From contig NZ_JAIUZI010000008.1 of NCBI RefSeq assembly GCF_020171285.1, forward strand, positions 62,001 through 126,000: a stretch of DNA of 64,000 nucleotides. The letters are read 5' to 3'. This document shows positions 1-64,000 of this stretch, piece by piece. The notes beneath the pieces were generated by a model. It saw nothing but the letters and a program-made list of their open reading frames with translations, had not been told where the DNA came from and ran no database searches. Source of the DNA: Seohaeicola saemankumensis. Lineage in GTDB: Bacteria > Pseudomonadota > Alphaproteobacteria > Rhodobacterales > Rhodobacteraceae. A program made the position numbers and the translations under genes. Positions within the stretch are counted from its first letter, which is position 1, and each line of letters opens with the position of its first letter.

Positions 1-189
1 GTCCAGATCTTCGAACTCGATCACCACGGCAATGCCGCTGTCCGCACCTTCCTTGATCTCGGGCGTTGGGTTCGTCACCAGCACCCTGCCGCCGAACTTC
101 TTGATCGCCGGACCGGCAAGGGACCGGAATTCCAGCATCTTTTCCATGTCATGGGCGCGAATATGGGCGATCAGGTAACCCTTTGGCAT
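1..189 (-). CDS. DUF1330-family protein (C-terminus beyond left edge)
   Basis: The frame reads leftward from ATG at 189 and runs off the window, leaving the first 63 residues of a family usually near 95 residues long. It starts MPKGYLIAHI and contains AGPAIKKFGGRVLVTN, which fits the DUF1330 ferredoxin-like fold; members often carry the same YLIA start. An AGGAGA ribosome site lies about 6 bases before the ATG. The function of the family is poorly defined. The call rests on motif resemblance only. Confidence 0.75.
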   Translation of the reverse strand, partial: MPKGYLIAHIRAHDMEKMLEFRSLAGPAIKKFGGRVLVTNPTPEIKEGADSGIAVVIEFEDLD

Positions 190-235
190 ATGTCTTTCTC
201 CTGCAAATGATCCAGACATAGCACATTTCGCGGAC

Positions 236-685
236 CTACAGGCGCTTTGACATCAAGAGATACTTGCCGCGCCCCTGAAACCCGGCGCGAGCATAGAGCC
301 GCTGGGCGACCTCGTTGCTGCGCTCCACCTCCAGGTGGATCGCCTGCACGCCGGCACCGGCCAGCGCGCGGGGCAGGGCGATCAGCACATCCGTGGCAAT
401 GCCCCGCCCCCGCACCGCCGGCCGCACATAGATCTCGTCGATAAAGGCGTCGAGCCCACCCAGTTCCACCGACCAGCCAAAGGTCACCACGATGTAGCCG
501 ATCGGCGCCCGGACCGGCCCGATCAGGTAAACCGCACCATGCGGAATGCCCTCAAGCAGCGGCGCCAGCGCTCCGGCGCGCGCCTCGTCGCTCCCTTCCA
601 GACCCTGTTCGGCGTGAAAGGCGGCGACCAGCGACAACAACCGGTCCAGATCCTCGGGTTTGGCAAGATGCAGCGCCGTACTCAT
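236..685 (-). CDS. GNAT-family N-acetyltransferase
   Basis: A 149-residue protein with a GCN5-type fold. The acetyl-CoA pyrophosphate loop is RGRGIA at residues 92-97, preceded by a beta strand IDEIYVRP at 82-89. The C-terminal half has the typical EVERSNEVAQRLYARAGF block at 119-136. The start codon overlaps the stop of the upstream nucleoside hydrolase by 4 bases (682-685), so the two are probably co-translated. The substrate cannot be read from the sequence. Confidence 0.88.
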   Translation of the reverse strand: MSTALHLAKPEDLDRLLSLVAAFHAEQGLEGSDEARAGALAPLLEGIPHGAVYLIGPVRAPIGYIVVTFGWSVELGGLDAFIDEIYVRPAVRGRGIATDVLIALPRALAGAGVQAIHLEVERSNEVAQRLYARAGFQGRGKYLLMSKRL

Positions 686-1620
686 AGCCGCGCCAATCGT
701 TCGGTGAGCAGGGCAAAGAAGCCGTCAGCATCGACATCGCCCATGAACATCGCGTTCGGCGCCCGGTCGGTGACCCGCCACCAGTCGGCCACGGTCATGC
801 CCAAAGTCAGTTCCGAGCGGGTCTCGATCTCCACGTTGATGTGGCGGCCCGAAAACAATTCGGGCCGGATCAGATAGGCGGTGACGCAAGGGTCATGCAG
901 CGGCGCGCCTTCGGAGCCGTATTTCTCCTTGTCGAACCGTTCAAAGAAATCGGTCATCTCGGCCACCGCCACGCCGACACGGTTGCCCAAGGCGCGAAAG
1001 GCGTCGTTGCGCGCCCGCGTGACCAGCGCCTTATGGGTGACATCCAGCGGCATCACCGTGATATCGACCCCGGATTTGAACACGATATCAGCAGCCTGCG
1101 GGTCGACGTAAATGTTGAATTCAGCCGCCGGGGTGATGTTGCCCACCTCGAAATAGGCGCCCCCCATCAAGACGATCCCGGCCACCCGGTCCATGATGTC
1201 GGGGGCCTTTTCAAAGGCCATGGCGATATTGGTCAGTGGTCCCAGCGGGCACAGGGTGACGGCGCCCGCATCCTCGCGGCGCAGTGTTTCAATGATGAAA
1301 TCCACCGCGTGACCGTCCTGCAACGGCATCACCGGGTCGGGCAGCACCGGCCCGTTCAACCCGGTCTTGCCATGCACATGTTCGGCAGTCACCAGCTTGC
1401 GCCCCAGCGGTCTGTCGCAGCCGGCATAGACCGGCACGTCCGGCCGCCCGGCCAGCTCGCAGACAATCCGCGCGTTCTTGGCCGTCAAGGCCAAAGGCAC
1501 ATTGCCTGCTACAGCAGTGATCCCCAACACCTTGATTTCCTCAGGGCTCGCCAGAGCCAGCAGAATCGCGACCGCGTCGTCCTGTCCGGGATCGGTATCA
1601 ATAATGATTTTGCGTGCCAT
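682..1620 (-). CDS. Inosine-uridine preferring nucleoside hydrolase
   Basis: A 312-residue nucleoside N-ribohydrolase that should split ribonucleosides into base and ribose. The calcium-binding signature DTDPGQDD is at residues 8-15. A second family block, EFNIYVDPQAA, lies near residue 170, and the late HDP motif near residue 240 completes the metal site. The length matches RihA/RihB/IunH proteins. It overlaps the downstream acetyltransferase by 4 bases. A copy of the dispersed hairpin repeat lies 70 bases before its start. Substrate preference among RihA, RihB and RihC types is not decided. Confidence 0.93.
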   Translation of the reverse strand: MARKIIIDTDPGQDDAVAILLALASPEEIKVLGITAVAGNVPLALTAKNARIVCELAGRPDVPVYAGCDRPLGRKLVTAEHVHGKTGLNGPVLPDPVMPLQDGHAVDFIIETLRREDAGAVTLCPLGPLTNIAMAFEKAPDIMDRVAGIVLMGGAYFEVGNITPAAEFNIYVDPQAADIVFKSGVDITVMPLDVTHKALVTRARNDAFRALGNRVGVAVAEMTDFFERFDKEKYGSEGAPLHDPCVTAYLIRPELFSGRHINVEIETRSELTLGMTVADWWRVTDRAPNAMFMGDVDADGFFALLTERLARL

Positions 1621-1689
1621 GCCTTAGCCCTCGTCGCCACCGGCGGACCCTTACAAGCCGGGGCAGGAATGTCCACCCGCAGGTGTAGT

Positions 1690-1748
1690 CTTCATCTCTT
1701 CAAAAATACTCCGGGGGGAGGCCGAAGGCCGGGGGGCAGAGCCCCCCT
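1690..1748 (-). repeat. Dispersed hairpin-tail repeat, copy 1
   Basis: On the minus strand the order is a GGGGGGC/GCCCCCC hairpin, then a GGCCttcGGCC hairpin, then the conserved tail GGAGTATTTTTG-AAGAGATGAAG ending at 1690. The tail points at the start of the nucleoside hydrolase gene. It forms an inverted pair with copy 2. Confidence 0.85.
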
Positions 1749-1794
1749 CAATCAATTATCACGAGCGGAGCTGCCTCGCGCCTGCGGCCGGCAG

Positions 1795-1845
1795 GCGAGG
1801 GGCCAGCCCCTCGCGCTCCCCGGAGTATTTGCAAAGAGATGAAAG
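1795..1845 (+). repeat. Dispersed hairpin-tail repeat, copy 2
   Basis: A GCGAGGGGC/GCCCCTCGC hairpin is followed by CTCCCC and the tail GGAGTATTTG then CAAAGAGATGAAAG, ending 21 bases from the mazG stop codon. The hairpin subtype is the same as in copy 3. Confidence 0.85.
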
Positions 1846-1866
1846 TAGGGCGGGGATGAAGTCCTG

Positions 1867-2685
1867 TCACGCTCGGCGTTCCTCGGCCTTTATCGCATTC
1901 CACAGGGCATCCATTTCGGCTAGGTCGCTGTCAATTGCGGATTTTCCCTGTTCGGCAAGTTTCGCCTCGACGGCTTCGAAGCGGCGGATGAACTTGGCGT
2001 TGGTGCGCCTCAGCGCCGCTTCCGGTTCTACGTCCAGATGCCTCCCGAGGTTTGCGATCACGAACAGCAGGTCGCCGAATTCCGCCTCGATGTCGTCCGC
2101 GGACATTTTATCGCGGGCCTCGACCAGTTCTTCGGCCTCTTCGGCGATCTTGGCCAGCACGTCGCGGGTGTCGGCCCAGTCGAAACCGACCCGTGCCGCG
2201 CGTTTTTGCAGTTTGTACGCGCGCAGCAGCGCCGGCAGGTTGGCCGCGACTCCGTCCAATGCGCCCTGCTGGGCCTTCTGGCTGCGTTCGGCGGCCTTGA
2301 TCGCCTCCCAGTCGCGGGTCTGCTGATCGGCGGATTTGTCCCGCGATTCGTCTCCGAAGACATGCGGGTGGCGCGCAACCATCTTGTCCGACATGCCCCG
2401 CACCACGTCCTGAAAGGTGAAATGCCCGGCTTCCGCGGCCATTTGCGCATGAAACACAGATTGAAACAGCAGATCGCCCAGTTCGCCTTTCAGCTCGTCC
2501 CAGGCCTGGCGTTCGATGGCGTCGGCCACCTCATAGGCTTCCTCGATGGTGTAGGGCGCGATGGTGGCGAAATCCTGCTCGATGTCCCAGGGGCAGCCGG
2601 TGTCGGGATCGCGCAGGCGGCGCATGATTTCCAGCAACCGTTCGATTCCGGTGTCGGGGTCGTTGATCAGGGGGGTATCGGCCAT
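1867..2685 (-). CDS. mazG: Nucleoside triphosphate pyrophosphohydrolase MazG
   Basis: A 272-residue protein with two tandem MazG all-alpha domains. It hydrolyses NTPs and dNTPs to NMP and pyrophosphate. The N-terminal domain carries CPWD, YTIEEAYEVADAI and ELGDLLFQSVFHAQMAAE. The C-terminal domain carries KIAEEAEELVEA and EFGDLLFVIANLGRHL. These acidic EExxE and ExxD helices bind magnesium. I chose ATG at 2685, which has GAGGTG about 7 bases upstream, over the longer frame to 2769, whose extra residues overlap the divergent gene. It is divergent from the M20 amidohydrolase. Confidence 0.93.
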   Translation of the reverse strand: MADTPLINDPDTGIERLLEIMRRLRDPDTGCPWDIEQDFATIAPYTIEEAYEVADAIERQAWDELKGELGDLLFQSVFHAQMAAEAGHFTFQDVVRGMSDKMVARHPHVFGDESRDKSADQQTRDWEAIKAAERSQKAQQGALDGVAANLPALLRAYKLQKRAARVGFDWADTRDVLAKIAEEAEELVEARDKMSADDIEAEFGDLLFVIANLGRHLDVEPEAALRRTNAKFIRRFEAVEAKLAEQGKSAIDSDLAEMDALWNAIKAEERRA

Positions 2686-2749
2686 TGCAGCACCTCGCGT
2701 CCTCGTGTCAGATGCATCAATTCCCGACGCGGGCAAAGGAGTCCACCCC

Positions 2750-3937
2750 ATGCCGATCATCAACCGCATCGCCGACTATGCCGAGGACATGACCAGCTGG
2801 CGGCGGCACCTGCACACAATCCCCGAGTTGGGACTGGACTGTCCGCAGACGGCGGCCTTTGTCGCCGAGCGTCTGCGTGAGTTCGGCGTCGATGAGGTGC
2901 ACGAAAGCATCGCGCGGACCGGGCTTGTGGCGATCATCAACGGTCAGGGCGAGGGCCCTACCATCGGGCTGCGTGCCGATATGGACGCGCTGCCGATGCA
3001 GGAGACCACCGGGCTGGACTATGCCTCGGGCCATCATGGGCGGATGCACGCCTGCGGCCACGACGGCCATACCACCATGTTGCTCGGCGCGGCGCGCTAC
3101 CTGGCCGAGACCCGCCGTTTTGCCGGCCGCGTGGCGCTGATCTTTCAGCCAGCCGAGGAGATCATTGGCGGCGCTCGGGTGATGGTGGAGGAAGGCATCA
3201 TGGAGCGCTTCGGGATTTCGGAGGTCTATGCGCTGCACAATGCGCCGGGGTTTGACGAGGGCGCGTTTTACACCAACCCCGGTCCGATCATGGCCGCAGT
3301 CGACACCTTTCACATCCATATTAAGGGGCTGGGCGGCCACGGGGCGATGCCGCATGACACCCGCGATCCGGTGATGGCGGCCTGCGGCATGGCGCAGGCG
3401 ATTCAGACCATCGTTAGCCGCAACCACTATGCGCTTGACGATCTGGTGGTTTCGGTCACCCAGATCCACACCGGATCGGCCGACAACGTGATCCCCGACA
3501 CCGCCTATATCAACGGCACCGTGCGCACCTTTGACAAGGGTGTACAGGCGATGGTGATCCGCCGGATGCAGGCCATCGTCGATGGCCATGCGGCCAGCTT
3601 CGATGTCGAGGCCGAATTGAATTACGAGGTCGGCTACCCGGCCACCGTGAACGACCCGGACAAAACCGCCTTCGCCGCCGGGGTCGCCCGCGAGGTGGCG
3701 GGTGACGGCCGGGTGTTGGCCGAGGCCGGACGAGAGATGGGGGCCGAGGATTTCTCCTACATGCTGGAGGCGCGGCCGGGGGCCTACCTGTTCCTCGGAC
3801 AGGGCGACAGCGCGGGGTTGCATCACCCGGACTATGATTTCAATGACGAGGTGGCGCCGGTCGGCGCGTCGTTCTTCGCCCGGCTGGTGGAGAAGGCGCA
3901 ACCGTTGCACGAGGTATCGGGGATGGAGCAGGCATAA
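2750..3937 (+). CDS. M20-family amidohydrolase (hippurate/N-acyl amino acid hydrolase type)
   Basis: A 395-residue zinc-dependent amidohydrolase of the M20D (HipO/AmhX/IAA-amino acid hydrolase) group. Visible motifs are GLRADMDALP at residues 73-82, the metal motif HACGHDGH at 100-107, QPAEE at 133-137, and the late EMGAEDFSYM block with its metal-binding Glu. ATG at 2750 follows AAAGGAG by 8 bases. The stop overlaps the start of the agmatinase gene by one base (TAATG), so the two are translationally coupled. It may release amino acids or guanidino acids from N-acyl forms for the downstream ureohydrolases; that link is inference from position. Confidence 0.9.
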   Translation: MPIINRIADYAEDMTSWRRHLHTIPELGLDCPQTAAFVAERLREFGVDEVHESIARTGLVAIINGQGEGPTIGLRADMDALPMQETTGLDYASGHHGRMHACGHDGHTTMLLGAARYLAETRRFAGRVALIFQPAEEIIGGARVMVEEGIMERFGISEVYALHNAPGFDEGAFYTNPGPIMAAVDTFHIHIKGLGGHGAMPHDTRDPVMAACGMAQAIQTIVSRNHYALDDLVVSVTQIHTGSADNVIPDTAYINGTVRTFDKGVQAMVIRRMQAIVDGHAASFDVEAELNYEVGYPATVNDPDKTAFAAGVAREVAGDGRVLAEAGREMGAEDFSYMLEARPGAYLFLGQGDSAGLHHPDYDFNDEVAPVGASFFARLVEKAQPLHEVSGMEQA

Positions 3938-4908
3938 TGGCACTCGAAGACGCAAAAACCCAGGTCGACCAGGCCTTTACCCGAACCGATCTGAAGGGAC
4001 CCAGTTTCGAGAACACCTTTGGCGGCGCGACATCCTTCTTGCGGCGGCGCTATACCAAGGACCTGACCGGCGTCGATATCGCCGTCACCGGCATCCCCTT
4101 TGACCAGGCGGTGACCAACCGCCCCGGCACCCGGCTGGGGCCGCGCGCCATCCGCGAGGCCAGCGCGCTGCAAAGCCCCGATGCGCCCTATGGCTGGCCC
4201 TATGACGCGCTCAGCGATCTGCCCATCGTCGATTACGGCGACCTGGCCTTTGATTATGCCGATATCCCGGCGTTTCCCGGCCGGGTGACCGATCACATCC
4301 GGGGTATCCTGCAATCCGGCGCCGCCTCGGTCACGCTGGGCGGTGACCACTACATCAGCTTTCCGATCCTCAAGGCCTATGCCGAGAAATACGGGCCGAT
4401 CTCGCTGATCCAGTTCGATGCGCATACCGACACCTGGGCCGATGACGACATGGCCCGTGTCGATCATGGCACCATGTTCTACAAGGCGGTAAAATCGGGC
4501 ATCGTCGATCCGGCAACCTCGGTCCAGGTGGGCATCCGCACCACCAACACCGATACGCTGGGCGTCAATATCATCGACGCGCCCACCGTGCACCAGATCG
4601 GCCCGGATGCGGTGGCCAGCCGGATCAAGGAAATCACCGGCGACCGACCGGCCTATCTGAGTTTTGACATCGACGGGCTGGATCCGGCCTATGCGCCGGG
4701 CACCGGCACCCCGGTCTGGGGCGGGCTGACCAGCGCCCAGGCGGCGCGCATCCTGCGCCAGATCGCCGGCGTCAACCTGAAAGGCGGTGACGTGGTCGAG
4801 GTCTCTCCGCCCTTCGACACCACCGGCGCTACTGCCATCGCCGGCGCCCATGTGGCCGTGGAACTTATCTGCCTGGTGGGGTGGACCCTGCTGGGCAAGG
4901 ACAGATGA
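3937..4908 (+). CDS. speB: Agmatinase (ureohydrolase family)
   Basis: A 323-residue manganese ureohydrolase expected to split agmatine into putrescine and urea. The binuclear metal ligands are in GGDH (135-138), DAHTDTW (161-167) and SFDIDGLDP (242-250). DHGTMFY near residue 176 and VGIRTTN near 198 match E. coli-type SpeB closely, which favours agmatine over other guanidino substrates. The gene overlaps the M20 hydrolase stop (TAATG) and its own stop overlaps the next start (ATGA), so the three form a tight operon. A second ureohydrolase lies 0.6 kb downstream. Confidence 0.9.
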   Translation: MALEDAKTQVDQAFTRTDLKGPSFENTFGGATSFLRRRYTKDLTGVDIAVTGIPFDQAVTNRPGTRLGPRAIREASALQSPDAPYGWPYDALSDLPIVDYGDLAFDYADIPAFPGRVTDHIRGILQSGAASVTLGGDHYISFPILKAYAEKYGPISLIQFDAHTDTWADDDMARVDHGTMFYKAVKSGIVDPATSVQVGIRTTNTDTLGVNIIDAPTVHQIGPDAVASRIKEITGDRPAYLSFDIDGLDPAYAPGTGTPVWGGLTSAQAARILRQIAGVNLKGGDVVEVSPPFDTTGATAIAGAHVAVELICLVGWTLLGKDR

Positions 4909-5456
4909 AGACACGGTCTCTGGCACTCGTGATTTGCGGTGGTGTGGCGGTCGGGGTGCTAAGTCACTGGCTTCTGGATCGCAGCGTTGGGCGGGTCGAG
5001 TCCGCTCTGGCCCTGTTTCAGCGTCATTGCGTGCCTTTCGCCGGGGGCGGCATCGTGGCGCCGTCATCCTCTTTGGAACGTTACGACCTGACTGGTGGTC
5101 TGATGTTTTTCGACCCCGACAGCCGTTTCGTGCTCAGCCTGTCGGCGACCCATTGCGCGGTTTCTGACATTGTCGATCCCATCGATCCGCGGGACTGGCC
5201 GGCCCTGAAACAAGGTGTGCACGAGATGATCGAGCGCGAGCTGCCGGTTCTGACGTTTCAGGGCACCAAGGGGTCGAGACCGCAAAGAGACCGCGCGCTT
5301 TGGCGCGAAGAGCCCCTGATGGAGGCTTCACTCTGGGGAGTGAGCCTGACTTATGACACGTCGCACCCCAAAGCGGGGCTTGTGGAGATGCGGATGTTCG
5401 TGTCGGATGCCGCTCCACGCCGGGAAGCGGTCGACCGGTTGGCCGGAGTTCCCTAG
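4905..5456 (+). CDS. Hypothetical protein with N-terminal membrane anchor
   Basis: An 183-residue protein that I do not recognise. ATG at 4905 overlaps the agmatinase stop in an ATGA junction, which argues that it is a real operon member. The first 20 residues (LALVICGGVAVGVLSHWLL) form a single hydrophobic segment, signal peptide or anchor. The rest is mixed alpha/beta with two Cys residues and no motif I know. It sits between two ureohydrolase genes, so an accessory role in the same pathway is possible but not supported by any motif. Confidence 0.7.
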   Translation: MKTRSLALVICGGVAVGVLSHWLLDRSVGRVESALALFQRHCVPFAGGGIVAPSSSLERYDLTGGLMFFDPDSRFVLSLSATHCAVSDIVDPIDPRDWPALKQGVHEMIERELPVLTFQGTKGSRPQRDRALWREEPLMEASLWGVSLTYDTSHPKAGLVEMRMFVSDAAPRREAVDRLAGVP

Positions 5457-5525
5457 TATCAGAGTACATGTCGATAGACCGGGCTGCTTGCGACCAATGC
5501 AAGCGCGCCGCTACGGCCAAGACAG

Positions 5526-6485
5526 ATGGACCAGCCCATGAGCGATCTCAACCAACCGATCAGCGGCAACGACCTGGCGCGGTTTTCCGGGCCCAATACC
5601 TTCATGCGGCTGCCGCAGGCGGGCAGCCTGGCGGACCTGGACGTGGCGGTACTGGGCATCCCGATGGATATCGGCACCTCGTGGCGCTCGGGCACGCGCT
5701 TTGGGCCAAAGCAGATCCGCGCCGAGAGCGCGATGATCCGGCCTTACAACATGGCGACCGGGGCGGCGCCCTTTGACAGCCTGCAGGTGGCCGATATCGG
5801 CGATCTGGCCATCAACACGTTTTCGCTGACCGACAGCCTGCGCATCATCGCCGAGAGCTACGACGGCATCCTTGCGCAGGGCGTGATCCCGGTGGCCATG
5901 GGCGGCGATCATTCGATCACCCTGCCAATCCTGCGCGCCATCGCGCGCAAACACGGGTCGGTGGCGCTGGTCCACGTTGACGCTCATGCCGATGTCAACG
6001 ACGAGATGTTCGGCGAGCGTGAAACCCACGGCACCGTGTTCCGCCGCGCCTGGGAAGAGGGGCTGATCCAGCCCGACAAAACCTACCAGATCGGTATTCG
6101 TGGCACCGGCTATGCCGCGGATGATTTCACCGAGGCGCAGGGCTGGGGCTTTCAGCAGTTCCCGGCGCATGAGCTGTGGCACCGAAGCCTGTCGGATCTG
6201 GGTGCGGAAATACGTCGCGATATTGGCACGCGACCGGTCTATGTGACCTATGATATCGATAGTCTGGACCCGGCCCATGCGCCGGGCACCGGCACGCCGG
6301 AAGTGGGAGGACTTTCGACGATGCAGGCGCTGGAACTGATCCGCGAATTGCGCGGTTTGGCGATTGTCGGCTGCGATCTTGTCGAGGTGTCACCCCCCTA
6401 TGATCCGACGGGCAACACGGCGCTGACCGGGGCAAACCTGCTCTATGAACTGCTCTGTGTGCTGCCGGGAGTAACATACAGATAG
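5526..6485 (+). CDS. Ureohydrolase paralogue, agmatinase or guanidinobutyrase-like
   Basis: A 319-residue second ureohydrolase. Metal motifs are GGDHS (126-130), DAHADVND (152-159) and TYDIDSLDP (241-249). Unlike the upstream SpeB-like protein, the loop after the second motif is EMFGERETHGTVFRRA, a form I associate with guanidinobutyrase and guanidinopropionase (GbuA/GpuA) rather than strict agmatinase. The substrate is therefore uncertain. No strong ribosome site is seen before ATG at 5526; ATG at 5538 (MSDLNQ) with TGGA seven bases upstream is an equally good start. Confidence 0.88.
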   Translation: MDQPMSDLNQPISGNDLARFSGPNTFMRLPQAGSLADLDVAVLGIPMDIGTSWRSGTRFGPKQIRAESAMIRPYNMATGAAPFDSLQVADIGDLAINTFSLTDSLRIIAESYDGILAQGVIPVAMGGDHSITLPILRAIARKHGSVALVHVDAHADVNDEMFGERETHGTVFRRAWEEGLIQPDKTYQIGIRGTGYAADDFTEAQGWGFQQFPAHELWHRSLSDLGAEIRRDIGTRPVYVTYDIDSLDPAHAPGTGTPEVGGLSTMQALELIRELRGLAIVGCDLVEVSPPYDPTGNTALTGANLLYELLCVLPGVTYR

Positions 6486-6537
6486 ACCACGGCCGGACCC
6501 CTGTCCGTGCCGCGGGCGGCAGGACAGGCAGGCCAGG

Positions 6538-6954
6538 ATGGGACGCGTGATGATGGTGCTTTGGGTGATCTTGGCGGGTCTGGTGGTGGCGATCGGCTAT
6601 GTCCGGCTGGCGCCCAGCGATCCGGTGAAATGGCACGTGTCGCCGGAGGCGAGCCAGGACCGGGATTTCGCGCGCGGGGTCACGCGGGTTCTGGAGACCG
6701 GGCCCGGCGGGCTCGCACGGTTCGATGCGATCGCGCGGACGACACCGCGCACAGTTGTCCTGGCAGGATCCGTCGATACCGGCATGGTGACCTATGTGAC
6801 GCGGTCGGTGGTCTGGGGGTTTCCCGACTATACCACGGCGCGGCAGGACGGCGATCAGCTCAGGATCTATGCGCGGTCACGTTTTGGGCGCAAGGATTTC
6901 GGCGTCAATCGCGCCCGTGTCGAGGGCTGGCTGGCGGCCTTGCAGGCGGGATGA
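6538..6954 (+). CDS. DUF1499-family protein
   Basis: A 138-residue protein with one N-terminal hydrophobic segment (VLWVILAGLVVAIGYV) and a C-terminal domain with DYTTARQ and RIYARSRFGRKDFGVNRARVEGWL, which is the DUF1499 signature. CAGG lies just before the ATG. It lies 52 bases after the second ureohydrolase, in the same direction. Its 3' end overlaps the convergent small secreted-protein gene by 78 bases. The function is unknown. Confidence 0.83.
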   Translation: MGRVMMVLWVILAGLVVAIGYVRLAPSDPVKWHVSPEASQDRDFARGVTRVLETGPGGLARFDAIARTTPRTVVLAGSVDTGMVTYVTRSVVWGFPDYTTARQDGDQLRIYARSRFGRKDFGVNRARVEGWLAALQAG

Positions 6955-7185
6955 CAGGCAGCCCTCCTGAACCTCGCGCCACATCGGCACGTTCAGCGAC
7001 ATCTGGCATTGCGCCATGAAGGCGCGGCCATCGACGAACAGGCAGATTGTTTCGCCCAGATCGACGCGCCCGCCGCTGCTGTCGGTGCAGTAGCAGTCGC
7101 GCACCTTGCCACCCGGTCCGATGACATCGGCCAGCGCGGGCGCGGCGGTCGCAAGCAATAACAGAGAGGCGATCAAGCGGGTCAT
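6877..7185 (-). CDS. Small secreted protein, Cys-containing
   Basis: A 102-residue protein with a clear signal peptide (RLIASLLLLATAAPALADV, likely cleavage after ALA). The mature part has Cys residues in DCYCTDSSG, ETICLF, AQCQM and EGCLSS, an even set that could form disulfides in the periplasm. I do not recognise a domain. The last 26 codons overlap the end of the convergent DUF1499 gene, so the true C-terminus could be a nearer frame only if the sequence has an error. It is probably conserved in relatives, but I cannot test that. Confidence 0.68.
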   Translation of the reverse strand: MTRLIASLLLLATAAPALADVIGPGGKVRDCYCTDSSGGRVDLGETICLFVDGRAFMAQCQMSLNVPMWREVQEGCLSSRLQGRQPALDTGAIDAEILAPKT

Positions 7186-7255
7186 TAGACGAGTCTACCG
7201 CAAAGCCCGCGTGCCGCCAATGGGGCGGATGGCAGCGCCCGGCGTGGGCGGCGGA

Positions 7256-7306
7256 GCGAGGGGCCGGCCCCTCGCGCTCCCCGGAGTATTTGAAAAGAGA
7301 TGAAAG
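7256..7306 (+). repeat. Dispersed hairpin-tail repeat, copy 3
   Basis: A perfect GCGAGGGGCC/GGCCCCTCGC palindrome is followed by GCTCCCC and the tail GGAGTATTTG then AAAAGAGATGAAAG. The tail ends exactly at the first candidate start codon of prfA (7307). Confidence 0.88.
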
Positions 7307-8431
7307 ATGCAGGAGCGCATCGCGGGACTTGACCACGGGGCCGCGATATCGGACACCGCCGCCATGGTTCCCGAAGAGCGCCTTGCGCAGATTACCCAGC
7401 GGTTTGAATACCTGGAGGCCGCGATGGCCGACGGAGCCAGCGGCGCGGACATCGCCCGGCTGGCCAAGGAATATGCCGATCTGAAACCGGTGGTCGAACA
7501 GATCGCGGCCTGGCGTGGCCTGGTGGCGGATCTCGCCGAGGCGCAGGTGATGCTGGACGACCCGGACATGCGCGAGCTGGCCGAAGAGGAGATCCCCGTG
7601 CTGAAGGCGCGGCTGCCCGAGGCCGAACATGCGCTGCAGCTGGCGCTGCTGCCCAAGGACGCGGCCGATGCCCGTCCGGCGATGCTGGAAATCCGTCCGG
7701 GAACGGGCGGGGACGAGGCGGCGCTGTTCGCGGGCGATCTGCTGCGCATGTACCAGCGTTATGCCGAGGCGCGCGGCTGGGGCTTTGACATCATCGAGCA
7801 GCAGGACACCGAGCTGGGCGGCATCAAGGAAGTGGTGGCGCATATTAGGGGCGACGGTGTCTTTGCCCGGATGAAGTACGAATCCGGTGTACACCGGGTG
7901 CAGCGGGTGCCGGCCACCGAAAGCGGCGGCCGCATCCATACATCCGCCGCCACGGTGGCGGTACTGCCCGAAGCCGAGGACGTGGATATCCAGATCGATG
8001 CGGGCGATATCCGCATCGACACCATGCGATCCTCGGGCGCGGGCGGCCAACATGTGAACACCACCGATTCGGCGGTTCGCATCACCCATTTGCCCAGCGG
8101 CATCGTGGTCACCAGTTCGGAAAAATCCCAGCACCGCAACCGCGAAATCGCGATGCAGGTGCTGAAGACGCGGCTTTACGATCTGGAACGTCAGCGGGTG
8201 GACAGTGAGCGCTCGGCCAATCGCGCCGCTCAGGTGGGCTCTGGGGATCGCTCGGAGCGCATCCGTACCTATAACTTTCCGCAGGGCCGGATGACCGATC
8301 ACCGGATCAACCTTACGCTCTACAAACTGGACCAGATCATGCAGGGCGACTTGGACGAGGTGATCGACGCGCTGATCGCGGATGGACAGGCGCGGATGCT
8401 GGCGGAGATGGGCCAGGGAGGGGGGCAGTGA
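7307..8431 (+). CDS. prfA: Peptide chain release factor 1
   Basis: RF1 recognises UAA and UAG and triggers peptide release on the ribosome. The 374-residue frame holds the PxT-type codon-recognition tripeptide PAT (202-204) and the catalytic GGQ (246-248) in [20 protein letters not shown]. The family usually begins near [10 protein letters not shown], which is residue 20 here (ATG at 7364), giving 355 residues. The stretch from 7307 has a weak GAGATGAAAG ribosome site that belongs to the adjacent repeat tail. The stop overlaps the GTG start of prmC, the enzyme that methylates this GGQ. Confidence 0.96.
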
Positions 8432-9261
8432 CCACCGCCGCCCAGGCGATGGCGCAGGCCGCTGCCCGGCTGCGGGCCGCCGGCGTCGATGACCCGGCCC
8501 GCGACGCGCGGGTGCTGCTGGCCCATGCCGCCCGCATTGAGGCCGCGCGTGTGACCCTGATCGCCCCCGAGGAACTGAGCCCCGAGATCGCGGAACGCTA
8601 TGAGCAACTGATCGCGCTCCGCGCGGTGCGGGTGCCGGTATCGCATCTGCTGGGAGAACGCGAATTCTACGGTCGCAGGTTCAAGGTTTCGGGCGATGTG
8701 CTGGACCCGCGCCCCGAGACCGAGACGCTGATCGAGGCGGCGCTGGCGCAGCCCTTTGAGCGGGTGCTGGATCTGGGGGTCGGCTCTGGCTGTATCCTCG
8801 TGACCCTGCTGGCGGAACGCGACGCGACGACCGGTCTGGGTGTCGACCTGAGCGAGGCCGCCTGCCTGCAGGCCAGCGCCAACGCGGTGATGCACCGGGT
8901 CCAGGCCCGCGCGCAGATCCTGCAGTCGGACTGGTTCGCGCAAGTGAATGGGCGGTTCGACCTGATCGTGTCGAACCCGCCCTACATCGCATTGGACGAA
9001 ATGCCGGGGCTGTCGGATGAGGTGCGCCGCCACGAACCGGAAATGGCTCTGACCGATGGCGGCGACGGGCTGGGCGCCTACCGGACGATTTCCGCCGGGG
9101 CTCTGACGCATCTGGCGCCGGGTGGCCGCCTGATCGTGGAAATCGGCCCGACACAGGCGGCACAGGTCTGCGAAATCCTGTCGCAGGCGGGGTTGAAAAG
9201 GCTGCAGGTGGTGCCCGATCTGGACGGGCGCGACCGGGTCATCGTGGCGTATTCACCTTAA
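8428..9261 (+). CDS. prmC: Release factor glutamine methyltransferase
   Basis: A 277-residue SAM-dependent methyltransferase that methylates the Gln of the GGQ motif in RF1 and RF2. The SAM loop is DLGVGSGC (115-122) and the catalytic NPPY is at 183-186 in [11 protein letters not shown]. The start is GTG at 8428, overlapping the prfA stop as GTGA, with GGGAGGGGGG just upstream. The prfA-prmC order is the standard bacterial pair. Confidence 0.96.
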
Positions 9262-9504
9262 GTTTACGAAAATATCGGGGAAACTGGGACTGTTTTACGT
9301 CAGATAACCGCAAAAAACGCCGAATTTCGAACCATAGCCCTTGTCTGTCAGGGCAGGACATGTTTACTCAAGGCTGTTGCCCTGGCCGATGCAGAATTTG
9401 CACCCGGGCGGCGCCAAGCCCAAAAGTCGATAATCCGGGGTCACATGAGCGCGACGTGCCTCAGCCGGGTTACAAGACAGCAGTACAAGGCTGACGATAG
9501 GTAT

Positions 9505-10092
9505 ATGAGATCTTCTAAATCCCGCTCGCGGTCGAAATCGAACCGTAACCGCCCGTCCTCCGGCGGCAATGTCATCAACCGGGTCTTTGACAGCTCGGGT
9601 CCCGAAGGCAAGGTGCGCGGCACGCCGCAGCAGATCATCGACAAATACAATCAGCTCGCGCGTGATGCGCAGCTGTCCAATGACCGCGTGGCGACCGAGA
9701 ATTTCCAGCAGCACGCCGAACACTACCTGCGCCTGCTGAGCGAGGCGCAGCGCGAACAGGACGCGCGCCGCGAGGAACAGGAACGGCAGAACCGCGAACG
9801 CCAGGCCGAGCGTGACCGCGAACGCGCTGAACGTCAGGAGCGCGAGGCCGCGCAGCGCAGTAGCGACCCCGCCGAGACGCCGCAACCCGATGTGCTGGAC
9901 CTGAACACCGGCGACGACGGCGATAATGGCCTGGTGGAAACGCCGGAAAGCAAACCGAAAAAACCGCCGCGCAAACCGCGCACGCGCAAACCGGCGGCGA
10001 AAAAGACCGAAACGGCAGACGCCGCACCTGACGCCGCCGCCGAAACACCGGCAGCGGAACCCTCGGGCGGCGAGCCCGAGGCGGCGGAGTAA
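9505..10092 (+). CDS. DUF4167-family protein, charged
   Basis: A 195-residue protein. The first ~75 residues (SGGNVINRVFDSSGPEGKVRGT... QHAEHYLRLL) match the DUF4167 domain common in alphaproteobacteria. The middle, residues ~78-115, is a strongly charged Glu/Arg/Gln stretch likely to form a long helix or coiled coil. The C-terminal third is low complexity, rich in Lys, Pro, Ala and Glu, probably disordered. I chose ATG at 9505 because the domain begins there. It stands alone and is followed by a good terminator. An RNA- or DNA-binding role is plausible from composition only. Confidence 0.85.
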   Translation: MRSSKSRSRSKSNRNRPSSGGNVINRVFDSSGPEGKVRGTPQQIIDKYNQLARDAQLSNDRVATENFQQHAEHYLRLLSEAQREQDARREEQERQNRERQAERDRERAERQEREAAQRSSDPAETPQPDVLDLNTGDDGDNGLVETPESKPKKPPRKPRTRKPAAKKTETADAAPDAAAETPAAEPSGGEPEAAE

Positions 10093-10121
10093 ACCAACCG
10101 GCCTGAAGCGGAACGAACCGA

Positions 10122-10155
10122 CCCCGGCACCCTTGTGCCGGGGTTTTGTGTTTTT
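10122..10155 (+). terminator. Rho-independent terminator after the DUF4167 gene
   Basis: CCCCGGCAC and GTGCCGGGG (10122-10143) form a perfect 9-bp stem with a CCTT loop, followed by TTTTGTGTTTTT. It lies 30 bases after the stop codon and ends before the convergent gene. Confidence 0.9.
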
Positions 10156-10161
10156 CCGGTC

Positions 10162-11148
10162 TTATTCGTACGCCAACGCGCGCAAGGTAATGGCTATGGC
10201 GCTGTCAACCTGACCCGGCAGAACATCAGCGGGCTTCTCGGCATGATAGGCAGTTTCCAAGTAAACCGTCCCGATTCCAGGCAGGGGCCGCCAGATCTGG
10301 CAATGGGTTGTGCCCTTTGCGGGGGTGTACCGGCAAAGGTGGCCTTGGGTCTTGGATCCGGCGGCAGTGTGATCCGGATTGAACTCGGGGGGAAACAAGC
10401 GCTTGAGATAGTTCCAACGACGATCAAAATCGGTCAACAATATGATTTCGCGAAAGTCTTCGTAGGGTGCGGTGGCGTGATCGGTGCACCAAACCGGAGC
10501 CTCCCCCTGCGTTTCGCAAACCTGATCCGAATTGCGGACAATGTTGATGGGGGAAATCCGTAGCCGGTTGGCGCGAACGGGTGTTTGATCGGGGCCGGTC
10601 AATTGGCACAGACGGCGGACATCGGGCTTACGGTTCGGATCTGACGTGTATCGCAAACGTTCGGTCCGCGCATCATCGTCGACGGCCAACTCAATCACGG
10701 CCCCGAGCGCTTTTGGGACGGTCAGTTGTTTGCCGCCCATCGTCAGCTCGACTTGAGAAGTTGCACAGGGTGCGTTGGGTAGCCATTGAAACCACAGAGC
10801 CCGCCCCGAAACGAACAGGGCAGGCGCGAGTATGATCAGGATCTGTACCCCGCGCCAAAACGGTCTGCCGGATTGCGGGGCCGTCAACCAAGAGGCCAGG
10901 ATGTTAAAGCCCGCAGCGGCCGAAATGGTGAACGCCCCGCCCCCAAAGAACAGCAGGTCACCCAACCCCTCGTAGCTGCCGCCGCCGCTGTTGTGGCGAA
11001 ACAGGTAGACGCAGAAGGCAACAAGGCCAGCGATAGGGATCAGCCCAAACAACCGGGATCGATGCATCAGGGAAAAACAAGCGACGGATGCCAAGTACGC
11101 AACTGAGATCGTCAACGCCAAGATTGCAGAGGAGCCCAGGGGAAACAT
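10162..11148 (-). CDS. Hypothetical multi-pass membrane protein
   Basis: A 328-residue protein that I do not recognise. The first ~120 residues hold four probable membrane segments (ILALTISVAYLASVACF, LFGLIPIAGLVAFCVYLF, FFGGGAFTISAAAGFNILASWL, VQILIILAPALFVSG). The C-terminal ~200 residues look soluble, with Cys residues in RRLCQ, QVCET, VWCTD, HLCRY and HCQIW that could be disulfide-bonded outside the membrane. Its codons use A/T in third positions more often than the neighbouring genes, which may mean recent acquisition. It is separated from rsmA by 15 bases. Confidence 0.75.
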   Translation of the reverse strand: MFPLGSSAILALTISVAYLASVACFSLMHRSRLFGLIPIAGLVAFCVYLFRHNSGGGSYEGLGDLLFFGGGAFTISAAAGFNILASWLTAPQSGRPFWRGVQILIILAPALFVSGRALWFQWLPNAPCATSQVELTMGGKQLTVPKALGAVIELAVDDDARTERLRYTSDPNRKPDVRRLCQLTGPDQTPVRANRLRISPINIVRNSDQVCETQGEAPVWCTDHATAPYEDFREIILLTDFDRRWNYLKRLFPPEFNPDHTAAGSKTQGHLCRYTPAKGTTHCQIWRPLPGIGTVYLETAYHAEKPADVLPGQVDSAIAITLRALAYE

Positions 11149-11163
11149 TCCGAAGCTGTGATC

Positions 11164-12003
11164 CTATTCCTTGATTACCCCGGCCAGCGCGCAGAACTGT
11201 TCCAGCGTGACCTGCTCGGCGCGTTCGGTTGGGGCGATGCCGGCCGCCAGCAGCCGGTCTTCGATATCGGGAGCCAGGCCCTTGAGCGCGGCGCGCAGCA
11301 TCTTGCGGCGCTGGTTGAAGGCGGCGGCGACCACGCGGGAAAGCGTGGCGGCATCTGCCGGGTAACGCGGCTCGGGCAAGGCGGTCAGATGCACCACCGC
11401 GCTCGACACCTTGGGTGGCGGGGTGAATGCGCCGGGCGGCAGCGACATCGCGATGCGCGCATCGCTGCGCCACTGCGCCAGGATCGCCAACCGGCCATAG
11501 GCCTTGGACCCAGGCTGTGCCACGATCCGCTCGGCCACCTCGCGCTGGAACATCAAGGTCAGGCTCTGCCAGAACGGCGGCCAGTCGGGCGGCGTCAGCC
11601 AGCGCACCAGCAGCTCGGTGCCGATGTTGTAGGGCAGGTTGGCGGCGACGCGGATCGGCGGCGTCAGATGCGCCAGCGGATCGACCTGCAGCGCATCGCC
11701 CTCGATCACCTGCAAACGGCCCGGATAGGCCGCCGCGATCTGCTGCAGCGCCGGGATGCAGCGGCTGTCCTTTTCCACCGCCAGCACCCGGCGCGCGCCT
11801 TCGGCCAGCAATCCGCGGGTCAGCCCGCCCGGGCCGGGGCCGATTTCCAGCACGTCGCATTCGCTCAGATCCCCGGCCTGCCGCGCGATCTTGGCGGTGA
11901 GGTTCAGGTCCAGCAGAAAGTTCTGGCCCAGCGACTTGCGCGCAGAGAGCTGGTGGTCGGCAATGACCTGGCGCAGTGGGGGCAGGGTGTCTATGGCGCT
12001 CAT
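11164..12003 (-). CDS. rsmA: 16S rRNA (adenine1518/1519-N6)-dimethyltransferase
   Basis: A 279-residue KsgA/RsmA enzyme that dimethylates two adjacent adenines near the 3' end of 16S rRNA during 30S maturation. [10 protein letters not shown] near residues 23-32 and the SAM loop [15 protein letters not shown] mark the N-terminus; [11 protein letters not shown] is the catalytic NLPY motif. It is the last gene of the minus-strand lptF-lptG-lptD-surA-pdxA-rsmA order, separated from pdxA by a dispersed repeat copy. Confidence 0.96.
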
Positions 12004-12026
12004 CCGTCGATCCCTCGGCGCGGGTC

Positions 12027-12074
12027 GCCGGCGGTGGCATCGCCTCCGGCGGGAGTATTTGGAAAGAGATGAAA
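12027..12074 (+). repeat. Dispersed hairpin-tail repeat, copy 4
   Basis: A GCCGGCGG/CCTCCGGC hairpin is followed by GGGAGTATTTG then GAAAGAGATGAAA. The tail ends 2 bases from the pdxA stop codon, on the opposite strand. It separates pdxA from rsmA within the operon. Confidence 0.85.
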
Positions 12075-12076
12075 CA

Positions 12077-13054
12077 TCACGACGCCCTTGCCATGGTCTG
12101 TGCCATCCGCAGGGCGGCGATCAGGCTGTCGGGCGAGGCCACGCCGCGCCCGGCGATGTCGAAGGCGGTGCCGTGATCGGGCGAGGTGCGGATGAAGGGC
12201 AGGCCCAGCGTGACGTTGACGCCGCGGTCGAAGTCCAGCGTCTTGATCGGGATCAGTGCCTGGTCGTGGTACATGGCGATTACCGCGTCATAGCGGGCGC
12301 GCGCGGCGGCGTGAAACAGCGTGTCGGCCGGGTGCGGCCCGGTGAGCGTGTAATCGGGTGATTGCAGGTCAGCCAGCAGCGGCGCAATCCAGTCGAGCTC
12401 CTCGCGCCCCATGGCGCCGCCTTCGCCGGCATGCGGGTTCAGGCCCGCCACCGCGATGCGGGGGTGGGCGATGCCGAAGCGGTCGCGCAGGCCGGCGGCG
12501 GTGATCGCCACGGTCTCGCGCAGCACCTCCGGCGTCAGCGCGCGCGGCACCTCGGCCAGCGGGATGTGGATGGTCGCGGGCACCACCCGCAGCTGATCCG
12601 AGGCCAGCATCATCACCACCCGGTGCGTTCCCGCCAGCGCGGCCAGAAACTCGGTATGACCGGGATAGGCGAAGCCGGCGCCGTCGATCAGCGCTTTCTT
12701 GTGGATCGGCGCGGTACAGAGCGCGCTGGCCGCGCCCGATTGCACCAGCGCCACGCCGCGTTCGATGGCCGCGATCACACCAGCGGCATTGGCCGGCGCG
12801 GCCTGGCCGGGGGTGCGGGGAGCGGCGAAAACCAGTGGCAGCACCGGTAGCGCGCGGGCGCTGGCCGCGATCGCCTCGCCGATAGTGTCCAGCCGCGCAA
12901 CCGGGGTGCCCGGGGGCAGGTGGCGAGGATCGCCGATCCAGGCAAAGGGGCAGTCGGCGCGCAACTGATCCCAGGCCGCCACCGCGATCTCGGGGCCGAT
13001 CCCGGCGGGCTCGCCACAGCTGAGCGCGATCGGGGCCGGGGATTTCGGGGTCAT
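12077..13054 (-). CDS. pdxA: 4-hydroxythreonine-4-phosphate dehydrogenase
   Basis: A 325-residue PdxA that oxidises 4-phosphohydroxy-L-threonine in the DXP-dependent pyridoxal phosphate pathway. The N-terminal block [12 protein letters not shown] and the metal/substrate block [37 protein letters not shown] are typical. The ATG overlaps the surA-like stop by 4 bases (13051-13054). Dxr in the same window supplies the related DXP-branch isoprenoid step. Confidence 0.96.
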
Positions 13055-14313
13055 TTCTCGATGATGACCGAGTCGGCCCTGAGCTGTTCGAGGTAGCTCT
13101 TGGAGAAGGCATTCAGCCGTTGGTCGATCAGCGCATTGGCGATATCCTGGCGGCTGGCGTCCTCGGCGAATTCCGAGGTCCGGGAACAGAGCATCAGGAA
13201 CACCAGCGTCTGCCCGTTCGAGCGGGTCAGCGCGGTCGAGATCTCTCCGGGGTCGAGCTTGGCCAGTTCCAGAGCGATGTCGCGCGGGATTTCACCGGGC
13301 TTCTTGGTCTCGCGGTCCAGTACCGTTTCCGGCTGGCCCTTGGCGATGCCGTAGAGGTCGTTGCAGGTATCGACGCGGCTGGCGATCCCGGCGGCGGTCG
13401 ACAGCGCCTCGGGGCTGCGGCCACCGGCGATGTAATAGGCGGCGTATTCGATGCTTGCGTAGCGCGGCGCGCTGGTACCCGATTCCCGGATCCCGCGCAT
13501 CTGGAACAGCGCCACCGCGTTGGGCAGTGTCAGCGGCGCCGTGACCTCGCCGGGGTTCAGCGCCAGGATAACCGGCTGCAGCGCCGGTGGCAGGTTCGAG
13601 ATCGGCAGCCAGTTCATCCGGCCGCCGTTGTTGCGCGTGTCGCTGGCGGAATACTGCGTGGCGGCGGCGGAGAAGGCGTCATAGCTCGTCACCTTGGAGA
13701 TTTCGTCGGCCAGCGCCTCGACCTGGTCCAGCGTCTGCGGTGTCACCGGGATGATCAGCTCCGACAGCAGAACCTGAATGCCATTGCCGGCGCCGCCCTG
13801 TCCCAGCGCCCGGTTGATCTCGGATTCGCTGGGCCGCGCCCGGTTGCCGAACCGGGTGCCCACGAATTCGCGCCAGGCGATCTGCATCTCGACGAAATCG
13901 CGCAGCGTCTCGCGCGACACGCCGTTCTGCTCCAGCGCCTTGATCAACTCGTCGGGCGGCAGGTTGGCACGGGCGGCGAATTGCACGATGCCGTTCTCGA
14001 CATCCTCGGGCGGGATCTCCAGCGCGATGGCGTCGATTTCCTGCTGTTTCAACCGGTCTTCGATCAGCCCCTCGCGGGCCAGTTTCGCCGGATCGCCGGG
14101 GGCGTTCAGAATCCGCAGCAACTGGGTGCGCTGCTCCAGCTCAAACTGGGTGATGACCCGGCCGTTGACCGTGATCGCCGGAGAAAACAGCCCCTGAGCG
14201 TGGACCAGACCCGCCGGCAGGGCAAGCGCCGCCAGGCTCGCAATAGCGCAAAGCACGCCGGTCAGGGGGATCCGCCCAGCGAGGGCCGCCAATGTGGTCA
14301 GGATTTTCCGCAT
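13051..14313 (-). CDS. surA: SurA-like periplasmic chaperone / peptidyl-prolyl isomerase
   Basis: A 420-residue exported protein with a signal sequence ending near LVHAQG (residue ~40). The N-terminal chaperone region includes ITVNGRVITQFELEQR, the SurA_N hallmark. The central QVLLSELIIPV region corresponds to a parvulin-like rotamase domain that appears degenerate. It helps deliver outer-membrane proteins to BamA and belongs with lptD in the order lptD-surA-pdxA-rsmA. The start overlaps the lptD end by 16 bases. Confidence 0.9.
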   Translation of the reverse strand: MRKILTTLAALAGRIPLTGVLCAIASLAALALPAGLVHAQGLFSPAITVNGRVITQFELEQRTQLLRILNAPGDPAKLAREGLIEDRLKQQEIDAIALEIPPEDVENGIVQFAARANLPPDELIKALEQNGVSRETLRDFVEMQIAWREFVGTRFGNRARPSESEINRALGQGGAGNGIQVLLSELIIPVTPQTLDQVEALADEISKVTSYDAFSAAATQYSASDTRNNGGRMNWLPISNLPPALQPVILALNPGEVTAPLTLPNAVALFQMRGIRESGTSAPRYASIEYAAYYIAGGRSPEALSTAAGIASRVDTCNDLYGIAKGQPETVLDRETKKPGEIPRDIALELAKLDPGEISTALTRSNGQTLVFLMLCSRTSEFAEDASRQDIANALIDQRLNAFSKSYLEQLRADSVIIEK

Positions 14314-16436
14314 GTTCGCCTGTAGTTTGCTGTTCCGCTCTCGACGGCAAAGCCGCTGAGCGCGATGGTAAAGCCGAAATCGGTTGAAGGCTCAACACTT
14401 GTCGACGATGTATAGCGCCGGTTGAGCGAAAGATCGACCGTCACGCATTCATTCTGGTAGATTAGCCCGACACCCGCCCGGGTGGCGCGTTCGTCCGAGA
14501 TGTCGTAGCGTAGGTTGGCGCTGGCGGTCCATCGGTCGTTGACCCGGTAGCTGCCGTCGAACCACAGTTCCGACAGCGGGTCGGTGCGGCCCTCGGCCGG
14601 GTCGGTGCCCAGCCACAGGTAGGATCCGGCAATGGAGCTGCGCGCGTTGGTCCAGTCGCCGCGCATCGCCACCTTGGAAAAGCTCAGGTCGCCGTTCAGC
14701 AGCGCCCGACCGGTCAGCGACAGTCCCTTGTCCAGTTTCAGCTGACCCGCCAGCAGCAGATCGGAGGAGGTGCCCGACAGCCCCGAGGTCTCGGTGAAAT
14801 TCGCATCCGCCGTCTTGCGGAACACCTGGCCGATGGTGGCCAACGCCTGCCAGCCGCCCGGCCCGTAGCGCGACCAGTTCAACCCGTAGACCAGGGTCGG
14901 GCCGTCCTCGCGCCGGTCCACCGAGGGAAAGCGCGACAATGCCAGCAGGTTGCCCTGGTCGAACTCGACAAAGGCGCTTTCGTCGTTGGGCACGCTGCCG
15001 CCATGCACGTTGCTCCAGCCCAGCTGCACCACCGGTTCGAGGTAATGCGTCGCGCCGCGCGCGGTGGTTCGGGTCATCGGATAACTCAGCGCCAGCGCCG
15101 CGCGCGGCGTGGTCACAGTGACCTCGGGCGGGTAGTTGCTGTCGTCGTAGATCGCGAATTTGTCCACCGACAACCCCATACGCCAATCGGCCCGGATCCC
15201 GGGGCCGAAGATTCCCGATCTCAGCCATTCCGCATCCAGCGTCGCGCGCCCGATGTCGCGGCCCAGCACGTCCTGCTGCGAGGTGCGGTTGTGGCCATGC
15301 GCATTGAGACCCAGCCGGACCTCGCCGCCGATGCCCTGCGGAAAGAACCGCTGCTGGTAATACAGATCGGCGACCGAGGTCGGCAGGGTCGCATCGTTTT
15401 CGCCATCACGCAGAGACTTGAAATGGGTCAGCGCGGCGGCAAAGGCGACATCGCGCTTGACCCGCGTCAGGCCGATCTGGCTGCGTAGCCGGTCCAGATC
15501 GGGCAGGCCGTAATCGGCCAGATAGGCATCGTCCGACACCGCCTTCAGGTCGAAATCCAGCGTGAAATCGTTGCCCAGCCCAAAGCTGCCCAGGCCGAAC
15601 AGGTAACCGCGATCCTCGCCGGGGATCAGGTCGTCGCGGGTATAGGCGCCTTCGAATTCAATGCCGCCCAGGCGGAACGCCTGCCGATACCGGTATTCCA
15701 GCGTCCGGGTCTTGGACGACAGGTAGGGCGACAGCGTCAGGTCCTTGTGATCGCCCAGCCGAAAGAAATACGGGATCTTGATCCCGGTCGACAGCTGCGA
15801 GGTGGTGCGCACGGAGGGTATCAGGAACCCGGTGGCCCGCTCCAGTGTCGGATCGGGCAGCCGCATGCCGGGAAAGTAGAACACCGGCACGTCCAAAATA
15901 CGGAACTGCGCGTCTTCGAAATACAGCTGCCGCTCCAATTGGTCATGGGTGACCTTGCGGGCGCGGATCTGCCACAGCGGTGGGCGGCCATCCTCGCAGA
16001 CATGGCAGGAGGTGACGGCGGTCTTGTAGAGCTGCGTGTAACGCCCGCCGACGCGGGTCATCTGCAGCGCGGCCAGCTGCAGCTGCTGGTCGAACACCAT
16101 GCGCGCACCGGTCAACAGACCGTTCTGCAGCCCCCGGTCCATCTCGGCGGCATTGGCAAGCACTGTGATCGTGCCACCCTGGTCAATCCGGATCGGCCCC
16201 TCGATCATCAACTTGCCGTTCTCGCGGTCAAAGGTGATGCGGCGCGCGCTCAGCCGGACATCGCCCTGGTAGGCCTCGACGTTGCCCTCGGCGATCAGCT
16301 GCCGGTCGGCGGTGATGAACACCTGATCGGCGACCAGGATCGCCGGCGGGTCGGCTTCCTCCTGCGCCCGCAGCGCGCCGACGCCCACCAGCACGGCAAA
16401 GCCCGCCAGCAGCCATATCCGCAGCCGGGCCATCAT
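14298..16436 (-). CDS. lptD: LPS-assembly outer membrane protein LptD
   Basis: A 712-residue outer-membrane translocon that inserts lipopolysaccharide into the outer leaflet. It has a signal peptide (IWLLAGFAVLVGVGALRAQ), then an OstA jellyroll (residues ~35-150, with ILVADQVFITADRQLIAEGNVEAYQGD) and a long beta-barrel domain rich in alternating aromatic strands. Two Cys (TSCHVCEDG) lie near residue 142. It overlaps lptG by 4 bases and surA by 16 bases. LptF and LptG are encoded just upstream in the same transcript. Confidence 0.95.
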   Translation of the reverse strand: MMARLRIWLLAGFAVLVGVGALRAQEEADPPAILVADQVFITADRQLIAEGNVEAYQGDVRLSARRITFDRENGKLMIEGPIRIDQGGTITVLANAAEMDRGLQNGLLTGARMVFDQQLQLAALQMTRVGGRYTQLYKTAVTSCHVCEDGRPPLWQIRARKVTHDQLERQLYFEDAQFRILDVPVFYFPGMRLPDPTLERATGFLIPSVRTTSQLSTGIKIPYFFRLGDHKDLTLSPYLSSKTRTLEYRYRQAFRLGGIEFEGAYTRDDLIPGEDRGYLFGLGSFGLGNDFTLDFDLKAVSDDAYLADYGLPDLDRLRSQIGLTRVKRDVAFAAALTHFKSLRDGENDATLPTSVADLYYQQRFFPQGIGGEVRLGLNAHGHNRTSQQDVLGRDIGRATLDAEWLRSGIFGPGIRADWRMGLSVDKFAIYDDSNYPPEVTVTTPRAALALSYPMTRTTARGATHYLEPVVQLGWSNVHGGSVPNDESAFVEFDQGNLLALSRFPSVDRREDGPTLVYGLNWSRYGPGGWQALATIGQVFRKTADANFTETSGLSGTSSDLLLAGQLKLDKGLSLTGRALLNGDLSFSKVAMRGDWTNARSSIAGSYLWLGTDPAEGRTDPLSELWFDGSYRVNDRWTASANLRYDISDERATRAGVGLIYQNECVTVDLSLNRRYTSSTSVEPSTDFGFTIALSGFAVESGTANYRRTCGKS

Positions 16437-17533
16437 CCGTCCTCCGAGTGCAGCAGCAGACCCAGCGTCAGAAACAGCGCGGCCACCGGCGGCGCCCAGG
16501 CCGCCAGCAGGACGGGCAACTGGCCGTTCTCGCCCAGGATCTGGGCAAAGTTGCGCACGAAGTACAGCGTGAATCCCAGCAGCACGGCGGTCAGCACCGA
16601 CAGGCCGGTGCCGCCGAACCGGACATGGCGCATGGTAAAGGCGGCCCCCACCAGCACCATCGCCACCAGGAACAAGGGCCGCGCCAGCTCCGACTGGTAC
16701 CAGATCTCGTAGCGTTTGGTGGAAAACCCGGCCGCTTCCAGCTGCCGGATGGTGTCGGGCAGGTCATAGATTGACACGCCGCCCGATCCGCCCAGGCTGT
16801 CGCGGATCCGGTCCTGTGTCAGGGTGGTGGCGATCTTCAGCTCGTCATGTTCTGCGGCGCTGGCCTCGGGGTTCAACCCGGCGGCCAGCGGCCAGACCTT
16901 GGCGTTCTCCAGGTTCCACTGCCCGTCCTGCAGCCGTGCGGTATCGGCGATGATCTGGCGCACCGGGCCGCCATCATTGGGCGCGTAGGTCAGGATGGTG
17001 ACGCCGTAGAGCGTGGCGCCGTCGCCGGCATAGCCGTTGGCATGGATCACCGATTGCCCGCGCGCGCCTCCCTGGCGCAGCCACAGCCCTTCGCCCGTAA
17101 CCGACAGCACCGACGGCCCGCCCGACCGGTAGGTGTCGGACAGCTGCTGATACCGGTTCGAGGTCGCTGCCACGATCGGGTTCAGCGCCGTCACCGCCAG
17201 CACCCCGATCACCAGCGCGACCGCCACCGGTGCCACCAGCGCCCGGATGCCGCTGCGCCCGGCGGCCCGCGTCACCACCAGCTCGCTGCTGCGCGCCAGC
17301 CCGACAAACAGCACGATGGTTGACAGGATCATCAGCAGCGGCAGGATCTCGCTGATCGCCTCGGGCGCGCCCAGCAGGGTCAGCCGGAACAGCTGGCTGA
17401 AACTGATGTCGATTCCCTCGAACCTTCGCCCCTGTTCGATCAGATCGATCAGCAGGATCAGCGTCAGGAACACCGCCCCGATCAGCAAAAAGGCCTGGAT
17501 GAACCGGCGGGCAAAGTAGCGGTCAAGGATCAT
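16433..17533 (-). CDS. lptG: LPS export ABC transporter permease LptG
   Basis: A 366-residue YjgP/YjgQ-family permease. It opens with MILDRYFARRFIQAFLL and has three N-terminal membrane segments, a periplasmic jellyroll (residues ~130-260) and three C-terminal segments. With LptF it extracts LPS from the inner membrane, driven by LptB, which is not in this window. ATG at 17533 overlaps the lptF stop as ATGA, so the upstream extension of the frame is rejected. Confidence 0.95.
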   Translation of the reverse strand: MILDRYFARRFIQAFLLIGAVFLTLILLIDLIEQGRRFEGIDISFSQLFRLTLLGAPEAISEILPLLMILSTIVLFVGLARSSELVVTRAAGRSGIRALVAPVAVALVIGVLAVTALNPIVAATSNRYQQLSDTYRSGGPSVLSVTGEGLWLRQGGARGQSVIHANGYAGDGATLYGVTILTYAPNDGGPVRQIIADTARLQDGQWNLENAKVWPLAAGLNPEASAAEHDELKIATTLTQDRIRDSLGGSGGVSIYDLPDTIRQLEAAGFSTKRYEIWYQSELARPLFLVAMVLVGAAFTMRHVRFGGTGLSVLTAVLLGFTLYFVRNFAQILGENGQLPVLLAAWAPPVAALFLTLGLLLHSEDG

Positions 17534-18669
17534 GCTGCCACCTCGTCCGGCACCGCCCTGCGGCGGAACAGTGACGGCAGCGGTCGCCCGGCCAGCCGCA
17601 GGAACAGCGCCGACAGCAGCAGCCCCGCCAGCGTCGGCAGATACAGCAGCGGCCACATCGCCGCATTTGCCAGCACCGGCCCCGACACCACTCCGCGCAG
17701 CGTCTCCAGCCCGATCAGGATGACAAAGGCCAGCAGCGCCTGCCGCCAGACGCCAAACCGCGAAAACCCGCCCACCAGCAACGTCGAGAACCCGATCAGC
17801 GTCACCGCGATACAGACCAGCGCGCGTGAAAACCGCAGGTGCAGCTCTTCGGCCAGCTGGCCGGCGCTGTAACCGTCGGTCTCGGTCACCTGTTCGGGGC
17901 TGCGCATCAGCTCCAGCGTCGGGATCGCCCGGATATTGCGGGCGGCGGCGTCCTCCTTGGAAATCAATGCGCTGATGTCATACGAGAAATCGCGGAAATG
18001 CGTGGTCGAAAGTATGCGTTTCTCGATGTTCAGCTGCCGCGCGAGCCCGTCCACCAGAATCAGGCTGGACCGGGCGCCGTCGCGCACCAGATAGGCTTCG
18101 GCGCCGGTATAGGTCACCGGGTTCTCCTTGTCGCGCGAATCCGACAGGAACACGTCGTTCAGCCGCCCGTCGGCGTCAATCTTGCGCACGTAAAAGGTGA
18201 TGCCGGGGGCCGGGTGCAGGAAGCTGCCCTCGCTCAGCAGCTTGGCGGTGATGTTGCGCGCCACCTCGGCCTCGCGCACTGCCAACTGGTTGATCGAGGC
18301 GGGCAGCAGGAAATGCGTCAGCACCGACATCATCGCCGCCGTCACCAGCCCGAAATACAGCGCCGGCCGCGCCAGCCGCCATGGGCTCGACCCGGTCGCC
18401 TGCATCACTGTCAGCTCGCTCTCGCTGTCCAGCCGGTTGGTGAAATAGACCGCCGCCGCAAAGGCCGAGATCGGCAGAATCATCCGCACCAGATTCGGCA
18501 GGATCAGCGCGGTGAATTCCAGGAACACCAGCGCCGACTGGCCGCCGCCGATCAGCCGGTCAAACAGCACAACAGCCCGGCTGATCCAGAAGACCGCAAC
18601 CAGAATCAGGGAAAAGAACCCAAAGAACAGCAGAAACTGCGACAGGACGTATCTGTCGTACCGTGACAA
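17530..18669 (-). CDS. lptF: LPS export ABC transporter permease LptF
   Basis: A 379-residue permease, partner of LptG. It has the same 3 + 3 membrane layout with a periplasmic domain between. MSRYDRYVLSQFLLFFGFF is a typical first segment, and LDSESELTVMQATGSSPW is the conserved coupling region after the third segment. It is the first gene of the minus-strand envelope operon and is divergent from pepA across a 130-base region. Confidence 0.95.
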   Translation of the reverse strand: MSRYDRYVLSQFLLFFGFFSLILVAVFWISRAVVLFDRLIGGGQSALVFLEFTALILPNLVRMILPISAFAAAVYFTNRLDSESELTVMQATGSSPWRLARPALYFGLVTAAMMSVLTHFLLPASINQLAVREAEVARNITAKLLSEGSFLHPAPGITFYVRKIDADGRLNDVFLSDSRDKENPVTYTGAEAYLVRDGARSSLILVDGLARQLNIEKRILSTTHFRDFSYDISALISKEDAAARNIRAIPTLELMRSPEQVTETDGYSAGQLAEELHLRFSRALVCIAVTLIGFSTLLVGGFSRFGVWRQALLAFVILIGLETLRGVVSGPVLANAAMWPLLYLPTLAGLLLSALFLRLAGRPLPSLFRRRAVPDEVAA

Positions 18670-18801
18670 CGCGATCCCCCCGGAGCCTGCCAGATTAATT
18701 GGCGCGACATTAATCCAATTGGGGGGCGGGGAAAACTGCTATCTGGTCTTCCCAATTGTCGCGCGTTACCTGTGTTGCGAACAGATACTCAGGAGCCCGC
18801 G
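18670..18801. promoter_or_regulatory. Divergent promoter region between lptF and pepA
   Basis: The only AT-richer stretch nearby. It contains two ATTAAT words (in ATTAATTGG and ATTAATCCAATTGG), with AATTGG repeated and a third CAATTG near 18757. Both operons must start here. No exact -10/-35 assignment is made. AGGAG at 18791 is the pepA ribosome site. Confidence 0.5.
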
Positions 18802-20289
18802 ATGACCCAGCTGACCCCCGTCCGCTTTGACGCCACCGATACCGCACTGATCGAAACCGCGACCGGCCGCGTTGCCATCGTCGTCACTCCCGACGGCAAA
18901 CTCGACATCCCGGCCCGCCGTGCCAACCGTCTGACCAAGGGCGCCGTCGAGCGGCTGCTGCAAAGCGAACGGTTTGAAAAGGCGAAATCGGGCCAGGTGA
19001 TCTCGCTGGCCTGGCCCGCCGGCATGGCGGCCGAGGCGCTCGACGTGCTGGTCCTAGCCCGCAACGCCAGCGCCGCCGAGGTGCGCAAGGCCGGCGCGGC
19101 GCTGGGCAAGCTGGCGGATCGCAAACCGGTACTGGTGCTGGCCACCACGGTGCGCCGCGCGCCGGAGCTGGCCATGGGCATGGCGCTCAGGGCCTATGAC
19201 TTCACCGATCACAAGACCGGCGATGCCGCCAAATCCGATACCCCGCGCGGCGAGGTCGTACTGATGCACGGCAAACCCGACGAGATGAACGCCGCATTGG
19301 CGCCGCTGCTGGCGGTGGCCGAGGGCGTCCACATGACCCGCGATCTGGTCAACGAACCCGCCAACGTGCTGACCACCAGTGAATTCGCCGACCGTCTGGC
19401 CGAGATGACCGCGCTGGGTCTCGAGGTCGAGGTGCTGGACGAAGAGCAACTGGCCGAACTCGGTATGCGCACGCTGCTCAGCGTCGGGCAGGGCTCCGAC
19501 AGCCCCTCCAAGGTGGTGGTGATGCAGTGGAAAGGCGGCGAGGCAGACGCCGCGCCGCTGGCGCTGGTGGGCAAGGGCGTGGTGTTTGATACCGGCGGTA
19601 TCAGCCTGAAACCGGCGGCCGGCATGGAAGACATGACCATGGACATGGGCGGCGCCGGCGTCGTCGCCGGCACCATGCGCGCGCTGGCGCTGCGCAAGGC
19701 CAAGGCAAATGTCGTGGGCCTTGTCGGGCTGGTGGAAAACATGCCCTCGGGCAATGCCACCCGCCCCGGCGATGTGGTGAAATCGATGAAGGGCGACACC
19801 GTCGAGATCATCAATACCGACGCCGAGGGCCGGTTGGTGCTCTGCGACGTACTCTGGTACGCGCAAGAGCGCTTCAGCCCCGCCGGCGTCATCGATCTGG
19901 CCACCCTGACCGGTGCCATCATCATCGGGCTGGGCCATGAAAACGCCGGCGTCTTCTCTAACGACGACGACCTGTGCAATGCCTTCCTCAAGGCGGCACA
20001 GGCCGAGGGCGAAGGTGCCTGGCGGATGCCGCTGGGCAAGGCTTATGACGAAATGATCAAATCGCGCATCGCGGATATCAAGAACACCGGCGGCCGCCCG
20101 GCGGGCTCGATCACCGCCGCGCAGTTCCTCGCCCGTTTCATCAAGGACGACATGCCCTGGATCCATCTCGACATCGCCGGGGTTGCCTCGGTCAAGTCCG
20201 ACACCGGCTATGCACCCACAGGCGCAACCGGCTGGGGCGTCATGGCGCTCAGTCGACTGGTGCAGGACAAGTTCGAACCCAAGGGCTGA
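18802..20289 (+). CDS. pepA: Leucyl aminopeptidase
   Basis: A 495-residue M17 aminopeptidase with two metal ions. The catalytic domain shows GKGVVFDTGGISLKPA, the signature NTDAEGRL, and DLATLTGAI. ATG at 18802 has AGGAG 6 bases upstream, preferred over the longer frame from 18772. In some bacteria PepA also binds DNA; nothing here decides that. It precedes holC, as in many proteobacteria. Confidence 0.95.
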   Translation: MTQLTPVRFDATDTALIETATGRVAIVVTPDGKLDIPARRANRLTKGAVERLLQSERFEKAKSGQVISLAWPAGMAAEALDVLVLARNASAAEVRKAGAALGKLADRKPVLVLATTVRRAPELAMGMALRAYDFTDHKTGDAAKSDTPRGEVVLMHGKPDEMNAALAPLLAVAEGVHMTRDLVNEPANVLTTSEFADRLAEMTALGLEVEVLDEEQLAELGMRTLLSVGQGSDSPSKVVVMQWKGGEADAAPLALVGKGVVFDTGGISLKPAAGMEDMTMDMGGAGVVAGTMRALALRKAKANVVGLVGLVENMPSGNATRPGDVVKSMKGDTVEIINTDAEGRLVLCDVLWYAQERFSPAGVIDLATLTGAIIIGLGHENAGVFSNDDDLCNAFLKAAQAEGEGAWRMPLGKAYDEMIKSRIADIKNTGGRPAGSITAAQFLARFIKDDMPWIHLDIAGVASVKSDTGYAPTGATGWGVMALSRLVQDKFEPKG

Positions 20290-20307
20290 GCCGACAGGGA
20301 CCCCCGA

Positions 20308-20466
20308 TGCTGATCGCCGCCCCCCGACATACACCCCGACTGACCGCGCCGGCCTATCCGACTGGCGTGGCGGGCGGGCGCAATGTGGGCCGGGCCGAAA
20401 TCGGCAATCCCAAACCGGGTGTTCCGCGCTTTGGCGTCGCCTCCCTCGCCACGCGGGGGGGCTGAT
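20308..20466 (+). CDS. Possible 52-residue leader protein before holC
   Basis: An ATG at 20308 opens a 52-codon frame (MLIAAPRHTP... VASLATRGG) whose TGA overlaps the holC ATG as TGATG. Third codon positions are mostly G or C, as in real genes here. It has only weak purine content (ACAGGGA) upstream. No known motif is seen. It fills the otherwise empty 175 bases between pepA and holC and could be a coupled small protein or chance. Confidence 0.3.
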
Positions 20467-20923
20467 GGGCGCGGTCTATTTCTACCACCTCACGCTGAAC
20501 CCGCTGGACCGCAGCCTGACGATGCTGCTGGGCAAGGCGCGGGCGGCGGGCTGGCGCGTCGCGGTGCGCGGCACCGATACCAACCGACTGGCCTGGCTGG
20601 ACGAAAAGCTCTGGCTCGGCCCCGACGACGGCTTTCTGCCGCATGGGCTCGCCGGCGGCCCGCATGACGCCGATCAGCCGATCCTGATGACCACCGAGAT
20701 GCAGGCCGCCAATGATCCGGCCTGCGTCATGGCCATTGATGGCGCTCCGGTCGACCCAAGTGAGGTCAGCGCGCTGCAACGGGTCTGCATCCTGTTCGAT
20801 GGCAACGACCCGCAATCGGTGCAGCACGCCCGCGGCCAGTGGAAATCTCTGACCGATGCCGGCTGTTCAGCGCAATACTGGTCCGAAGAGTCCGGCCGGT
20901 GGGAGAAAAAGGCGGAGAAATAG
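20465..20923 (+). CDS. holC: DNA polymerase III chi subunit
   Basis: A 152-residue HolC. Chi links the clamp loader to SSB on the lagging strand. The start MGAVYFYHLT and the block LLGKARAAGWRVAVRGTD match the family; VCILFDGNDPQSVQHARGQWKSLTDAG is the conserved C-terminal part. The family is usually ~150 residues, so it is full length. ssb is also in this window (43.1 kb). Confidence 0.93.
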   Translation: MGAVYFYHLTLNPLDRSLTMLLGKARAAGWRVAVRGTDTNRLAWLDEKLWLGPDDGFLPHGLAGGPHDADQPILMTTEMQAANDPACVMAIDGAPVDPSEVSALQRVCILFDGNDPQSVQHARGQWKSLTDAGCSAQYWSEESGRWEKKAEK

Positions 20924-21207
20924 AAGGGGCGCCTCGACATCGAAGGCACGCCTTTCGATGGCGTCCCGACTGCGGCCCTTACACCCAGCCCTTGTCTTCA
21001 CGATCCGCCTACGGCGACCTTGGTCTGAAAACCCTGCGTTTGGCTATGCCATTGCAAATGGTGCAGCCTCCCGCAAGGCGGCTGCCGTCCCACACGGCAG
21101 AAAAGGGAGGCATTCGCGCTGGCGGGAATGATCAACACTCCGGCAGTCCAATCTGCGTCGCAGCGGGCGCTTGCCGTTTGGACGAAGTCAGGGGGGGCGG
21201 ATACGAA
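20924..21207. other. Stretch without a recognisable gene
   Basis: Downstream of holC there is an imperfect stem (CATCGAAGG/CCTTTCGATG, about 20938-20962) without a T-run, and a CTGCCGT/ACGGCAG stem near 21080-21098. The open frames across this stretch show no motif or ribosome site that I trust. Confidence 0.5.
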
Positions 21208-21242
21208 AAAGAGCCACATGCAAAGACGCATGTGACTCTTTT
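21206..21242. terminator. Bidirectional rho-independent terminator
   Basis: AAAGAGCCACATGC and GCATGTGACTCTTTT form a long stem with one mismatch around an AAAGAC loop. T-runs follow on both strands (TTTTCC on plus, TTTTTCG on minus). It lies 54 bases downstream of the small minus-strand gene at 21296-21448. Confidence 0.88.
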
Positions 21243-21295
21243 CCTGACCGGCCTGGGGACAGTTGGGATGGACGGCCGGTCCTGGGGAGAACTCT

Positions 21296-21448
21296 TTAGA
21301 AATGGATGCCGCTGGCATCGACCCGGGCCTGTGCACGGCGGAAGGCAGAGGTGTTGACCGCGACCCAGCGCAGGGCGGTGCCGATGACGCTTTCGGTTGG
21401 GGCATAAAATGAAACGGCGCGGTTGGCGGTGGTGATCGGGCGGTGCAT
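21296..21448 (-). CDS. Small 50-residue protein of unknown function
   Basis: The frame MHRPITTANR...ARVDASGIHF encodes 50 residues, basic, with no membrane segment. ATG at 21448 has AGAAGGA 8 bases upstream. A strong terminator follows the stop. I recognise no domain. The combination of ribosome site, terminator and neighbour-like codon use supports a real short gene that length cut-offs would miss. Confidence 0.65.
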   Translation of the reverse strand: MHRPITTANRAVSFYAPTESVIGTALRWVAVNTSAFRRAQARVDASGIHF

Positions 21449-21620
21449 GGTGGTGATCCTTCTGATGTGCCCTTGTGAGGTCCGGGGAAAATGTAATGTC
21501 TGACCCCACATTGCCCGAATCGTCGCAAAGTCTCTGTGAACGTGGTCACACAGAGGGGCGTTTTCCGGCGGGCGGCGTTAGATTTGGGTATGCGCGATCA
21601 GAAAGACGCGCCGAGGTGGA

Positions 21621-22295
21621 TCAGATCGCGTCCGGTTCGGCCAGTGCTTCAAGCGCTTGTCGGTCAAGGATCGACAAGCCGCCGCGTGTTGCATCGATCA
21701 CGCCGATCTTTTTCCACGATGACAGCGTCTTGGAGACCGCTTCGCGGGTGGCGCCGACGTATTCGGCGAGGTCGGCCTGGCTGAGTGACAACCGGGCCGG
21801 GGCGCCGCCGGTGTCAGGCGCAAGGTAGAGCAGCTTGCGCGCCAGCCGGGTGGGCATCGGCAGGAATACCTGTTCGTTCAGCTGCCGCCCCATCCAGCGC
21901 ATGCGTTGCCCGGCCAGGCGGATCATGTCGGCACCCAGTTCGGGTTGCCGGCGCAGGGCGTTCAGCACGTCGGCGTTGCGCAGGCGCAGCACGTGTGACG
22001 GTTTCAGGGCGGTGACGGTGGCGGTTCGCGGCCCGGGATCGAACAGGGCGATTTCGCCAAAGATGGCGCCAGGGCCCATCAGGTCGAGCGACAGTTTGCG
22101 CCCGTTCAGGGAGAGCACCGAGATTTCCAGCGCGCCTTCGGTGATGGCAAAGAGCGCATCGCCCGGGTCACCTTGTTCGAACAACACCTCCGCCGCGGCC
22201 AGCGTGATCGGTTTGGCCTGCCGTCCAAGGACGTGTTTTAGGTTTTCGGAAGCACCGGAGAGAAAGCCGGTGTCGGGCATTGAAATGTCGGTCAT
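21621..22295 (-). CDS. Crp/Fnr-family transcriptional regulator
   Basis: A ~224-residue regulator with a cyclic-nucleotide-binding-like beta roll (ITLAAAEVLFEQGDPGDALFAITEGAL; FGEIALFDPGPRTATV) and a C-terminal winged helix with SLSQADLAEYVGATREAVSKTLSSWKKIGVI as the HTH. There is no Cys in the protein, so it cannot carry an FNR-type Fe-S cluster; the PRTATV loop resembles CRP but the ligand is unknown. ATG at 22295 is chosen; GTG at 22316 and ATG at 22280 are alternatives. It follows yciB by 70 bases on the same strand. Confidence 0.88.
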   Translation of the reverse strand: MTDISMPDTGFLSGASENLKHVLGRQAKPITLAAAEVLFEQGDPGDALFAITEGALEISVLSLNGRKLSLDLMGPGAIFGEIALFDPGPRTATVTALKPSHVLRLRNADVLNALRRQPELGADMIRLAGQRMRWMGRQLNEQVFLPMPTRLARKLLYLAPDTGGAPARLSLSQADLAEYVGATREAVSKTLSSWKKIGVIDATRGGLSILDRQALEALAEPDAI

Positions 22296-22365
22296 AAAGT
22301 CCGTCCGCAGTTGCACGGCCAGACTAGCAGTCTTGGCCGGTCAGACAAACGGTTTGATCCGGAGA

Positions 22366-22995
22366 TCAGAGATCTTCGTCCGGGCCGAGCATGTATTGCT
22401 GGAGGCCGACCACCTGCCACCACAGGAAAGCAAACAGCGCGATCGGAAAGCCGAAGGTTTCGATCTTGACCCACAGGTCGGTGGACATGGTGCGCCAGAC
22501 CAGTTCGTTGGCGACCGCCAGCACCGCAAAGCCGAAGCACAGCCGCCGTGACAGGATCATCCAGCCAGTGTGTTCCATCGGCAGCAGGTCGCCCATCACG
22601 TAGGCGAGATAGGATTTGCCCTGTAGCAGGCCGATGCCGAGGATGGCGGAAAAGCAGCCATAAACGATGGAGGTCTTCATCTTGAAGAACCGTTCATCAT
22701 TGAACCAGGCGGTAAGCCCGCCGAAGAAGATGACCATGAAGGCGGTAAAGATCTGCATCCGGCTGAGTTTGCCGGTCAGCCGCCACAGCACCCCCATCGC
22801 GGCCAGCAGGATCGGCACGAAGATCACCGTGGCGACGATGAAGCCCGAGTAATCGGTCCCGCCAATGACATAGGTGTTGTCGCGGATCTTCAGATAAATC
22901 AGGAAAAAGGCCAGAGGTGGGCCGAGTTCCAGCACTTGCCGCAGGAAGGGGTTGACGTCTTTGGGTTCGCTCATCTGACCTGTCTGTTCTGTCAC
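22366..22995 (-). CDS. yciB: YciB/IspZ-family inner membrane septation protein
   Basis: A 209-residue protein with five to six membrane segments. PPLAFFLIYLKIRDNTYV, FFGGLTAWFNDERFFKMKTSIVYG and WKIE-like DLWVKIETFGFP are family hallmarks. It is thought to act in cell-envelope and septum homeostasis. The start is GTG at 22995, overlapping the transporter stop by one base (TAGTG). In E. coli the homologue is called YciB; IspZ is the older name. Confidence 0.92.
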   Translation of the reverse strand: MTEQTGQMSEPKDVNPFLRQVLELGPPLAFFLIYLKIRDNTYVIGGTDYSGFIVATVIFVPILLAAMGVLWRLTGKLSRMQIFTAFMVIFFGGLTAWFNDERFFKMKTSIVYGCFSAILGIGLLQGKSYLAYVMGDLLPMEHTGWMILSRRLCFGFAVLAVANELVWRTMSTDLWVKIETFGFPIALFAFLWWQVVGLQQYMLGPDEDL

Positions 22996-23897
22996 TATCC
23001 GCCCACCTCAACTATCACTGCGCCCAGTGCGATCAAGCCCATAAGCGCGATCCGGCGCGGTCCGACGGTTTCTTTCAGCACCAGCCATCCGATCAGGGCG
23101 GCAAAAACCGTGGAGGTTTCGCGCAAAACGGCGGCTTCGCCGACCTTGTCCAGCCGGGTGGCGAGCATGATTGACCCGAAGCTGAAGAAAGCGACCAGCC
23201 CGCCGAACAGACCGCGCAGCAGCAGCGGACCCGGAGCGGGCGGGTTGATCATGGACCGGTAGCGCAGGGCGGCGATCACCGGGAAGGTGAGCCCGTCGAT
23301 CATGAAAAACCACGCAAGGAAGGTGAAGGGGTCGGCCGTGGCGCGGATGCCATAGGCGTCGTACGTCGTGTAGAGCGCCACGAAAAGACCGGTGCAAACC
23401 GCCAGCATCAGCGCGAGCCCCAGCGTGTCTCGGGCAGCTTCGAGAAACATCAGGTTGTAGAGCGCCAGCCCGAAAATACCCGACAGAAGCACGGCGACAC
23501 CGATCCATTGGGCGGTAGTGAAGGTCTCTCCAAACAGGAAACCGGCGCCGATGACGGCAAATAGCGGCCCGGTGCCGCGGACCACCGGGTAGACCACCGT
23601 GTAGGCGCCCTTGGTATAGGCCATGGCCTGCAGCAGCTTGTATCCCACGTGGATCGCCCAGGCGGTGGAGAAGATCACCCACATGTGGGGTTCCGGCCAG
23701 GGGACGACGAATAGGGCGAAGGGCGCGGCCATCAGAGCGTAGGCCCCGTCAATCGCCCCGCGCGACAGCCACGGATCGTGCCGGCCCTTTTGCAGAGCGC
23801 CGAAGACGGCGTGCAGAAAGGCTGCCAGCAGTGCCAGCGCCAGCGCCATCTGGTGCCCGGCGGCGGTGCCTTCAAGCGAGATCAGCCAGGCGCTCAT
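22995..23897 (-). CDS. EamA/DMT-superfamily transporter
   Basis: A 300-residue membrane protein with about ten hydrophobic segments in two repeated halves, as in drug/metabolite transporters. The first EamA repeat ends near GIFGLALYNLMFLEA and the second includes LRETSTVFAALIGWLVLKETVGPRRI, the typical last-helix signature. The substrate is unknown. It is the first gene of a likely three-gene unit with yciB and the Crp/Fnr regulator. Confidence 0.9.
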   Translation of the reverse strand: MSAWLISLEGTAAGHQMALALALLAAFLHAVFGALQKGRHDPWLSRGAIDGAYALMAAPFALFVVPWPEPHMWVIFSTAWAIHVGYKLLQAMAYTKGAYTVVYPVVRGTGPLFAVIGAGFLFGETFTTAQWIGVAVLLSGIFGLALYNLMFLEAARDTLGLALMLAVCTGLFVALYTTYDAYGIRATADPFTFLAWFFMIDGLTFPVIAALRYRSMINPPAPGPLLLRGLFGGLVAFFSFGSIMLATRLDKVGEAAVLRETSTVFAALIGWLVLKETVGPRRIALMGLIALGAVIVEVGG

Positions 23898-24320
23898 GCG
23901 GGGGCCGTCGATGCGGCGGCGGGCGGGGTGCGGGACCGCAGCGCGCGGGACACGCGCGCTGCCTGGCCCAACAGGGGCGTGGCATCCGTGATGACAAAGC
24001 GCCTGGCGGGAGCCCCGCGGGCGGGGGAGGGGGCGCTGCCCCCTCGGCCTGCGGCCTCACCCCCGGAGTATTTGGAAAGAGATGAAAGCTGCGGGCGGGC
24101 CGTAGGGCTGGGGACGGGGCCATCCTGGGTCTTCGAACCGGTGAGGCAGGGCGCGGGCCGGCAGTTTGAGCTGGCGGCACTGCGTTTGGCGGCGAGCGGA
24201 GAGCGGATTGCCCGGCGCGCGCCGGGCGAGAGCGTGTTTCCGATCAAAAAGACACGGGCTCGAGGCTCCGGCCGGGCGGTGCAGATCATCTGACACCGGC
24301 ACGAAAGGGCCGAAGGGATG
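23898..24320. other. Intergenic stretch between ftsY and the DMT transporter
   Basis: This 423-base stretch holds repeat copy 5 (24023-24088). The open frames crossing it in several directions are GC-driven and lack ribosome sites or motifs. The remainder, 24089-24320, shows no gene, terminator or promoter that I can support. Confidence 0.6.
24023..24088 (+). repeat. Dispersed hairpin-tail repeat, copy 5
   Basis: GGGGGC-GCT-GCCCCC and GGCC-TGC-GGCC hairpins are followed by TCACCCCC and GGAGTATTTG then GAAAGAGATGAAAG. The nearest gene end on the tail side, the ftsY stop, is 233 bases away, the largest distance of any copy. Confidence 0.88.
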
Positions 24321-25499
24321 TCATGCCTCGGCCCCGGTCAGCGCGTTGGCGAAATCGGCGGGATCGAAGGGGGCGAGGTCGTCGATCTGTTCGCCCACCC
24401 CGATGGCGTGGATCGGCAGGCCGAACTTGTCGGCGAGCGCCACCAGCACGCCGCCGCGCGCAGTGCCGTCGAGCTTGGTCATGACCAGCCCCGACACATC
24501 GGCGAGTTTCTGGAAGGTTTCGACCTGCGAGAGCGCGTTCTGGCCGGTGGTGGCGTCGAGCACCAGCAGCGTGTTGTGCGGCGCGGTTTCGTCCTTTTTG
24601 CGGATCACGCGGACGATTTTGGCCAGTTCCTCCATCAGGTCGGCGCGGTTTTGCAGCCGTCCGGCGGTGTCGATCATCAGCAGGTCGGCGCCTTCCGCCT
24701 GGGCGCGGGTCATCGCGTCGAAGGCGAGGCTGGCGGGGTCGGACCCTTCGGGGGCCGTCAGCACCGGCACGCCGGCGCGATCGCCCCAGACCTGCAGCTG
24801 TTCGACGGCCGCAGCGCGGAAGGTATCTCCGGCGGCGATGACCACCTTCTTGCCGGCGGCGCGGAACTGGCTGGCGAGTTTGCCTATCGTGGTGGTCTTG
24901 CCGGATCCGTTGACACCGACCACCAGCACCACCTGCGGGCGCTTGGGGTAGATCGGCAGCGGTCGGGCGACCGGTTCCATGATGCGGGCGATTTCCTGCG
25001 ACAGCAGCGCCTTGATTTCCGGCGTCGAGAGTTTCTTGCCGATCCGGCCCTCGGCCATGTTGGCGGTGACGCGCAGGGCGGTGTCGACACCCATGTCCGA
25101 GGTAATCAGCAGTTCTTCGAGCTGTTCGAGCATGTCGTCGTCCAGCGTGCGGCGGATCACCGGGGCGGCGTCCTTGCGGCCCAGCAGCCGGCCGAGCAGT
25201 CCCGGAGTGGGCGCTGGGTTTTCCGGGACGGGCGCGGGCTGTTCCTGGGGCGCCGGGGCGGGAATAGGATCGGCAGGCATCGGCTCCGGCGCCTCCGGGG
25301 TGCCGGGCAGCTCCGGCACTGGCTGCGGCTGCGGGTCCGGTTCGGGGATCGTGGGGGTGGGCTCTTGCGGGTCTGCGGTATGTGCTGTGGGGGCTTGCGG
25401 TTCAGGCGTTCCGCCGTCCTCGACAATGGCGTCGAGCCCCTGTTCGATCCGGGAGGAGGATTTGAACAGCCGGTCCTTGAGTTTCGAGAAAAGCGCCAT
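24321..25499 (-). CDS. ftsY: Signal recognition particle receptor FtsY
   Basis: A 392-residue GTPase that docks SRP-ribosome complexes at the inner membrane. An N-terminal amphipathic part (1-20) is followed by a Pro/Glu-rich linker (31-100), then the NG domain. G1 is GVNGSGKTT (195-203), with DTAGRLQNR and TKLDGTARGG further on. The linker is unusually proline-rich (repeats like PEPDPQPQP). It lies upstream of nothing obvious on the minus strand and is probably transcribed alone. Confidence 0.96.
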   Translation of the reverse strand: MALFSKLKDRLFKSSSRIEQGLDAIVEDGGTPEPQAPTAHTADPQEPTPTIPEPDPQPQPVPELPGTPEAPEPMPADPIPAPAPQEQPAPVPENPAPTPGLLGRLLGRKDAAPVIRRTLDDDMLEQLEELLITSDMGVDTALRVTANMAEGRIGKKLSTPEIKALLSQEIARIMEPVARPLPIYPKRPQVVLVVGVNGSGKTTTIGKLASQFRAAGKKVVIAAGDTFRAAAVEQLQVWGDRAGVPVLTAPEGSDPASLAFDAMTRAQAEGADLLMIDTAGRLQNRADLMEELAKIVRVIRKKDETAPHNTLLVLDATTGQNALSQVETFQKLADVSGLVMTKLDGTARGGVLVALADKFGLPIHAIGVGEQIDDLAPFDPADFANALTGAEA

Positions 25500-25568
25500 G
25501 GTGATCTCCGCAGATGTTACCCTTCACCTAATGCCGATTGCGCCGGGTTGCAAAGGGTCTGCATGGGC

Positions 25569-26213
25569 TCAGGGCGCGGCAAACAGCGCCCAGAACCCCG
25601 CCTGCGCCCCCCAGTAGAGCAGCCAGACGGCAAAAGGTGTCCAGCGCCGGGCGGGGTGGCCGTCGCGCAGCAGGAAGGTTTCGGTGGCAAGCACGATGTC
25701 GGAGGCGATGAAGCTGAGGGCGGCCAGCAGGACGGTGGCGGCGGGCAGGGTCAGCGCGGCCAAACCCATCCCGAGGATGATGGGGATATAGGCCAGCACG
25801 GGGATTTTCAGCGGCCCGGCGCGCGGCGCCAGCAGGCGGGCCATGACACCGCCCAGTACAATCAGCCCGGCGATCACCACCGGCGCAGGCAGCGTCAGCA
25901 GCCGGGCCGGGTCGGCATCGGGGCGGCTCAGGAACAGCGCGATATAGGCTAGATGTCCGGCGGCAAAGGCGCCGACCCCGGCCATGAAGGCGCGTTCGCC
26001 GGGGCGCGACAACAGCCAGTCGCCCAGCGCGCAGAACGCCAGCGCCACCATCAGCAGCATCGGCCCGCCGGGCAGCGCGGCCAGCGCCAGCAGGGCGACA
26101 GAGGCTGTCTTGACCCCCGAGCGAAGCAGGCTTTCGGGGCGCGCGGTCAGCGGCAGGTAGGCCAGCGCGCAGGCAAAGGCGAGCGCAACGGTGAACAATT
26201 GTGGCGTGGTCAT
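25569..26213 (-). CDS. YhhN-family protein (lysoplasmalogenase-like)
   Basis: A 214-residue protein with seven to eight membrane segments. The family pattern is visible in SGVKTASVALLAL (K-T-x-x), ALGDWLLS, and ALSFIASDIVLATETFL. The TMEM86/YhhN family includes lysoplasmalogenases, which cleave vinyl-ether bonds of lysoplasmalogens; bacterial substrates are mostly untested. It is divergent from the AlkB-like hydroxylase gene, which also acts on membrane-dissolved lipid chains. Confidence 0.85.
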   Translation of the reverse strand: MTTPQLFTVALAFACALAYLPLTARPESLLRSGVKTASVALLALAALPGGPMLLMVALAFCALGDWLLSRPGERAFMAGVGAFAAGHLAYIALFLSRPDADPARLLTLPAPVVIAGLIVLGGVMARLLAPRAGPLKIPVLAYIPIILGMGLAALTLPAATVLLAALSFIASDIVLATETFLLRDGHPARRWTPFAVWLLYWGAQAGFWALFAAP

Positions 26214-26319
26214 GCGGGTTGTCCTGTGATCGGGTGCCGGAAAGGTGGCCGATTTGACAGCCGGGCGCCAGAGGCCGAATGTGCGCCGGACTGGATCCCG
26301 TGACGGAGGTTTCCGAGAG

Positions 26320-27417
26320 ATGTTCTGGTTTGTCGTGGCCAGCCTGATGCCCGCCGCCTTGCTGGCGGCTGCTTTTGCAGCGGGCGGCGTCTGGCCGGCG
26401 CTGGCTCTGGGCTATACCACCGTGGTCGTGGCGCTGACCGACAAGTTCGGCACCGGCCATCTGCCGGTGCGCGATGAGGCGGCGGTGCTGCGGGCGGCGG
26501 ACCGGCTGAGCGTGGTGCTGGCGCTGGCGCATTTCGGGCTGCTGGCATGGGGGCTCTGGGCGATCTGCGCGGCGGAATGGCTGGGGCTGGGGCAGTCGGT
26601 GCTGGCGGCGCTTGCGCTAGGGCTGTTCATGGGGCAGGTGTCGCATCCCAATGCGCATGAGCTGATCCACCGGCCGTCGCGAGGGCTGCGGATGCTGGGG
26701 GCGGGGATTTATGTCTCGCTGTTGTTCGGGCACCACGTGTCGGCGCATCTGCGGGTGCACCACGTGGCCGTTGCGACGCCGGAGGACCCCAATTCGGCAC
26801 CCAAGGGGCAGTCGTTCTACCGGTTCTGGCCGCGCGCCTGGATCGGGTCGTTTCGCGCCGGTCTTGCGGCTGAGTCGGCGGCGATGAGACGGCGGCAGCG
26901 GCCCGCGCCGGTCTGGCGGCATCCCTATGTCATGTGGTGTGCGGGGGCGGTGCTGTGCCTGTGTGCGGCCTATGGGGTGGCGGGCGGGCGAGGGGTGGCG
27001 GTCTATGTGGCGCTTGCGGGCTATGCGCAGGCGCAGTTGCTGATGGCCGATTACGTCCAGCACTACGGCCTGCGGCGGCAGCGGCGGGCGGACGGGCGGC
27101 GAGAGCCGGCGGGCGCGCAGCACTCGTGGAATGCGCGGCCGTGGTATTCTTCGGCGATGATGCTGAACGCGCCGCGCCATTCCGACCACCATCTGAACCC
27201 GATGCGGGCCTATCCGGCATTGCGGCTGGACCCCGACATGCCGGTGTTGCCTTATGCCATGCCGGTGATGGCGGTGCTGGCGCTGGCGCCGCCGGTGTGG
27301 CGGCGGGTGATGGACCCGCGTGTGGCGCGCTGGTCGGCGGCGGCGGGCGGGGTTGGCCAAACCGGGGTGGATCTGCCACAGTCGGGCCATGCGGATGCGG
27401 TACCTGATTCCCCTTAG
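26320..27417 (+). CDS. AlkB-like membrane di-iron hydroxylase (alkane 1-monooxygenase family)
   Basis: A 365-residue membrane protein with about six hydrophobic segments. The histidine boxes are HELIH, HLRVHHVAVATPEDPNSAP and HSDHH, as in AlkB and xylene monooxygenase; DYVQHYGLRR is the conserved fourth region. The ATPEDP motif favours alkane/fatty-acyl omega-hydroxylase over desaturase. ATG at 26320 begins the first segment, with GGAGG about 11 bases upstream. No rubredoxin gene is next to it. The natural substrate is not known. Confidence 0.87.
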   Translation: MFWFVVASLMPAALLAAAFAAGGVWPALALGYTTVVVALTDKFGTGHLPVRDEAAVLRAADRLSVVLALAHFGLLAWGLWAICAAEWLGLGQSVLAALALGLFMGQVSHPNAHELIHRPSRGLRMLGAGIYVSLLFGHHVSAHLRVHHVAVATPEDPNSAPKGQSFYRFWPRAWIGSFRAGLAAESAAMRRRQRPAPVWRHPYVMWCAGAVLCLCAAYGVAGGRGVAVYVALAGYAQAQLLMADYVQHYGLRRQRRADGRREPAGAQHSWNARPWYSSAMMLNAPRHSDHHLNPMRAYPALRLDPDMPVLPYAMPVMAVLALAPPVWRRVMDPRVARWSAAAGGVGQTGVDLPQSGHADAVPDSP

Positions 27418-27793
27418 CCTGCTGTCGCTGGCGGCAGCCCCGGCGCTGGCCGAGGGGCCGATGTCGGCGGAAGCGTTCGACGCCTATACCCGTGGCAAGA
27501 CCTTGTTTTACGGCTTTGACGGCACCGCCTACGGGGTCGAGCGCTATATGGACGGGCGGCGGGTGATCTGGTCGTTCCTCGATGGCGAGTGCAAGGAAGG
27601 GGTCTGGTACGAGCAGGACGGGCAGATCTGTTTCGTCTACGAGGATCGGGGCGATCCGCAGTGCTGGACCTTTTTGCAGGGTCCGGGCGGGCTGACTGCG
27701 CGGTTCAACAATGACCCGGAGGCGACCGAGCTCTACGAGGCCGAGGACATCGGCGAAGAGATGCTGTGTTACGGGCCGGACGTCGGGGTCTGA
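27389..27793 (+). CDS. Small secreted protein of unknown function
   Basis: A 134-residue protein with a signal peptide (RYLIPLSLLSLAAAPALAEG, cleavage after ALA). The mature part is acidic, with aromatic-rich repeats (TLFYGFDGTAYGVERY, RVIWSFLDG, EGVWYEQDGQICF, PQCWTF), suggesting a beta-rich fold with Cys at GECKE, QICF, QCW and MLCY. ATG at 27389 lies inside the end of the hydroxylase gene (29-base overlap). I do not assign a domain with confidence. Confidence 0.75.
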   Translation: MRMRYLIPLSLLSLAAAPALAEGPMSAEAFDAYTRGKTLFYGFDGTAYGVERYMDGRRVIWSFLDGECKEGVWYEQDGQICFVYEDRGDPQCWTFLQGPGGLTARFNNDPEATELYEAEDIGEEMLCYGPDVGV

Positions 27794-27827
27794 ACCGGTA
27801 GCGGCCAAAGCCAGCGGCGGGAACTGA

Positions 27828-29345
27828 TCAAAAGAGCGACCCCTGTTCTGGCGGTGTCCTGGGCGGTGCGGTTTTGCGGGTTGCCCGTTTTTCCGATTTT
27901 GTTTCAATGGGTTGTGTGGTGTCTGTGCGGGAGATCGTGACCCGTCCGTCGGCGAACTGCAATTCGAGGCTGGCGGCGGCGCTGGCCTGGACGGTGGTGG
28001 TCACCAGCCCGTCGGGGCCGCGCACCACGGCAAAGCCGCGCGCAAGCGTCGCCTCGTACCCCAGCGAAGCCAGCAGCCGGTCGGTGGCCTGCAGCCTGTT
28101 CCGCTGCTTTTGCAGGTGGCCGGCATAGGCGCGATCGAGCTGGCGCGACAAGGCCGTCAGATGGTCGCGGCGGTTGCTCAGCTCGCGCTGGATCGGGCGC
28201 AGGGTCAATCGCGCGGCCAGGTTGCGGGCGCGGTCGCGGCGGCGCTCGACCAGCGCACGCAGGGTGGCGGGGCGCAGGTGGGCGGCGGTGTTGGACAGGT
28301 GCAGGCGGCGCGCCTGCACGCCACGGATCAGCGCCGTGGGCAATTGCTCGGCGGCCCGGTCGAGCCGCTGGCGTGGAGAATCGAGCAGGCTGTCGGCGCG
28401 CGGAAGAGCGCGCGAGAGGTCTCCAAGCCTCTGACGCCGCAGGGAAATTGCCGATCCGGCGGCGCGGTGTAGCCGGGCGGCCATGCTGTCGGTCCACCCC
28501 AGCAGATCGAGCCGGACCGGCACGGCAAGTTCGGCGGCCGCCGTGGGGGTGGGCGCGCGGCGGTCGGAGACGTAGTCGATCAGCGTGGTGTCGGTTTCAT
28601 GGCCTACCGCCGAGATCAGCGGGATGGCGCTGGCCGCCGCCGCACGGGCAGTGATTTCCTCGTTGAAGCCCCAGAGATCTTCGACCGAACCGCCGCCACG
28701 GGCGACGATGATCAGGTCGGGCCGGGGCAGGGCGCCGCCGGGGGTGAGCCGGTTGAACCCGTCGATGGCGCGGGCGACTTCGGCGGCGCAGTTTGCCCCT
28801 TGAACGGCGACCGGCCAGATCAGCACCTTGCGCGGGAAACGTTCGCGCAGCCGGTGCAGGATGTCGCGGATCACCGCGCCCGAGGGCGAGGTCACCACGC
28901 CGATGATCTGCGGCAGGAAGGGCAGCGGTTTTTTCCGGCTGGCGGAAAAAAGTCCTTCCGATTCAAGCTGTTTCTTGCGTTTTTCGAGCAGCGCCATCAA
29001 CGCGCCCTGGCCCGCGACCGCGACCTCGTCGACGTTCATGTTGTATTTCGACTGCGCCCCGAAGGCGGTGAGCTTGCCGGTGACGACGACCTCCAGACCC
29101 TCTTCGGGGACCACGGACAGGCCGGCGACCTGGCCTTTCCAGGTGGTGCAGGCGAGCACGTTGCGGTCGTCCTTGACGTCGTAATAGAGATGGCCGGAGC
29201 GGGCCTTGAACACACGGCCGACCTCGCCCCGGACGCGGAGCCGGCCGAAGGAGCCCTCCAGCGTGCGTTTGACCTCTCCGGAGAGTTCGGAGACGGTGTA
29301 TTCGGGCATGTTCTGGCCCGGAGCCGGGTCGTCGAGAAGGTCCAT
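27828..29345 (-). CDS. xseA: Exodeoxyribonuclease VII large subunit
   Basis: A 505-residue XseA, the catalytic subunit of the single-strand nuclease acting in repair and decatenation. It has an N-terminal OB fold (YTVSELSGEVKRTLEGSFGRLRVRGEV, residues ~14-40), the catalytic core with GVVTSPSGAVIRDIL and DLIIVARGGGSVEDLWGFNEE, SAVGHETD, and a long helical C-terminus. ATG at 29345 with AGGACA upstream is chosen over the longer frame to 29540. The small subunit XseB is not adjacent. Confidence 0.95.
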   Translation of the reverse strand: MDLLDDPAPGQNMPEYTVSELSGEVKRTLEGSFGRLRVRGEVGRVFKARSGHLYYDVKDDRNVLACTTWKGQVAGLSVVPEEGLEVVVTGKLTAFGAQSKYNMNVDEVAVAGQGALMALLEKRKKQLESEGLFSASRKKPLPFLPQIIGVVTSPSGAVIRDILHRLRERFPRKVLIWPVAVQGANCAAEVARAIDGFNRLTPGGALPRPDLIIVARGGGSVEDLWGFNEEITARAAAASAIPLISAVGHETDTTLIDYVSDRRAPTPTAAAELAVPVRLDLLGWTDSMAARLHRAAGSAISLRRQRLGDLSRALPRADSLLDSPRQRLDRAAEQLPTALIRGVQARRLHLSNTAAHLRPATLRALVERRRDRARNLAARLTLRPIQRELSNRRDHLTALSRQLDRAYAGHLQKQRNRLQATDRLLASLGYEATLARGFAVVRGPDGLVTTTVQASAAASLELQFADGRVTISRTDTTQPIETKSEKRATRKTAPPRTPPEQGSLF

Positions 29346-29421
29346 TTCGGGTGTCCTGCTGTGCCTGCGGGCGCAGCTTAGACCGGGCAGGCGGCGAGGC
29401 CAAGCGGATCGGCGCGCTCCG

Positions 29422-29471
29422 AATTGACCGTTTTGTACCATTCCGGAGGCGGTGTTTTGCGGTTTTGTACA
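29422..29471 (+). repeat. 50-bp GTTTTGTAC double-box element, copy A
   Basis: It starts AATTGACC, then GTTTTGTACC, 14 variable bases, then GTTTTGCG and GTTTTGTACA. It matches the copy at 45741-45790 at 37 of 50 positions, with 34 of 36 matching outside the 14-base middle. The two GTTTTGTAC boxes are 32 bases apart, about three helical turns. Confidence 0.8.
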
Positions 29472-29500
29472 GCCTGTGCCGTGGCGGCGGGGCATGGGAT

Positions 29501-29569
29501 CGGGGGCGTTCCGCCCCCTCTTGGCCTGCGGCCAATTCACCCCCTGAGGATATTTTCGAACAGAAGAAG
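29501..29569 (+). repeat. Dispersed hairpin-tail repeat, copy 6 (divergent tail)
   Basis: GGGGGCG-TTC-CGCCCCC and GGCC-TGC-GGCC hairpins are followed by AATTCACCCCC and a diverged tail, TGAGGATATTTTCG then AACAGAAGAAG. It points at purD, whose start is about 105 bases on. Confidence 0.75.
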
Positions 29570-29674
29570 CCGGTGGGCCGGGTCGGGGGCGGAGGGGGGT
29601 GTGACCGTGAACCGCTTGCAGGCGGTGGGCGTGGGGGCTAGACCGCGCGCAACGGTATTGCGTGGGAGAGCCTC

Positions 29675-30946
29675 ATGAACATTCTCATTCTCGGCAGCGG
29701 CGGGCGCGAGCACAGCCTGGCCTGGGCGGTGATGCAGAACCCCAAGTGCGACAAGCTGATCGTCGCGCCGGGCAACGCGGGCATCGCGCAGATCGCCGAA
29801 TGCGCGGCGCTGGACATCGAGGATGGCGGCGCGGTGGTCAGTTTCGCGGACGAGAACGCCATCGATTTCGTGATCATCGGGCCGGAGGCGCCGCTGGCGG
29901 CCGGGGTGGCGGACCGGTTGCGCGAGGCGGGCATCCTGGTGTTCGGCCCCTCGGCGGCGGCGGCGCGGCTGGAGGCGTCAAAGAGTTTCACCAAGGAGAT
30001 CTGCGACGCGGCCCAGGCGCCCACCGCCGGTTACGGGCATTTCACCGATGCGGCGGCGGCGAAGGCCTATGTTCAGGCGCAGGGCGCGCCCATCGTGGTC
30101 AAGGCCGACGGGCTGGCCGCCGGCAAGGGGGTGATCATCGCCGAGACCGTGGCGGAGGCCGAGGCGGCCATCGACGACATGTTCGGCGGCGCATTCGGCG
30201 GCGCCGGGGCCGAGGTGGTGATCGAGGAGTTCATGGAGGGGGAAGAGGCGTCGTTCTTTGTGCTCTGTGATGGCGAGACGGTGCTGCCGATCGGCACCGC
30301 GCAGGATCACAAGCGGGTCGGCGAAGGCGACACCGGGCCCAACACCGGCGGCATGGGGGCCTATTCGCCGGCGCCGGTGCTGTCGGACGAGATCGCCGAG
30401 AAGGCGCTGGCCGAGATCATCCGCCCGACCATGGCTGAGATGGCAAAGCGGGGGATGCCGTATCAGGGCGTGCTTTATGCCGGGCTGATGATCAAGGACG
30501 GCCAGCCGCGTCTGGTGGAATACAACGTGCGGTTCGGTGACCCGGAATGCCAGGTGCTGATGCTGCGGCTGGGCGCGCAGGCGATGGACCTGATGCATGC
30601 CGCGGCCGAAGGCCGGCTGGCAGAGGCGCAGGTCAACTGGGGCGACGATCACGCGATGACCGTGGTGCTGGCGGCCGAGGGCTATCCGGGGTCCTACGAG
30701 AAGGGCAGCGCCATTGGCGGTCTGGAGTTGTTGCCGGAGACCAGTTTCGAGATGTGTTTCCATGCCGGCACGGCGGATCGCGACGGGCGAATCGTGGCCG
30801 TGGGGGGGCGGGTTCTGAACGCCACCGCGCGGGGGGCGAGCCTGCAGGAGGCGCGCGACCGGGCCTATGCGATGGCCGATGCGATCAACTGGCCGCAGGG
30901 GTTCTATCGCCGTGATATCGGCTGGCGGGCGCTGGGCGAGGGGTGA
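29675..30946 (+). CDS. purD: Phosphoribosylamine-glycine ligase
   Basis: A 423-residue GAR synthetase (second step of de novo purine synthesis), an ATP-grasp enzyme. MNILILGSGGREHSLAW starts the protein, VVKADGLAAGKGVIIA is the ATP-binding loop, and GDPECQVLMLRL is the family signature. GGGAGAG lies about 6 bases before ATG at 29675. It is followed by repeat copy 7 and a PAS-LuxR regulator. Confidence 0.96.
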   Translation: MNILILGSGGREHSLAWAVMQNPKCDKLIVAPGNAGIAQIAECAALDIEDGGAVVSFADENAIDFVIIGPEAPLAAGVADRLREAGILVFGPSAAAARLEASKSFTKEICDAAQAPTAGYGHFTDAAAAKAYVQAQGAPIVVKADGLAAGKGVIIAETVAEAEAAIDDMFGGAFGGAGAEVVIEEFMEGEEASFFVLCDGETVLPIGTAQDHKRVGEGDTGPNTGGMGAYSPAPVLSDEIAEKALAEIIRPTMAEMAKRGMPYQGVLYAGLMIKDGQPRLVEYNVRFGDPECQVLMLRLGAQAMDLMHAAAEGRLAEAQVNWGDDHAMTVVLAAEGYPGSYEKGSAIGGLELLPETSFEMCFHAGTADRDGRIVAVGGRVLNATARGASLQEARDRAYAMADAINWPQGFYRRDIGWRALGEG

Positions 30947-30980
30947 TCCGGCGGCCGGGCTGCGCCCGACAGCTTTGGTT

Positions 30981-31051
30981 CGGGGGGCGGTCCGCCCCCT
31001 CTTGGCCTGTCGGCCAATTCACCCCCTGAGAGTATTTTGAAAGAGATGAAG
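30981..31051 (+). repeat. Dispersed hairpin-tail repeat, copy 7
   Basis: GGGGGGCGG-TCCGCCCCC and GGCC-TGTC-GGCC hairpins are followed by AATTCACCCCC and the tail TGAGAGTATTTTG then AAAGAGATGAAG. It is closely related to copy 6 (shared CTCTTGGCCTG...AATTCACCCCCTGA core). It lies between purD and the LuxR regulator gene. Confidence 0.87.
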
Positions 31052-31113
31052 CGGGGGACGGGTTGCGGGACCGCCGAGGTCTGGGCAGGATGGCGCATGA
31101 GGGGGCATCGCGG

Positions 31114-31725
31114 ATGAGCGGATCGCCGGACAAGGGCACGTTGGATACGCTGTTTGCCAGCCGGGACCTGGCGCGGCTGGCCTTTGACCATGCGCCGGTG
31201 GGGCTGGTGGTGACCGAGAACCGGGTGATCCGGGACTGCAACCGGGCCTTTGCCGAGATGTTCGCCTATGAGATCGGGGAATTGCGCGACCGGTTGTTCG
31301 CGGTGCTCTATCCCAGCCAGGAGGAATTCGTGAACATCCGCAATCGCGGCATCGAGGACCTGCGCGAGCGCGGCGAGTACTGGGACGAGCGGGTGATGAT
31401 GCGCAAGGGCGGGGCGCTGTTCTGGTGCCGGGTGCGCGGTCACACCTTCACGCCGGAGGATCCGCTGGCGCGGGCGGTCTGGAGCTTTGCCGATCTCAGC
31501 GACATGCGGCCCTACCAGCCGCTGACCCGCCGCGAGCGCGAGGTCTTTGCGCTGCTGGGAGAGGGCAAGACCAGCAAGGAGATCGCGCGGATCCTGGAGC
31601 TGAGCTATCGCACGGTGGAGGTGCATCGGGCGCGGCTGCTGAAGAAGTTCGGGGTGAGCAACACCGCCGCGCTGTTCCAGTCGCTGGGCGATATCGGGGG
31701 CGATCACGTGGTCAGCAGCAGCTGA
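31114..31725 (+). CDS. PAS-domain LuxR-family transcriptional regulator
   Basis: A 203-residue protein. Residues ~20-125 form a PAS domain (FDHAPVGLVVTENRVIRDCNRAFAEMFAYE; GEYWDERVMMRKGGALFWCRVRGH). The C-terminus is a GerE/LuxR-type HTH: PLTRREREVFALLGEGKTSKEIARILELSYRTVEVHRARLLKKFGV. There is no receiver domain. ATG at 31114 has GAGGGGG 8-14 bases upstream; ATG at 31090 is an alternative. The target genes and ligand are unknown. Confidence 0.9.
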   Translation: MSGSPDKGTLDTLFASRDLARLAFDHAPVGLVVTENRVIRDCNRAFAEMFAYEIGELRDRLFAVLYPSQEEFVNIRNRGIEDLRERGEYWDERVMMRKGGALFWCRVRGHTFTPEDPLARAVWSFADLSDMRPYQPLTRREREVFALLGEGKTSKEIARILELSYRTVEVHRARLLKKFGVSNTAALFQSLGDIGGDHVVSSS

Positions 31726-31743
31726 ACTTTTGCGGTGGGGTGT

Positions 31744-31766
31744 GAGATTTTTCGACGAAAAATCTC
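31744..31766. terminator. Perfect hairpin between convergent genes
   Basis: GAGATTTTT and AAAAATCTC flank a CGACG loop, 18 bases after the LuxR stop and 22 bases before the end of the convergent VCBS gene. No T-run follows on either strand beyond the stem, so the terminator function is likely but not certain. Confidence 0.55.
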
Positions 31767-31787
31767 CGGCATCTGCGGTATTTCGGG

Positions 31788-32569
31788 TTATCGGCAGGCG
31801 AGCGCGGCGGTCAGGCTGTCGCGGCCGGCGAAGGGGCCGAGATCGCGGGTCTGCAGGCGGTCGGCCTCGAGCGTGGTGGCGATGATGCGGGTCCATCGGG
31901 CGTCGGCGGTGATGATCTCGGGTCGGGGGGCGCAATGCCGGATGCCGCCAGAGATGAAGTCCTCTCCGATGCGGTGGTTGGTCAGGCCGGGCAGATCGGC
32001 CACCGGTTCCAGCGCGCCGTCGGCAAACCGCCAGACCCGCAGGGTTTTCGCCAGGTGCGGGCGGTCGATATAGGCCAGTTCCACGTATCCGTCGCCGTCG
32101 AGGTCGGCGGCGCCTAGGGGCGCGAGCCAGCGGTTCGACTGGCCGATGTGCGGGGTCTGTGCGATCTTGCTGCCGGGGCCGTAGACGGCCAGCGCGGCGC
32201 CTCTTGTCATGTCGGTTTCGACCACGATGACCTCGGGGGCGCCATCCCCGTCGAGATCGGCGAGCCGGGGCGCGATGTCCTCGAACACGCGGGTGTCGGG
32301 CAGGGTGATGGTGAGGGTTTCGGGGCGCAGCGCGGCGCAGGCGGGGCAGCTGTCGATGCGCAGTTCCAGCGCCCCCCATTCCACCGCGTCGCCCAGAACG
32401 CCATGGGCGTAGCGGGTGGTGGGGGCGGTATAGGCCGCGCCAAGGATGACCCGGGCGGAGACATCCGCCGCCGTGCCGCCTGCCGCCGCCAGCCACAGGC
32501 CCGACGCCAGCAAAGCGCCGCGGGCGAGACCGGCCCACGGGCGGGATGGCCGGCGCGGCGCCTTGTGCA

Positions 32570-32570
<1 letters not shown>
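31788..32570 (-). CDS. Secreted VCBS/FG-GAP repeat protein
   Basis: A 260-residue exported protein. The signal region (ALLASGLWLAAAGGTAAD) ends near residue 35. Two DLDGDG calcium-type loops at residues 105-110 and 156-161, each followed by an EV/EL-strand, mark FG-GAP beta-propeller repeats. A CPAC motif lies at 75-78. The start overlaps the ferredoxin stop as ATGA. A redox link to the ferredoxin is possible only from the overlap, since this protein is exported. Confidence 0.8.
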
Positions 32571-32908
<338 letters not shown>

Positions 32909-32999
32909 TCAATCGTTCCCTGCACCCTTAGAATAGGGGCGCGGGCGTTTCCAGCCCCATTTGCCGCCGGCGCGGGGAGGCTGGACAATCTGGGCATTT

Positions 33000-33014
33000 G
33001 TTCTATCTTTGTTC
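33000..33014 (+). promoter_or_regulatory. Putative LexA (SOS) box
   Basis: GTTC at 33000-33003, seven bases, GTTC at 33011-33014. GTTC-N7-GTTC is the alphaproteobacterial LexA operator. It ends two bases before the ATG of the DnaE2-like OB-fold gene. The consensus has only eight fixed bases, so chance cannot be excluded, but the location before a translesion-polymerase fragment makes it meaningful. Confidence 0.65.
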
Positions 33015-33016
33015 TC

Positions 33017-33406
33017 ATGAATGCGCCCCCGAATGCAGCTTTTGGATCATCGTTATCGACGCTCTCCATGGATTGGCCGCGCCCGCCGGCCTGCCTGGTC
33101 GCGGCGCGGCTGGGTGCGGCGCCCGAGGGCGCGCGGATCACCGTGGCCGGTCTGGTGATCCTGCGGCAGCGGCCGGGCACGGCCAAGGGGGTGATCTTTG
33201 TCACGCTGGAGGATGAGACAGGCGTGGTGAACGTGATCGTCTGGCGCAAGATCTACGAACGGTTCCGCCGGGCGGTGATCTCGGGGCGGTTGCTGCGGGT
33301 GACGGGCCGGTTGCAGCGGGCCCATTCGGTGACCCATGTGATCGCGGAAGAGATCGAGGATATCTCGGCGATGCTGGACCGGTTGCTGGTGCAGGAGCAG
33401 GTGTAA
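33017..33406 (+). CDS. Orphan DnaE2/ImuC-like C-terminal OB-fold domain
   Basis: A 129-residue protein. From about residue 38, GARITVAGLVILRQRPGTAKGVIFVTLEDETGVVNVIVWRKIYERFRR matches the OB-fold near the C-terminus of error-prone polymerase DnaE2 (ImuC). The PHP, palm and finger domains (~900 residues) are absent. The first ~27 residues are unlike DnaE2. No Shine-Dalgarno precedes the ATG, which lies two bases after a LexA box. It may be a remnant of an imuA-imuB-dnaE2 cassette or a trimmed, still-used OB protein. The reading frame is intact. Confidence 0.72.
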   Translation: MNAPPNAAFGSSLSTLSMDWPRPPACLVAARLGAAPEGARITVAGLVILRQRPGTAKGVIFVTLEDETGVVNVIVWRKIYERFRRAVISGRLLRVTGRLQRAHSVTHVIAEEIEDISAMLDRLLVQEQV

Positions 33407-33463
33407 AGCCGAGGCTTTGCGCGGTGCCGGGATCTGCGGTATGGTGCCGGCAAAACAGGCGCG

Positions 33464-33504
33464 GACACGGCGTGAAACACACTGTCAGACACGACGTGAG
33501 ACAT
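33464..33504 (+). repeat. Short degenerate direct repeat
   Basis: GACACGGCGTGAAACAC (33464-33480) and GACACGACGTGAGACAT (33488-33504) match at 14 of 17 positions and start 24 bases apart. They lie 40-80 bases before the lipoprotein gene and could be an operator or a small duplication. Confidence 0.5.
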
Positions 33505-33545
33505 GACGCAGACCGCCGCATAGCGACACCTACTGGGGCCCGGGC

Positions 33546-34076
33546 ATGACATTGATGCGTATTTCTTTCGGCGCTTTGGCGTTGTGCGCGCTGGCCGCCT
33601 GCGGCCCGCCGGTCATCGACCTGGGGGCGCTGGCCGAACCGGACGTGACCCGGCAGAACCAGGTCGGGCCGCCGGGCGCGGAACCCGGCACATGCTGGGG
33701 CAAGCAGGTGACCCCGGCGGTGATCGAGACCGTCACCAACCAGGTGATGCTGCAACCCGCGCAGGTCCTGGCCGACGGCACCGTTACCAGCCCGGCGATC
33801 TTCAAGACCGAGACCATGCAGCAAATCGTGCAGGAGCGGCGCGAGACGTGGTTCCAGACCCCCTGTGCGGAACAGATGACACCGGAGTTCATCGCCTCGG
33901 TTCAGCGGGCGCTGGCGGCGCGGTACCTGTACCGTGGTCCGGTGACCGGAGAGATGGACGCGCGCACCCGCGCCGCCGTGCGGCGCTACCAGGCGCCGCA
34001 GGGGCTGGATTCGGGTATCCTGTCGCTGGCCGCCGCGCGCAAGCTGGGGCTGGTCGCGGTCAAGCAGCCGGGCTGA
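33546..34076 (+). CDS. Lipoprotein with peptidoglycan-binding-like domain
   Basis: A 176-residue protein. The N-terminus has a lipobox (LAACG, Cys at residue 19 of MTLMRISFGALALCALAAC), so it should be a lipoprotein. The C-terminal part, SVQRALAARYLYRGPVTGEMDARTRAAVRRYQAPQGLDSGILSLAAARKLGL, is a PG_binding_1-type three-helix repeat. It probably tethers the envelope. The middle part is not recognised. Confidence 0.82.
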   Translation: MTLMRISFGALALCALAACGPPVIDLGALAEPDVTRQNQVGPPGAEPGTCWGKQVTPAVIETVTNQVMLQPAQVLADGTVTSPAIFKTETMQQIVQERRETWFQTPCAEQMTPEFIASVQRALAARYLYRGPVTGEMDARTRAAVRRYQAPQGLDSGILSLAAARKLGLVAVKQPG

Positions 34077-34148
34077 GCGCCCCGTGGGGGCGTGGCGGCC
34101 GCGGTGCGCCGGCCATGTGCCGCCGGACCGCCGTGCGGCTGTGCCGCG

Positions 34149-34853
34149 CTATTTCGATTTGAACAGCAGCCCCTGGGCGTCCTTGCTGACCTGAACGCCG
34201 CCGCGTTTCTCAAGCGCCAGCGCGCGGCCCCTCTGGACCGCGTCGCGCTGGCCGACCGTTTCGACCCAGCGGGCGAAATGCGGCTTGTCCGAGATATCCT
34301 GTTCCTGGCGTTTCCACAGGTGCGCCCAGGGCCAGATCGCCATGTCGGCGATGGAATAGAAATCGCCGGCGACGAATTCCCGGTCCGCCAGCTGGCGGTC
34401 CAGCACGCCATATAGCCGCCCGACCTCGGCGCGGTAGCGGCCCTTGGCATAGGGCAGGTCCTGGGGCGGATCCATCAGCGGGGCATAGAGCAGGAAATGA
34501 TGCGCCTGTCCGGCCATCGGGCCGACCCCGCCCATCTGCCACATCAGCCATTGGTCGACGGCGATCCGCTCGCGTTCGGTCGCGCCGCAGAACCGGCCGG
34601 TCTTGCGGGCGAGGTATTGCAGGATGGCGCCGGATTCAAAGATCGAGATCGGCGCGCCGTCCGGGCCGTTGGGGTCGGTGATCGCCGGCATCCGGTTGTT
34701 GGGCGCGATTTTCAGGAATTCGGGGTCGAACTGGTCGCCGGCGGTGATGTCGATCAGGTGCAGATCGTAGGGCAGCCCCATCTCTTCGAGGGCGATGGAA
34801 ATCTTCCAGCCGTTGGGTGTGGGCCAGTAATAAAGGTCGATAGCGTCGGTCAT
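34149..34853 (-). CDS. Glutathione S-transferase, YfcG/Ure2-like
   Basis: A 234-residue GST. The thioredoxin-like N-domain starts IDLYYWPTPNGWKISIALEEMGLPYDLHLIDI and includes NNRMPAITDPNG (cis-Pro) and IFESGAILQYLA (the Glu-Ser pair that binds glutathione). The helical C-domain follows. TPNGWK resembles the Asn-containing site of YfcG/Ure2-type proteins with disulfide-bond reductase activity. ATG at 34853 with AGGCAGGACA-like purines upstream is chosen over the longer frame. Confidence 0.92.
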   Translation of the reverse strand: MTDAIDLYYWPTPNGWKISIALEEMGLPYDLHLIDITAGDQFDPEFLKIAPNNRMPAITDPNGPDGAPISIFESGAILQYLARKTGRFCGATERERIAVDQWLMWQMGGVGPMAGQAHHFLLYAPLMDPPQDLPYAKGRYRAEVGRLYGVLDRQLADREFVAGDFYSIADMAIWPWAHLWKRQEQDISDKPHFARWVETVGQRDAVQRGRALALEKRGGVQVSKDAQGLLFKSK

Positions 34854-34953
34854 GTCCTGCCTCCCTGTCGTTGCGGCGATCATCGCGGTTTGCGCGCGCA
34901 GGGCAAGGGGGCAGGCGGTAAACTGACCGCGATTCGGCAGGAAAGGGGCGGGG

Positions 34954-35337
34954 ATGAGCGACCTGGAACGCAACAAGGCGAACGTGGTGGCCTTTTACGA
35001 GCGGATGTTCAACGACTGCGATCCGCGCGGGGCGGTCGCGGCCTATGTGGGCGAGACCTATATCCAGCACAATCCGCATGTGGCGACGGGCCCGGAGGGT
35101 TTTATCGCCTATTTCGAGCGCATGGCGCGGGAGTGGCCGGGCAAGCGGGTCGACATCAAACGGGTCATCGCCGAGGGCGATATGGTGGTTCTGCATTGCC
35201 ACCAGCACTGGCCGGGCGGCGAGGATTATGCCGGGATCGACATTTTCCGTCTCGATGACGCGGGCCGCGTGGTGGAGCACTGGGACGTGTTGCAGGTGAT
35301 GCCGGCGCAATCGGCCAACCCCAACGGCATGTTCTAA
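34954..35337 (+). CDS. SnoaL-like (NTF2-fold) protein
   Basis: A 127-residue cone-shaped NTF2-like protein. [39 protein letters not shown], with the QHNP motif, and a late [19 protein letters not shown] match the SnoaL-like polyketide-cyclase family of small proteins. GGGGCGGGG lies before the ATG. It is divergent from the GST gene. The substrate is unknown; the fold is used for many enzymes and binding proteins. Confidence 0.85.
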
Positions 35338-35349
35338 GCGGGTTGAGCC

Positions 35350-36276
35350 CTAGCCGGGTTTTTGGGCCAGCCGCAGGCCGCCGGGGCCGGAGGGCAGGGT
35401 GATGAGCCGCGACCAGCGCGGCGCGGGCGTGGGGGGCAGGCCACGGCGCAGCGCGTCCAGCGGAAAGGCCCCGGGCCGGCGCAGCAGGGCGCTGTACATC
35501 TGCAGAACACCGGGGCGGGTGTAGGAGGACCAGTGGCAGATGCGCCGCTGGGGCGGGGCCACCGGCAGGCCGATCCGGTCGAGGTGATCGAGCGTTCCGG
35601 GGCAGTCGAGCTGAAGCGTGACAGTGCCGGGTCCGTCCAGACCCTGGCCGATCGAGCGGTCGCCGGGCCGTGGCGGGGTGATCAGCCGTTCAAAGAGGAA
35701 GTCGAAGGGGTCGTTTTCGCGGCTGGTAATATTGACGAACTCGGCGCTTTGCCCCGCCGGGGTGGCCAGCGCCGTGGCGGTGCGCGAGCGGTAGCAGGCG
35801 CCGGTCAGCGACAGGATGCGGTCGACCGCGCCGGCGGGCAGATGGTGCAGCGCCTCGAGCGCCACCTCGGTCCCCATAGAGTGGGCCACGATATGCACGG
35901 GGCGGGCGGGGGCGAGCCGGTGCAGTTCGCCGATCACCCGCGCCAGCACGCGGCCCGCGTCGCGGGCGCGGGCCTGTGCCGACCACAGCGCGCCGCGGGC
36001 GTTCCAGCCAAAGGCGATGCCGAGGCCTTCGTCGCGGTGTCCCGCGCCGAACCCCAGCGGGCGCGGCCAGGCGTCGGGCAGCGAGGCGGGGTGCAGCGAC
36101 AGGATATGGCGGTGCGGACAGTGGCGGGCGTGGCCGGGTTCGTATTTGTAGCCGTGGATCATCACGATGACCGGGCCGGGGCCGGGGCCGAGGCGGCGCA
36201 GGATGGGCCAGGCCGGCCGGGATGTTCCATGCAGTTGCGGGCGGTTTTCGACGCTGTTGATCCTGACGACTGGCAT
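35350..36276 (-). CDS. Alpha/beta-hydrolase, lipase-like
   Basis: A 308-residue protein. VIVMIHGYKYEP holds the oxyanion-type HG motif and VHIVAHSMGTEVALEAL has the nucleophile elbow (A-H-S-M-G). The region CPHRHILSLHPASL is a His/Pro-rich insertion before the core. ATG at 36276 (MPVVRINS) is chosen; the frame extends to GTG at 36291. No signal peptide is seen. It may be a cytoplasmic esterase. Its partner genes do not hint at a pathway. Confidence 0.82.
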   Translation of the reverse strand: MPVVRINSVENRPQLHGTSRPAWPILRRLGPGPGPVIVMIHGYKYEPGHARHCPHRHILSLHPASLPDAWPRPLGFGAGHRDEGLGIAFGWNARGALWSAQARARDAGRVLARVIGELHRLAPARPVHIVAHSMGTEVALEALHHLPAGAVDRILSLTGACYRSRTATALATPAGQSAEFVNITSRENDPFDFLFERLITPPRPGDRSIGQGLDGPGTVTLQLDCPGTLDHLDRIGLPVAPPQRRICHWSSYTRPGVLQMYSALLRRPGAFPLDALRRGLPPTPAPRWSRLITLPSGPGGLRLAQKPG

Positions 36277-36399
36277 GGCTTTGCCCCACACAAGATATTG
36301 TGTCGCTGCTATGGGACCAGGCTATGACGGCAATATGAAAGCGAGGTTAAACCTGCGTGACGGTTGGTGTTTTGGCCCCCCGGCGGGCTGCAAATGTCA

Positions 36400-36428
36400 T
36401 TGACGCGCGCGGGGCGGAGGAGTATCAG
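36400..36428 (+). promoter_or_regulatory. Sigma70-type promoter of metZ
   Basis: TTGACG (36400-36405), a 17-base spacer, and TATCAG (36423-36428). The predicted start near 36435 is right at the 5' end of the SAM-II aptamer, which supports both calls. Confidence 0.65.
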
Positions 36429-36433
36429 GCGAG

Positions 36434-36487
36434 CTGTGGCGATTTGTTACCGGATTGCGGGCCACGTTAAAGATTCCGCTAAAAGGT
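36434..36487 (+). ncRNA. SAM-II riboswitch aptamer before metZ
   Basis: GTGGC (36436-36440) pairs with GCCAC (36461-36465). Between and after lie GATTTG, ACCGGATTGC, GTTAAA and CCGCTAAAAGG, which match the conserved bases of the alphaproteobacterial SAM-II pseudoknot. SAM-II controls metA, metX, metC and metZ homologues. It lies 72 bases before the metZ ATG, with a terminator-like stem between. Confidence 0.87.
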
Positions 36488-36494
36488 CAGGATG

Positions 36495-36546
36495 AAAGAC
36501 CCCTTTCGCTTGGCCGCGTCTGGGGTTTTTTTGTGCCCGAAAGGGG
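36495..36546 (+). promoter_or_regulatory. Attenuator with two competing hairpins downstream of the SAM-II aptamer
   Basis: AAAGACCCC (36495-36503) can pair with GGGGTTTTTT (36522-36531), giving an intrinsic terminator with a T-run. CCCCTTTCG (36500-36508) can instead pair perfectly with CGAAAGGGG (36538-36546), just before the GGAGG ribosome site of metZ. The two stems share CCCC (36500-36503), so they exclude one another. This could set termination against read-through or occlude the ribosome site. Confidence 0.6.
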
Positions 36547-36558
36547 CCGGAGGATAAG

Positions 36559-37749
36559 ATGAGCAAGACCTGGAACACCCGCACCCGCGCCGTCCATGGC
36601 GGCAGCCGCCGCAGCCAGTACGGCGAAGTATCGGAGGCGATTTTCCTGACGCAGGGCTTTGTCTATGACAGCGCCGAGGCCGCCGAGGCGCGGTTCATCG
36701 AATCGGGCGATGACGAATTCATATATGCCCGTTACGGCAACCCGACGGTGAAGATGTTCGAGGAGCGCATCGCCTCGCTGGAGGGGGCCGAGGACGCCTT
36801 TGCCACCGCGTCCGGCATGGCGGCGGTGTCCGGGGCGCTGACCGCGATGCTGAAGGCGGGGGACCACGTGGTGTCGGCCAAGGCGTTGTTCGGGTCGTGC
36901 CTCTATGTGCTGGAGGATGTTCTGACCCGGTTCGGGGTCGAGGTGACCTTTGTCGACGGCACCGACATGGACCAATGGCGCGCGGCGGTCCGGCCCGACA
37001 CCAAGGCGGTGTTCTTTGAATCGGTGTCGAACCCGACGCTGGAAGTGGTCGACATCCGCGCGGTGTCGCAGATCGCCCATGAGGTCGGCGCGCTGGTGCT
37101 GGTCGACAACGTCTTTGCCACGCCGGTGTTCTCGGACGCCATCGCGCAGGGCGCCGACGTGGTGATCTATTCCGCCACCAAGCATATCGATGGGCAGGGC
37201 CGCACGCTGGGCGGCGTGATCCTGGGCACGCGCGAGTTCATCCGCAAGACGGTGGAGCCCTACATGAAGCACACCGGCGGCTCGATGAGCCCGTTCACGG
37301 CCTGGGTGATGCTGAAGGGGCTGGAAACGCTGAGCCTGCGGGTCAACGCGCAGGCGGAAAACGCGCTGCGGACCATCGAGGCGGTGCGCGAGCATCCCGC
37401 GCTGGTGCGCGCGATCTACCCCGGCCATCCCAGCCATCCGCAGCACAACCTGGCGCTGGCGCAGATGGAAAAGGGCGGCACGGTGATTTCGCTGGACCTC
37501 AAGGGCGGGCAGCCGGCGGCGTTTACCTTTCTGAATGCGCTGAAGATCGGCAAGATCTCGAACAACCTGGGCGATGCCAAGACCATCGTCACCCATCCCG
37601 CGACCACGACGCATTCGCGGCTGACCGAGGAGCAGCGCGCCGAACTGGGCATCACGCCGGGGCTGGTGCGGGTGTCGATGGGGATCGAGGACACCGAGGA
37701 CCTGATCGGCGACATCGGTCAGGCGCTGGACAGCACGCTGACCGGATAG
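36559..37749 (+). CDS. metZ: O-succinylhomoserine sulfhydrylase
   Basis: A 396-residue PLP enzyme that makes homocysteine from O-succinylhomoserine and sulfide. The Cys/Met-metabolism signature is YSATKHIDGQGRTLGG with the PLP lysine at residue 208; SNPT at 157-160 and YARYGNPTVKMFEERIASLEG near 56 are family blocks. GGAGG is 5 bases before the ATG. It is controlled by a SAM-II riboswitch and lies alone. Cystathionine gamma-synthase/lyase relatives are possible, but the leader and sequence favour MetZ. Confidence 0.93.
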   Translation: MSKTWNTRTRAVHGGSRRSQYGEVSEAIFLTQGFVYDSAEAAEARFIESGDDEFIYARYGNPTVKMFEERIASLEGAEDAFATASGMAAVSGALTAMLKAGDHVVSAKALFGSCLYVLEDVLTRFGVEVTFVDGTDMDQWRAAVRPDTKAVFFESVSNPTLEVVDIRAVSQIAHEVGALVLVDNVFATPVFSDAIAQGADVVIYSATKHIDGQGRTLGGVILGTREFIRKTVEPYMKHTGGSMSPFTAWVMLKGLETLSLRVNAQAENALRTIEAVREHPALVRAIYPGHPSHPQHNLALAQMEKGGTVISLDLKGGQPAAFTFLNALKIGKISNNLGDAKTIVTHPATTTHSRLTEEQRAELGITPGLVRVSMGIEDTEDLIGDIGQALDSTLTG

Positions 37750-37881
37750 GGCGCGCCGCGGCGGCGGGCATCAAAAGTGATCTTGTGCCGAATTTCCCGC
37801 GTAACAGAGTTATCTGTTGGAAACGAGGCGCCTGTCACCCTATCTTGAGCGGTGCGGCGGACAAGCGGAGGACGCGCAGCG

Positions 37882-38985
<1,104 letters not shown>

Positions 38986-39201
38986 TCGCGCCTGAGCAGT
39001 GTCACCGGGGCGGTGTCGCGGTGCCCTTGCGCGTTTTTTGCATCAAAACAGGGGTTTCCGGCCGAAATCAGCCGCTTTGCCGCACTGCAGCATTTTATGC
39101 TGCGCATGCTCGGCAATTGCGCTATACTCGGTCTTACCAAGCAGCAGACCCCTTGTTGGCATGGTCTTCATGTCCGCCGGGGTCCACGGAGGCCGCCCAA
39201 G

Positions 39202-39528
39202 ATGCCAGCCGTCAGAGATACCAGTGAAAACGAACTCGCCCGCCTTTGGTGGACCGTGGCCCACACGCTGAGTGACAGCCAGCAGGTGATTGCCATGCGT
39301 TTGCTGGGGTTTACCGGCCTGTGGTCGGTGCCATCCAGCGAACCGCAGCAGATGCTGAGCGAAAAGGGGCCGGCGTTTACCGAGGCGGTGATCTCGGGCG
39401 TGATATCCGCGCTCAGAGGGCACGCGCCGGAGCGGGTGATGCTGGCCGCGATTGATCCGATTTCCGACACGGCACGCGCGAATCGCGCTCGGCTGGCCAG
39501 TCGCGGGATGCGGTTCTTTGGTGCCTGA
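39202..39528 (+). CDS. Hypothetical small helical protein
   Basis: A 108-residue, mostly helical protein (ELARLWWTVAHTLSDSQQVIAMRLLGFTGLWS...FTEAVISGVISALRGHAPERVMLAAIDPISDTARANRARLA). ATG at 39202 has ACGGAGG upstream. The words IAMRLLGF and FTEAVISG resemble the N-terminal helix of the next gene (AALRLAGF, FLEAVTRA), so the two may be related small proteins of a shared function. Phasin-like granule association is a guess based on length and helix content. Confidence 0.72.
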   Translation: MPAVRDTSENELARLWWTVAHTLSDSQQVIAMRLLGFTGLWSVPSSEPQQMLSEKGPAFTEAVISGVISALRGHAPERVMLAAIDPISDTARANRARLASRGMRFFGA

Positions 39529-39591
39529 CGGACCGGAACTGGCGCAGGTTGGCCGTTCCGCCACGAAATTCCATACGACGGAGTAGACAAG

Positions 39592-40377
39592 ATGACCCCG
39601 ATTACGAACCCGATTGAACTGCAGGTCGCCGCGTTGCGTCTGGCCGGTTTCGCCGTATCGTCGCATATCCGGTTTCTGGAAGCGGTGACGCGGGCGACGA
39701 TCGAAGGCCCGATGCGCCATGCGCAGGCTTTGCAAGCTGCGGCGGGGCTGCCGCCGGTGCTGATGCCCTTTCCGCTGATGGTGCCCGAGGCGGGTGAGGC
39801 CGCCGGGAGCACCGCGCCGGAGGTTCCTGTCAGCGCCGAGGCCGCGCCTGTCGCCGCACCTGCTGTTGTGCCGGTGAAACCGGCGCCGACCCGCAAACCG
39901 GCCCGAAAATCGGCCAGCAAACCAGCCGGCAAACCGGCGGCCCGGACCGCCCGCAAGGCAGCTGCAAAGCCCGCCGCCGAGCCGGCCAAGGCGGCACCCG
40001 CCGCGGCGGAGGCGAAGGTCGCCCCTGCCAAGCCAGCTCCGGCGAAACCGGCCCCGGCTGCTGCCGCACCGGCGGCCAAGGCGACCCCGAAACCCGCCCC
40101 GAAACCGGTTGCGGCCGCTGAGGCCTCCCCTGCGGCGGCGCCCGCGGACGCGCCGAAACCGGCCCCGAAACCACGCCGCCGGGCAGCGCCCGCAGCCAAG
40201 ACGGCAGCCAAACCGGCGGCCAAAACGGCGAAACCGGCGGCCAAACCGGTCGCCAAGGCCGATGACACGCCCAAAGCCGCTGCGGCGGAGGCGACGGCCA
40301 AGCCACGGGCCCGCCGTCCGCGCGCGCCCTCGACACCGCCGGCCATGCCGGGCACGAATACCACGAGCGAAAGCTGA
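39592..40377 (+). CDS. Alanine/lysine/proline-rich protein with short helical head
   Basis: A 261-residue protein. Residues 1-60 are a plausible helical domain (ITNPIELQVAALRLAGFAVSSHIRFLEAVTRATIEGPMRHAQALQ). Residues ~85-245 are a low-complexity tail of KPA, KPAP and AKPA words with many Arg/Lys, resembling histone H1/PhaF-type DNA-binding tails. GACGGAG precedes the ATG. A granule-linked DNA-binding phasin (PhaF-like) or nucleoid protein are possible roles. No function is proven. Confidence 0.75.
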   Translation: MTPITNPIELQVAALRLAGFAVSSHIRFLEAVTRATIEGPMRHAQALQAAAGLPPVLMPFPLMVPEAGEAAGSTAPEVPVSAEAAPVAAPAVVPVKPAPTRKPARKSASKPAGKPAARTARKAAAKPAAEPAKAAPAAAEAKVAPAKPAPAKPAPAAAAPAAKATPKPAPKPVAAAEASPAAAPADAPKPAPKPRRRAAPAAKTAAKPAAKTAKPAAKPVAKADDTPKAAAAEATAKPRARRPRAPSTPPAMPGTNTTSES

Positions 40378-40450
40378 ACACCGATCCGTGGGCGCGTGCC
40401 GGGCGCAGGTGGCTTGACAGTCCGGGCGCGCCGCGCCAACGCTGCGGCCC

Positions 40451-41899
40451 ATGATTGACCCGCGTCCCGTCGGATATGTGATTGGCCTGCTTGTCGCGCT
40501 GCTGGGCGTTACAATGGTGTTTCCGCTGTTGGCGGACATCATCGAGGGGCGTGGCGAGTGGCCGGTGTTCCTGGAAACCGGGATCATCACGGTGCTGGCG
40601 GGCGGGCTGACGGCGCTGAGCTGTGCCAACAGCCCGCGCGACGGGCTGTCGATCCAGCAGACGTTCCTGCTGACCACCGGGGTCTGGGCGGCGCTGCCGG
40701 TGTTCGGGGCCTTGCCGCTGATGCTGGGGGCGACCGAGCTGCGGTTCGTGGACGCCTATTTCGAGGCGATGTCGGGTCTGACGACCACCGGGTCGACGGT
40801 GGTGTCGGGGCTTGATGACCTGCCGATGGGGCTGCTTTTGTGGCGCGGGATCCTGCAGTGGCTGGGCGGCATCGGGATCATCGTTGTGGCGATGGTGTTC
40901 CTGCCCGAGCTGCGGGTCGGCGGCATGCAGATCTTCAAGTCGGAAGCCTTTGACACCATGGGGAAAATCCTGCCGCGCGCCACCGCGATCGCGGGCCAGA
41001 TCTCGATCATCTACGTCGCTTTGACGGCGGTTTGCCTGATCACCTACCTGGGTCTGGGGATGAGCTTTTTCGATGCGCTGGTGCATGCGTTCACGACGAT
41101 ATCGACCGGAGGGTTTTCCAATTATGACGCCTCGTTCGGGACGTTTTCCGGGCTTCCCGAATACGCCGCGTCGATTTTCATGATCCTCGCGGCGCTGCCT
41201 TTCGTGCGCTACGTGCAGATGGTCAACGGCCATACCACGCCTTTGTTCCACGACAGCCAGGTGCGGGCGTTCATCGGCACCATCGCGGTGCTGGTCGTAG
41301 TCACCTCGCTGGTGCTGACCACGATCTTTCCGCATCACTGGGAGCAGGCCGTGCGGGAGGCACTGTTCAACATCACCTCGATCATCACCGGTACCGGCTA
41401 TGCCAGCGTCGATTACATGATGTGGGGCAGTTTCCTGATCACGCTGTTCTTTTTCATCGGCCTGGTCGGCGGCTGCGCAGGGTCGACGGCCTGTTCGGTC
41501 AAGATCTTCCGCTACCAGATCCTGCTGTCGTCGATCCGCGCCCAGATGCGCCGGATCCGGACCCCCAGCGGTATTTTCACCCCCCGGTTCGAGGGGCGGC
41601 CGGTCGGCCCCGATGTCATGAGCTCGGTGATCTCGTTTTTCGTCTTCTTCGTGGTCTCGCTGGGGGTGTTTTCATGGGGGCTGGCGATGACAGGGCTGGA
41701 TTTCACCACCTCGGTGTCCGGCGCGGCGACGGCGCTGGCCAATATCGGGCCGGGGCTGGGCGACCAGATCGGGCCGTCGGGCAATTTTGCCGGCCTCAAC
41801 GATGCGGCCAAGTGGATGCTGACGGCGGCGATGCTGATCGGGCGGCTGGAGATCCTGTCGGTCTACGTGCTGTTCACGGTGCAGTTCTGGCGCGCCTGA
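40451..41899 (+). CDS. trkH: TrkH-family potassium uptake protein
   Basis: A 482-residue membrane protein with four repeated membrane-pore-membrane units. Selectivity-filter regions are seen at SGLTTTGSTV, FTTISTGGFSN, ITGTGYAS and LANIGPGLG, each with the filter Gly. FETSVLAQ-like cytosolic segments are absent, so it should pair with a TrkA gating ring that is not in this window. It is the last gene before a repeat-containing convergent region. Confidence 0.93.
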   Translation: MIDPRPVGYVIGLLVALLGVTMVFPLLADIIEGRGEWPVFLETGIITVLAGGLTALSCANSPRDGLSIQQTFLLTTGVWAALPVFGALPLMLGATELRFVDAYFEAMSGLTTTGSTVVSGLDDLPMGLLLWRGILQWLGGIGIIVVAMVFLPELRVGGMQIFKSEAFDTMGKILPRATAIAGQISIIYVALTAVCLITYLGLGMSFFDALVHAFTTISTGGFSNYDASFGTFSGLPEYAASIFMILAALPFVRYVQMVNGHTTPLFHDSQVRAFIGTIAVLVVVTSLVLTTIFPHHWEQAVREALFNITSIITGTGYASVDYMMWGSFLITLFFFIGLVGGCAGSTACSVKIFRYQILLSSIRAQMRRIRTPSGIFTPRFEGRPVGPDVMSSVISFFVFFVVSLGVFSWGLAMTGLDFTTSVSGAATALANIGPGLGDQIGPSGNFAGLNDAAKWMLTAAMLIGRLEILSVYVLFTVQFWRA

Positions 41900-41931
41900 G
41901 CGGGGCTGTGCGGACCTGAGCGGGCCGGGTT

Positions 41932-42002
41932 GGGGGCGCTGCCCCACGTTGAAAATGCGGGCATTTTCAACTTCCCCCGGAGTATTTGAAAAGAGATGAA
42001 AG
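41932..42002 (+). repeat. Dispersed hairpin-tail repeat, copy 8
   Basis: GGGGGCGCTGCCCC, then GTTGAAAATGC/GCATTTTCAAC (perfect 11-bp stem), then CTTCCCCC and the tail GGAGTATTTG then AAAAGAGATGAAAG. It lies between the convergent trkH and intramembrane-protease genes; its tail ends 18 bases from the protease stop. The inner stem differs from other copies. Confidence 0.88.
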
Positions 42003-42019
42003 TGAGGGCGCAGGGCGGG

Positions 42020-43087
42020 TCAGCGGCCCTGGACCACCATCAGCTCGCCGACGTTTTCGCGGGTGATATAGCCCAGCATCTGGCCGGTTTCGGTGCACAC
42101 GGCGATGGCCGGGGCGCCGTCGTGCAGGGTGGCGAGCACGGTTTCCAGCCCGGTGGCGAGGGCGACGCGGGGGATGTCGGCGGTCATGATCTCGGTCACC
42201 GGGCGGGTGCGGGGGGCATCGTGGGCCAGCGCCTCGAACAGGGCGGCGCGGGTGACAAAGCCGAGCAGGGCGCCGTCGCTGCCCAGCACGGGAAATTCAT
42301 GCTGGGTGGTGCGGATCAGGGTGGTGGCCGCCGTTGCGACGGTATCCTGCGGCGCCAGGCTTTCGTAGCGGGTGATCATCGCGTCGCGCGCCATCAGCCG
42401 CCGGGCGACAGAGCGCATGGCGACATCCTGGCTTTCGGCGTTGGCGGCGACAAAGACAAAGACTGCGATCAGCACCAGCACCGGGTTGCCGGAACTGAGC
42501 CCCATGAAGCCCAGAAAGAACGCCACGATCTGACCGGCGGTCGCGGCGGCGCGGGTGGCGGCGACGCGGTCCATGCGCAGGCACAGCAGCGCCCGCAGCA
42601 CCCGGCCGCCATCCATCGGGAAGGCGGGGATCATGTTGAAGAGCGCCAGGAACAGGTTGACCACGGCGAGCCGCTGGAGAAAGCCGGCCGAGGTCTGGTC
42701 GAGATCGGTCAGCGCCAGAGATGTCTTGGCGCCAAAGGCGGTCAGCACCGCCCAGATTACCACGTTGACGGCGGGCCCGGCCAGGGCGACGGCGATTTCC
42801 TCGCCGGGTTTTTCGGGCATCCGTTCCAGCCGGGCCAGCCCGCCAATGGGCAGGAGCGTGATGTCCGGCGTCCTGATCCCGTAGCGCCGCGCCATCAGCG
42901 CGTGGCCGAATTCATGGGCCACGACGCAGGCGAAGAGCGCCAGCACAAAGGCGATATTGACCATCGCCCCGGCCCAGCCGGAGGTGCCGTAGGCGGCAAA
43001 GCCGATCCAGGCGAGCAGCAGGAAGAAGGTGATGTGGACCCTGAGTTCGGATCCCAGCAGGCGGCCAAGGGAGAAAGACCAGGTCAT
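42020..43087 (-). CDS. Site-2-protease-like membrane zinc metalloprotease with CBS domains
   Basis: A 355-residue membrane protein. HEFGH at residues 58-62 is the zinc motif, and NMIPAFPMDGGRVL near residue 155 the Asp motif. Six or so membrane segments fill the first ~230 residues. The C-terminal ~120 residues form two CBS domains (MARDAMITRYESLAPQDTV; VTEIMTADIPRVALATGL). This SpoIVFB/S2P subgroup is regulated through ligand binding to CBS. The substrate is unknown. A repeat copy lies just beyond its stop. Confidence 0.9.
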   Translation of the reverse strand: MTWSFSLGRLLGSELRVHITFFLLLAWIGFAAYGTSGWAGAMVNIAFVLALFACVVAHEFGHALMARRYGIRTPDITLLPIGGLARLERMPEKPGEEIAVALAGPAVNVVIWAVLTAFGAKTSLALTDLDQTSAGFLQRLAVVNLFLALFNMIPAFPMDGGRVLRALLCLRMDRVAATRAAATAGQIVAFFLGFMGLSSGNPVLVLIAVFVFVAANAESQDVAMRSVARRLMARDAMITRYESLAPQDTVATAATTLIRTTQHEFPVLGSDGALLGFVTRAALFEALAHDAPRTRPVTEIMTADIPRVALATGLETVLATLHDGAPAIAVCTETGQMLGYITRENVGELMVVQGR

Positions 43088-43116
43088 CTGTCATGCCCCC
43101 CTGGGTGCCGTTGGTC

Positions 43117-43644
43117 TCAGAACGGGATTTCGTCGTCGTCGATGTCCTGCGAGGCCGGGCCGCGTCCGCCGCCCTGACCGCCGCCCTGGCCGCCACCGCC
43201 GTAGGGATCGCCCTGCGGGCCGCTGTCGTAGCCGCCGCCGTAGCCGCCGCCCTGGCCGCCGCCATAACCGCCCTGGCTGCCGCCGCCTTCGCCGCGACCG
43301 TCCAGCATGGTCAGGGTCGAGCCGAAGCCCTGCAGGACGACTTCGGTCGAATAGCGGTCCTGGCCCGACTGGTCCTGCCATTTGCGGGTCTGCAGCTGGC
43401 CCTCGACATAGACCTTGGAGCCCTTGCGCAGGTATTGCTCGCAGACGCGGACCAGGCCTTCGTTGAAGATGGCGACCGAGTGCCATTCGGTGCGCTCGCG
43501 CCGTTCGCCGGTGTTGCGGTCCTTCCAGGTCTCTGAGGTCGCGATGCGCAGGTTGCAGACCTTTCCGCCGTTCTGAAAGGTGCGCACCTCGGGATCGCGG
43601 CCCAGGTTGCCGATGAGAATGACTTTGTTGACTGATCCGGCCAT
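43117..43644 (-). CDS. ssb: Single-stranded DNA-binding protein
   Basis: A 175-residue SSB. The OB fold starts [21 protein letters not shown] and runs to ~110. The next ~50 residues are Gly/Gln-rich ([20 protein letters not shown] type), and the acidic tip DDDEIPF recruits repair and replication proteins. HolC in this window is one such partner. It is divergent from the transglycosylase gene. Confidence 0.96.
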
Positions 43645-43872
43645 GCTGTTCCCCGTCTTGTCCGACTGTCGTGTTTTTCCGGCGACCGAATCCGGCCCCC
43701 GATTGTTCGCGGCAGACTATACGGCCCACGCCCGGGTTGAAACATGGTATCGGCGGGCGGGGCGGGAAATCCCGCCGGCGGGCGGGTGGCGGTAATCTGC
43801 CAGTGTGGCTTTCCTTTGCGGACAGGATCGGTATAGTGCGCCCCGAGGGTGATTGGGCAGGGTCTGAGAGCA

Positions 43873-44457
43873 GTGCGCAGGCTTGCAGGTTTTATTGTGA
43901 TTGTGTCGATGGGGCTGGGGTCTGCTGCCACGGCCGATATCTTTTCGGATAAGTCACGGCGCCAGATGTTCAAGTCGCAGGCCAAGGTGCTGGACAGCCG
44001 GGCGTCGTCGCAATACGCCAATTCGATCCGTCTGCAGCCGCCGTCGATCCACACACCGTCGAAATGGGGCGCCTTGCCCTATACCGGGAAATACCGCGGC
44101 AAATACCTGCATATGGCGCGCGATGCCGCGCGGCGGCACAATGTGCCCGAGGATCTGTTCCTGCGGCTGGTGCAGCAGGAGTCGAACTGGAACCCGCGGG
44201 CCAAGTCCAACAAGGGTGCGCTGGGGCTGGCGCAACTGATGCCGGCGACGGCCAAATCGCTGGGGGTGGACCCCAAGGACCCCTATGAAAACCTGGATGG
44301 CGGGGCGCGGTACCTGTCGACCCAGTACCGCAAGTTCAAGTCCTGGCGGCTGGCGCTGGCGGCCTATAACGCGGGACCAGAGGCGGTGTCGAAGCACAAC
44401 GGCATCCCGCCGTACCGCGAGACCCGCAACTATGTCAAAAAGATCTGGGGCAGCTGA
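43873..44457 (+). CDS. Lytic transglycosylase
   Basis: A 194-residue secreted enzyme. The signal region ([22 protein letters not shown]) is hydrophobic. The catalytic Glu is in [33 protein letters not shown], and [27 protein letters not shown] completes the SLT fold. GTG at 43873 (VRRLAG) is preferred; GTG at 43849 is the other option. A TATAGT -10-like box lies at 43832. It cuts peptidoglycan glycan strands to 1,6-anhydro products. Confidence 0.9.
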
Positions 44458-44480
44458 GCCGCCATAGCGATATGGTTTTC

Positions 44481-44494
44481 TTGACCGAAATCAA
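44481..44494 (+). promoter_or_regulatory. FNR/DNR-type site before the peroxidase gene
   Basis: TTGACCGAAATCAA matches TTGAT-N4-ATCAA at 9 of 10 fixed positions. The dyad centre (44487.5) is about 41 bases upstream of the start expected from the TATAGA -10 (44516-44521), a class II FNR-dependent position. The di-haem peroxidase gene follows, as in related bacteria where ccp is FNR controlled. Confidence 0.72.
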
Positions 44495-44548
44495 TTCCTG
44501 ACTGATTAACTTTGGTATAGAGCGGTGGTGCAAGACCGGAGATTTCCC

Positions 44549-45718
44549 ATGCGCCAACCGCTTCCTGCCCGCCGCCTGCTGTCCGCCGTTCTGACGGCTT
44601 TGGTTCTGCTGTCGGCGCCTCCGGGATGGGCGCAGCAGGGGCCGTTTGACACGCTGGATGCCCTGGGCGAGGCGCTGTTTTTCGACACCAACCTGTCGTT
44701 GAACCGCAGCCAGTCCTGCGCCACCTGTCACGATCCCGAGACCGCCTTTACCGACCCGCGCGAGACCGCCGTGGGGCGCGCGGTTTCGTTGGGGGATGAT
44801 GGGGTTTCGCTGGGCGACCGCAGCGCGCCCAGCGCGGCCTACGCCGCTTTTACCCCGCGATTTCATAAGGAAAGCGAGGGGCGCTGGATCGGCGGCATGT
44901 TCTGGGACGGGCGCGAGACGGATCTGGAAGGGCAGGCGGGCGGGCCGCCGTTGAACCCGATCGAGATGGGCATGCCGGACAAGGCCTCGGTCGTGGCGCG
45001 GCTGCGGGAAAACCCCGACTATGTCGCCTCGATGCGCGGGCTGTTCGGGGCGCAGGTGTTCGACGATGCCGAGACCGCCTATGGCGCCATGACGCGGGCG
45101 ATTGCCGCCTATGAACGCACGCCGGAATTCGCCCCGTTCGACAGCAAATACGACCGCTACCTGAGGGGCGAATACCAGCTGACCCGCGACGAGGAACTGG
45201 GCCAGCTGCTGTTCTTTTCCGAGCAGTTCACCAACTGCAACCTGTGCCATCAGCTAAGCCGTAACCCGATGGATTCACAGGAAACTTTTACCAACTACCA
45301 GTATCATAACATCGGCACGCCGGTGAACCGCGAGGTGCGCGCGGCCAATGGATCGCCGCCGCTGATGATCGACGCCGGGCTGCTGGCCAACCCGGCGGTG
45401 GAGGACCCCGCGCAGATCGGCAAGTTCAAGGTGCCAACCCTGCGCAACGTGGCGGTCACGGCGCCTTACATGCACAACGGGGTGTTCGAGGATCTGCGGA
45501 CGGTTATCCTCTTCTACAACAAGTATAATACCACCTCGGCCGCGCGCCAGGTGAACCCCGAAACCGGGCAGCCCTGGCGGATGCCGGAGGTGCCGGCGAC
45601 GCTGGCGGTGAAGGAGCTGACCACCGGCCCGGCGCTGGAGGACGACCGCATCGACGCGCTGGTGGCCTTTCTCAAGACGCTGACCGACGCCCGGTACGAG
45701 CATCTGCTGGAGGAGTAA
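44549..45718 (+). CDS. Di-haem cytochrome c peroxidase/MauG-family protein
   Basis: A 389-residue exported protein with a signal peptide (LLSAVLTALVLLSAPPGWAQQ). Haem motifs are CATCH at residues 57-61 and CNLCH in the second half (near residue 231). MHNGVFEDLRTVILFYN near the C-terminus is typical of the CCP/MauG family. It should reduce hydrogen peroxide in the periplasm or oxidise a partner protein. ATG at 44549 has CGGAGA upstream. An FNR-type promoter suggests use under low oxygen. Confidence 0.9.
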   Translation: MRQPLPARRLLSAVLTALVLLSAPPGWAQQGPFDTLDALGEALFFDTNLSLNRSQSCATCHDPETAFTDPRETAVGRAVSLGDDGVSLGDRSAPSAAYAAFTPRFHKESEGRWIGGMFWDGRETDLEGQAGGPPLNPIEMGMPDKASVVARLRENPDYVASMRGLFGAQVFDDAETAYGAMTRAIAAYERTPEFAPFDSKYDRYLRGEYQLTRDEELGQLLFFSEQFTNCNLCHQLSRNPMDSQETFTNYQYHNIGTPVNREVRAANGSPPLMIDAGLLANPAVEDPAQIGKFKVPTLRNVAVTAPYMHNGVFEDLRTVILFYNKYNTTSAARQVNPETGQPWRMPEVPATLAVKELTTGPALEDDRIDALVAFLKTLTDARYEHLLEE

Positions 45719-46001
45719 CGGCAGACCGGCCCAGGGGCGGAATTGACTGTTTTGTACCGGGTCCAAACGCGGGTTTTGCCGTTTTGTACAAAAGTTCAGG
45801 CGGGGAATCGCCGTCAGATCAGCGCGGGGCAGCGGTGGTATCATGACAATGAACCGAGCGTGCGCGGCACCTGTGATGGGTGCCGCGTAAACCGGTTGTT
45901 CACGGTTTTCATGCAGAGTGATCACGCGTGGCAACCTTTGCCGAACACTGAGCGACGTCATAGGAAGAGGAGAAAATCACCCAGGGTACCTGACATGCAA
46001 T
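45719..46001. other. Intergenic region after the peroxidase gene
   Basis: It holds the second GTTTTGTAC double-box element (45741-45790), 22 bases after the stop, and a GGCACC/GGGTGCC stem near 45871-45889. Candidate start codons here open only very short frames. I see no terminator with a T-run. Confidence 0.6.
45741..45790 (+). repeat. 50-bp GTTTTGTAC double-box element, copy B
   Basis: AATTGACT, GTTTTGTACC, 14 variable bases, GTTTTGCC, GTTTTGTACA. Same spacing as copy A (boxes 32 bases apart), with different middle bases. It lies after the peroxidase gene rather than in a divergent promoter. Confidence 0.8.
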
Positions 46002-46190
46002 TCAGCGGTGCTTCATCAAGGGACCGCCCGGACCAAGGTAGATCGCCGCGTCCCAGACGCGATGTGTGACCCGGCAGTCGGTGTTTGGGGGCTGGCCGTT
46101 TTCCGGGAAAACATCGTTGGAGTTTGGTTTCCTTGCGGATGCCGGTCTGTCATGGCCTTTGATCCGTGCCCAGAGTTTGTGTCTTAACAT
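46002..46190 (-). CDS. Small 62-residue protein of unknown function
   Basis: ATG at 46190 has a strong GGAGG 5 bases upstream. The 62-residue product (MLRHKLWARIKGHDRP...YLGPGGPLMKHR) is basic and has no membrane segment or motif that I know. The divergent GlxA-type regulator begins 113 bases away. The ribosome site, the clean frame, and the position next to a regulator support a real gene. Confidence 0.62.
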   Translation of the reverse strand: MLRHKLWARIKGHDRPASARKPNSNDVFPENGQPPNTDCRVTHRVWDAAIYLGPGGPLMKHR

Positions 46191-46303
46191 CGGAACCTCC
46201 ACTGGATTGCGTCTGCGGAAACAATGCGCTGGCATTTCTGTTGGGCGTGAGCGGCAGAACGGCTAAAAAGGGGGCAGATTCACCACTATCGGCTGGATTG
46301 CCC

Positions 46304-47317
46304 GTGCCACTATCCGTTCAAATCGTCGCGACGCCCGAAACCAGCGCATCCAGCGTGTTCGGGCTGTATGACACCCTGGTTGCCGCCGGGCGGGACTGGG
46401 AACAGCTGGTCAGTGGGGATGAGCCGGAACCGGTGTTCGACGTCAGTCTGGTCGGGCCAAGCACCGACGGTTTTCGATGTGGCAGCGGCGTGCGGATTGC
46501 GCCCGACCAAGCGTTCGCGGACTCGGGCGATGCGGATCTGGTGGTGGTGCCCGGTCTGGCCCTGTCCCCGCACGAGCGGCCCGAAAGGGCCCTGCATCCC
46601 GGTCTGGCGTGGCTTGCCGAACGGGACCCGGCGAAGACGCGCATCGTGTCGGCGTGTACGGGGGCGGTCTACCTCGCCGAGATTGGCGTTCTCGACGGGT
46701 TAGAAGCGACGACGCACTGGGCCTGGGAGGGGCTGTTCCGGCAGTTCTATCCGGCTGTCCGGCTGCGCACCGACCGGGGCCTGTGTTTCGCGGATGCATC
46801 CAAGGGGCCCGTCACATCGGGCGGAACGACGGGCTGGCAGGAGCTGGCCTTGTTCCTCATCGCGCATTACGGCGGAACGCAAAGGGCCGCGCGGGCCGCG
46901 AAAGTCTGGCTCATGGCGAACCGGGGAGAGTTGCAGGCGCCGTTCACGTCGATGATCACGGCGACCCCCCATGCGGATGCCGTTATTGCGCGGGCGCAGG
47001 AGTGGATTGCGGAGTACTATGCGCTGGAGAACCCGGTTGGTGAGATGACGGAGCGGTCGGGGCTCGCGCCGACAACATTCGCCCGGCGGTTTCGCAAAGC
47101 CACCAACAAGTCGCCGCAGGATTACGTTCTGGCCGTGCGGATCGAAGAGGCGCGACAGTTGCTTGAGACCACGACCGCCCCGATCGCAGAGGTCGCGGAG
47201 GCCGTCGGATATCTGGATACCCCGTCATTCCGGCGGTTGTTCAAGCGCAAGACCGGGCTGACCCCGGCGGAACATCGCAAGATGTTCGGAGAGGCGCGAT
47301 TTGCCAACTATGCGTGA
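46304..47317 (+). CDS. GlxA-family AraC-type transcriptional regulator
   Basis: A ~337-residue protein. The N-terminal DJ-1/PfpI-like domain is recognised by LVVVPGLAL and SACTGAVYLAEIGVLDGLEATTHW (nucleophile-elbow region with Cys), the C-terminal half by two AraC HTHs (MTERSGLAPTTFARRFRKATNKSPQDYVLAVRIEEARQLLETT; IAEVAEAVGYLDTPSFRRLFKRKTGLTPAEHRKMF). GTG at 46304 fits the family length best; the frame is open from 46166 but that would overlap the small divergent gene. Relatives regulate glycine-betaine and carnitine catabolism, but the ligand here is unknown. Confidence 0.87.
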   Translation: MPLSVQIVATPETSASSVFGLYDTLVAAGRDWEQLVSGDEPEPVFDVSLVGPSTDGFRCGSGVRIAPDQAFADSGDADLVVVPGLALSPHERPERALHPGLAWLAERDPAKTRIVSACTGAVYLAEIGVLDGLEATTHWAWEGLFRQFYPAVRLRTDRGLCFADASKGPVTSGGTTGWQELALFLIAHYGGTQRAARAAKVWLMANRGELQAPFTSMITATPHADAVIARAQEWIAEYYALENPVGEMTERSGLAPTTFARRFRKATNKSPQDYVLAVRIEEARQLLETTTAPIAEVAEAVGYLDTPSFRRLFKRKTGLTPAEHRKMFGEARFANYA

Positions 47318-47326
47318 GGGCAATTT

Positions 47327-47356
47327 TTTCTGAACCGGGGTTTTCTGAACCCGGGC
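47327..47356 (+). repeat. Tandem 15-bp direct repeat after the GlxA regulator
   Basis: TTTTCTGAACCGGGG is followed directly by TTTTCTGAACCCGGG (14 of 15 identical). It starts 9 bases after the stop codon. It may be a small slipped duplication or a regulator site for neither neighbour. Confidence 0.45.
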
Positions 47357-47472
47357 AAGGGCCGTTGCGAAGGCGCGCTGTCGGTGCGCCGGCTGACGCC
47401 AGATGGCCGGGCGCAGACCCGGAATGGTGTGCCCGGCCGCGGGAAATGACGCAGCCGGTCCGGGTCGCCGCC

Positions 47473-49557
47473 TCATTCCGCCGCGATCTGGATCACCGGT
47501 TCCATCTGGGCGAGGCTGTCGTCGCTGAGGTGGCATTTGATCTGGTGGCCGCCGCCGAGGTCGCGCAGGGGCGGCACCTCGCGGTCGCAAAGGCCATCGG
47601 GCACCTGGTTCTTCCAGGAACAGCGGGTCTGGAACGGGCAGCCGGGGGGCGGGTTCATGGCCGAGGGGATGTCGCCTTCGAGCACCACGTGTTTCTTGTG
47701 CACCGAGGTGTCGGCGATCGGCACGGCGGACAGCAGCGCCTCGGTATAGGGGTGGTAGGGCGGCGAGAAGACGGCATCGGTGCTGCCCAGTTCGACCACA
47801 TGGCCGAGGTACATCACCATCACCCGGTCGCTGAGGTACCGCACGATCGACAGGTCGTGCGAGATGAACAGGAGCGTGGTTTTCTGTTCGCGCTGGATGT
47901 CCATAAGCAGGTCGGTGACGGCGGCCTGCACGCTGACATCAAGCGCCGAGACCGGCTCGTCCGCCACCACGATGCGGGCGCCGCCGGCAAAGGCGCGGGC
48001 GATGCCGACGCGCTGTTTCTGCCCGCCCGAGAGCTGCCGCGGCATCCGCTCGGCAAAGGCGCGCGGCAGTTTCACCAGGTCCAGCAGTTCGAGCATGCGC
48101 GCGCGCCGGTCGGCCTCGTTCGCGCCGATGCCAAAGATTTCCAGCGCCCGGATGATCTGGCGGCCCACGGTCATCGAGGGGTTGAGCGTATCAAAGGGGT
48201 TCTGGAACACCATCTGCACATCGGCGACGGTGCGGGGGTCGCGGGCCTCGATCGGGAGCTGTTCGATGTTGCGCCCATCGAGCAGGATCTGGCCGTCGGT
48301 GGCGGTCTCCAGCCCCATCAACACCTTGGCAAAGGTGGATTTGCCGCAGCCGGATTCGCCGACGATGGCGAGCGTCTCGGATTCGCGCGCCTCAAAGCTG
48401 AGCGTCTCGTTGGCCTTGACCACCTTCTTGTCGCCGCCGCCAAAGAGCGCATTGGCCGCGACCTCGTAGTATTTGCGCAGGTTGTCCATTTTCAGGACCA
48501 CCTTGCCGACCTCGGCCTTCTCCTTGCGCTCGGCGGCGACCGCCGGCGCGTCCCAGTCGATTTCCCCGAACCTGAGGCAGCGGGTGGCGTGGCGGTCGTT
48601 GCCGGGCACATCGGCCATCGAGATGTCCCCCAGATCACAGCGCCCGGCCTCGAAATAATCGCAGCGCGGGCCAAAGTTGCAGCCGCGCGGGCGTTCGTGC
48701 GGCAGCGGGAAGTTGCCGGGGATGGCGATCAGCGGGCGCGCCGTCTTGTCGGCGCCGGGCAGGGGGATCGAACGAAACAGCGCCTGGGTATAGGGGTGGC
48801 GCATGCTGTCGAAGACATCGGTGATCGAGCCGCGCTCAACCGCCTCGCCGGAATACATCACGCAGAGCCGGTCGCAGGTCTCCAGCACCAGACCGAGGTT
48901 GTGCGAGATGAACAGCATCGAGGTGCCGTATTTCTTGCCCAGGTCCTTGACCAGCTCGACCACGGCGGCCTCCACCGTCACGTCGAGCGCGGTGGTGGGT
49001 TCGTCCAGGATCAAAAGCGCCGGTTTCGACATCAGGGCCATGGCGATGACGATGCGCTGCTGCTGACCGCCCGAGAGCTGGTGCGGGTAGCTGTCGAGCA
49101 TCCGCTCGGGATCGGGCAGGCGCACGTCGGTGACCACCTCCAGCGCGCGGGCGCGGGCCTCCTCCGCACTGATGCCCTCGTGGATCATCGGCACCTCCAT
49201 CAGCTGGCGGCCGATCTTCATCGCCGGGTTCAGGCTGGCCATCGGCTCCTGGTAGATCATCGCGATCTCGTTGCCGCGCACGTCGCGCAACTCCTCGGCG
49301 CTCAGCGTGCTCAGGTCGCGGCCCTTGAACTTGATGGTGCCGCCGACAATCCGGCCGTTGCGGCCGAGGTCCTGCATCACCCCCAGCGCCACGGTGGATT
49401 TGCCGCAGCCGCTCTCGCCCACCAGCCCGACCGCCTCGCCGGGCTGCACGGTGACCGAGAAATCCATCACGGCGGGGATTTCCCGCAGCCGCGTGAAAAA
49501 CGAAATCGACAGTTTGTCGATCTCGAGGATTGGCCCGTCATGATCCCATTTTGCCAT
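47473..49557 (-). CDS. Fused double ATPase of a peptide/nickel-type ABC importer
   Basis: A 694-residue protein combining the OppD-like and OppF-like subunits in one chain. The first half has GLVGESGCGKSTVALG, LSGGQQQR and LLILDEPTTALDV; the second has AIVGESGCGKSTFAKV, LSGGQKQR and IVVADEPVSALDV. Each half ends in an oligopeptide-type Cys-containing tail (GCNFGPRCDYFEAGRC; GCPFQTRCSW). It should drive uptake through the two permeases just upstream. No solute-binding protein gene is adjacent. The family also transports dipeptides, nickel, opines and sugars. Confidence 0.93.
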   Translation of the reverse strand: MAKWDHDGPILEIDKLSISFFTRLREIPAVMDFSVTVQPGEAVGLVGESGCGKSTVALGVMQDLGRNGRIVGGTIKFKGRDLSTLSAEELRDVRGNEIAMIYQEPMASLNPAMKIGRQLMEVPMIHEGISAEEARARALEVVTDVRLPDPERMLDSYPHQLSGGQQQRIVIAMALMSKPALLILDEPTTALDVTVEAAVVELVKDLGKKYGTSMLFISHNLGLVLETCDRLCVMYSGEAVERGSITDVFDSMRHPYTQALFRSIPLPGADKTARPLIAIPGNFPLPHERPRGCNFGPRCDYFEAGRCDLGDISMADVPGNDRHATRCLRFGEIDWDAPAVAAERKEKAEVGKVVLKMDNLRKYYEVAANALFGGGDKKVVKANETLSFEARESETLAIVGESGCGKSTFAKVLMGLETATDGQILLDGRNIEQLPIEARDPRTVADVQMVFQNPFDTLNPSMTVGRQIIRALEIFGIGANEADRRARMLELLDLVKLPRAFAERMPRQLSGGQKQRVGIARAFAGGARIVVADEPVSALDVSVQAAVTDLLMDIQREQKTTLLFISHDLSIVRYLSDRVMVMYLGHVVELGSTDAVFSPPYHPYTEALLSAVPIADTSVHKKHVVLEGDIPSAMNPPPGCPFQTRCSWKNQVPDGLCDREVPPLRDLGGGHQIKCHLSDDSLAQMEPVIQIAAE

Positions 49558-49571
49558 CTCGACCTCCCGGC

Positions 49572-49622
49572 CTTTTCATCTCTTTTCAAATACTCCGGGG
49601 GTCCGGGGGCAGGCCCCCGGTC
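49572..49622 (-). repeat. Dispersed hairpin-tail repeat, copy 9
   Basis: On the minus strand CCGGGGGCCTGCCCCCGG forms a hairpin, followed by ACCCCC and the tail GGAGTATTTG then AAAAGAGATGAAAAG. It lies between the permease and ATPase genes of the ABC operon, with the tail 15 bases before the ATPase start. Confidence 0.88.
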
Positions 49623-49724
49623 CCGGTTTCGGTCTTTGTTCCAACCGTTGGCCCCGGCGCGGGGCGCCAGGAGGGGTTGGGGTGTGGCGCCCGCAAAAGA
49701 CTGCGTCTTTCGCTACACGCCACC

Positions 49725-49767
49725 TTGCGGGAAGAAAGTCTCAATCCTTGAGACTTTCTTCCCGCAA
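49725..49767. repeat. Perfect 19-bp inverted repeat over the permease stop codon
   Basis: TTGCGGGAAGAAAGTCTCA and its exact reverse complement flank an ATCCT loop. The stop codon of the permease gene (49741-49743) lies in one arm, and its last codons (EESLKD) are coded in the loop and the other arm. A second hairpin (AAAGAC/GTCTTT, 49696-49710) lies just downstream. Confidence 0.9.
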
Positions 49768-50955
49768 TCCATCCGCCAGCAGGTTCAGCCCCAGCACCAT
49801 CGACAACAGCGCCAGCGCCGGTGGCAGCACCGGGTGCAGGTAGCGTGACAGCAGGCGGCGGCCTTCGTTGATGGTCGAGCCCCAGTCGGGGCTTTCCGAT
49901 TCCAGCCCCAGCCCGAAGAAGCCCAGCGTGCCCAGAAGGATGGTGGTGTAGCCGATGCGCAGGCAGAAATCGACGATCAGCGGGCCGCGTGCGTTGGGCA
50001 GGATTTCCCACAGCATGATGTACCACGGGCCTTCGCCGCGGGTCTGGGCGGCGGCGACGTAGTCGCGCGTCTTGATGTCCATCGCCAGGCCGCGCACGAT
50101 GCGGAACACGGTGGGCGAATTGACGAAGACCACCGAGACAAACACCACCAGGATCCCGCCCGACACGTCAAAGAGGTCGAGGATTTCCGGCAGCGCCGGG
50201 ATCGAGACGGCAGGGGTGTTGACGAGGTAGCCGCCGGTGGAGATCAGCGACAGGTAGAGCCATGTCATCACCCCCAGCACGCCGATCAGCAGCGGCGTGC
50301 GGAACCGCGGCTGGGTGTAGAACCGGGAATTCAGCAGCACGGCGGCAAAGACGATGGGAAAGACAAAGAGCACCGTGGCCATGTAGTTGGGCACCCCGGT
50401 GGCGATGATCTCGGGCGTGACCAGCAGGTAAAAGAGCAGGATGACCGGGAAGGCGAGGATCAGGTTGGCCAGGAACGACAGCGCGGTGTCGAGCCGGCCG
50501 CCGTAAAAGCCCGCCGGCAGGCCCAGGGTGATGCCCACCATGAAGGCGAACATGGTCGCCAGCGGCGCGATCTGCACCACGATCCAGGCGCCCTTGACCA
50601 TGCGGCTGAAGACGTCGCGCGCCAGGTTGTCGCCGCCCAGCAGGTACCAGGCGTATTCGCCGTCGCCGGGGCTGCGCAGCGGGGTGCCGGGCGGTTTGTT
50701 CTTCATCCCCGAGACCTGCGCCAGCGGGTCGTGGGTGACAATCAGGTCCATGGCGCCGAAGATGCCGGTAAACACCCAGAACATCACCAGCGCAAAGCCG
50801 ATCATGCCCACCGGGCTGTCGAACAGCTTGCCATAAAGCCCCAGCCGGCGCTTGAAGGCGATGGAGGCGGCAAAGACGATGACCAGGGCGATCCAGACCG
50901 GGGTGAACTGGTAGAGCACCCGCAGGATGATTTCGGAGGTGGTGAGAGGTTCCAT
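49741..50955 (-). CDS. ABC transporter permease, OppC/DppC type
   Basis: A 404-residue membrane protein. It has an N-terminal leader region with one membrane segment, a long periplasmic loop (MDLIVTHDPLAQVSGMKNKPPGTPLRSPGDGEYAWYLLGGDNLARDVFSR) and five more segments. The coupling motif region DYVAAAQTRGEGPWYIMLWEILPNARGP matches the EAA loop. ATG at 50955 with AGGAGA upstream is chosen over the frame to 51006. It is the second permease of the importer and its 3' end lies in a perfect hairpin. Confidence 0.93.
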   Translation of the reverse strand: MEPLTTSEIILRVLYQFTPVWIALVIVFAASIAFKRRLGLYGKLFDSPVGMIGFALVMFWVFTGIFGAMDLIVTHDPLAQVSGMKNKPPGTPLRSPGDGEYAWYLLGGDNLARDVFSRMVKGAWIVVQIAPLATMFAFMVGITLGLPAGFYGGRLDTALSFLANLILAFPVILLFYLLVTPEIIATGVPNYMATVLFVFPIVFAAVLLNSRFYTQPRFRTPLLIGVLGVMTWLYLSLISTGGYLVNTPAVSIPALPEILDLFDVSGGILVVFVSVVFVNSPTVFRIVRGLAMDIKTRDYVAAAQTRGEGPWYIMLWEILPNARGPLIVDFCLRIGYTTILLGTLGFFGLGLESESPDWGSTINEGRRLLSRYLHPVLPPALALLSMVLGLNLLADGLREESLKD

Positions 50956-50971
50956 CTTGCTTCTCCTCTCC

Positions 50972-52024
50972 TCAGGAAATCCGGATGCGGGGGTTGAGGT
51001 AGACATAGCCGACGTCCGAGATCAGCTGTGTCAGCAGCACCACCACCACCGAGACCACCGAGATGCCCAGCAGCAGTTCGATGTCGTTGTTGCCTGCCGC
51101 CTGCACCAGCGCCCAGCCGAAGCCCTTGTAATTGAACAGGGTTTCGACGATCACCACGCCGTTCAGCAGCCAGGGCACCTGTAGCATGATCACGGTAAAG
51201 GGGGCGATCAGCGCGTTTCTGAGCGCGTGTTTCATCACGATGTTGGGAAAGCTGACCCCCTTGAGCCGGGCGGTGCGGATATATTGCGCGGTCATCACCT
51301 CGGTCATCGAGGCGCGGGTCATCCGCGCGATGTAGCCCATGCCATAGAGAGAGATGGTCAGCACCGGGAGGAAGAAATTTTCGAAATTGGCGTCTTTCAT
51401 GGCGCTGGCGGCGGTGCCCTTGAACCATTTCAGCCCGACCGCGGAGGAGGTGAAGATGGCGATGAAGATGACGCCCGAGACATATTCGGGCGTTGCGGTG
51501 GTGATGATGGAGAAGGTCGACAGGCTGCGGTCGGTGACCGAGCCTTCGCGCATGCCCGCCAGCACGCCGATCAGCAGCGCCGAGGGCACCATCAGCACCA
51601 GCACCCAGAACATCAGCTTGCCGGTCAGCCCGAGGCGGGTGCCGATGATGGTGCTGACGTCGTCCTTGAACACACGGGAATAGCCCCAGTCGCCCTGCAG
51701 GATACCGCAGTAGCGCGGCTCGGCGGCGGCCTCGCTGGCGGGTTTGGCGCCGATGAAGCAGCGCCCGGTGACGCCGTCCTCGCCGCTGCGGGTCCAGCCC
51801 GGCAGCACGCCGAGCCACTGGCCGTATTTCACCGGCAGCGGCTGCAGCAGCCCGTTGGCGTCGAGCCAGCTGGTCACCGCCTCGTCCGACATGCGGAAGT
51901 TGCCCTGGGTCTTGGCCAGTTTTTCGAGGTTCGGATAGAGGTTGGTCAGGAAGAAGACGATGAAGGTCAGGCAGAGCGCCGTGACGATCATCACCCCCGT
52001 CCGTCGCAGAATGAATAGTCCCAT
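50972..52024 (-). CDS. ABC transporter permease, OppB/DppB type
   Basis: A 350-residue membrane protein, first gene of the importer operon. MGLFILRRTGVMIVTALCLTFIVFFLTNLYPNL is the first segment; the cytosolic EAA region is QYIRTARLKGVSFPNIVMKHALRNALIAP. Between segments 1 and 2 it has an unusually long periplasmic loop (residues ~40-130, with CFIGAKPASEAAAEPRYCG). 16 bases separate it from the next permease gene. It is likely preceded by the operon promoter in the 52025-52297 region, where I find no confident -35/-10. Confidence 0.93.
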   Translation of the reverse strand: MGLFILRRTGVMIVTALCLTFIVFFLTNLYPNLEKLAKTQGNFRMSDEAVTSWLDANGLLQPLPVKYGQWLGVLPGWTRSGEDGVTGRCFIGAKPASEAAAEPRYCGILQGDWGYSRVFKDDVSTIIGTRLGLTGKLMFWVLVLMVPSALLIGVLAGMREGSVTDRSLSTFSIITTATPEYVSGVIFIAIFTSSAVGLKWFKGTAASAMKDANFENFFLPVLTISLYGMGYIARMTRASMTEVMTAQYIRTARLKGVSFPNIVMKHALRNALIAPFTVIMLQVPWLLNGVVIVETLFNYKGFGWALVQAAGNNDIELLLGISVVSVVVVLLTQLISDVGYVYLNPRIRIS

Positions 52025-52297
52025 GTCGTCCCCTGTCAGGCTTCAGTCCGGCCTCTTGTCGGGCCGTGTCGTGGCGGGCGCGTGTCAGACGCCGGGGCGG
52101 GGTCGGCGGCGGGTCGGATCCTGCGGGATCCGGTCCGGTGCGCCATCGTGATCGCGTGTGTTTGACCCCCTGTCCCGCGCATTCGGCATGAGATTGGCGC
52201 GCAGGTCAACGCTTGCTTTCGGCAAATCCGGGTCAAAAAGCGACATGTCGGCGTCGGAAACGCGATAATCGCGCCGGGCGGATGGTGGTCGGGGCGG

Positions 52298-53110
52298 TCA
52301 GCTGCGGGGGTGCGCGGCGCGGCGCAGCCGGGTCGGCGGCTGGCCGAAGTGCTGCTGGATGAAGCGGGTGAAATAGGCGGCGCTGCCAAAACCGAGGTGG
52401 CGGGCGATGTCCTGAACCGGCACGTCGGTGCCGGTCAGCAGGACACGCGCGGCGTGCAGCTGGCGTTCGGTCAGCAGTGCGGCGGCGGTCTTGCCCGTCT
52501 CGGCCCGACAGACGCGGGTCAGGTGGGTGGGCGTCACGTCCAGCGCGGCGGCGTGGTCGGCCATGCTGCCGCCGTCGGCGTAGTGATCGCTGAGCCGCGC
52601 GAAATAGGCCCGCACCAGACGCCGGGCCGCCGAGGGGCGGGGGGGCTCGACGGCCGAGGTGAGGATCTGCCGCCGCAGCCAGACCCCCATCAGCGCGCCG
52701 TAGGCCTGCAGGGCCGACTGGCACAGGGGCCGGTCCGCCGTCTGTTCGCGGCCCATCGATTCGAACAGCACGGTCAGCTCGTTCTGGGCTCCGACCTCGC
52801 GCACGCGTAGGTGCAGCAGGCTGTCGGGCAGGACCAGCCCGGAGCCGGGCGGCACCAGAACGGCCTGCCCGTAGGTCTGGCGGCCGAGGTCCATCGACAT
52901 CAGCTGGCCGGCGGGAATGAAGATGGCGTTATGCGCCCCGACGCCGCAGCGCGCGCCGTCGAGCAGCGCCAGCCCCTGTCCGCGGGTGATCCAGAGCAGC
53001 ATCGCATAGGGCCGCGCATGGACCAGTTCCAGCGCCCAGGCGCCGTTCTGGGTGAGCTGCGCCAGCGTGGTCAGCCGCAGTTCGGCTATGTCCGAGGGGT
53101 CAAAGGCCAT
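52298..53110 (-). CDS. AraC-family transcriptional regulator
   Basis: A 270-residue regulator with a cupin-type N-domain (GARCGVGAHNAIFIPAGQLMSMDLG) and the double HTH at the C-terminus (MADHAAALDVTPTHLTRVCRAETGKTAAALLTERQLHAARVLL; VQDIARHLGFGSAAYFTRFIQQHFGQPPTRLR). It is on the same strand upstream of the ABC importer, so it may control it; this is only positional. No ligand can be named. Confidence 0.9.
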   Translation of the reverse strand: MAFDPSDIAELRLTTLAQLTQNGAWALELVHARPYAMLLWITRGQGLALLDGARCGVGAHNAIFIPAGQLMSMDLGRQTYGQAVLVPPGSGLVLPDSLLHLRVREVGAQNELTVLFESMGREQTADRPLCQSALQAYGALMGVWLRRQILTSAVEPPRPSAARRLVRAYFARLSDHYADGGSMADHAAALDVTPTHLTRVCRAETGKTAAALLTERQLHAARVLLTGTDVPVQDIARHLGFGSAAYFTRFIQQHFGQPPTRLRRAAHPRS

Positions 53111-53249
53111 TTGTTCGATTTAGGCAAGAAAACCGGCAGTTATCCAGAGAATTCGTTCGGAAAAGTACGAAAATACCGATAATTTTAGGGTTCTGCCGCC
53201 GGATCAGGCTTGGGCCCACCCCCGTTTCCGGCCCGTTTCGGGTTCGGGC

Positions 53250-54209
53250 TCAGGTCGGTGACCAGGGCCGCCATGCCGACATCTTGGACCGAAACCACGT
53301 GCGTTGGCGCTTGGCGAATTGCCGCGTCGAGATGATGGCGCGGTCGCGGGCCTCGGTCAGGGTGAGCGTGCCGTCGTGGCAGGCCGTCAGTTCGGGCACG
53401 CCGATGGCGCGGCAGGACGGCAGCGCCGGGTCGTAACGGTCGCGCATGGCGGCGATTTCGTCCATCGCGCCCTGGTCCAGCATCTGGTCGAAGCGGCGGG
53501 CGATCCGGTCGTTCAGCCAGTCCTTGGGCACGTCGAACACGATGGCGGCGCAGGCCGAGAGCGGCAGGGCGGGCGGCGGCGTCTGCGCCTGCCACCAGGC
53601 CAGCGGGCGACCGGTGGCGGTCTGCACCTCCCAGGCGCGCTGGACGCGGGCGCGGTTGTTGGTGTCGATGCGGGCGGCGGTTTCCGGGTCCAGTTCGGCC
53701 AGCATATGGGCGAGCGTCAGGGAATCGGCCTGTGCGCGCACCTCGGGCGGGGTGGCGGGGATCTCGGCCATGCCCTGGGTCAGGGCCATGAAATAGAGCC
53801 CGGTTCCGCCGGTGATGATCACCCGGTCGGGCCCGTTCAGCAGCGGCAGCACCTCGCGCAGCCAGTGGCCGGCGGAATAGGGCGCGTCATAAGGCAGGTG
53901 GCCGTAGAGCCGGTGCGGGGCGCGCGACTCTTCCGCCGCCGAGGGGCGGGCGGTGATCACGCGCCAGCAGTCGTAGACCTGGCTGGCGTCGGCATTGACG
54001 ATGACGCCGCCCTGGCGTTCGGCGATCTCAAGCGCCAGCGCCGATTTGCCCGAGGCGGTCGGCCCGGCGATCAGCACCGGTTGATCGGGCGCGATATCGC
54101 GCAGCGCGGTCACCGCGGACCCCCGCAAAGGCGTGAAACTGTCATTTCCCGGCATTCTCCGTGCGTCGCCGCGCCGATCTCGATTGAACCCGGGCGGCTT
54201 TTCCGACAT
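53250..54209 (-). CDS. miaA: tRNA dimethylallyltransferase
   Basis: A 319-residue enzyme that transfers a dimethylallyl group to A37 of tRNAs reading U-starting codons. The P-loop is [33 protein letters not shown] and [15 protein letters not shown] are family motifs. The start could be ATG at 54209, ATG at 54155 or GTG at 54113, because family members usually begin about ten residues before the P-loop. It is divergent from pyrH across only 39 bases. Confidence 0.94.
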
Positions 54210-54248
54210 TTTGCGCGAAACTAACCCCGTGCCAACGCGGAGCGCAAC

Positions 54249-54995
54249 ATGACCTCATCCCCCGACACAACGACGCCGATGCCCGAACCGCTGTACAAGC
54301 GGGTCATGCTGAAGATCTCAGGAGAGGCGCTGATGGGCGATCAGGGGTTCGGCCTGCATCCGCCGACGGTGCAGCGGATCGCCGAAGAGGTGAAATCGGT
54401 CCGCGACCTGGGCGTCGAGATCTGCATGGTGATCGGCGGCGGCAACATCTTTCGCGGGCTGCAGGGCAGCGCGCAGGGGATGGAGCGGACCACGGCGGAC
54501 TACATGGGGATGCTGGCCACGGTGATGAACGCGCTGGCGATGCAGTCGGCGCTGGAGGGGCTGGGGGTGTTCACGCGGGTGATCAGCGCCATTCCGATGG
54601 ACCAGGTCTGTGAGCCCTATATCCGGCGCCGCGCGGTGCGGCACCTGGAAAAGGGCCGGGTGTGCATTTTCGCCGCCGGCACCGGCAACCCCTATTTCAC
54701 CACCGACACGGCGGCCACCCTGCGCGCCAACGAGATGTCCTGCGAGGCGATCTTCAAGGGCACCAAGGTGGACGGGGTTTATGACAAGGACCCGGTCAAA
54801 CACGACGACGCCAAACGCTATGACAGTGTCAGCTATGACGACGTGCTGGCCAAGCGTCTGGGGGTGATGGATGCCAGCGCGATCGCGCTGGCGCGCGACA
54901 ATAGCCTGCCGATCATCGTCTTTTCACTGGACGAGCCGGGCGGGTTCCGTGGCATTCTGGCCGGCGAGGGTACCTATACAAAGGTGCTGGGCTGA
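54249..54995 (+). CDS. pyrH: UMP kinase
   Basis: A 248-residue amino-acid-kinase-fold enzyme making UDP from [32 protein letters not shown], and [20 protein letters not shown] are diagnostic. It opens the run pyrH-frr-uppS-cdsA-dxr-rseP-bamA-skp-fabZ-lpxA, with frr 52 bases on. There is an additional ~15-residue N-terminal extension ([15 protein letters not shown]). Confidence 0.96.
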
Positions 54996-55047
54996 CGCTA
55001 TAGACCGCTGAAACGTTCACGCGGAACAAAATACGGGAGAGGGCAGC

Positions 55048-55611
55048 ATGTCTGACGATTTCGAACTGGATACCGACGATCTGCAGCGGCGGATGGACGG
55101 GGCGATGGCCAACCTGCGCACGGAATTCGCGTCGCTCAGGACGGGGCGGGCGAGCGCCTCGATGCTGGAGCCGGTGATGGTGGACGCCTACGGGTCGCAG
55201 ACGCCGATCAACCAGGTCGGCACGGTGAACGTGCCGGAGCCGCGGATGGTGACGATCAACGTCTGGGACAAGGGGCTGGTCGGCAAGGTCGAGAAGGCGA
55301 TCCGCGAGAGCGGGCTGGGCATCAACCCGCAGCTGAACGGCACCATCATCATGCTGCCGATCCCCGAGCTGAACGAGGAACGCCGCCGCGAGCTGACCAA
55401 GGTGGCCGGGCAATATGCCGAACATGCTCGGGTGTCGGTGCGCAACGTGCGCCGCGACGGCATGGACCAGATCAAGAAGGCCAAGGCCGACGGGATGTCG
55501 GAGGACGACCAGAAGTTCTGGGAGACCGAGGTGCAGGATCTGACCGACAAGATGATCGCCGCCGTCGATGCGGCGCTGGAGACCAAGCAAGCCGAAATCA
55601 TGCAGGTCTGA
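55048..55611 (+). CDS. frr: Ribosome recycling factor
   Basis: A 187-residue RRF that splits post-termination ribosomes with [41 protein letters not shown] and the late [24 protein letters not shown] are the family blocks. GAGAGG precedes the ATG. Standard partner of pyrH. Confidence 0.96.
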
Positions 55612-55621
55612 GCGCGGTTCG

Positions 55622-56356
55622 ATGCCCAGAGACCGCGCCAAGGACGACGCCCACACGGGGCCGCGTCACGTAGCCATCATCATGGATGGGAACGGCCGCT
55701 GGGCGCAGGCGCGCGGGCGGCCCCGGCTGTTTGGTCATCATGCCGGCGCCAAACGGGTGCGCGAGGTGGTCGAGGCCTGTCCGGCCTTGGGGATCAAGTA
55801 TCTGACGATATTTGCCTTTTCGACCGAGAACTGGAAGCGGACACAGGTCGAGGTGGCCGGTCTGATGAGCCTGTTCCGCCGCTATATCGCCAAGGAGACG
55901 CGGGCGCTGGACGCGCGCGGGGTGCGGGTGCGGTTCATCGGCGACCGGGTGCGGCTGGACGCCAAGCTGACCGGGCTGATGGACCAGCTGGAGACCCAGA
56001 CGCAGGACAATGACAGCGTGCATCTGACCATCGCGCTGAACTATGGCGGCCGCGACGAGGTGGCGCGCGCCACCAAGAGGCTGGCGCAGGATGTGGCCGA
56101 CGGCAAGCTGCGGCCCGAGGACGTCGACGAGGAAACGCTGCCGAAATACCTCGATACCCGGGTGCTGCCGGATCCCGACCTGGTGATCCGCACCAGCGGC
56201 GAGGCGCGGATTTCGAATTTCCTGCTGTGGCAGTCGGCCTATTCGGAATACGAGTTCATCGACACGCTGTGGCCTGATTTCACCGCTGAAGAACTGGCGC
56301 GGCTGTGCGACAGCTACGGTGGCCGGGACCGCCGGTTCGGGGCGGTCAAGACATGA
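55622..56356 (+). CDS. uppS: Isoprenyl transferase (undecaprenyl diphosphate synthase)
   Basis: A 244-residue cis-prenyltransferase making the C55 lipid carrier for cell wall and LPS O-unit synthesis. HVAIIMDGNGRWAQARGRPRLFGHHAGAKRV holds the catalytic Asp and phosphate-binding loop. VIRTSGEARISNFLLWQSAYSE is the conserved dimer-interface/catalytic block. ATG at 55622 is preferred over the longer frame. The stop overlaps cdsA as ATGA. Confidence 0.96.
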   Translation: MPRDRAKDDAHTGPRHVAIIMDGNGRWAQARGRPRLFGHHAGAKRVREVVEACPALGIKYLTIFAFSTENWKRTQVEVAGLMSLFRRYIAKETRALDARGVRVRFIGDRVRLDAKLTGLMDQLETQTQDNDSVHLTIALNYGGRDEVARATKRLAQDVADGKLRPEDVDEETLPKYLDTRVLPDPDLVIRTSGEARISNFLLWQSAYSEYEFIDTLWPDFTAEELARLCDSYGGRDRRFGAVKT

Positions 56357-57150
56357 GCGGCGCGGGGGGCGGCAGCGGGCGCTGGGCCGATCTGGCGCCG
56401 CGGATCGCCTCGGCCGTGGTGATGGTCGCGGTCGGCGGGATCGAGGTCTGGCTGGGCGGGCTGTGGTTCGAAAGCTTTATCGCGGTGGCCTGCGGGCTGA
56501 TGATCTGGGAACTGGCGCGGATGCTGGCGCCCGAGCGGGGCGCGGTTGCGGTGCAGCTGGCGATTCTGACCGGGGCGGCGGTGATGGTCAGCTATCACCT
56601 GCCGCCGTTCTACCGGCTGCCGGTGCTGCTGGCCGCGGTGCTGGTGGGGGTCGGGCAGATCGGCCCGCAACGCGGGCTTTACGGGGTCATCGCGTTGTGG
56701 ATTGCCGCCGCCGGGCTGGGCTTTATCTCGATCCGTGAAACCATGGGGTTCGGCTGGATGCTCTGGCTGATCTGCGTGGTGGTTGCCACCGATGTGGCCG
56801 GGTATTTCATCGGCAAGGCGGTGGGCGGGCCAAAGTTCTGGCCGCGCGTCAGCCCCAAGAAGACATGGTCGGGCACCGCCGGCGGCTGGGCCGCCGCCGC
56901 GCTGGTGGGGGCCGGGTTTGCGGCGTATTTCGGGCTGGGCGCGGGGCTGGTGCTGGTGTCGGTGCTGACGGCGATGGCCAGCCAGGCCGGGGACGTGACC
57001 GAGAGCGCGGTCAAGCGGAAGGCGGGGATCAAGGATTCGTCGAACCTGATCCCCGGACATGGCGGGTTCATGGACCGGTTTGACGGGATGATGGGGGCGT
57101 CGGTCTTTGTTCTGCTGGCCGGGCTGGTCTGGTCGCCGGGGGCGATGTGA
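56353..57150 (+). CDS. cdsA: Phosphatidate cytidylyltransferase
   Basis: A 265-residue membrane enzyme making CDP-diacylglycerol, the branch point to all phospholipids. About eight hydrophobic segments are visible. The signature near the end is GDVTESAVKRKAGIKDSSNLIPGHGGFMDRFDG. ATG at 56353 overlaps the uppS stop (ATGA), and its TGA overlaps the dxr ATG (TGATG). Confidence 0.96.
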   Translation: MSGAGGGSGRWADLAPRIASAVVMVAVGGIEVWLGGLWFESFIAVACGLMIWELARMLAPERGAVAVQLAILTGAAVMVSYHLPPFYRLPVLLAAVLVGVGQIGPQRGLYGVIALWIAAAGLGFISIRETMGFGWMLWLICVVVATDVAGYFIGKAVGGPKFWPRVSPKKTWSGTAGGWAAAALVGAGFAAYFGLGAGLVLVSVLTAMASQAGDVTESAVKRKAGIKDSSNLIPGHGGFMDRFDGMMGASVFVLLAGLVWSPGAM

Positions 57151-58325
57151 TGCGCAGGGTTTCGATTCTGGGCGCGACCGGGTCGATCGGGCAGAACACC
57201 ATCGACCTGATCGCGCGCGATCCGGAGGCCTATGACGTGGTGGCCCTGACGGGCGCGGGCAATATCGCGCAGCTGGCCGAGGACGCGCGCCGTCTGGGTG
57301 CGGATCTGGCGGTGACGGCGCATGAGGACCGGTTGGACGATTTGCGCGCGGCGCTGGCGGGATCGGGTGTCGAGGCCGCCGCCGGGCAGGCCGCGCTGAC
57401 CGAGGCGGGCGCGCGGCCGGCGGACTGGGTGATGTCGGCGATTGTCGGCGCGGCGGGGCTGGCGCCGGGGCTGGCGGCGCTGGAGCAGGGGGCGACGCTG
57501 GCGCTGGCCAACAAGGAATCGCTGGTCTGCGCCGGGGCGCTGGTGCTGGAGATCGCCGCCCGCCACGACGCCCGGCTGCTGCCGGTGGACAGCGAGCATT
57601 CCGCCGTGTTCCAGGCGCTGGCGGGCGAGGATATGGCGGCGGTGGAGCGCATCGTGATCACCGCGAGCGGAGGCGCGTTCCGCGACTGGCCGCTGGAGCG
57701 GCTGGCCCAGGCCACGCTGGCCGAGGCGTCGAGCCACCCGAACTGGGACATGGGCCAGCGGATCACCATCGACAGCGCGTCCATGTTCAACAAGGCGCTG
57801 GAACTGATTGAAACGCGGGAATATTTCGGCATCGACCCGGAGCGGATCGAGGTGCTGGTGCATCCTGAATCGCTGATCCATGCGCTGGTGGGGTTCAACG
57901 ACGGTGCGCTGATGGCGCATGTGGGCGCGCCGGATATGCGCCACGCGATCGGCTATGCGCTGCACTGGCCCGAGCGGCGCGCGCTGCCGGTGCCGCGGCT
58001 GGACCTGGCGCAGGTCGGGCAGCTGAATTTCCGCGCCCCGGACGATGCCCGCTATCCGGCGTTGCGGCTGGCGCGGGCGGTGATGGCGCGGGGCGGGCTG
58101 TCGGGGGCGGTGTTCAACGCCGCCAAGGAGCGCGCGCTGGATGCCTTTATCGCCGGGCGGATCGGATTTCTGGACATGGCGGGCGTGGTGGAACAGGTTT
58201 TGGACCGGTTTGAGGCAAATCCCGGTCTCATTGACGCCGCAATGACCCTTGATAACGTGGTGCAAACAGACCATCTGGCACGGGACTGGGCCGATAACGT
58301 GATGGCAGCGAAACGAGCAGGATAG
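57150..58325 (+). CDS. dxr: 1-deoxy-D-xylulose 5-phosphate reductoisomerase
   Basis: A 391-residue NADPH enzyme, second step of the MEP isoprenoid path. VSILGATGSIGQNTIDLIARDPE is the NADPH loop; LPVDSEHSAVFQAL and ITASGGAFRDWPLERLAQATLAEASSHPNWDMGQRITIDSASMFNKALELIE hold the metal and catalytic residues. ATG at 57150 shares a base with the cdsA stop; GTG at 57147 is the other start. The product path feeds uppS upstream. Confidence 0.97.
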   Translation: MRRVSILGATGSIGQNTIDLIARDPEAYDVVALTGAGNIAQLAEDARRLGADLAVTAHEDRLDDLRAALAGSGVEAAAGQAALTEAGARPADWVMSAIVGAAGLAPGLAALEQGATLALANKESLVCAGALVLEIAARHDARLLPVDSEHSAVFQALAGEDMAAVERIVITASGGAFRDWPLERLAQATLAEASSHPNWDMGQRITIDSASMFNKALELIETREYFGIDPERIEVLVHPESLIHALVGFNDGALMAHVGAPDMRHAIGYALHWPERRALPVPRLDLAQVGQLNFRAPDDARYPALRLARAVMARGGLSGAVFNAAKERALDAFIAGRIGFLDMAGVVEQVLDRFEANPGLIDAAMTLDNVVQTDHLARDWADNVMAAKRAG

Positions 58326-58330
58326 AACTT

Positions 58331-59683
58331 TTGGAACTGACCGGACTGATTCCGCAATTCGGGGGCTTTGCCTATACGCTGGTCGCCTTTGTTCTGGCCC
58401 TTTCGGTGATCGTCGCCGTGCATGAATACGGGCATTACATCGTCGGACGCTGGTCGGGCATCCATGCGGAGGTGTTTTCGCTGGGGTTCGGGCCGGTGCT
58501 GTGGAGCCGGGTCGACAGGCGCGGCACGCGCTGGCAGGTCGCGGCGCTGCCGTTTGGCGGCTATGTCAAGTTTCTGGGCGATGCCAATGCGGCCTCGGGC
58601 AAGGACGAGGCGACCATGGCGGAGATTTTCCGCGAGAACCCGGACAACCTGCGCCACACCATGCATGGCGCGCCGCTCTGGGCGCGGGCGGCGACGGTGG
58701 CGGCGGGGCCGGTGTTCAATTTCGCGATGTCGATCCTTGTTTTCACGGCGATTTTCATGTTTCGCGGCGTGGCCAGCGACCCGCTGACGGTGGGCGAATT
58801 CCGGGCGCTGCCCGACGGGGTCTACGAATTGCGCGAGGGCGACGAGGTGGTGGGCATCGCCGGGATGCCGACACCGGCCTTTGACGATGCCGAGGCCTGG
58901 ACCGCGTTCACCGCCGGTATCCCGATGGAGCGGAGCCTGGACTATGACGTGCGTCGGGACGGGCAGGTTGTAACGGTGCCGGGTCCGTTTCTGTTTCCGC
59001 CGCAGGTCAACCACGTGGCGCCGCGCAGCGCCGCCATCGACGCCGGGCTGGAGCCGGGCGACGTGATCACCGGCATCGACGGGGCGCCGATCTTTGCTTT
59101 TGACCAGCTGAAACAGGCGGTGGAAAGCTCGGACGGGCGGCCGCTGTTGCTGGATGTCTGGCGGCAGGGTGGGACCGAGCAGTTCACGCTGGCGCCGCGG
59201 CGCACCGACGAGCCGCAGCCCGAGGGCGGGTACATCACCCATTGGCGGATCGGCATCGCCGGTGGCATGGCCTTTGACCCGGCCACGGAGACCGCCGGGC
59301 CGATCAGCGCCTTTGCCAGCGGTGTCGGCCAGACCATCGAGATCGTGCGCGGGTCGCTGTCGGGGCTGTGGCACATGGTGACCGGGGCGATCAGCACCTG
59401 CAACATTTCCGGCCCGCTGGGCATCGCCGAGACCTCGGGCGCGATGGCCAGCCAGGGCGCGCAGAGCTTTATCTGGTTCATCGCGGTGCTGTCGACGGCG
59501 GTGGGGCTGCTGAACCTGTTCCCGATCCCGGCGCTGGATGGCGGGCACCTGGTGTTCTACGCCTGGGAGGCGGTGACCGGCCGGCCGCCCAGCGACGCGG
59601 CGCTGCGCGTGCTGATGGCGGCGGGGCTGGCCGTGATCCTGTCGCTGATGGTGTTCGCGCTGGGCAACGATCTGTTCTGCTGA
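58331..59683 (+). CDS. rseP: RseP-family intramembrane zinc protease
   Basis: A 450-residue site-2 protease. The zinc motif HEYGH is at residues 31-35, a PDZ domain is present in the middle (VNHVAPRSAAIDAGLEPGDVITGIDGAPI), and NLFPIPALDGGHLVFYAWE is the second catalytic motif. It cleaves an anti-sigma factor within the membrane in envelope stress responses. The start is TTG at 58331. Only five bases separate it from dxr. Confidence 0.95.
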   Translation: MELTGLIPQFGGFAYTLVAFVLALSVIVAVHEYGHYIVGRWSGIHAEVFSLGFGPVLWSRVDRRGTRWQVAALPFGGYVKFLGDANAASGKDEATMAEIFRENPDNLRHTMHGAPLWARAATVAAGPVFNFAMSILVFTAIFMFRGVASDPLTVGEFRALPDGVYELREGDEVVGIAGMPTPAFDDAEAWTAFTAGIPMERSLDYDVRRDGQVVTVPGPFLFPPQVNHVAPRSAAIDAGLEPGDVITGIDGAPIFAFDQLKQAVESSDGRPLLLDVWRQGGTEQFTLAPRRTDEPQPEGGYITHWRIGIAGGMAFDPATETAGPISAFASGVGQTIEIVRGSLSGLWHMVTGAISTCNISGPLGIAETSGAMASQGAQSFIWFIAVLSTAVGLLNLFPIPALDGGHLVFYAWEAVTGRPPSDAALRVLMAAGLAVILSLMVFALGNDLFC

Positions 59684-59690
59684 CGCGGTT

Positions 59691-59755
59691 GGGGGCGCTG
59701 CCCCCGCCGCCCGTGCCGGGCGGCCCCCCCGGAGTATTTGCCGAAGAGATGAAAG
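59691..59755 (+). repeat. Dispersed hairpin-tail repeat, copy 10
   Basis: GGGGGC-GCT-GCCCCC, then GCCGCCCG-TGC-CGGGCGGC, then CCCCCC and the tail GGAGTATTTG then CCGAAGAGATGAAAG. It lies 8 bases after the rseP stop and 117 bases before the small membrane protein gene. The inner stem is longer than in other copies. Confidence 0.87.
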
Positions 59756-59871
59756 GGGGACGCGGCGCGCGGTTTCGGGGGCGTGATTTTGCGGTTTGCC
59801 CAACTGTTGCCACAATGGGGGGCTAGGGTTGGGACCACTGAAGAACAAAGACCGTCAGAAGGACCCGAGCC

Positions 59872-59997
59872 ATGCAAACGCTGCAACAATCCTACCGTGG
59901 GCTCAGCCTTGTCATGGAGCTGAACTGGGACCGTTTGCTGTTCCTGGGGACCCTGGCCTGCGCGCTGGCGCTGGGCGCCTGGCTGGGCAGCATCTGA
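59872..59997 (+). CDS. Small single-pass membrane protein (41 residues)
   Basis: The frame starts MQTLQQSYRGLSLVMELNWDR and continues LLFLGTLACALALGAWLGSI, one membrane segment. GAAGGA is 10 bases before the ATG. It is too short for most gene finders. It lies between rseP and bamA, and may be a conserved alphaproteobacterial micro-protein; I cannot check. A GC-rich imperfect stem (CCGGCG...CGCCGG) follows the stop. Confidence 0.68.
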   Translation: MQTLQQSYRGLSLVMELNWDRLLFLGTLACALALGAWLGSI

Positions 59998-60000
59998 TTC

Positions 60001-60032
60001 CCCCGGCGTGGCGGGTTTTTGGACCCGCGCCG
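60001..60032 (+). terminator. Imperfect hairpin after the small membrane protein gene
   Basis: CCCCGGCGTGGCGGG, a TTTTTGG loop, and CCCGCGCCGGCC form a stem with a bulge. No long T-run follows. It may attenuate transcription before bamA, or simply be a structured leader. Confidence 0.4.
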
Positions 60033-60136
60033 GCCCTTTCGGGATCCGCCGATCCTGCGCCATTTGGGCTTTTGACATCACCCGCCAATCCCGATAGTCA
60101 CGATTCAAATGTCTGCTAAACATTGGATTCTACACG

Positions 60137-62509
60137 ATGGGTTTGGGGAGCGACGCGGGTACATCCTGCGGTGATCGAGTTGCACGCGGCTATATCTTGT
60201 ATCGGTTGCTGCCAGCAATAATCCTTGCGATTACAACGGTTTTGATGCTGGTTCCGGACCGGGCGCAGGCGCAATCCTATACGTTCAACACGGTTCAGGT
60301 CGAAGGCAACCGGCGCATCGAGACCGCGACCGTGGTGTCCTATCTGGGGCTGGATCGGGGCAAGCCGGTTTCCGCCGGACAGCTGAACGACGCCTATCGG
60401 CGGCTGCTTGACAGTGGCGTTTTTGAAACAGTCGAGCTGGAGCCGCGCGGCGGTACGCTGGTGGTGAAGGTCACCGAGTATCCGACCATCAACATCGTGA
60501 CATTCGAGGGCAACCGCCGGCTGAAGGACGAGGCGCTGGCCGATATCATCGAGTCGACCTCGCGCAAGGTGTTCAGCCCGGAACTGGCGGAGCGCGATGC
60601 CAGCAACATCGCCAGGGCCTATTCCGTGCAGGGCCGGGTGGGGGCGACAGTGACGCCGCGGATCATCCGCCGCAGCGACAACCGGGTCGATCTGATTTTC
60701 GAGATCGCCGAGGGCGACACCACGGAAATCGAGCGGGTCAGCTTTGTCGGCAACCGGATGTTTTCGGACCGGCGTCTGCGGCAGGTGCTGGAAACCAAGC
60801 AGGCCAACATCCTGCGCACCTTCCTGCGCTCTGACACCTTCATCGCGGACCGGATCGCCTTTGACCAGCAGGTGCTGCGCGATTTCTACCTGTCGCGCGG
60901 GTACATCGATTTCCGGGTCAACAGTTCCAACGTCGAGTTCACCCAGGAGCGGGACGCGTTTTACCTGGTGCTGAACGTGACCGAAGGCCAGCAGTTCAAG
61001 TTCGGCAAGATCACCACGGTCAGCGAATACCCCGGGATCGACGCGGCGGAATACCAGGCGGCGCTGAAGGTCAAGCCCGGCACGGTCTATTCGCCGTCGC
61101 TGGTGGAAAACTCGATTGCCCGGCAGGAGCGGCTGTCGATCCAGCAGGGCATCGACTTTCTGCGGGTCGAGCCGCGGATCACCCGCAACGACCGCGATCT
61201 GACGCTGGATGTGGAATTCGCGCTGACCAAGGGGCCGCGCATCTTTGTCGAGCGGATCGACATCGAGGGCAACACGACGACGCTGGACCGGGTGGTGCGG
61301 CAGCAGTTCAAGATCGTCGAGGGCGATCCGTTCAACCCGCGCGAGATCCGTGAAAGTGCGGAGCGGGTGCGGGCGCTGGGCTTTTTCTCGACCTCGGATG
61401 TAGAGGCGCGCGAGGGCTCGTCCTCGGATCAGGTGATCATCGACGTGGATGTGGCCGAACAGCCGACCGGCTCGCTGAGCCTGGGCGGGTCCTATTCTGT
61501 CAACGACGGCTTTGGCGTGGCGATCGGCCTGTCGGAATCCAACTTTCTCGGCCGGGGTCAGCGGCTGTCGCTGACGCTGTCGACGGCGCAGGAGGCGGAA
61601 TCCTATATCATCGGCTTTACCGAACCCTTCCTGCTGGGCCGCGATCTGCGGTTCGATCTGGACATGGGGGCGGCCGGGCGCACGTCGAGCTTTGCGACCT
61701 ATGACAGCGACCGCAAGTTTTTCCTGCCGGCGCTGACCTTTGGCATCAGCGAGAACGCCAGCCTGTCGTTGCGGTATTCCTGGGAACGCAGCGAGATGCT
61801 GACGCGGACGCCGCCGGAGCATGGATTGGTGATCGGGCGCGAGATCGCCCAGGGGCGGAAGACCGCGAGTTCCGCCGGCTTTACCTATACCTATGACAGC
61901 CGCCTGTCGGGGCTGAACCCCAACGCCGGCGTGCTGTTCCAGATCGGCGCGGATTTTGCCGGGCTGGGCGGTGACAGCGAATATGTGCGGACCACCGCCA
62001 AGGCCATCGCGCAGACCAAGATCCTGAACGAGGAGGTGACGCTGCGGGCCACGATCGAGGGCGGGGTCCTGAGCTGGCGCGGCAACAACTTCAGCCGGTC
62101 GCTCGACCGGTTCGTCACCAACCCCGACATCATCCGCGGCTTTGAGCCGGGCGGCATCGGCCCGCGCGACCAGTCGGTGGTCGGCGGGGTGCAATATGAC
62201 GATGCGCTGGGTGGTAACCTGTTTGCCGTGGCCCGATTTGAGGCGGAATTCCCGCTGGGCCTGCCCGAAGAGATCGGTCTGCGCGGCGGCGTGTTCCTGG
62301 ATATCGGCAACCTGTGGGATCTGGACAACGTGGATACGGCCGGCGCGACGATTGTCGGCGCGGACGGGTCGTGGCGCAGTTCGATCGGTCTGTCGTTCCT
62401 GTGGGATACCGCCTTTGGCCCGTTGCGGTTCAACTTTTCCAAGGCGCTGCAGAAGGAAACCTTTGACAAGGAGCAGAGCTTTGACCTGACGATTCAGGCC
62501 AAGTTCTGA
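60137..62509 (+). CDS. bamA: Outer membrane protein assembly factor BamA
   Basis: A 790-residue Omp85 protein. The signal sequence spans residues ~20-46 (LYRLLPAIILAITTVLMLVPDRAQAQ). Five POTRA domains run from ~47 to ~440 (VQVEGNRRIETATV; VTFEGNRRLKDEAL; VSFVGNRMFSDRRL; ITTVSEYPGIDAAEY; IDIEGNTTTLDRVV). The rest is the 16-strand barrel, ending in Phe as usual. GIGPRDQSVVGG is near the conserved VRGF/Y region (IIRGFEPGGIGPRD). It inserts outer-membrane proteins such as LptD in this window. Confidence 0.96.
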   Translation: MGLGSDAGTSCGDRVARGYILYRLLPAIILAITTVLMLVPDRAQAQSYTFNTVQVEGNRRIETATVVSYLGLDRGKPVSAGQLNDAYRRLLDSGVFETVELEPRGGTLVVKVTEYPTINIVTFEGNRRLKDEALADIIESTSRKVFSPELAERDASNIARAYSVQGRVGATVTPRIIRRSDNRVDLIFEIAEGDTTEIERVSFVGNRMFSDRRLRQVLETKQANILRTFLRSDTFIADRIAFDQQVLRDFYLSRGYIDFRVNSSNVEFTQERDAFYLVLNVTEGQQFKFGKITTVSEYPGIDAAEYQAALKVKPGTVYSPSLVENSIARQERLSIQQGIDFLRVEPRITRNDRDLTLDVEFALTKGPRIFVERIDIEGNTTTLDRVVRQQFKIVEGDPFNPREIRESAERVRALGFFSTSDVEAREGSSSDQVIIDVDVAEQPTGSLSLGGSYSVNDGFGVAIGLSESNFLGRGQRLSLTLSTAQEAESYIIGFTEPFLLGRDLRFDLDMGAAGRTSSFATYDSDRKFFLPALTFGISENASLSLRYSWERSEMLTRTPPEHGLVIGREIAQGRKTASSAGFTYTYDSRLSGLNPNAGVLFQIGADFAGLGGDSEYVRTTAKAIAQTKILNEEVTLRATIEGGVLSWRGNNFSRSLDRFVTNPDIIRGFEPGGIGPRDQSVVGGVQYDDALGGNLFAVARFEAEFPLGLPEEIGLRGGVFLDIGNLWDLDNVDTAGATIVGADGSWRSSIGLSFLWDTAFGPLRFNFSKALQKETFDKEQSFDLTIQAKF

Positions 62510-62510
62510 G

Positions 62511-63128
62511 GTGGACGTGCGGCGCGCGAACGGATCCGCAACGGGATGGGCAACGGCGCTGGCTGTTGCCCTGTCCGTTTGTGTCGGGATCGGAGTTGGG
62601 CCCGGACTCTGGGTCGGTGCGGCGCAGGCGCAGACGTTCAACCTGCCGCATATCGGGATTCTGACCATCGAATCGGATCGCATGTTCGAGCAATCCGCCT
62701 TTGGCCGCCGGGTGGCGCTGGAGATCGAGGCGGAGAGCGCGGTTCTGACGGCGGAAAACCGCAGGATCGAGGCGGAGTTGGCGGCCGAGGAGCAGGACCT
62801 GACCCAGCGGCGCGCGGAGATGGAGGCGGAGGCGTTCAGCGCGCTGGCCAATGCGTTTGACGAGAAAGTGCAGCTGAACCGCCGTACTCAGGATGGCAAG
62901 GCGCGGGAGCTGGCCAACCGCAGCGAGGCGGCGCGGGTCGAATTCCTGCAGGCGGCCCGGCCGATTCTTGAGGCGTTGATGCAGGAAACCGGCGCCGGCG
63001 TGATCCTGGAACGGTCGAGCGTGTTCCTGAGCGCCAATGCCACCGATATCACGGATCTGGCCATTCAGCGCATCGACGCCACCATCGGCGATGGCGCCGC
63101 CGTCAGCCGCGACGGCGCCGACAACTAG
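62511..63128 (+). CDS. skp: OmpH/Skp-family periplasmic chaperone
   Basis: A 205-residue protein. The signal sequence ([29 protein letters not shown]) is followed by a short head and two long charged helices ([45 protein letters not shown]), the jellyfish tentacles of Skp. The start is GTG at 62511, one base after the bamA stop. It keeps outer-membrane proteins soluble on the way to BamA. Confidence 0.9.
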
Positions 63129-63195
63129 CGCGGCTTGCCGATCCGGGCCGGTATTGCTACTCAGGCCGCTAACATCCCGAGACAGGAAACCTTTC

Positions 63196-63660
63196 ATGAC
63201 ACAAGATCTGAAAAGCGCGGATATCCAGCTGATCCAGCAGATCCTTCCGCATCGTTACCCGTTCCTGCTGGTGGACAAGGTGGTGGACATCGACGGGTTC
63301 CAGTCGGCCTGCGGGATCAAGAACGTGACGATGAACGAGCCGCATTTCCAGGGCCATTTCCCGGGCACGCCGATCATGCCGGGGGTGACCATCGTCGAGG
63401 CGATGGCGCAGACGGCGGGCGTGATGCTGGGCGTTGGCATGGATATGATCGGCACCGATCTGCTGATCTATTTCATGAACATCGACAAGTGCAAGTTCCG
63501 CCGCAAGGTGGTGCCCGGCGACGTGCTGGAGATGCGGGTGACGACGCTGCGCGGCAAGCCGGGCGGCAAGATCTTCAAGTTCGAGGGCCGGGCCACGGTG
63601 GATGGCGAGGTTGCGGCAGAGGCGGAGTTCACCGCCATGATCGACCGTCAGAAGGACTGA
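63196..63660 (+). CDS. fabZ: 3-hydroxyacyl-ACP dehydratase FabZ
   Basis: A 154-residue hot-dog-fold dehydratase. [16 protein letters not shown] and the active-site block [19 protein letters not shown] (catalytic His and Glu) identify it. ATG at 63196 with ACAGGAAA upstream is chosen. It serves both fatty acid synthesis and, by position next to lpxA, balances use of 3-hydroxyacyl-ACP between membrane and lipid A. Confidence 0.96.
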
Positions 63661-63663
63661 GCC

Positions 63664-64000
63664 ATGAGCCAGATACACCCCAGCGCGGTGATCGAGGACG
63701 GCGCGCGGCTGGGCGCGGACTGTATCGTCGGGCCGTTCTGCGTGGTGGGCGCCGATGTGACGCTGGGCGACCGGGTCGAGCTGAAAAGCCACGTGGTGGT
63801 GACCGGTGACACGGTGGTGGGTGAAGACACGGTGATCTTTTCCTTTGCGGTGATCGGCGAGATCCCGCAGGACCTGAAGTTCAAGGGCGAGCAGAGCCGG
63901 CTGGAAATCGGTGCGCGCAACCGCATCCGTGAACATGTGACGATGAACGCCGGCACCGAAGGCGGCGGCGGGGTGACCCGCGTGGGCGACGACGGGCTGT
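63664..64000 (+). CDS. lpxA: UDP-N-acetylglucosamine acyltransferase LpxA (cut by right edge)
   Basis: ATG at 63664 starts [53 protein letters not shown], a left-handed beta-helix hexapeptide repeat. [38 protein letters not shown] matches LpxA specifically. It makes the first lipid A intermediate. Only the first 112 residues fit in the window. It starts 3 bases after the fabZ stop; lpxD is not in this cluster. Confidence 0.95.

Follow-up and report, generated by a model that had tools for sequence, protein, structure and literature searches.

A SAM-II aptamer upstream of metZ in Seohaeicola saemankumensis, a conserved terminator and a candidate antiterminator that shares the P2 pseudoknot strand

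The window, the whole 64,000-nucleotide stretch of Seohaeicola saemankumensis DNA analysed here, carries a metZ gene preceded by a SAM-II aptamer (Table 1). The aptamer was matched over its full length by the Rfam model RF00521 (SAM_alpha), with 59.4 bits against a gathering threshold of 36, and this match is the sole one in the genome. SAM-II is present in 159 of 198 genomes of the same family. As is usual for members of the class, the gene downstream (ATG at 36559-36561) is one of methionine synthesis. Both the P1 stem and the P2 pseudoknot (ACC with GGU 36485-36487, which we take to be the P2 strands from the general SAM-II pattern and from the sequence) can form, and 134 of 153 loci allow a P2-like 3-bp pairing. 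By its class, the aptamer would be expected to bind SAM. A sequence-only reading of this DNA had described a SAM-II aptamer, a terminator and a perfect 9-bp stem beside GGAGG in front of metZ; all of these elements are present, and the aptamer-to-ATG distance that it gave as 72 bases comes to 71 when measured from the last P2 strand, GGU. The metZ gene lies downstream of the aptamer in 170/170 pattern-positive loci, a set made up of 77 loci collected by metZ similarity, 92 collected by SAM-II searches and the window.

Table 1. Coordinates of features in the metZ leader (window positions)
Feature	Position	Strand	Basis or remark
-35-like hexamer TTGACG, leader promoter	36400-36405	+	TTGAC position kept across loci
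-10-like hexamer TATCAG, weak, 17-base spacer	36423-36428	+	read from sequence
SAM-II (SAM_alpha) aptamer	36426-36502	+	RF00521; P1 = GUGGC 36436-36440 / GCCAC 36461-36465
ACC, 5' strand of P2 pseudoknot	36449-36451	+	partner GGU 36485-36487
Antiterminator 5' strand, GGUCAGG-(A)-UGAAAG; GGU common to P2 (putative switching strand)	36485-36498	+	fold, conservation
Terminator 5' arm GAAAGACCCC	36494-36503	+	folds, conservation
Antiterminator 3' strand, CUUUCG and CUUGGCC	36503-36515	+	fold, conservation
Inner terminator helix, CGC 36507-36509 / GCG 36516-36518	36507-36518	+	82.7% of cells paired, 70-row alignment
Terminator 3' arm GGGG and 7-T tract	36522-36532	+	sequence, folds, conservation
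Small hairpin GCCC-GAAAG-GGGC directly 5' of Shine-Dalgarno	36535-36547	+	contains most of CGAAAGGGG as loop and 3' arm
Shine-Dalgarno GGAGG	36549-36553	+	sequence
metZ, O-succinylhomoserine sulfhydrylase	36559-37749	+	TIGR01325, 553.3 bits against a cut-off of 510.05

The two promoter-like hexamers would place the RNA start near 36434-36436, roughly where P1 begins. TTGAC was found 40-43 bases 5' of the aptamer GATTT 125 times over 163 loci, a count in which the upstream string of one locus (L048) had been wrongly cut at a contig end. This position agrees with that described for the SAM-II promoter in PMC1273637. A scan for consensus promoters reported none at the metZ leader. Elsewhere in the window, an Rfam Cis52_sRNA match (51217-51395, + strand, 139 bits) lies antisense inside an open frame (50972-52024, - strand) that by eye resembles an ABC transporter permease. 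PMC4809877 lists the Ruegeria pomeroyi cis52 RNA as lying antisense to a gene for an oligo/dipeptide permease, and the match in the window could be explained by conserved coding sequence.

For comparison across loci, the aptamer pattern matched 170 of 190. Eighteen of the 20 that it missed were re-read with a looser pattern, which matched 16; these were kept outside the 163 loci. By the same criterion as for the 163, a terminator was found in 12 of the 16, and one of the four without it (L059) had been matched at the wrong place. The main alignment holds 70 of 81 rows, the 81 being the window and its 80 nearest metZ relatives by protein similarity, chosen blind to structure. The rows dropped were eight identical platforms and three that lacked a pattern-positive aptamer, namely L058 (too short), L059 (an aptamer variant that carries an insertion) and L101 (in which no SAM-II was seen); one row retained, L093, ends at 58 bases, before its terminator 3' arm. 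A set of 82 rows that had been selected by the antiterminator was kept out of the alignment as circular. A search at genus level returned the window's own genome only.

Several aptamer variants were seen in passing. A SAM-II variant that recurs in the family replaces the GATTTG after P1 with GCTTTG and was found in 14 of the 16 re-read loci (L132, L138, L157, L168, L171-L173, L176, L177, L184, L191, L024, L121 and L131). Ten aptamers (L044, L070, L071, L087, L090, L091, L095, L098, L048 and L059), many from Tateyamaria, have ∼15-50 extra bases between the P1 3' strand and the GCTAA core, and by eye this insert often seems able to form a hairpin of its own. In L101, from Pseudoruegeria sp. SK021, no SAM-II aptamer could be recognised within the 400 bases read 5' of metZ.

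Both sequence and computed folds place an intrinsic terminator between the aptamer and metZ, as an attenuator of the OFF type requires. ACCCC (36499-36503) pairs with GGGGT (36522-36526) and leads into the seven-T tract (36526-36532), the stem extending to 10 outer pairs. A generic terminator scan did not report it, presumably because only loops of 3-8 bases were allowed. Among the 163 distinct family loci a terminator was found in 153, compared with 191 of 489 dinucleotide-shuffled platforms, 48 of which were as stable as the real one; the shuffle rate is presumably high because dinucleotide shuffles keep T runs. The remaining 10 of the 163 had no terminator by the criterion of the analysis. 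In the family loci, the distance between the first base of the GCTAA core and the onset of the T tract is 42-80 bases, with a median of 50. In the 70-row alignment, 86.1% of 613 terminator cells were paired, compared with 33.8-60.0% when the register was slid, and the covariation score was 0.124, compared with at most 0.081 in slid registers. Two of the five shuffle measures were not significant for the terminator (102 and 82 of 500 shuffles).

L045 has one SAM-II aptamer followed by two successive terminator-like ends of GGGG and a T tract, and one genome (G177) has two SAM-II copies ∼9 kb apart (L172 and L173), with terminators on both. Several tandem units of ∼28 bases with GACCCGAAGGGTC lie between the terminator and metZ in L160 (G079).

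The bases that follow the aptamer core can also adopt a second fold, which is incompatible with the terminator and begins with the P2 strand itself. In the segment 36485-36517, GGUCAGG and UGAAAG pair with CUUUCG and CUUGGCC (-16.1 kcal/mol, z -3.03), and the loop, ACCC (36499-36502), contains most of the terminator's C run, so that CCCC is caged in the loop and the last pair. Over 36485-36561 with GGU free, this antiterminator fold is lowest at -31.7 kcal/mol, part of its edge being owed to a weak pairing between the T tract and the Shine-Dalgarno sequence, and a forced terminator reaches -26.2 kcal/mol. When GGU is blocked, the terminator wins at -26.2 kcal/mol. Likewise, in folds of a growing transcript without the first two GGU bases, the terminator takes over once its 3' arm has been made. 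In computed folds and in conservation, the leader thus has the other element of an OFF attenuator, an antiterminator that shares the ligand-controlled strand and excludes the terminator.

In the 70 aligned platforms, 87.3% of 899 antiterminator cells were paired, compared with 26.0-59.7% in slid registers, and the covariation score was 0.177, compared with at most 0.122. None of 500 shuffles reached the true value on any of the five measures, and two-sided changes were found in 9 of the 13 pairs. However, on three measures a slid control does as well as the true register or better: the register slid by -3 also has 9 pairs with two-sided changes, and that slid by +1 has 30 cells with two-sided changes against 22, and 25 further pair types against 24. 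The support for the antiterminator is therefore drawn from the percentage paired and the covariation score.

Beyond the alignment, GGNNN finds a 5-bp partner within the terminator arm and loop in 104 of 153 loci, where 33.4 were expected. GG pairing in the lowest-energy structure is a poor test of the antiterminator, being seen in 105 of 143 segments and in 474 of 715 shuffles (10 of the 153 loci, with segments shorter than 18 bases, were omitted), and the 70-row alignment and the GGNNN pairing were used in its place. The segments were more stable than their own shuffles, with a median z of -1.89. By lowest fold, 90 of the 153 loci are of the caging type, 15 have GG paired without caging, and 48 are neither or unscored. 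In some loci of the last two groups, such as L006, GUC-GGG by eye pairs with the C run itself. A penalty of at least 3 kcal/mol follows from blocking GGU in 109 of the 153 loci, and in 85 of the 90 loci of the type-R set; because GG pairing was the criterion that defined this set, the second figure is to some extent built in.

The sequence-only reading had placed the switch elsewhere: CCCCUUUCG would have two competing partners, one in the terminator and the other, CGAAAGGGG, by the ribosome site, and metZ expression would depend on which of them it paired with. The complementarity itself is real, as CCCCTTTCG (36500-36508) and CGAAAGGGG (36538-36546) match perfectly over 9 bp and CGAAAGGGG ends 2 bases from GGAGG. 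It is also rare by chance: a 9-bp Watson-Crick match to 36496-36517 arises in 0.6% of 20,000 shuffles of the leader, and 0.5% of shuffles contain a perfect 9-bp stem anywhere in the 81-base region. Among 140 loci, however, a 9-bp match was found only in the window and in L069 (0.2 expected), and the mean best Watson-Crick match was 4.06 bp, against 4.02 bp in shuffles. Of the two pairings whose conservation in relatives that reading had named as a check, the terminator is conserved and the 9-bp stem is not. Energetically the CCCCUUUCG/CGAAAGGGG stem is poor: at -18.9 kcal/mol it falls ∼12 kcal/mol short of the best fold for 36485-36561 and, with GGU blocked, ∼7 kcal/mol short of the terminator. 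Furthermore, CGAAAGGGG is made only after the termination point, so the stem cannot act as an antiterminator. The stem was thus rejected as the conserved alternative, and we regard a switch built on it as very improbable. The match looks coincidental, the GAAAG loop of the small hairpin happening to complement the CUUUCG that is conserved in the real antiterminator.

The timing of the two folds bears on whether the terminator responds to SAM at all. For a transcript ending at 36529 the antiterminator is the lowest fold, and one base later, at 36530, the terminator is lowest whether GGU is free or blocked. This last result would also be expected if the terminator were independent of SAM, constantly lowering metZ expression and releasing a small RNA, and such independence has a reported precedent in the terminator that follows the metA riboswitch of S. 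meliloti (PMC9373788). A constitutive terminator would nevertheless leave a conserved antiterminator that shares the P2 strand without a purpose, and we consider this explanation improbable. The energies of the two folds differ little when the 3' end of the RNA lies within the T tract, so the choice between them must be kinetic, made during transcription.

Control at the level of translation was considered in two forms. In the first, the aptamer itself would occlude the ribosome site, as in the Sargasso Sea metX SAM-II RNA. The aptamer class is identical and, without SAM, the most stable fold predicted for the full leader (36435-36561) pairs a CCGG that overlaps the Shine-Dalgarno sequence with a CCGG of the aptamer loop. 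That fold, in which the antiterminator is also present, accounts for 4% of the ensemble and has an unremarkable stability (z -1.29), and the CCGG pairing would hide the ribosome site in the absence of SAM, the reverse of an OFF switch. In addition, the Shine-Dalgarno sequence is neither inside nor next to the P2 strand, as it would be in the metX type, but starts 62 bases past the last P2 base, with the conserved terminator in between. Direct occlusion of the ribosome site by the aptamer therefore seems hardly credible here.

The second form is a translational layer added to attenuation, in which the hairpin of the read-through mRNA would fold the used T tract onto GGAGGA as a weak anti-Shine-Dalgarno. 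A hairpin adjacent to the Shine-Dalgarno sequence was found in 60 of 99 loci, and in 45 of 65 of the nearest set, compared with 591 of 1980 shuffles, the enrichment being judged against shuffles alone; under a slightly different definition there were 51 different stems in 76 loci. At least four predicted pairs between the T tract and the Shine-Dalgarno sequence occur in 59 of 103 loci, with 31.5 expected from shuffled leaders, but the median gain from this pairing is only ∼2 kcal/mol, compared with 1.3 kcal/mol in shuffles. The two-step switch that had also been proposed thus finds weak hints in this hairpin, in the T-tract pairing and in the pairing of the Shine-Dalgarno sequence with the aptamer loop, and we judge an additional translational layer to be distinctly unlikely.

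Transcription attenuation, which the sequence-only reading had likewise suggested, is the best reading of the leader, because the terminator is conserved and the conserved antiterminator shares the strand that SAM would control. We think it very likely that the leader is a SAM-II OFF switch acting on metZ in this way, judging from the elements present, their conservation and the calculated flip of the fold when GGU is blocked; SAM binding, co-transcriptional timing and actual termination at this leader are inferred. The transcript would begin close to the 5' end of P1. At low SAM, GGUCAGG and UGAAAG would pair with CUUUCG and CUUGGCC as these emerge, before the GGGG of the terminator exists, and the antiterminator so formed would cage CCCC and let the polymerase read through into metZ. 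With SAM bound, ACC would hold GGU in the P2 pseudoknot, and the antiterminator would lose its closing pairs. AAAGACCCC could then pair with GGGGUUUU to form the terminator, and transcription would end at the T tract, giving an RNA of ∼98 bases (36435-36532, from the predicted start).

The closest known system is the metZ SAM-II leader of S. meliloti, for which SAM-driven termination was predicted and an RNA of ∼100 nt, more abundant in rich medium, was detected by Northern blot (Scheuer et al. 2022, PMC9373788). It shares with the window the aptamer class, the gene and the predicted SAM-driven terminator, and the size of its sRNA, RZ, is close to the ∼98 bases expected here. The caging layout of the antiterminator in the window is typical of its nearest relatives. 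The A. tumefaciens metA element (PMC1273637) defines the aptamer, with P1, a P2 pseudoknot and a possible promoter just 5' of P1, but belongs to another gene in another species. In the Sargasso Sea metX RNA (PMC10907184), which has only the aptamer class in common with the window, the ribosome site is occluded inside P2, whereas here it lies far downstream. SAM binding is best understood mechanistically for this compact metX RNA, which is probably translational (PMC9373788).

The metZ leader is therefore not an unusual SAM-II layout, as had been supposed from the premise that the class usually acts on translation start; that premise fits the best-studied metX RNA but not the usual alphaproteobacterial arrangement. 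Corbino et al. 2005 (PMC1273637) described putative terminators between P2 and the gene in many SAM-II representatives. According to Barrick and Breaker 2007 (PMC2258182), SAM-II in alpha- and beta-proteobacteria reaches the expression platform via the distal pseudoknot and most often appears linked to terminators, the general class to which the window leader also belongs. In Leyn et al. 2014 (PMC4239095), SAM_alpha is given for 14 of 15 Rhodobacterales genomes, on our reading of a flattened table, with metY, taken to be the same enzyme as metZ, as the core target. Terminator-linked SAM-II is thus already known. The passages of the literature that were searched gave no earlier account of this antiterminator in Rhodobacterales. 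What the leader chiefly adds is the antiterminator that cages the C run in the nearest relatives, which gives the terminator-linked layout a precise, testable fold switch.

Among the 30 best-scoring class-level matches, the core was present in 29 and a terminator in 25. The P2 strand can pair over at least 5 bp with the terminator 5' arm or loop in 21 of these 25, one of the loci (L209) being an artefact of a misplaced P2 strand. This is consistent with the switch but is not proof of it, as the shuffle values for single loci are weak (mean 0.25). In other alphaproteobacteria the P2 strand often resembles a copy of the terminator 3' arm, and direct pairing to the 5' arm is then open to it, whereas in the nearest relatives of the window it pairs beyond the 5' arm and cages it. 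Caging and direct pairing would then be two solutions to one task with one aptamer, which makes their comparison worthwhile.
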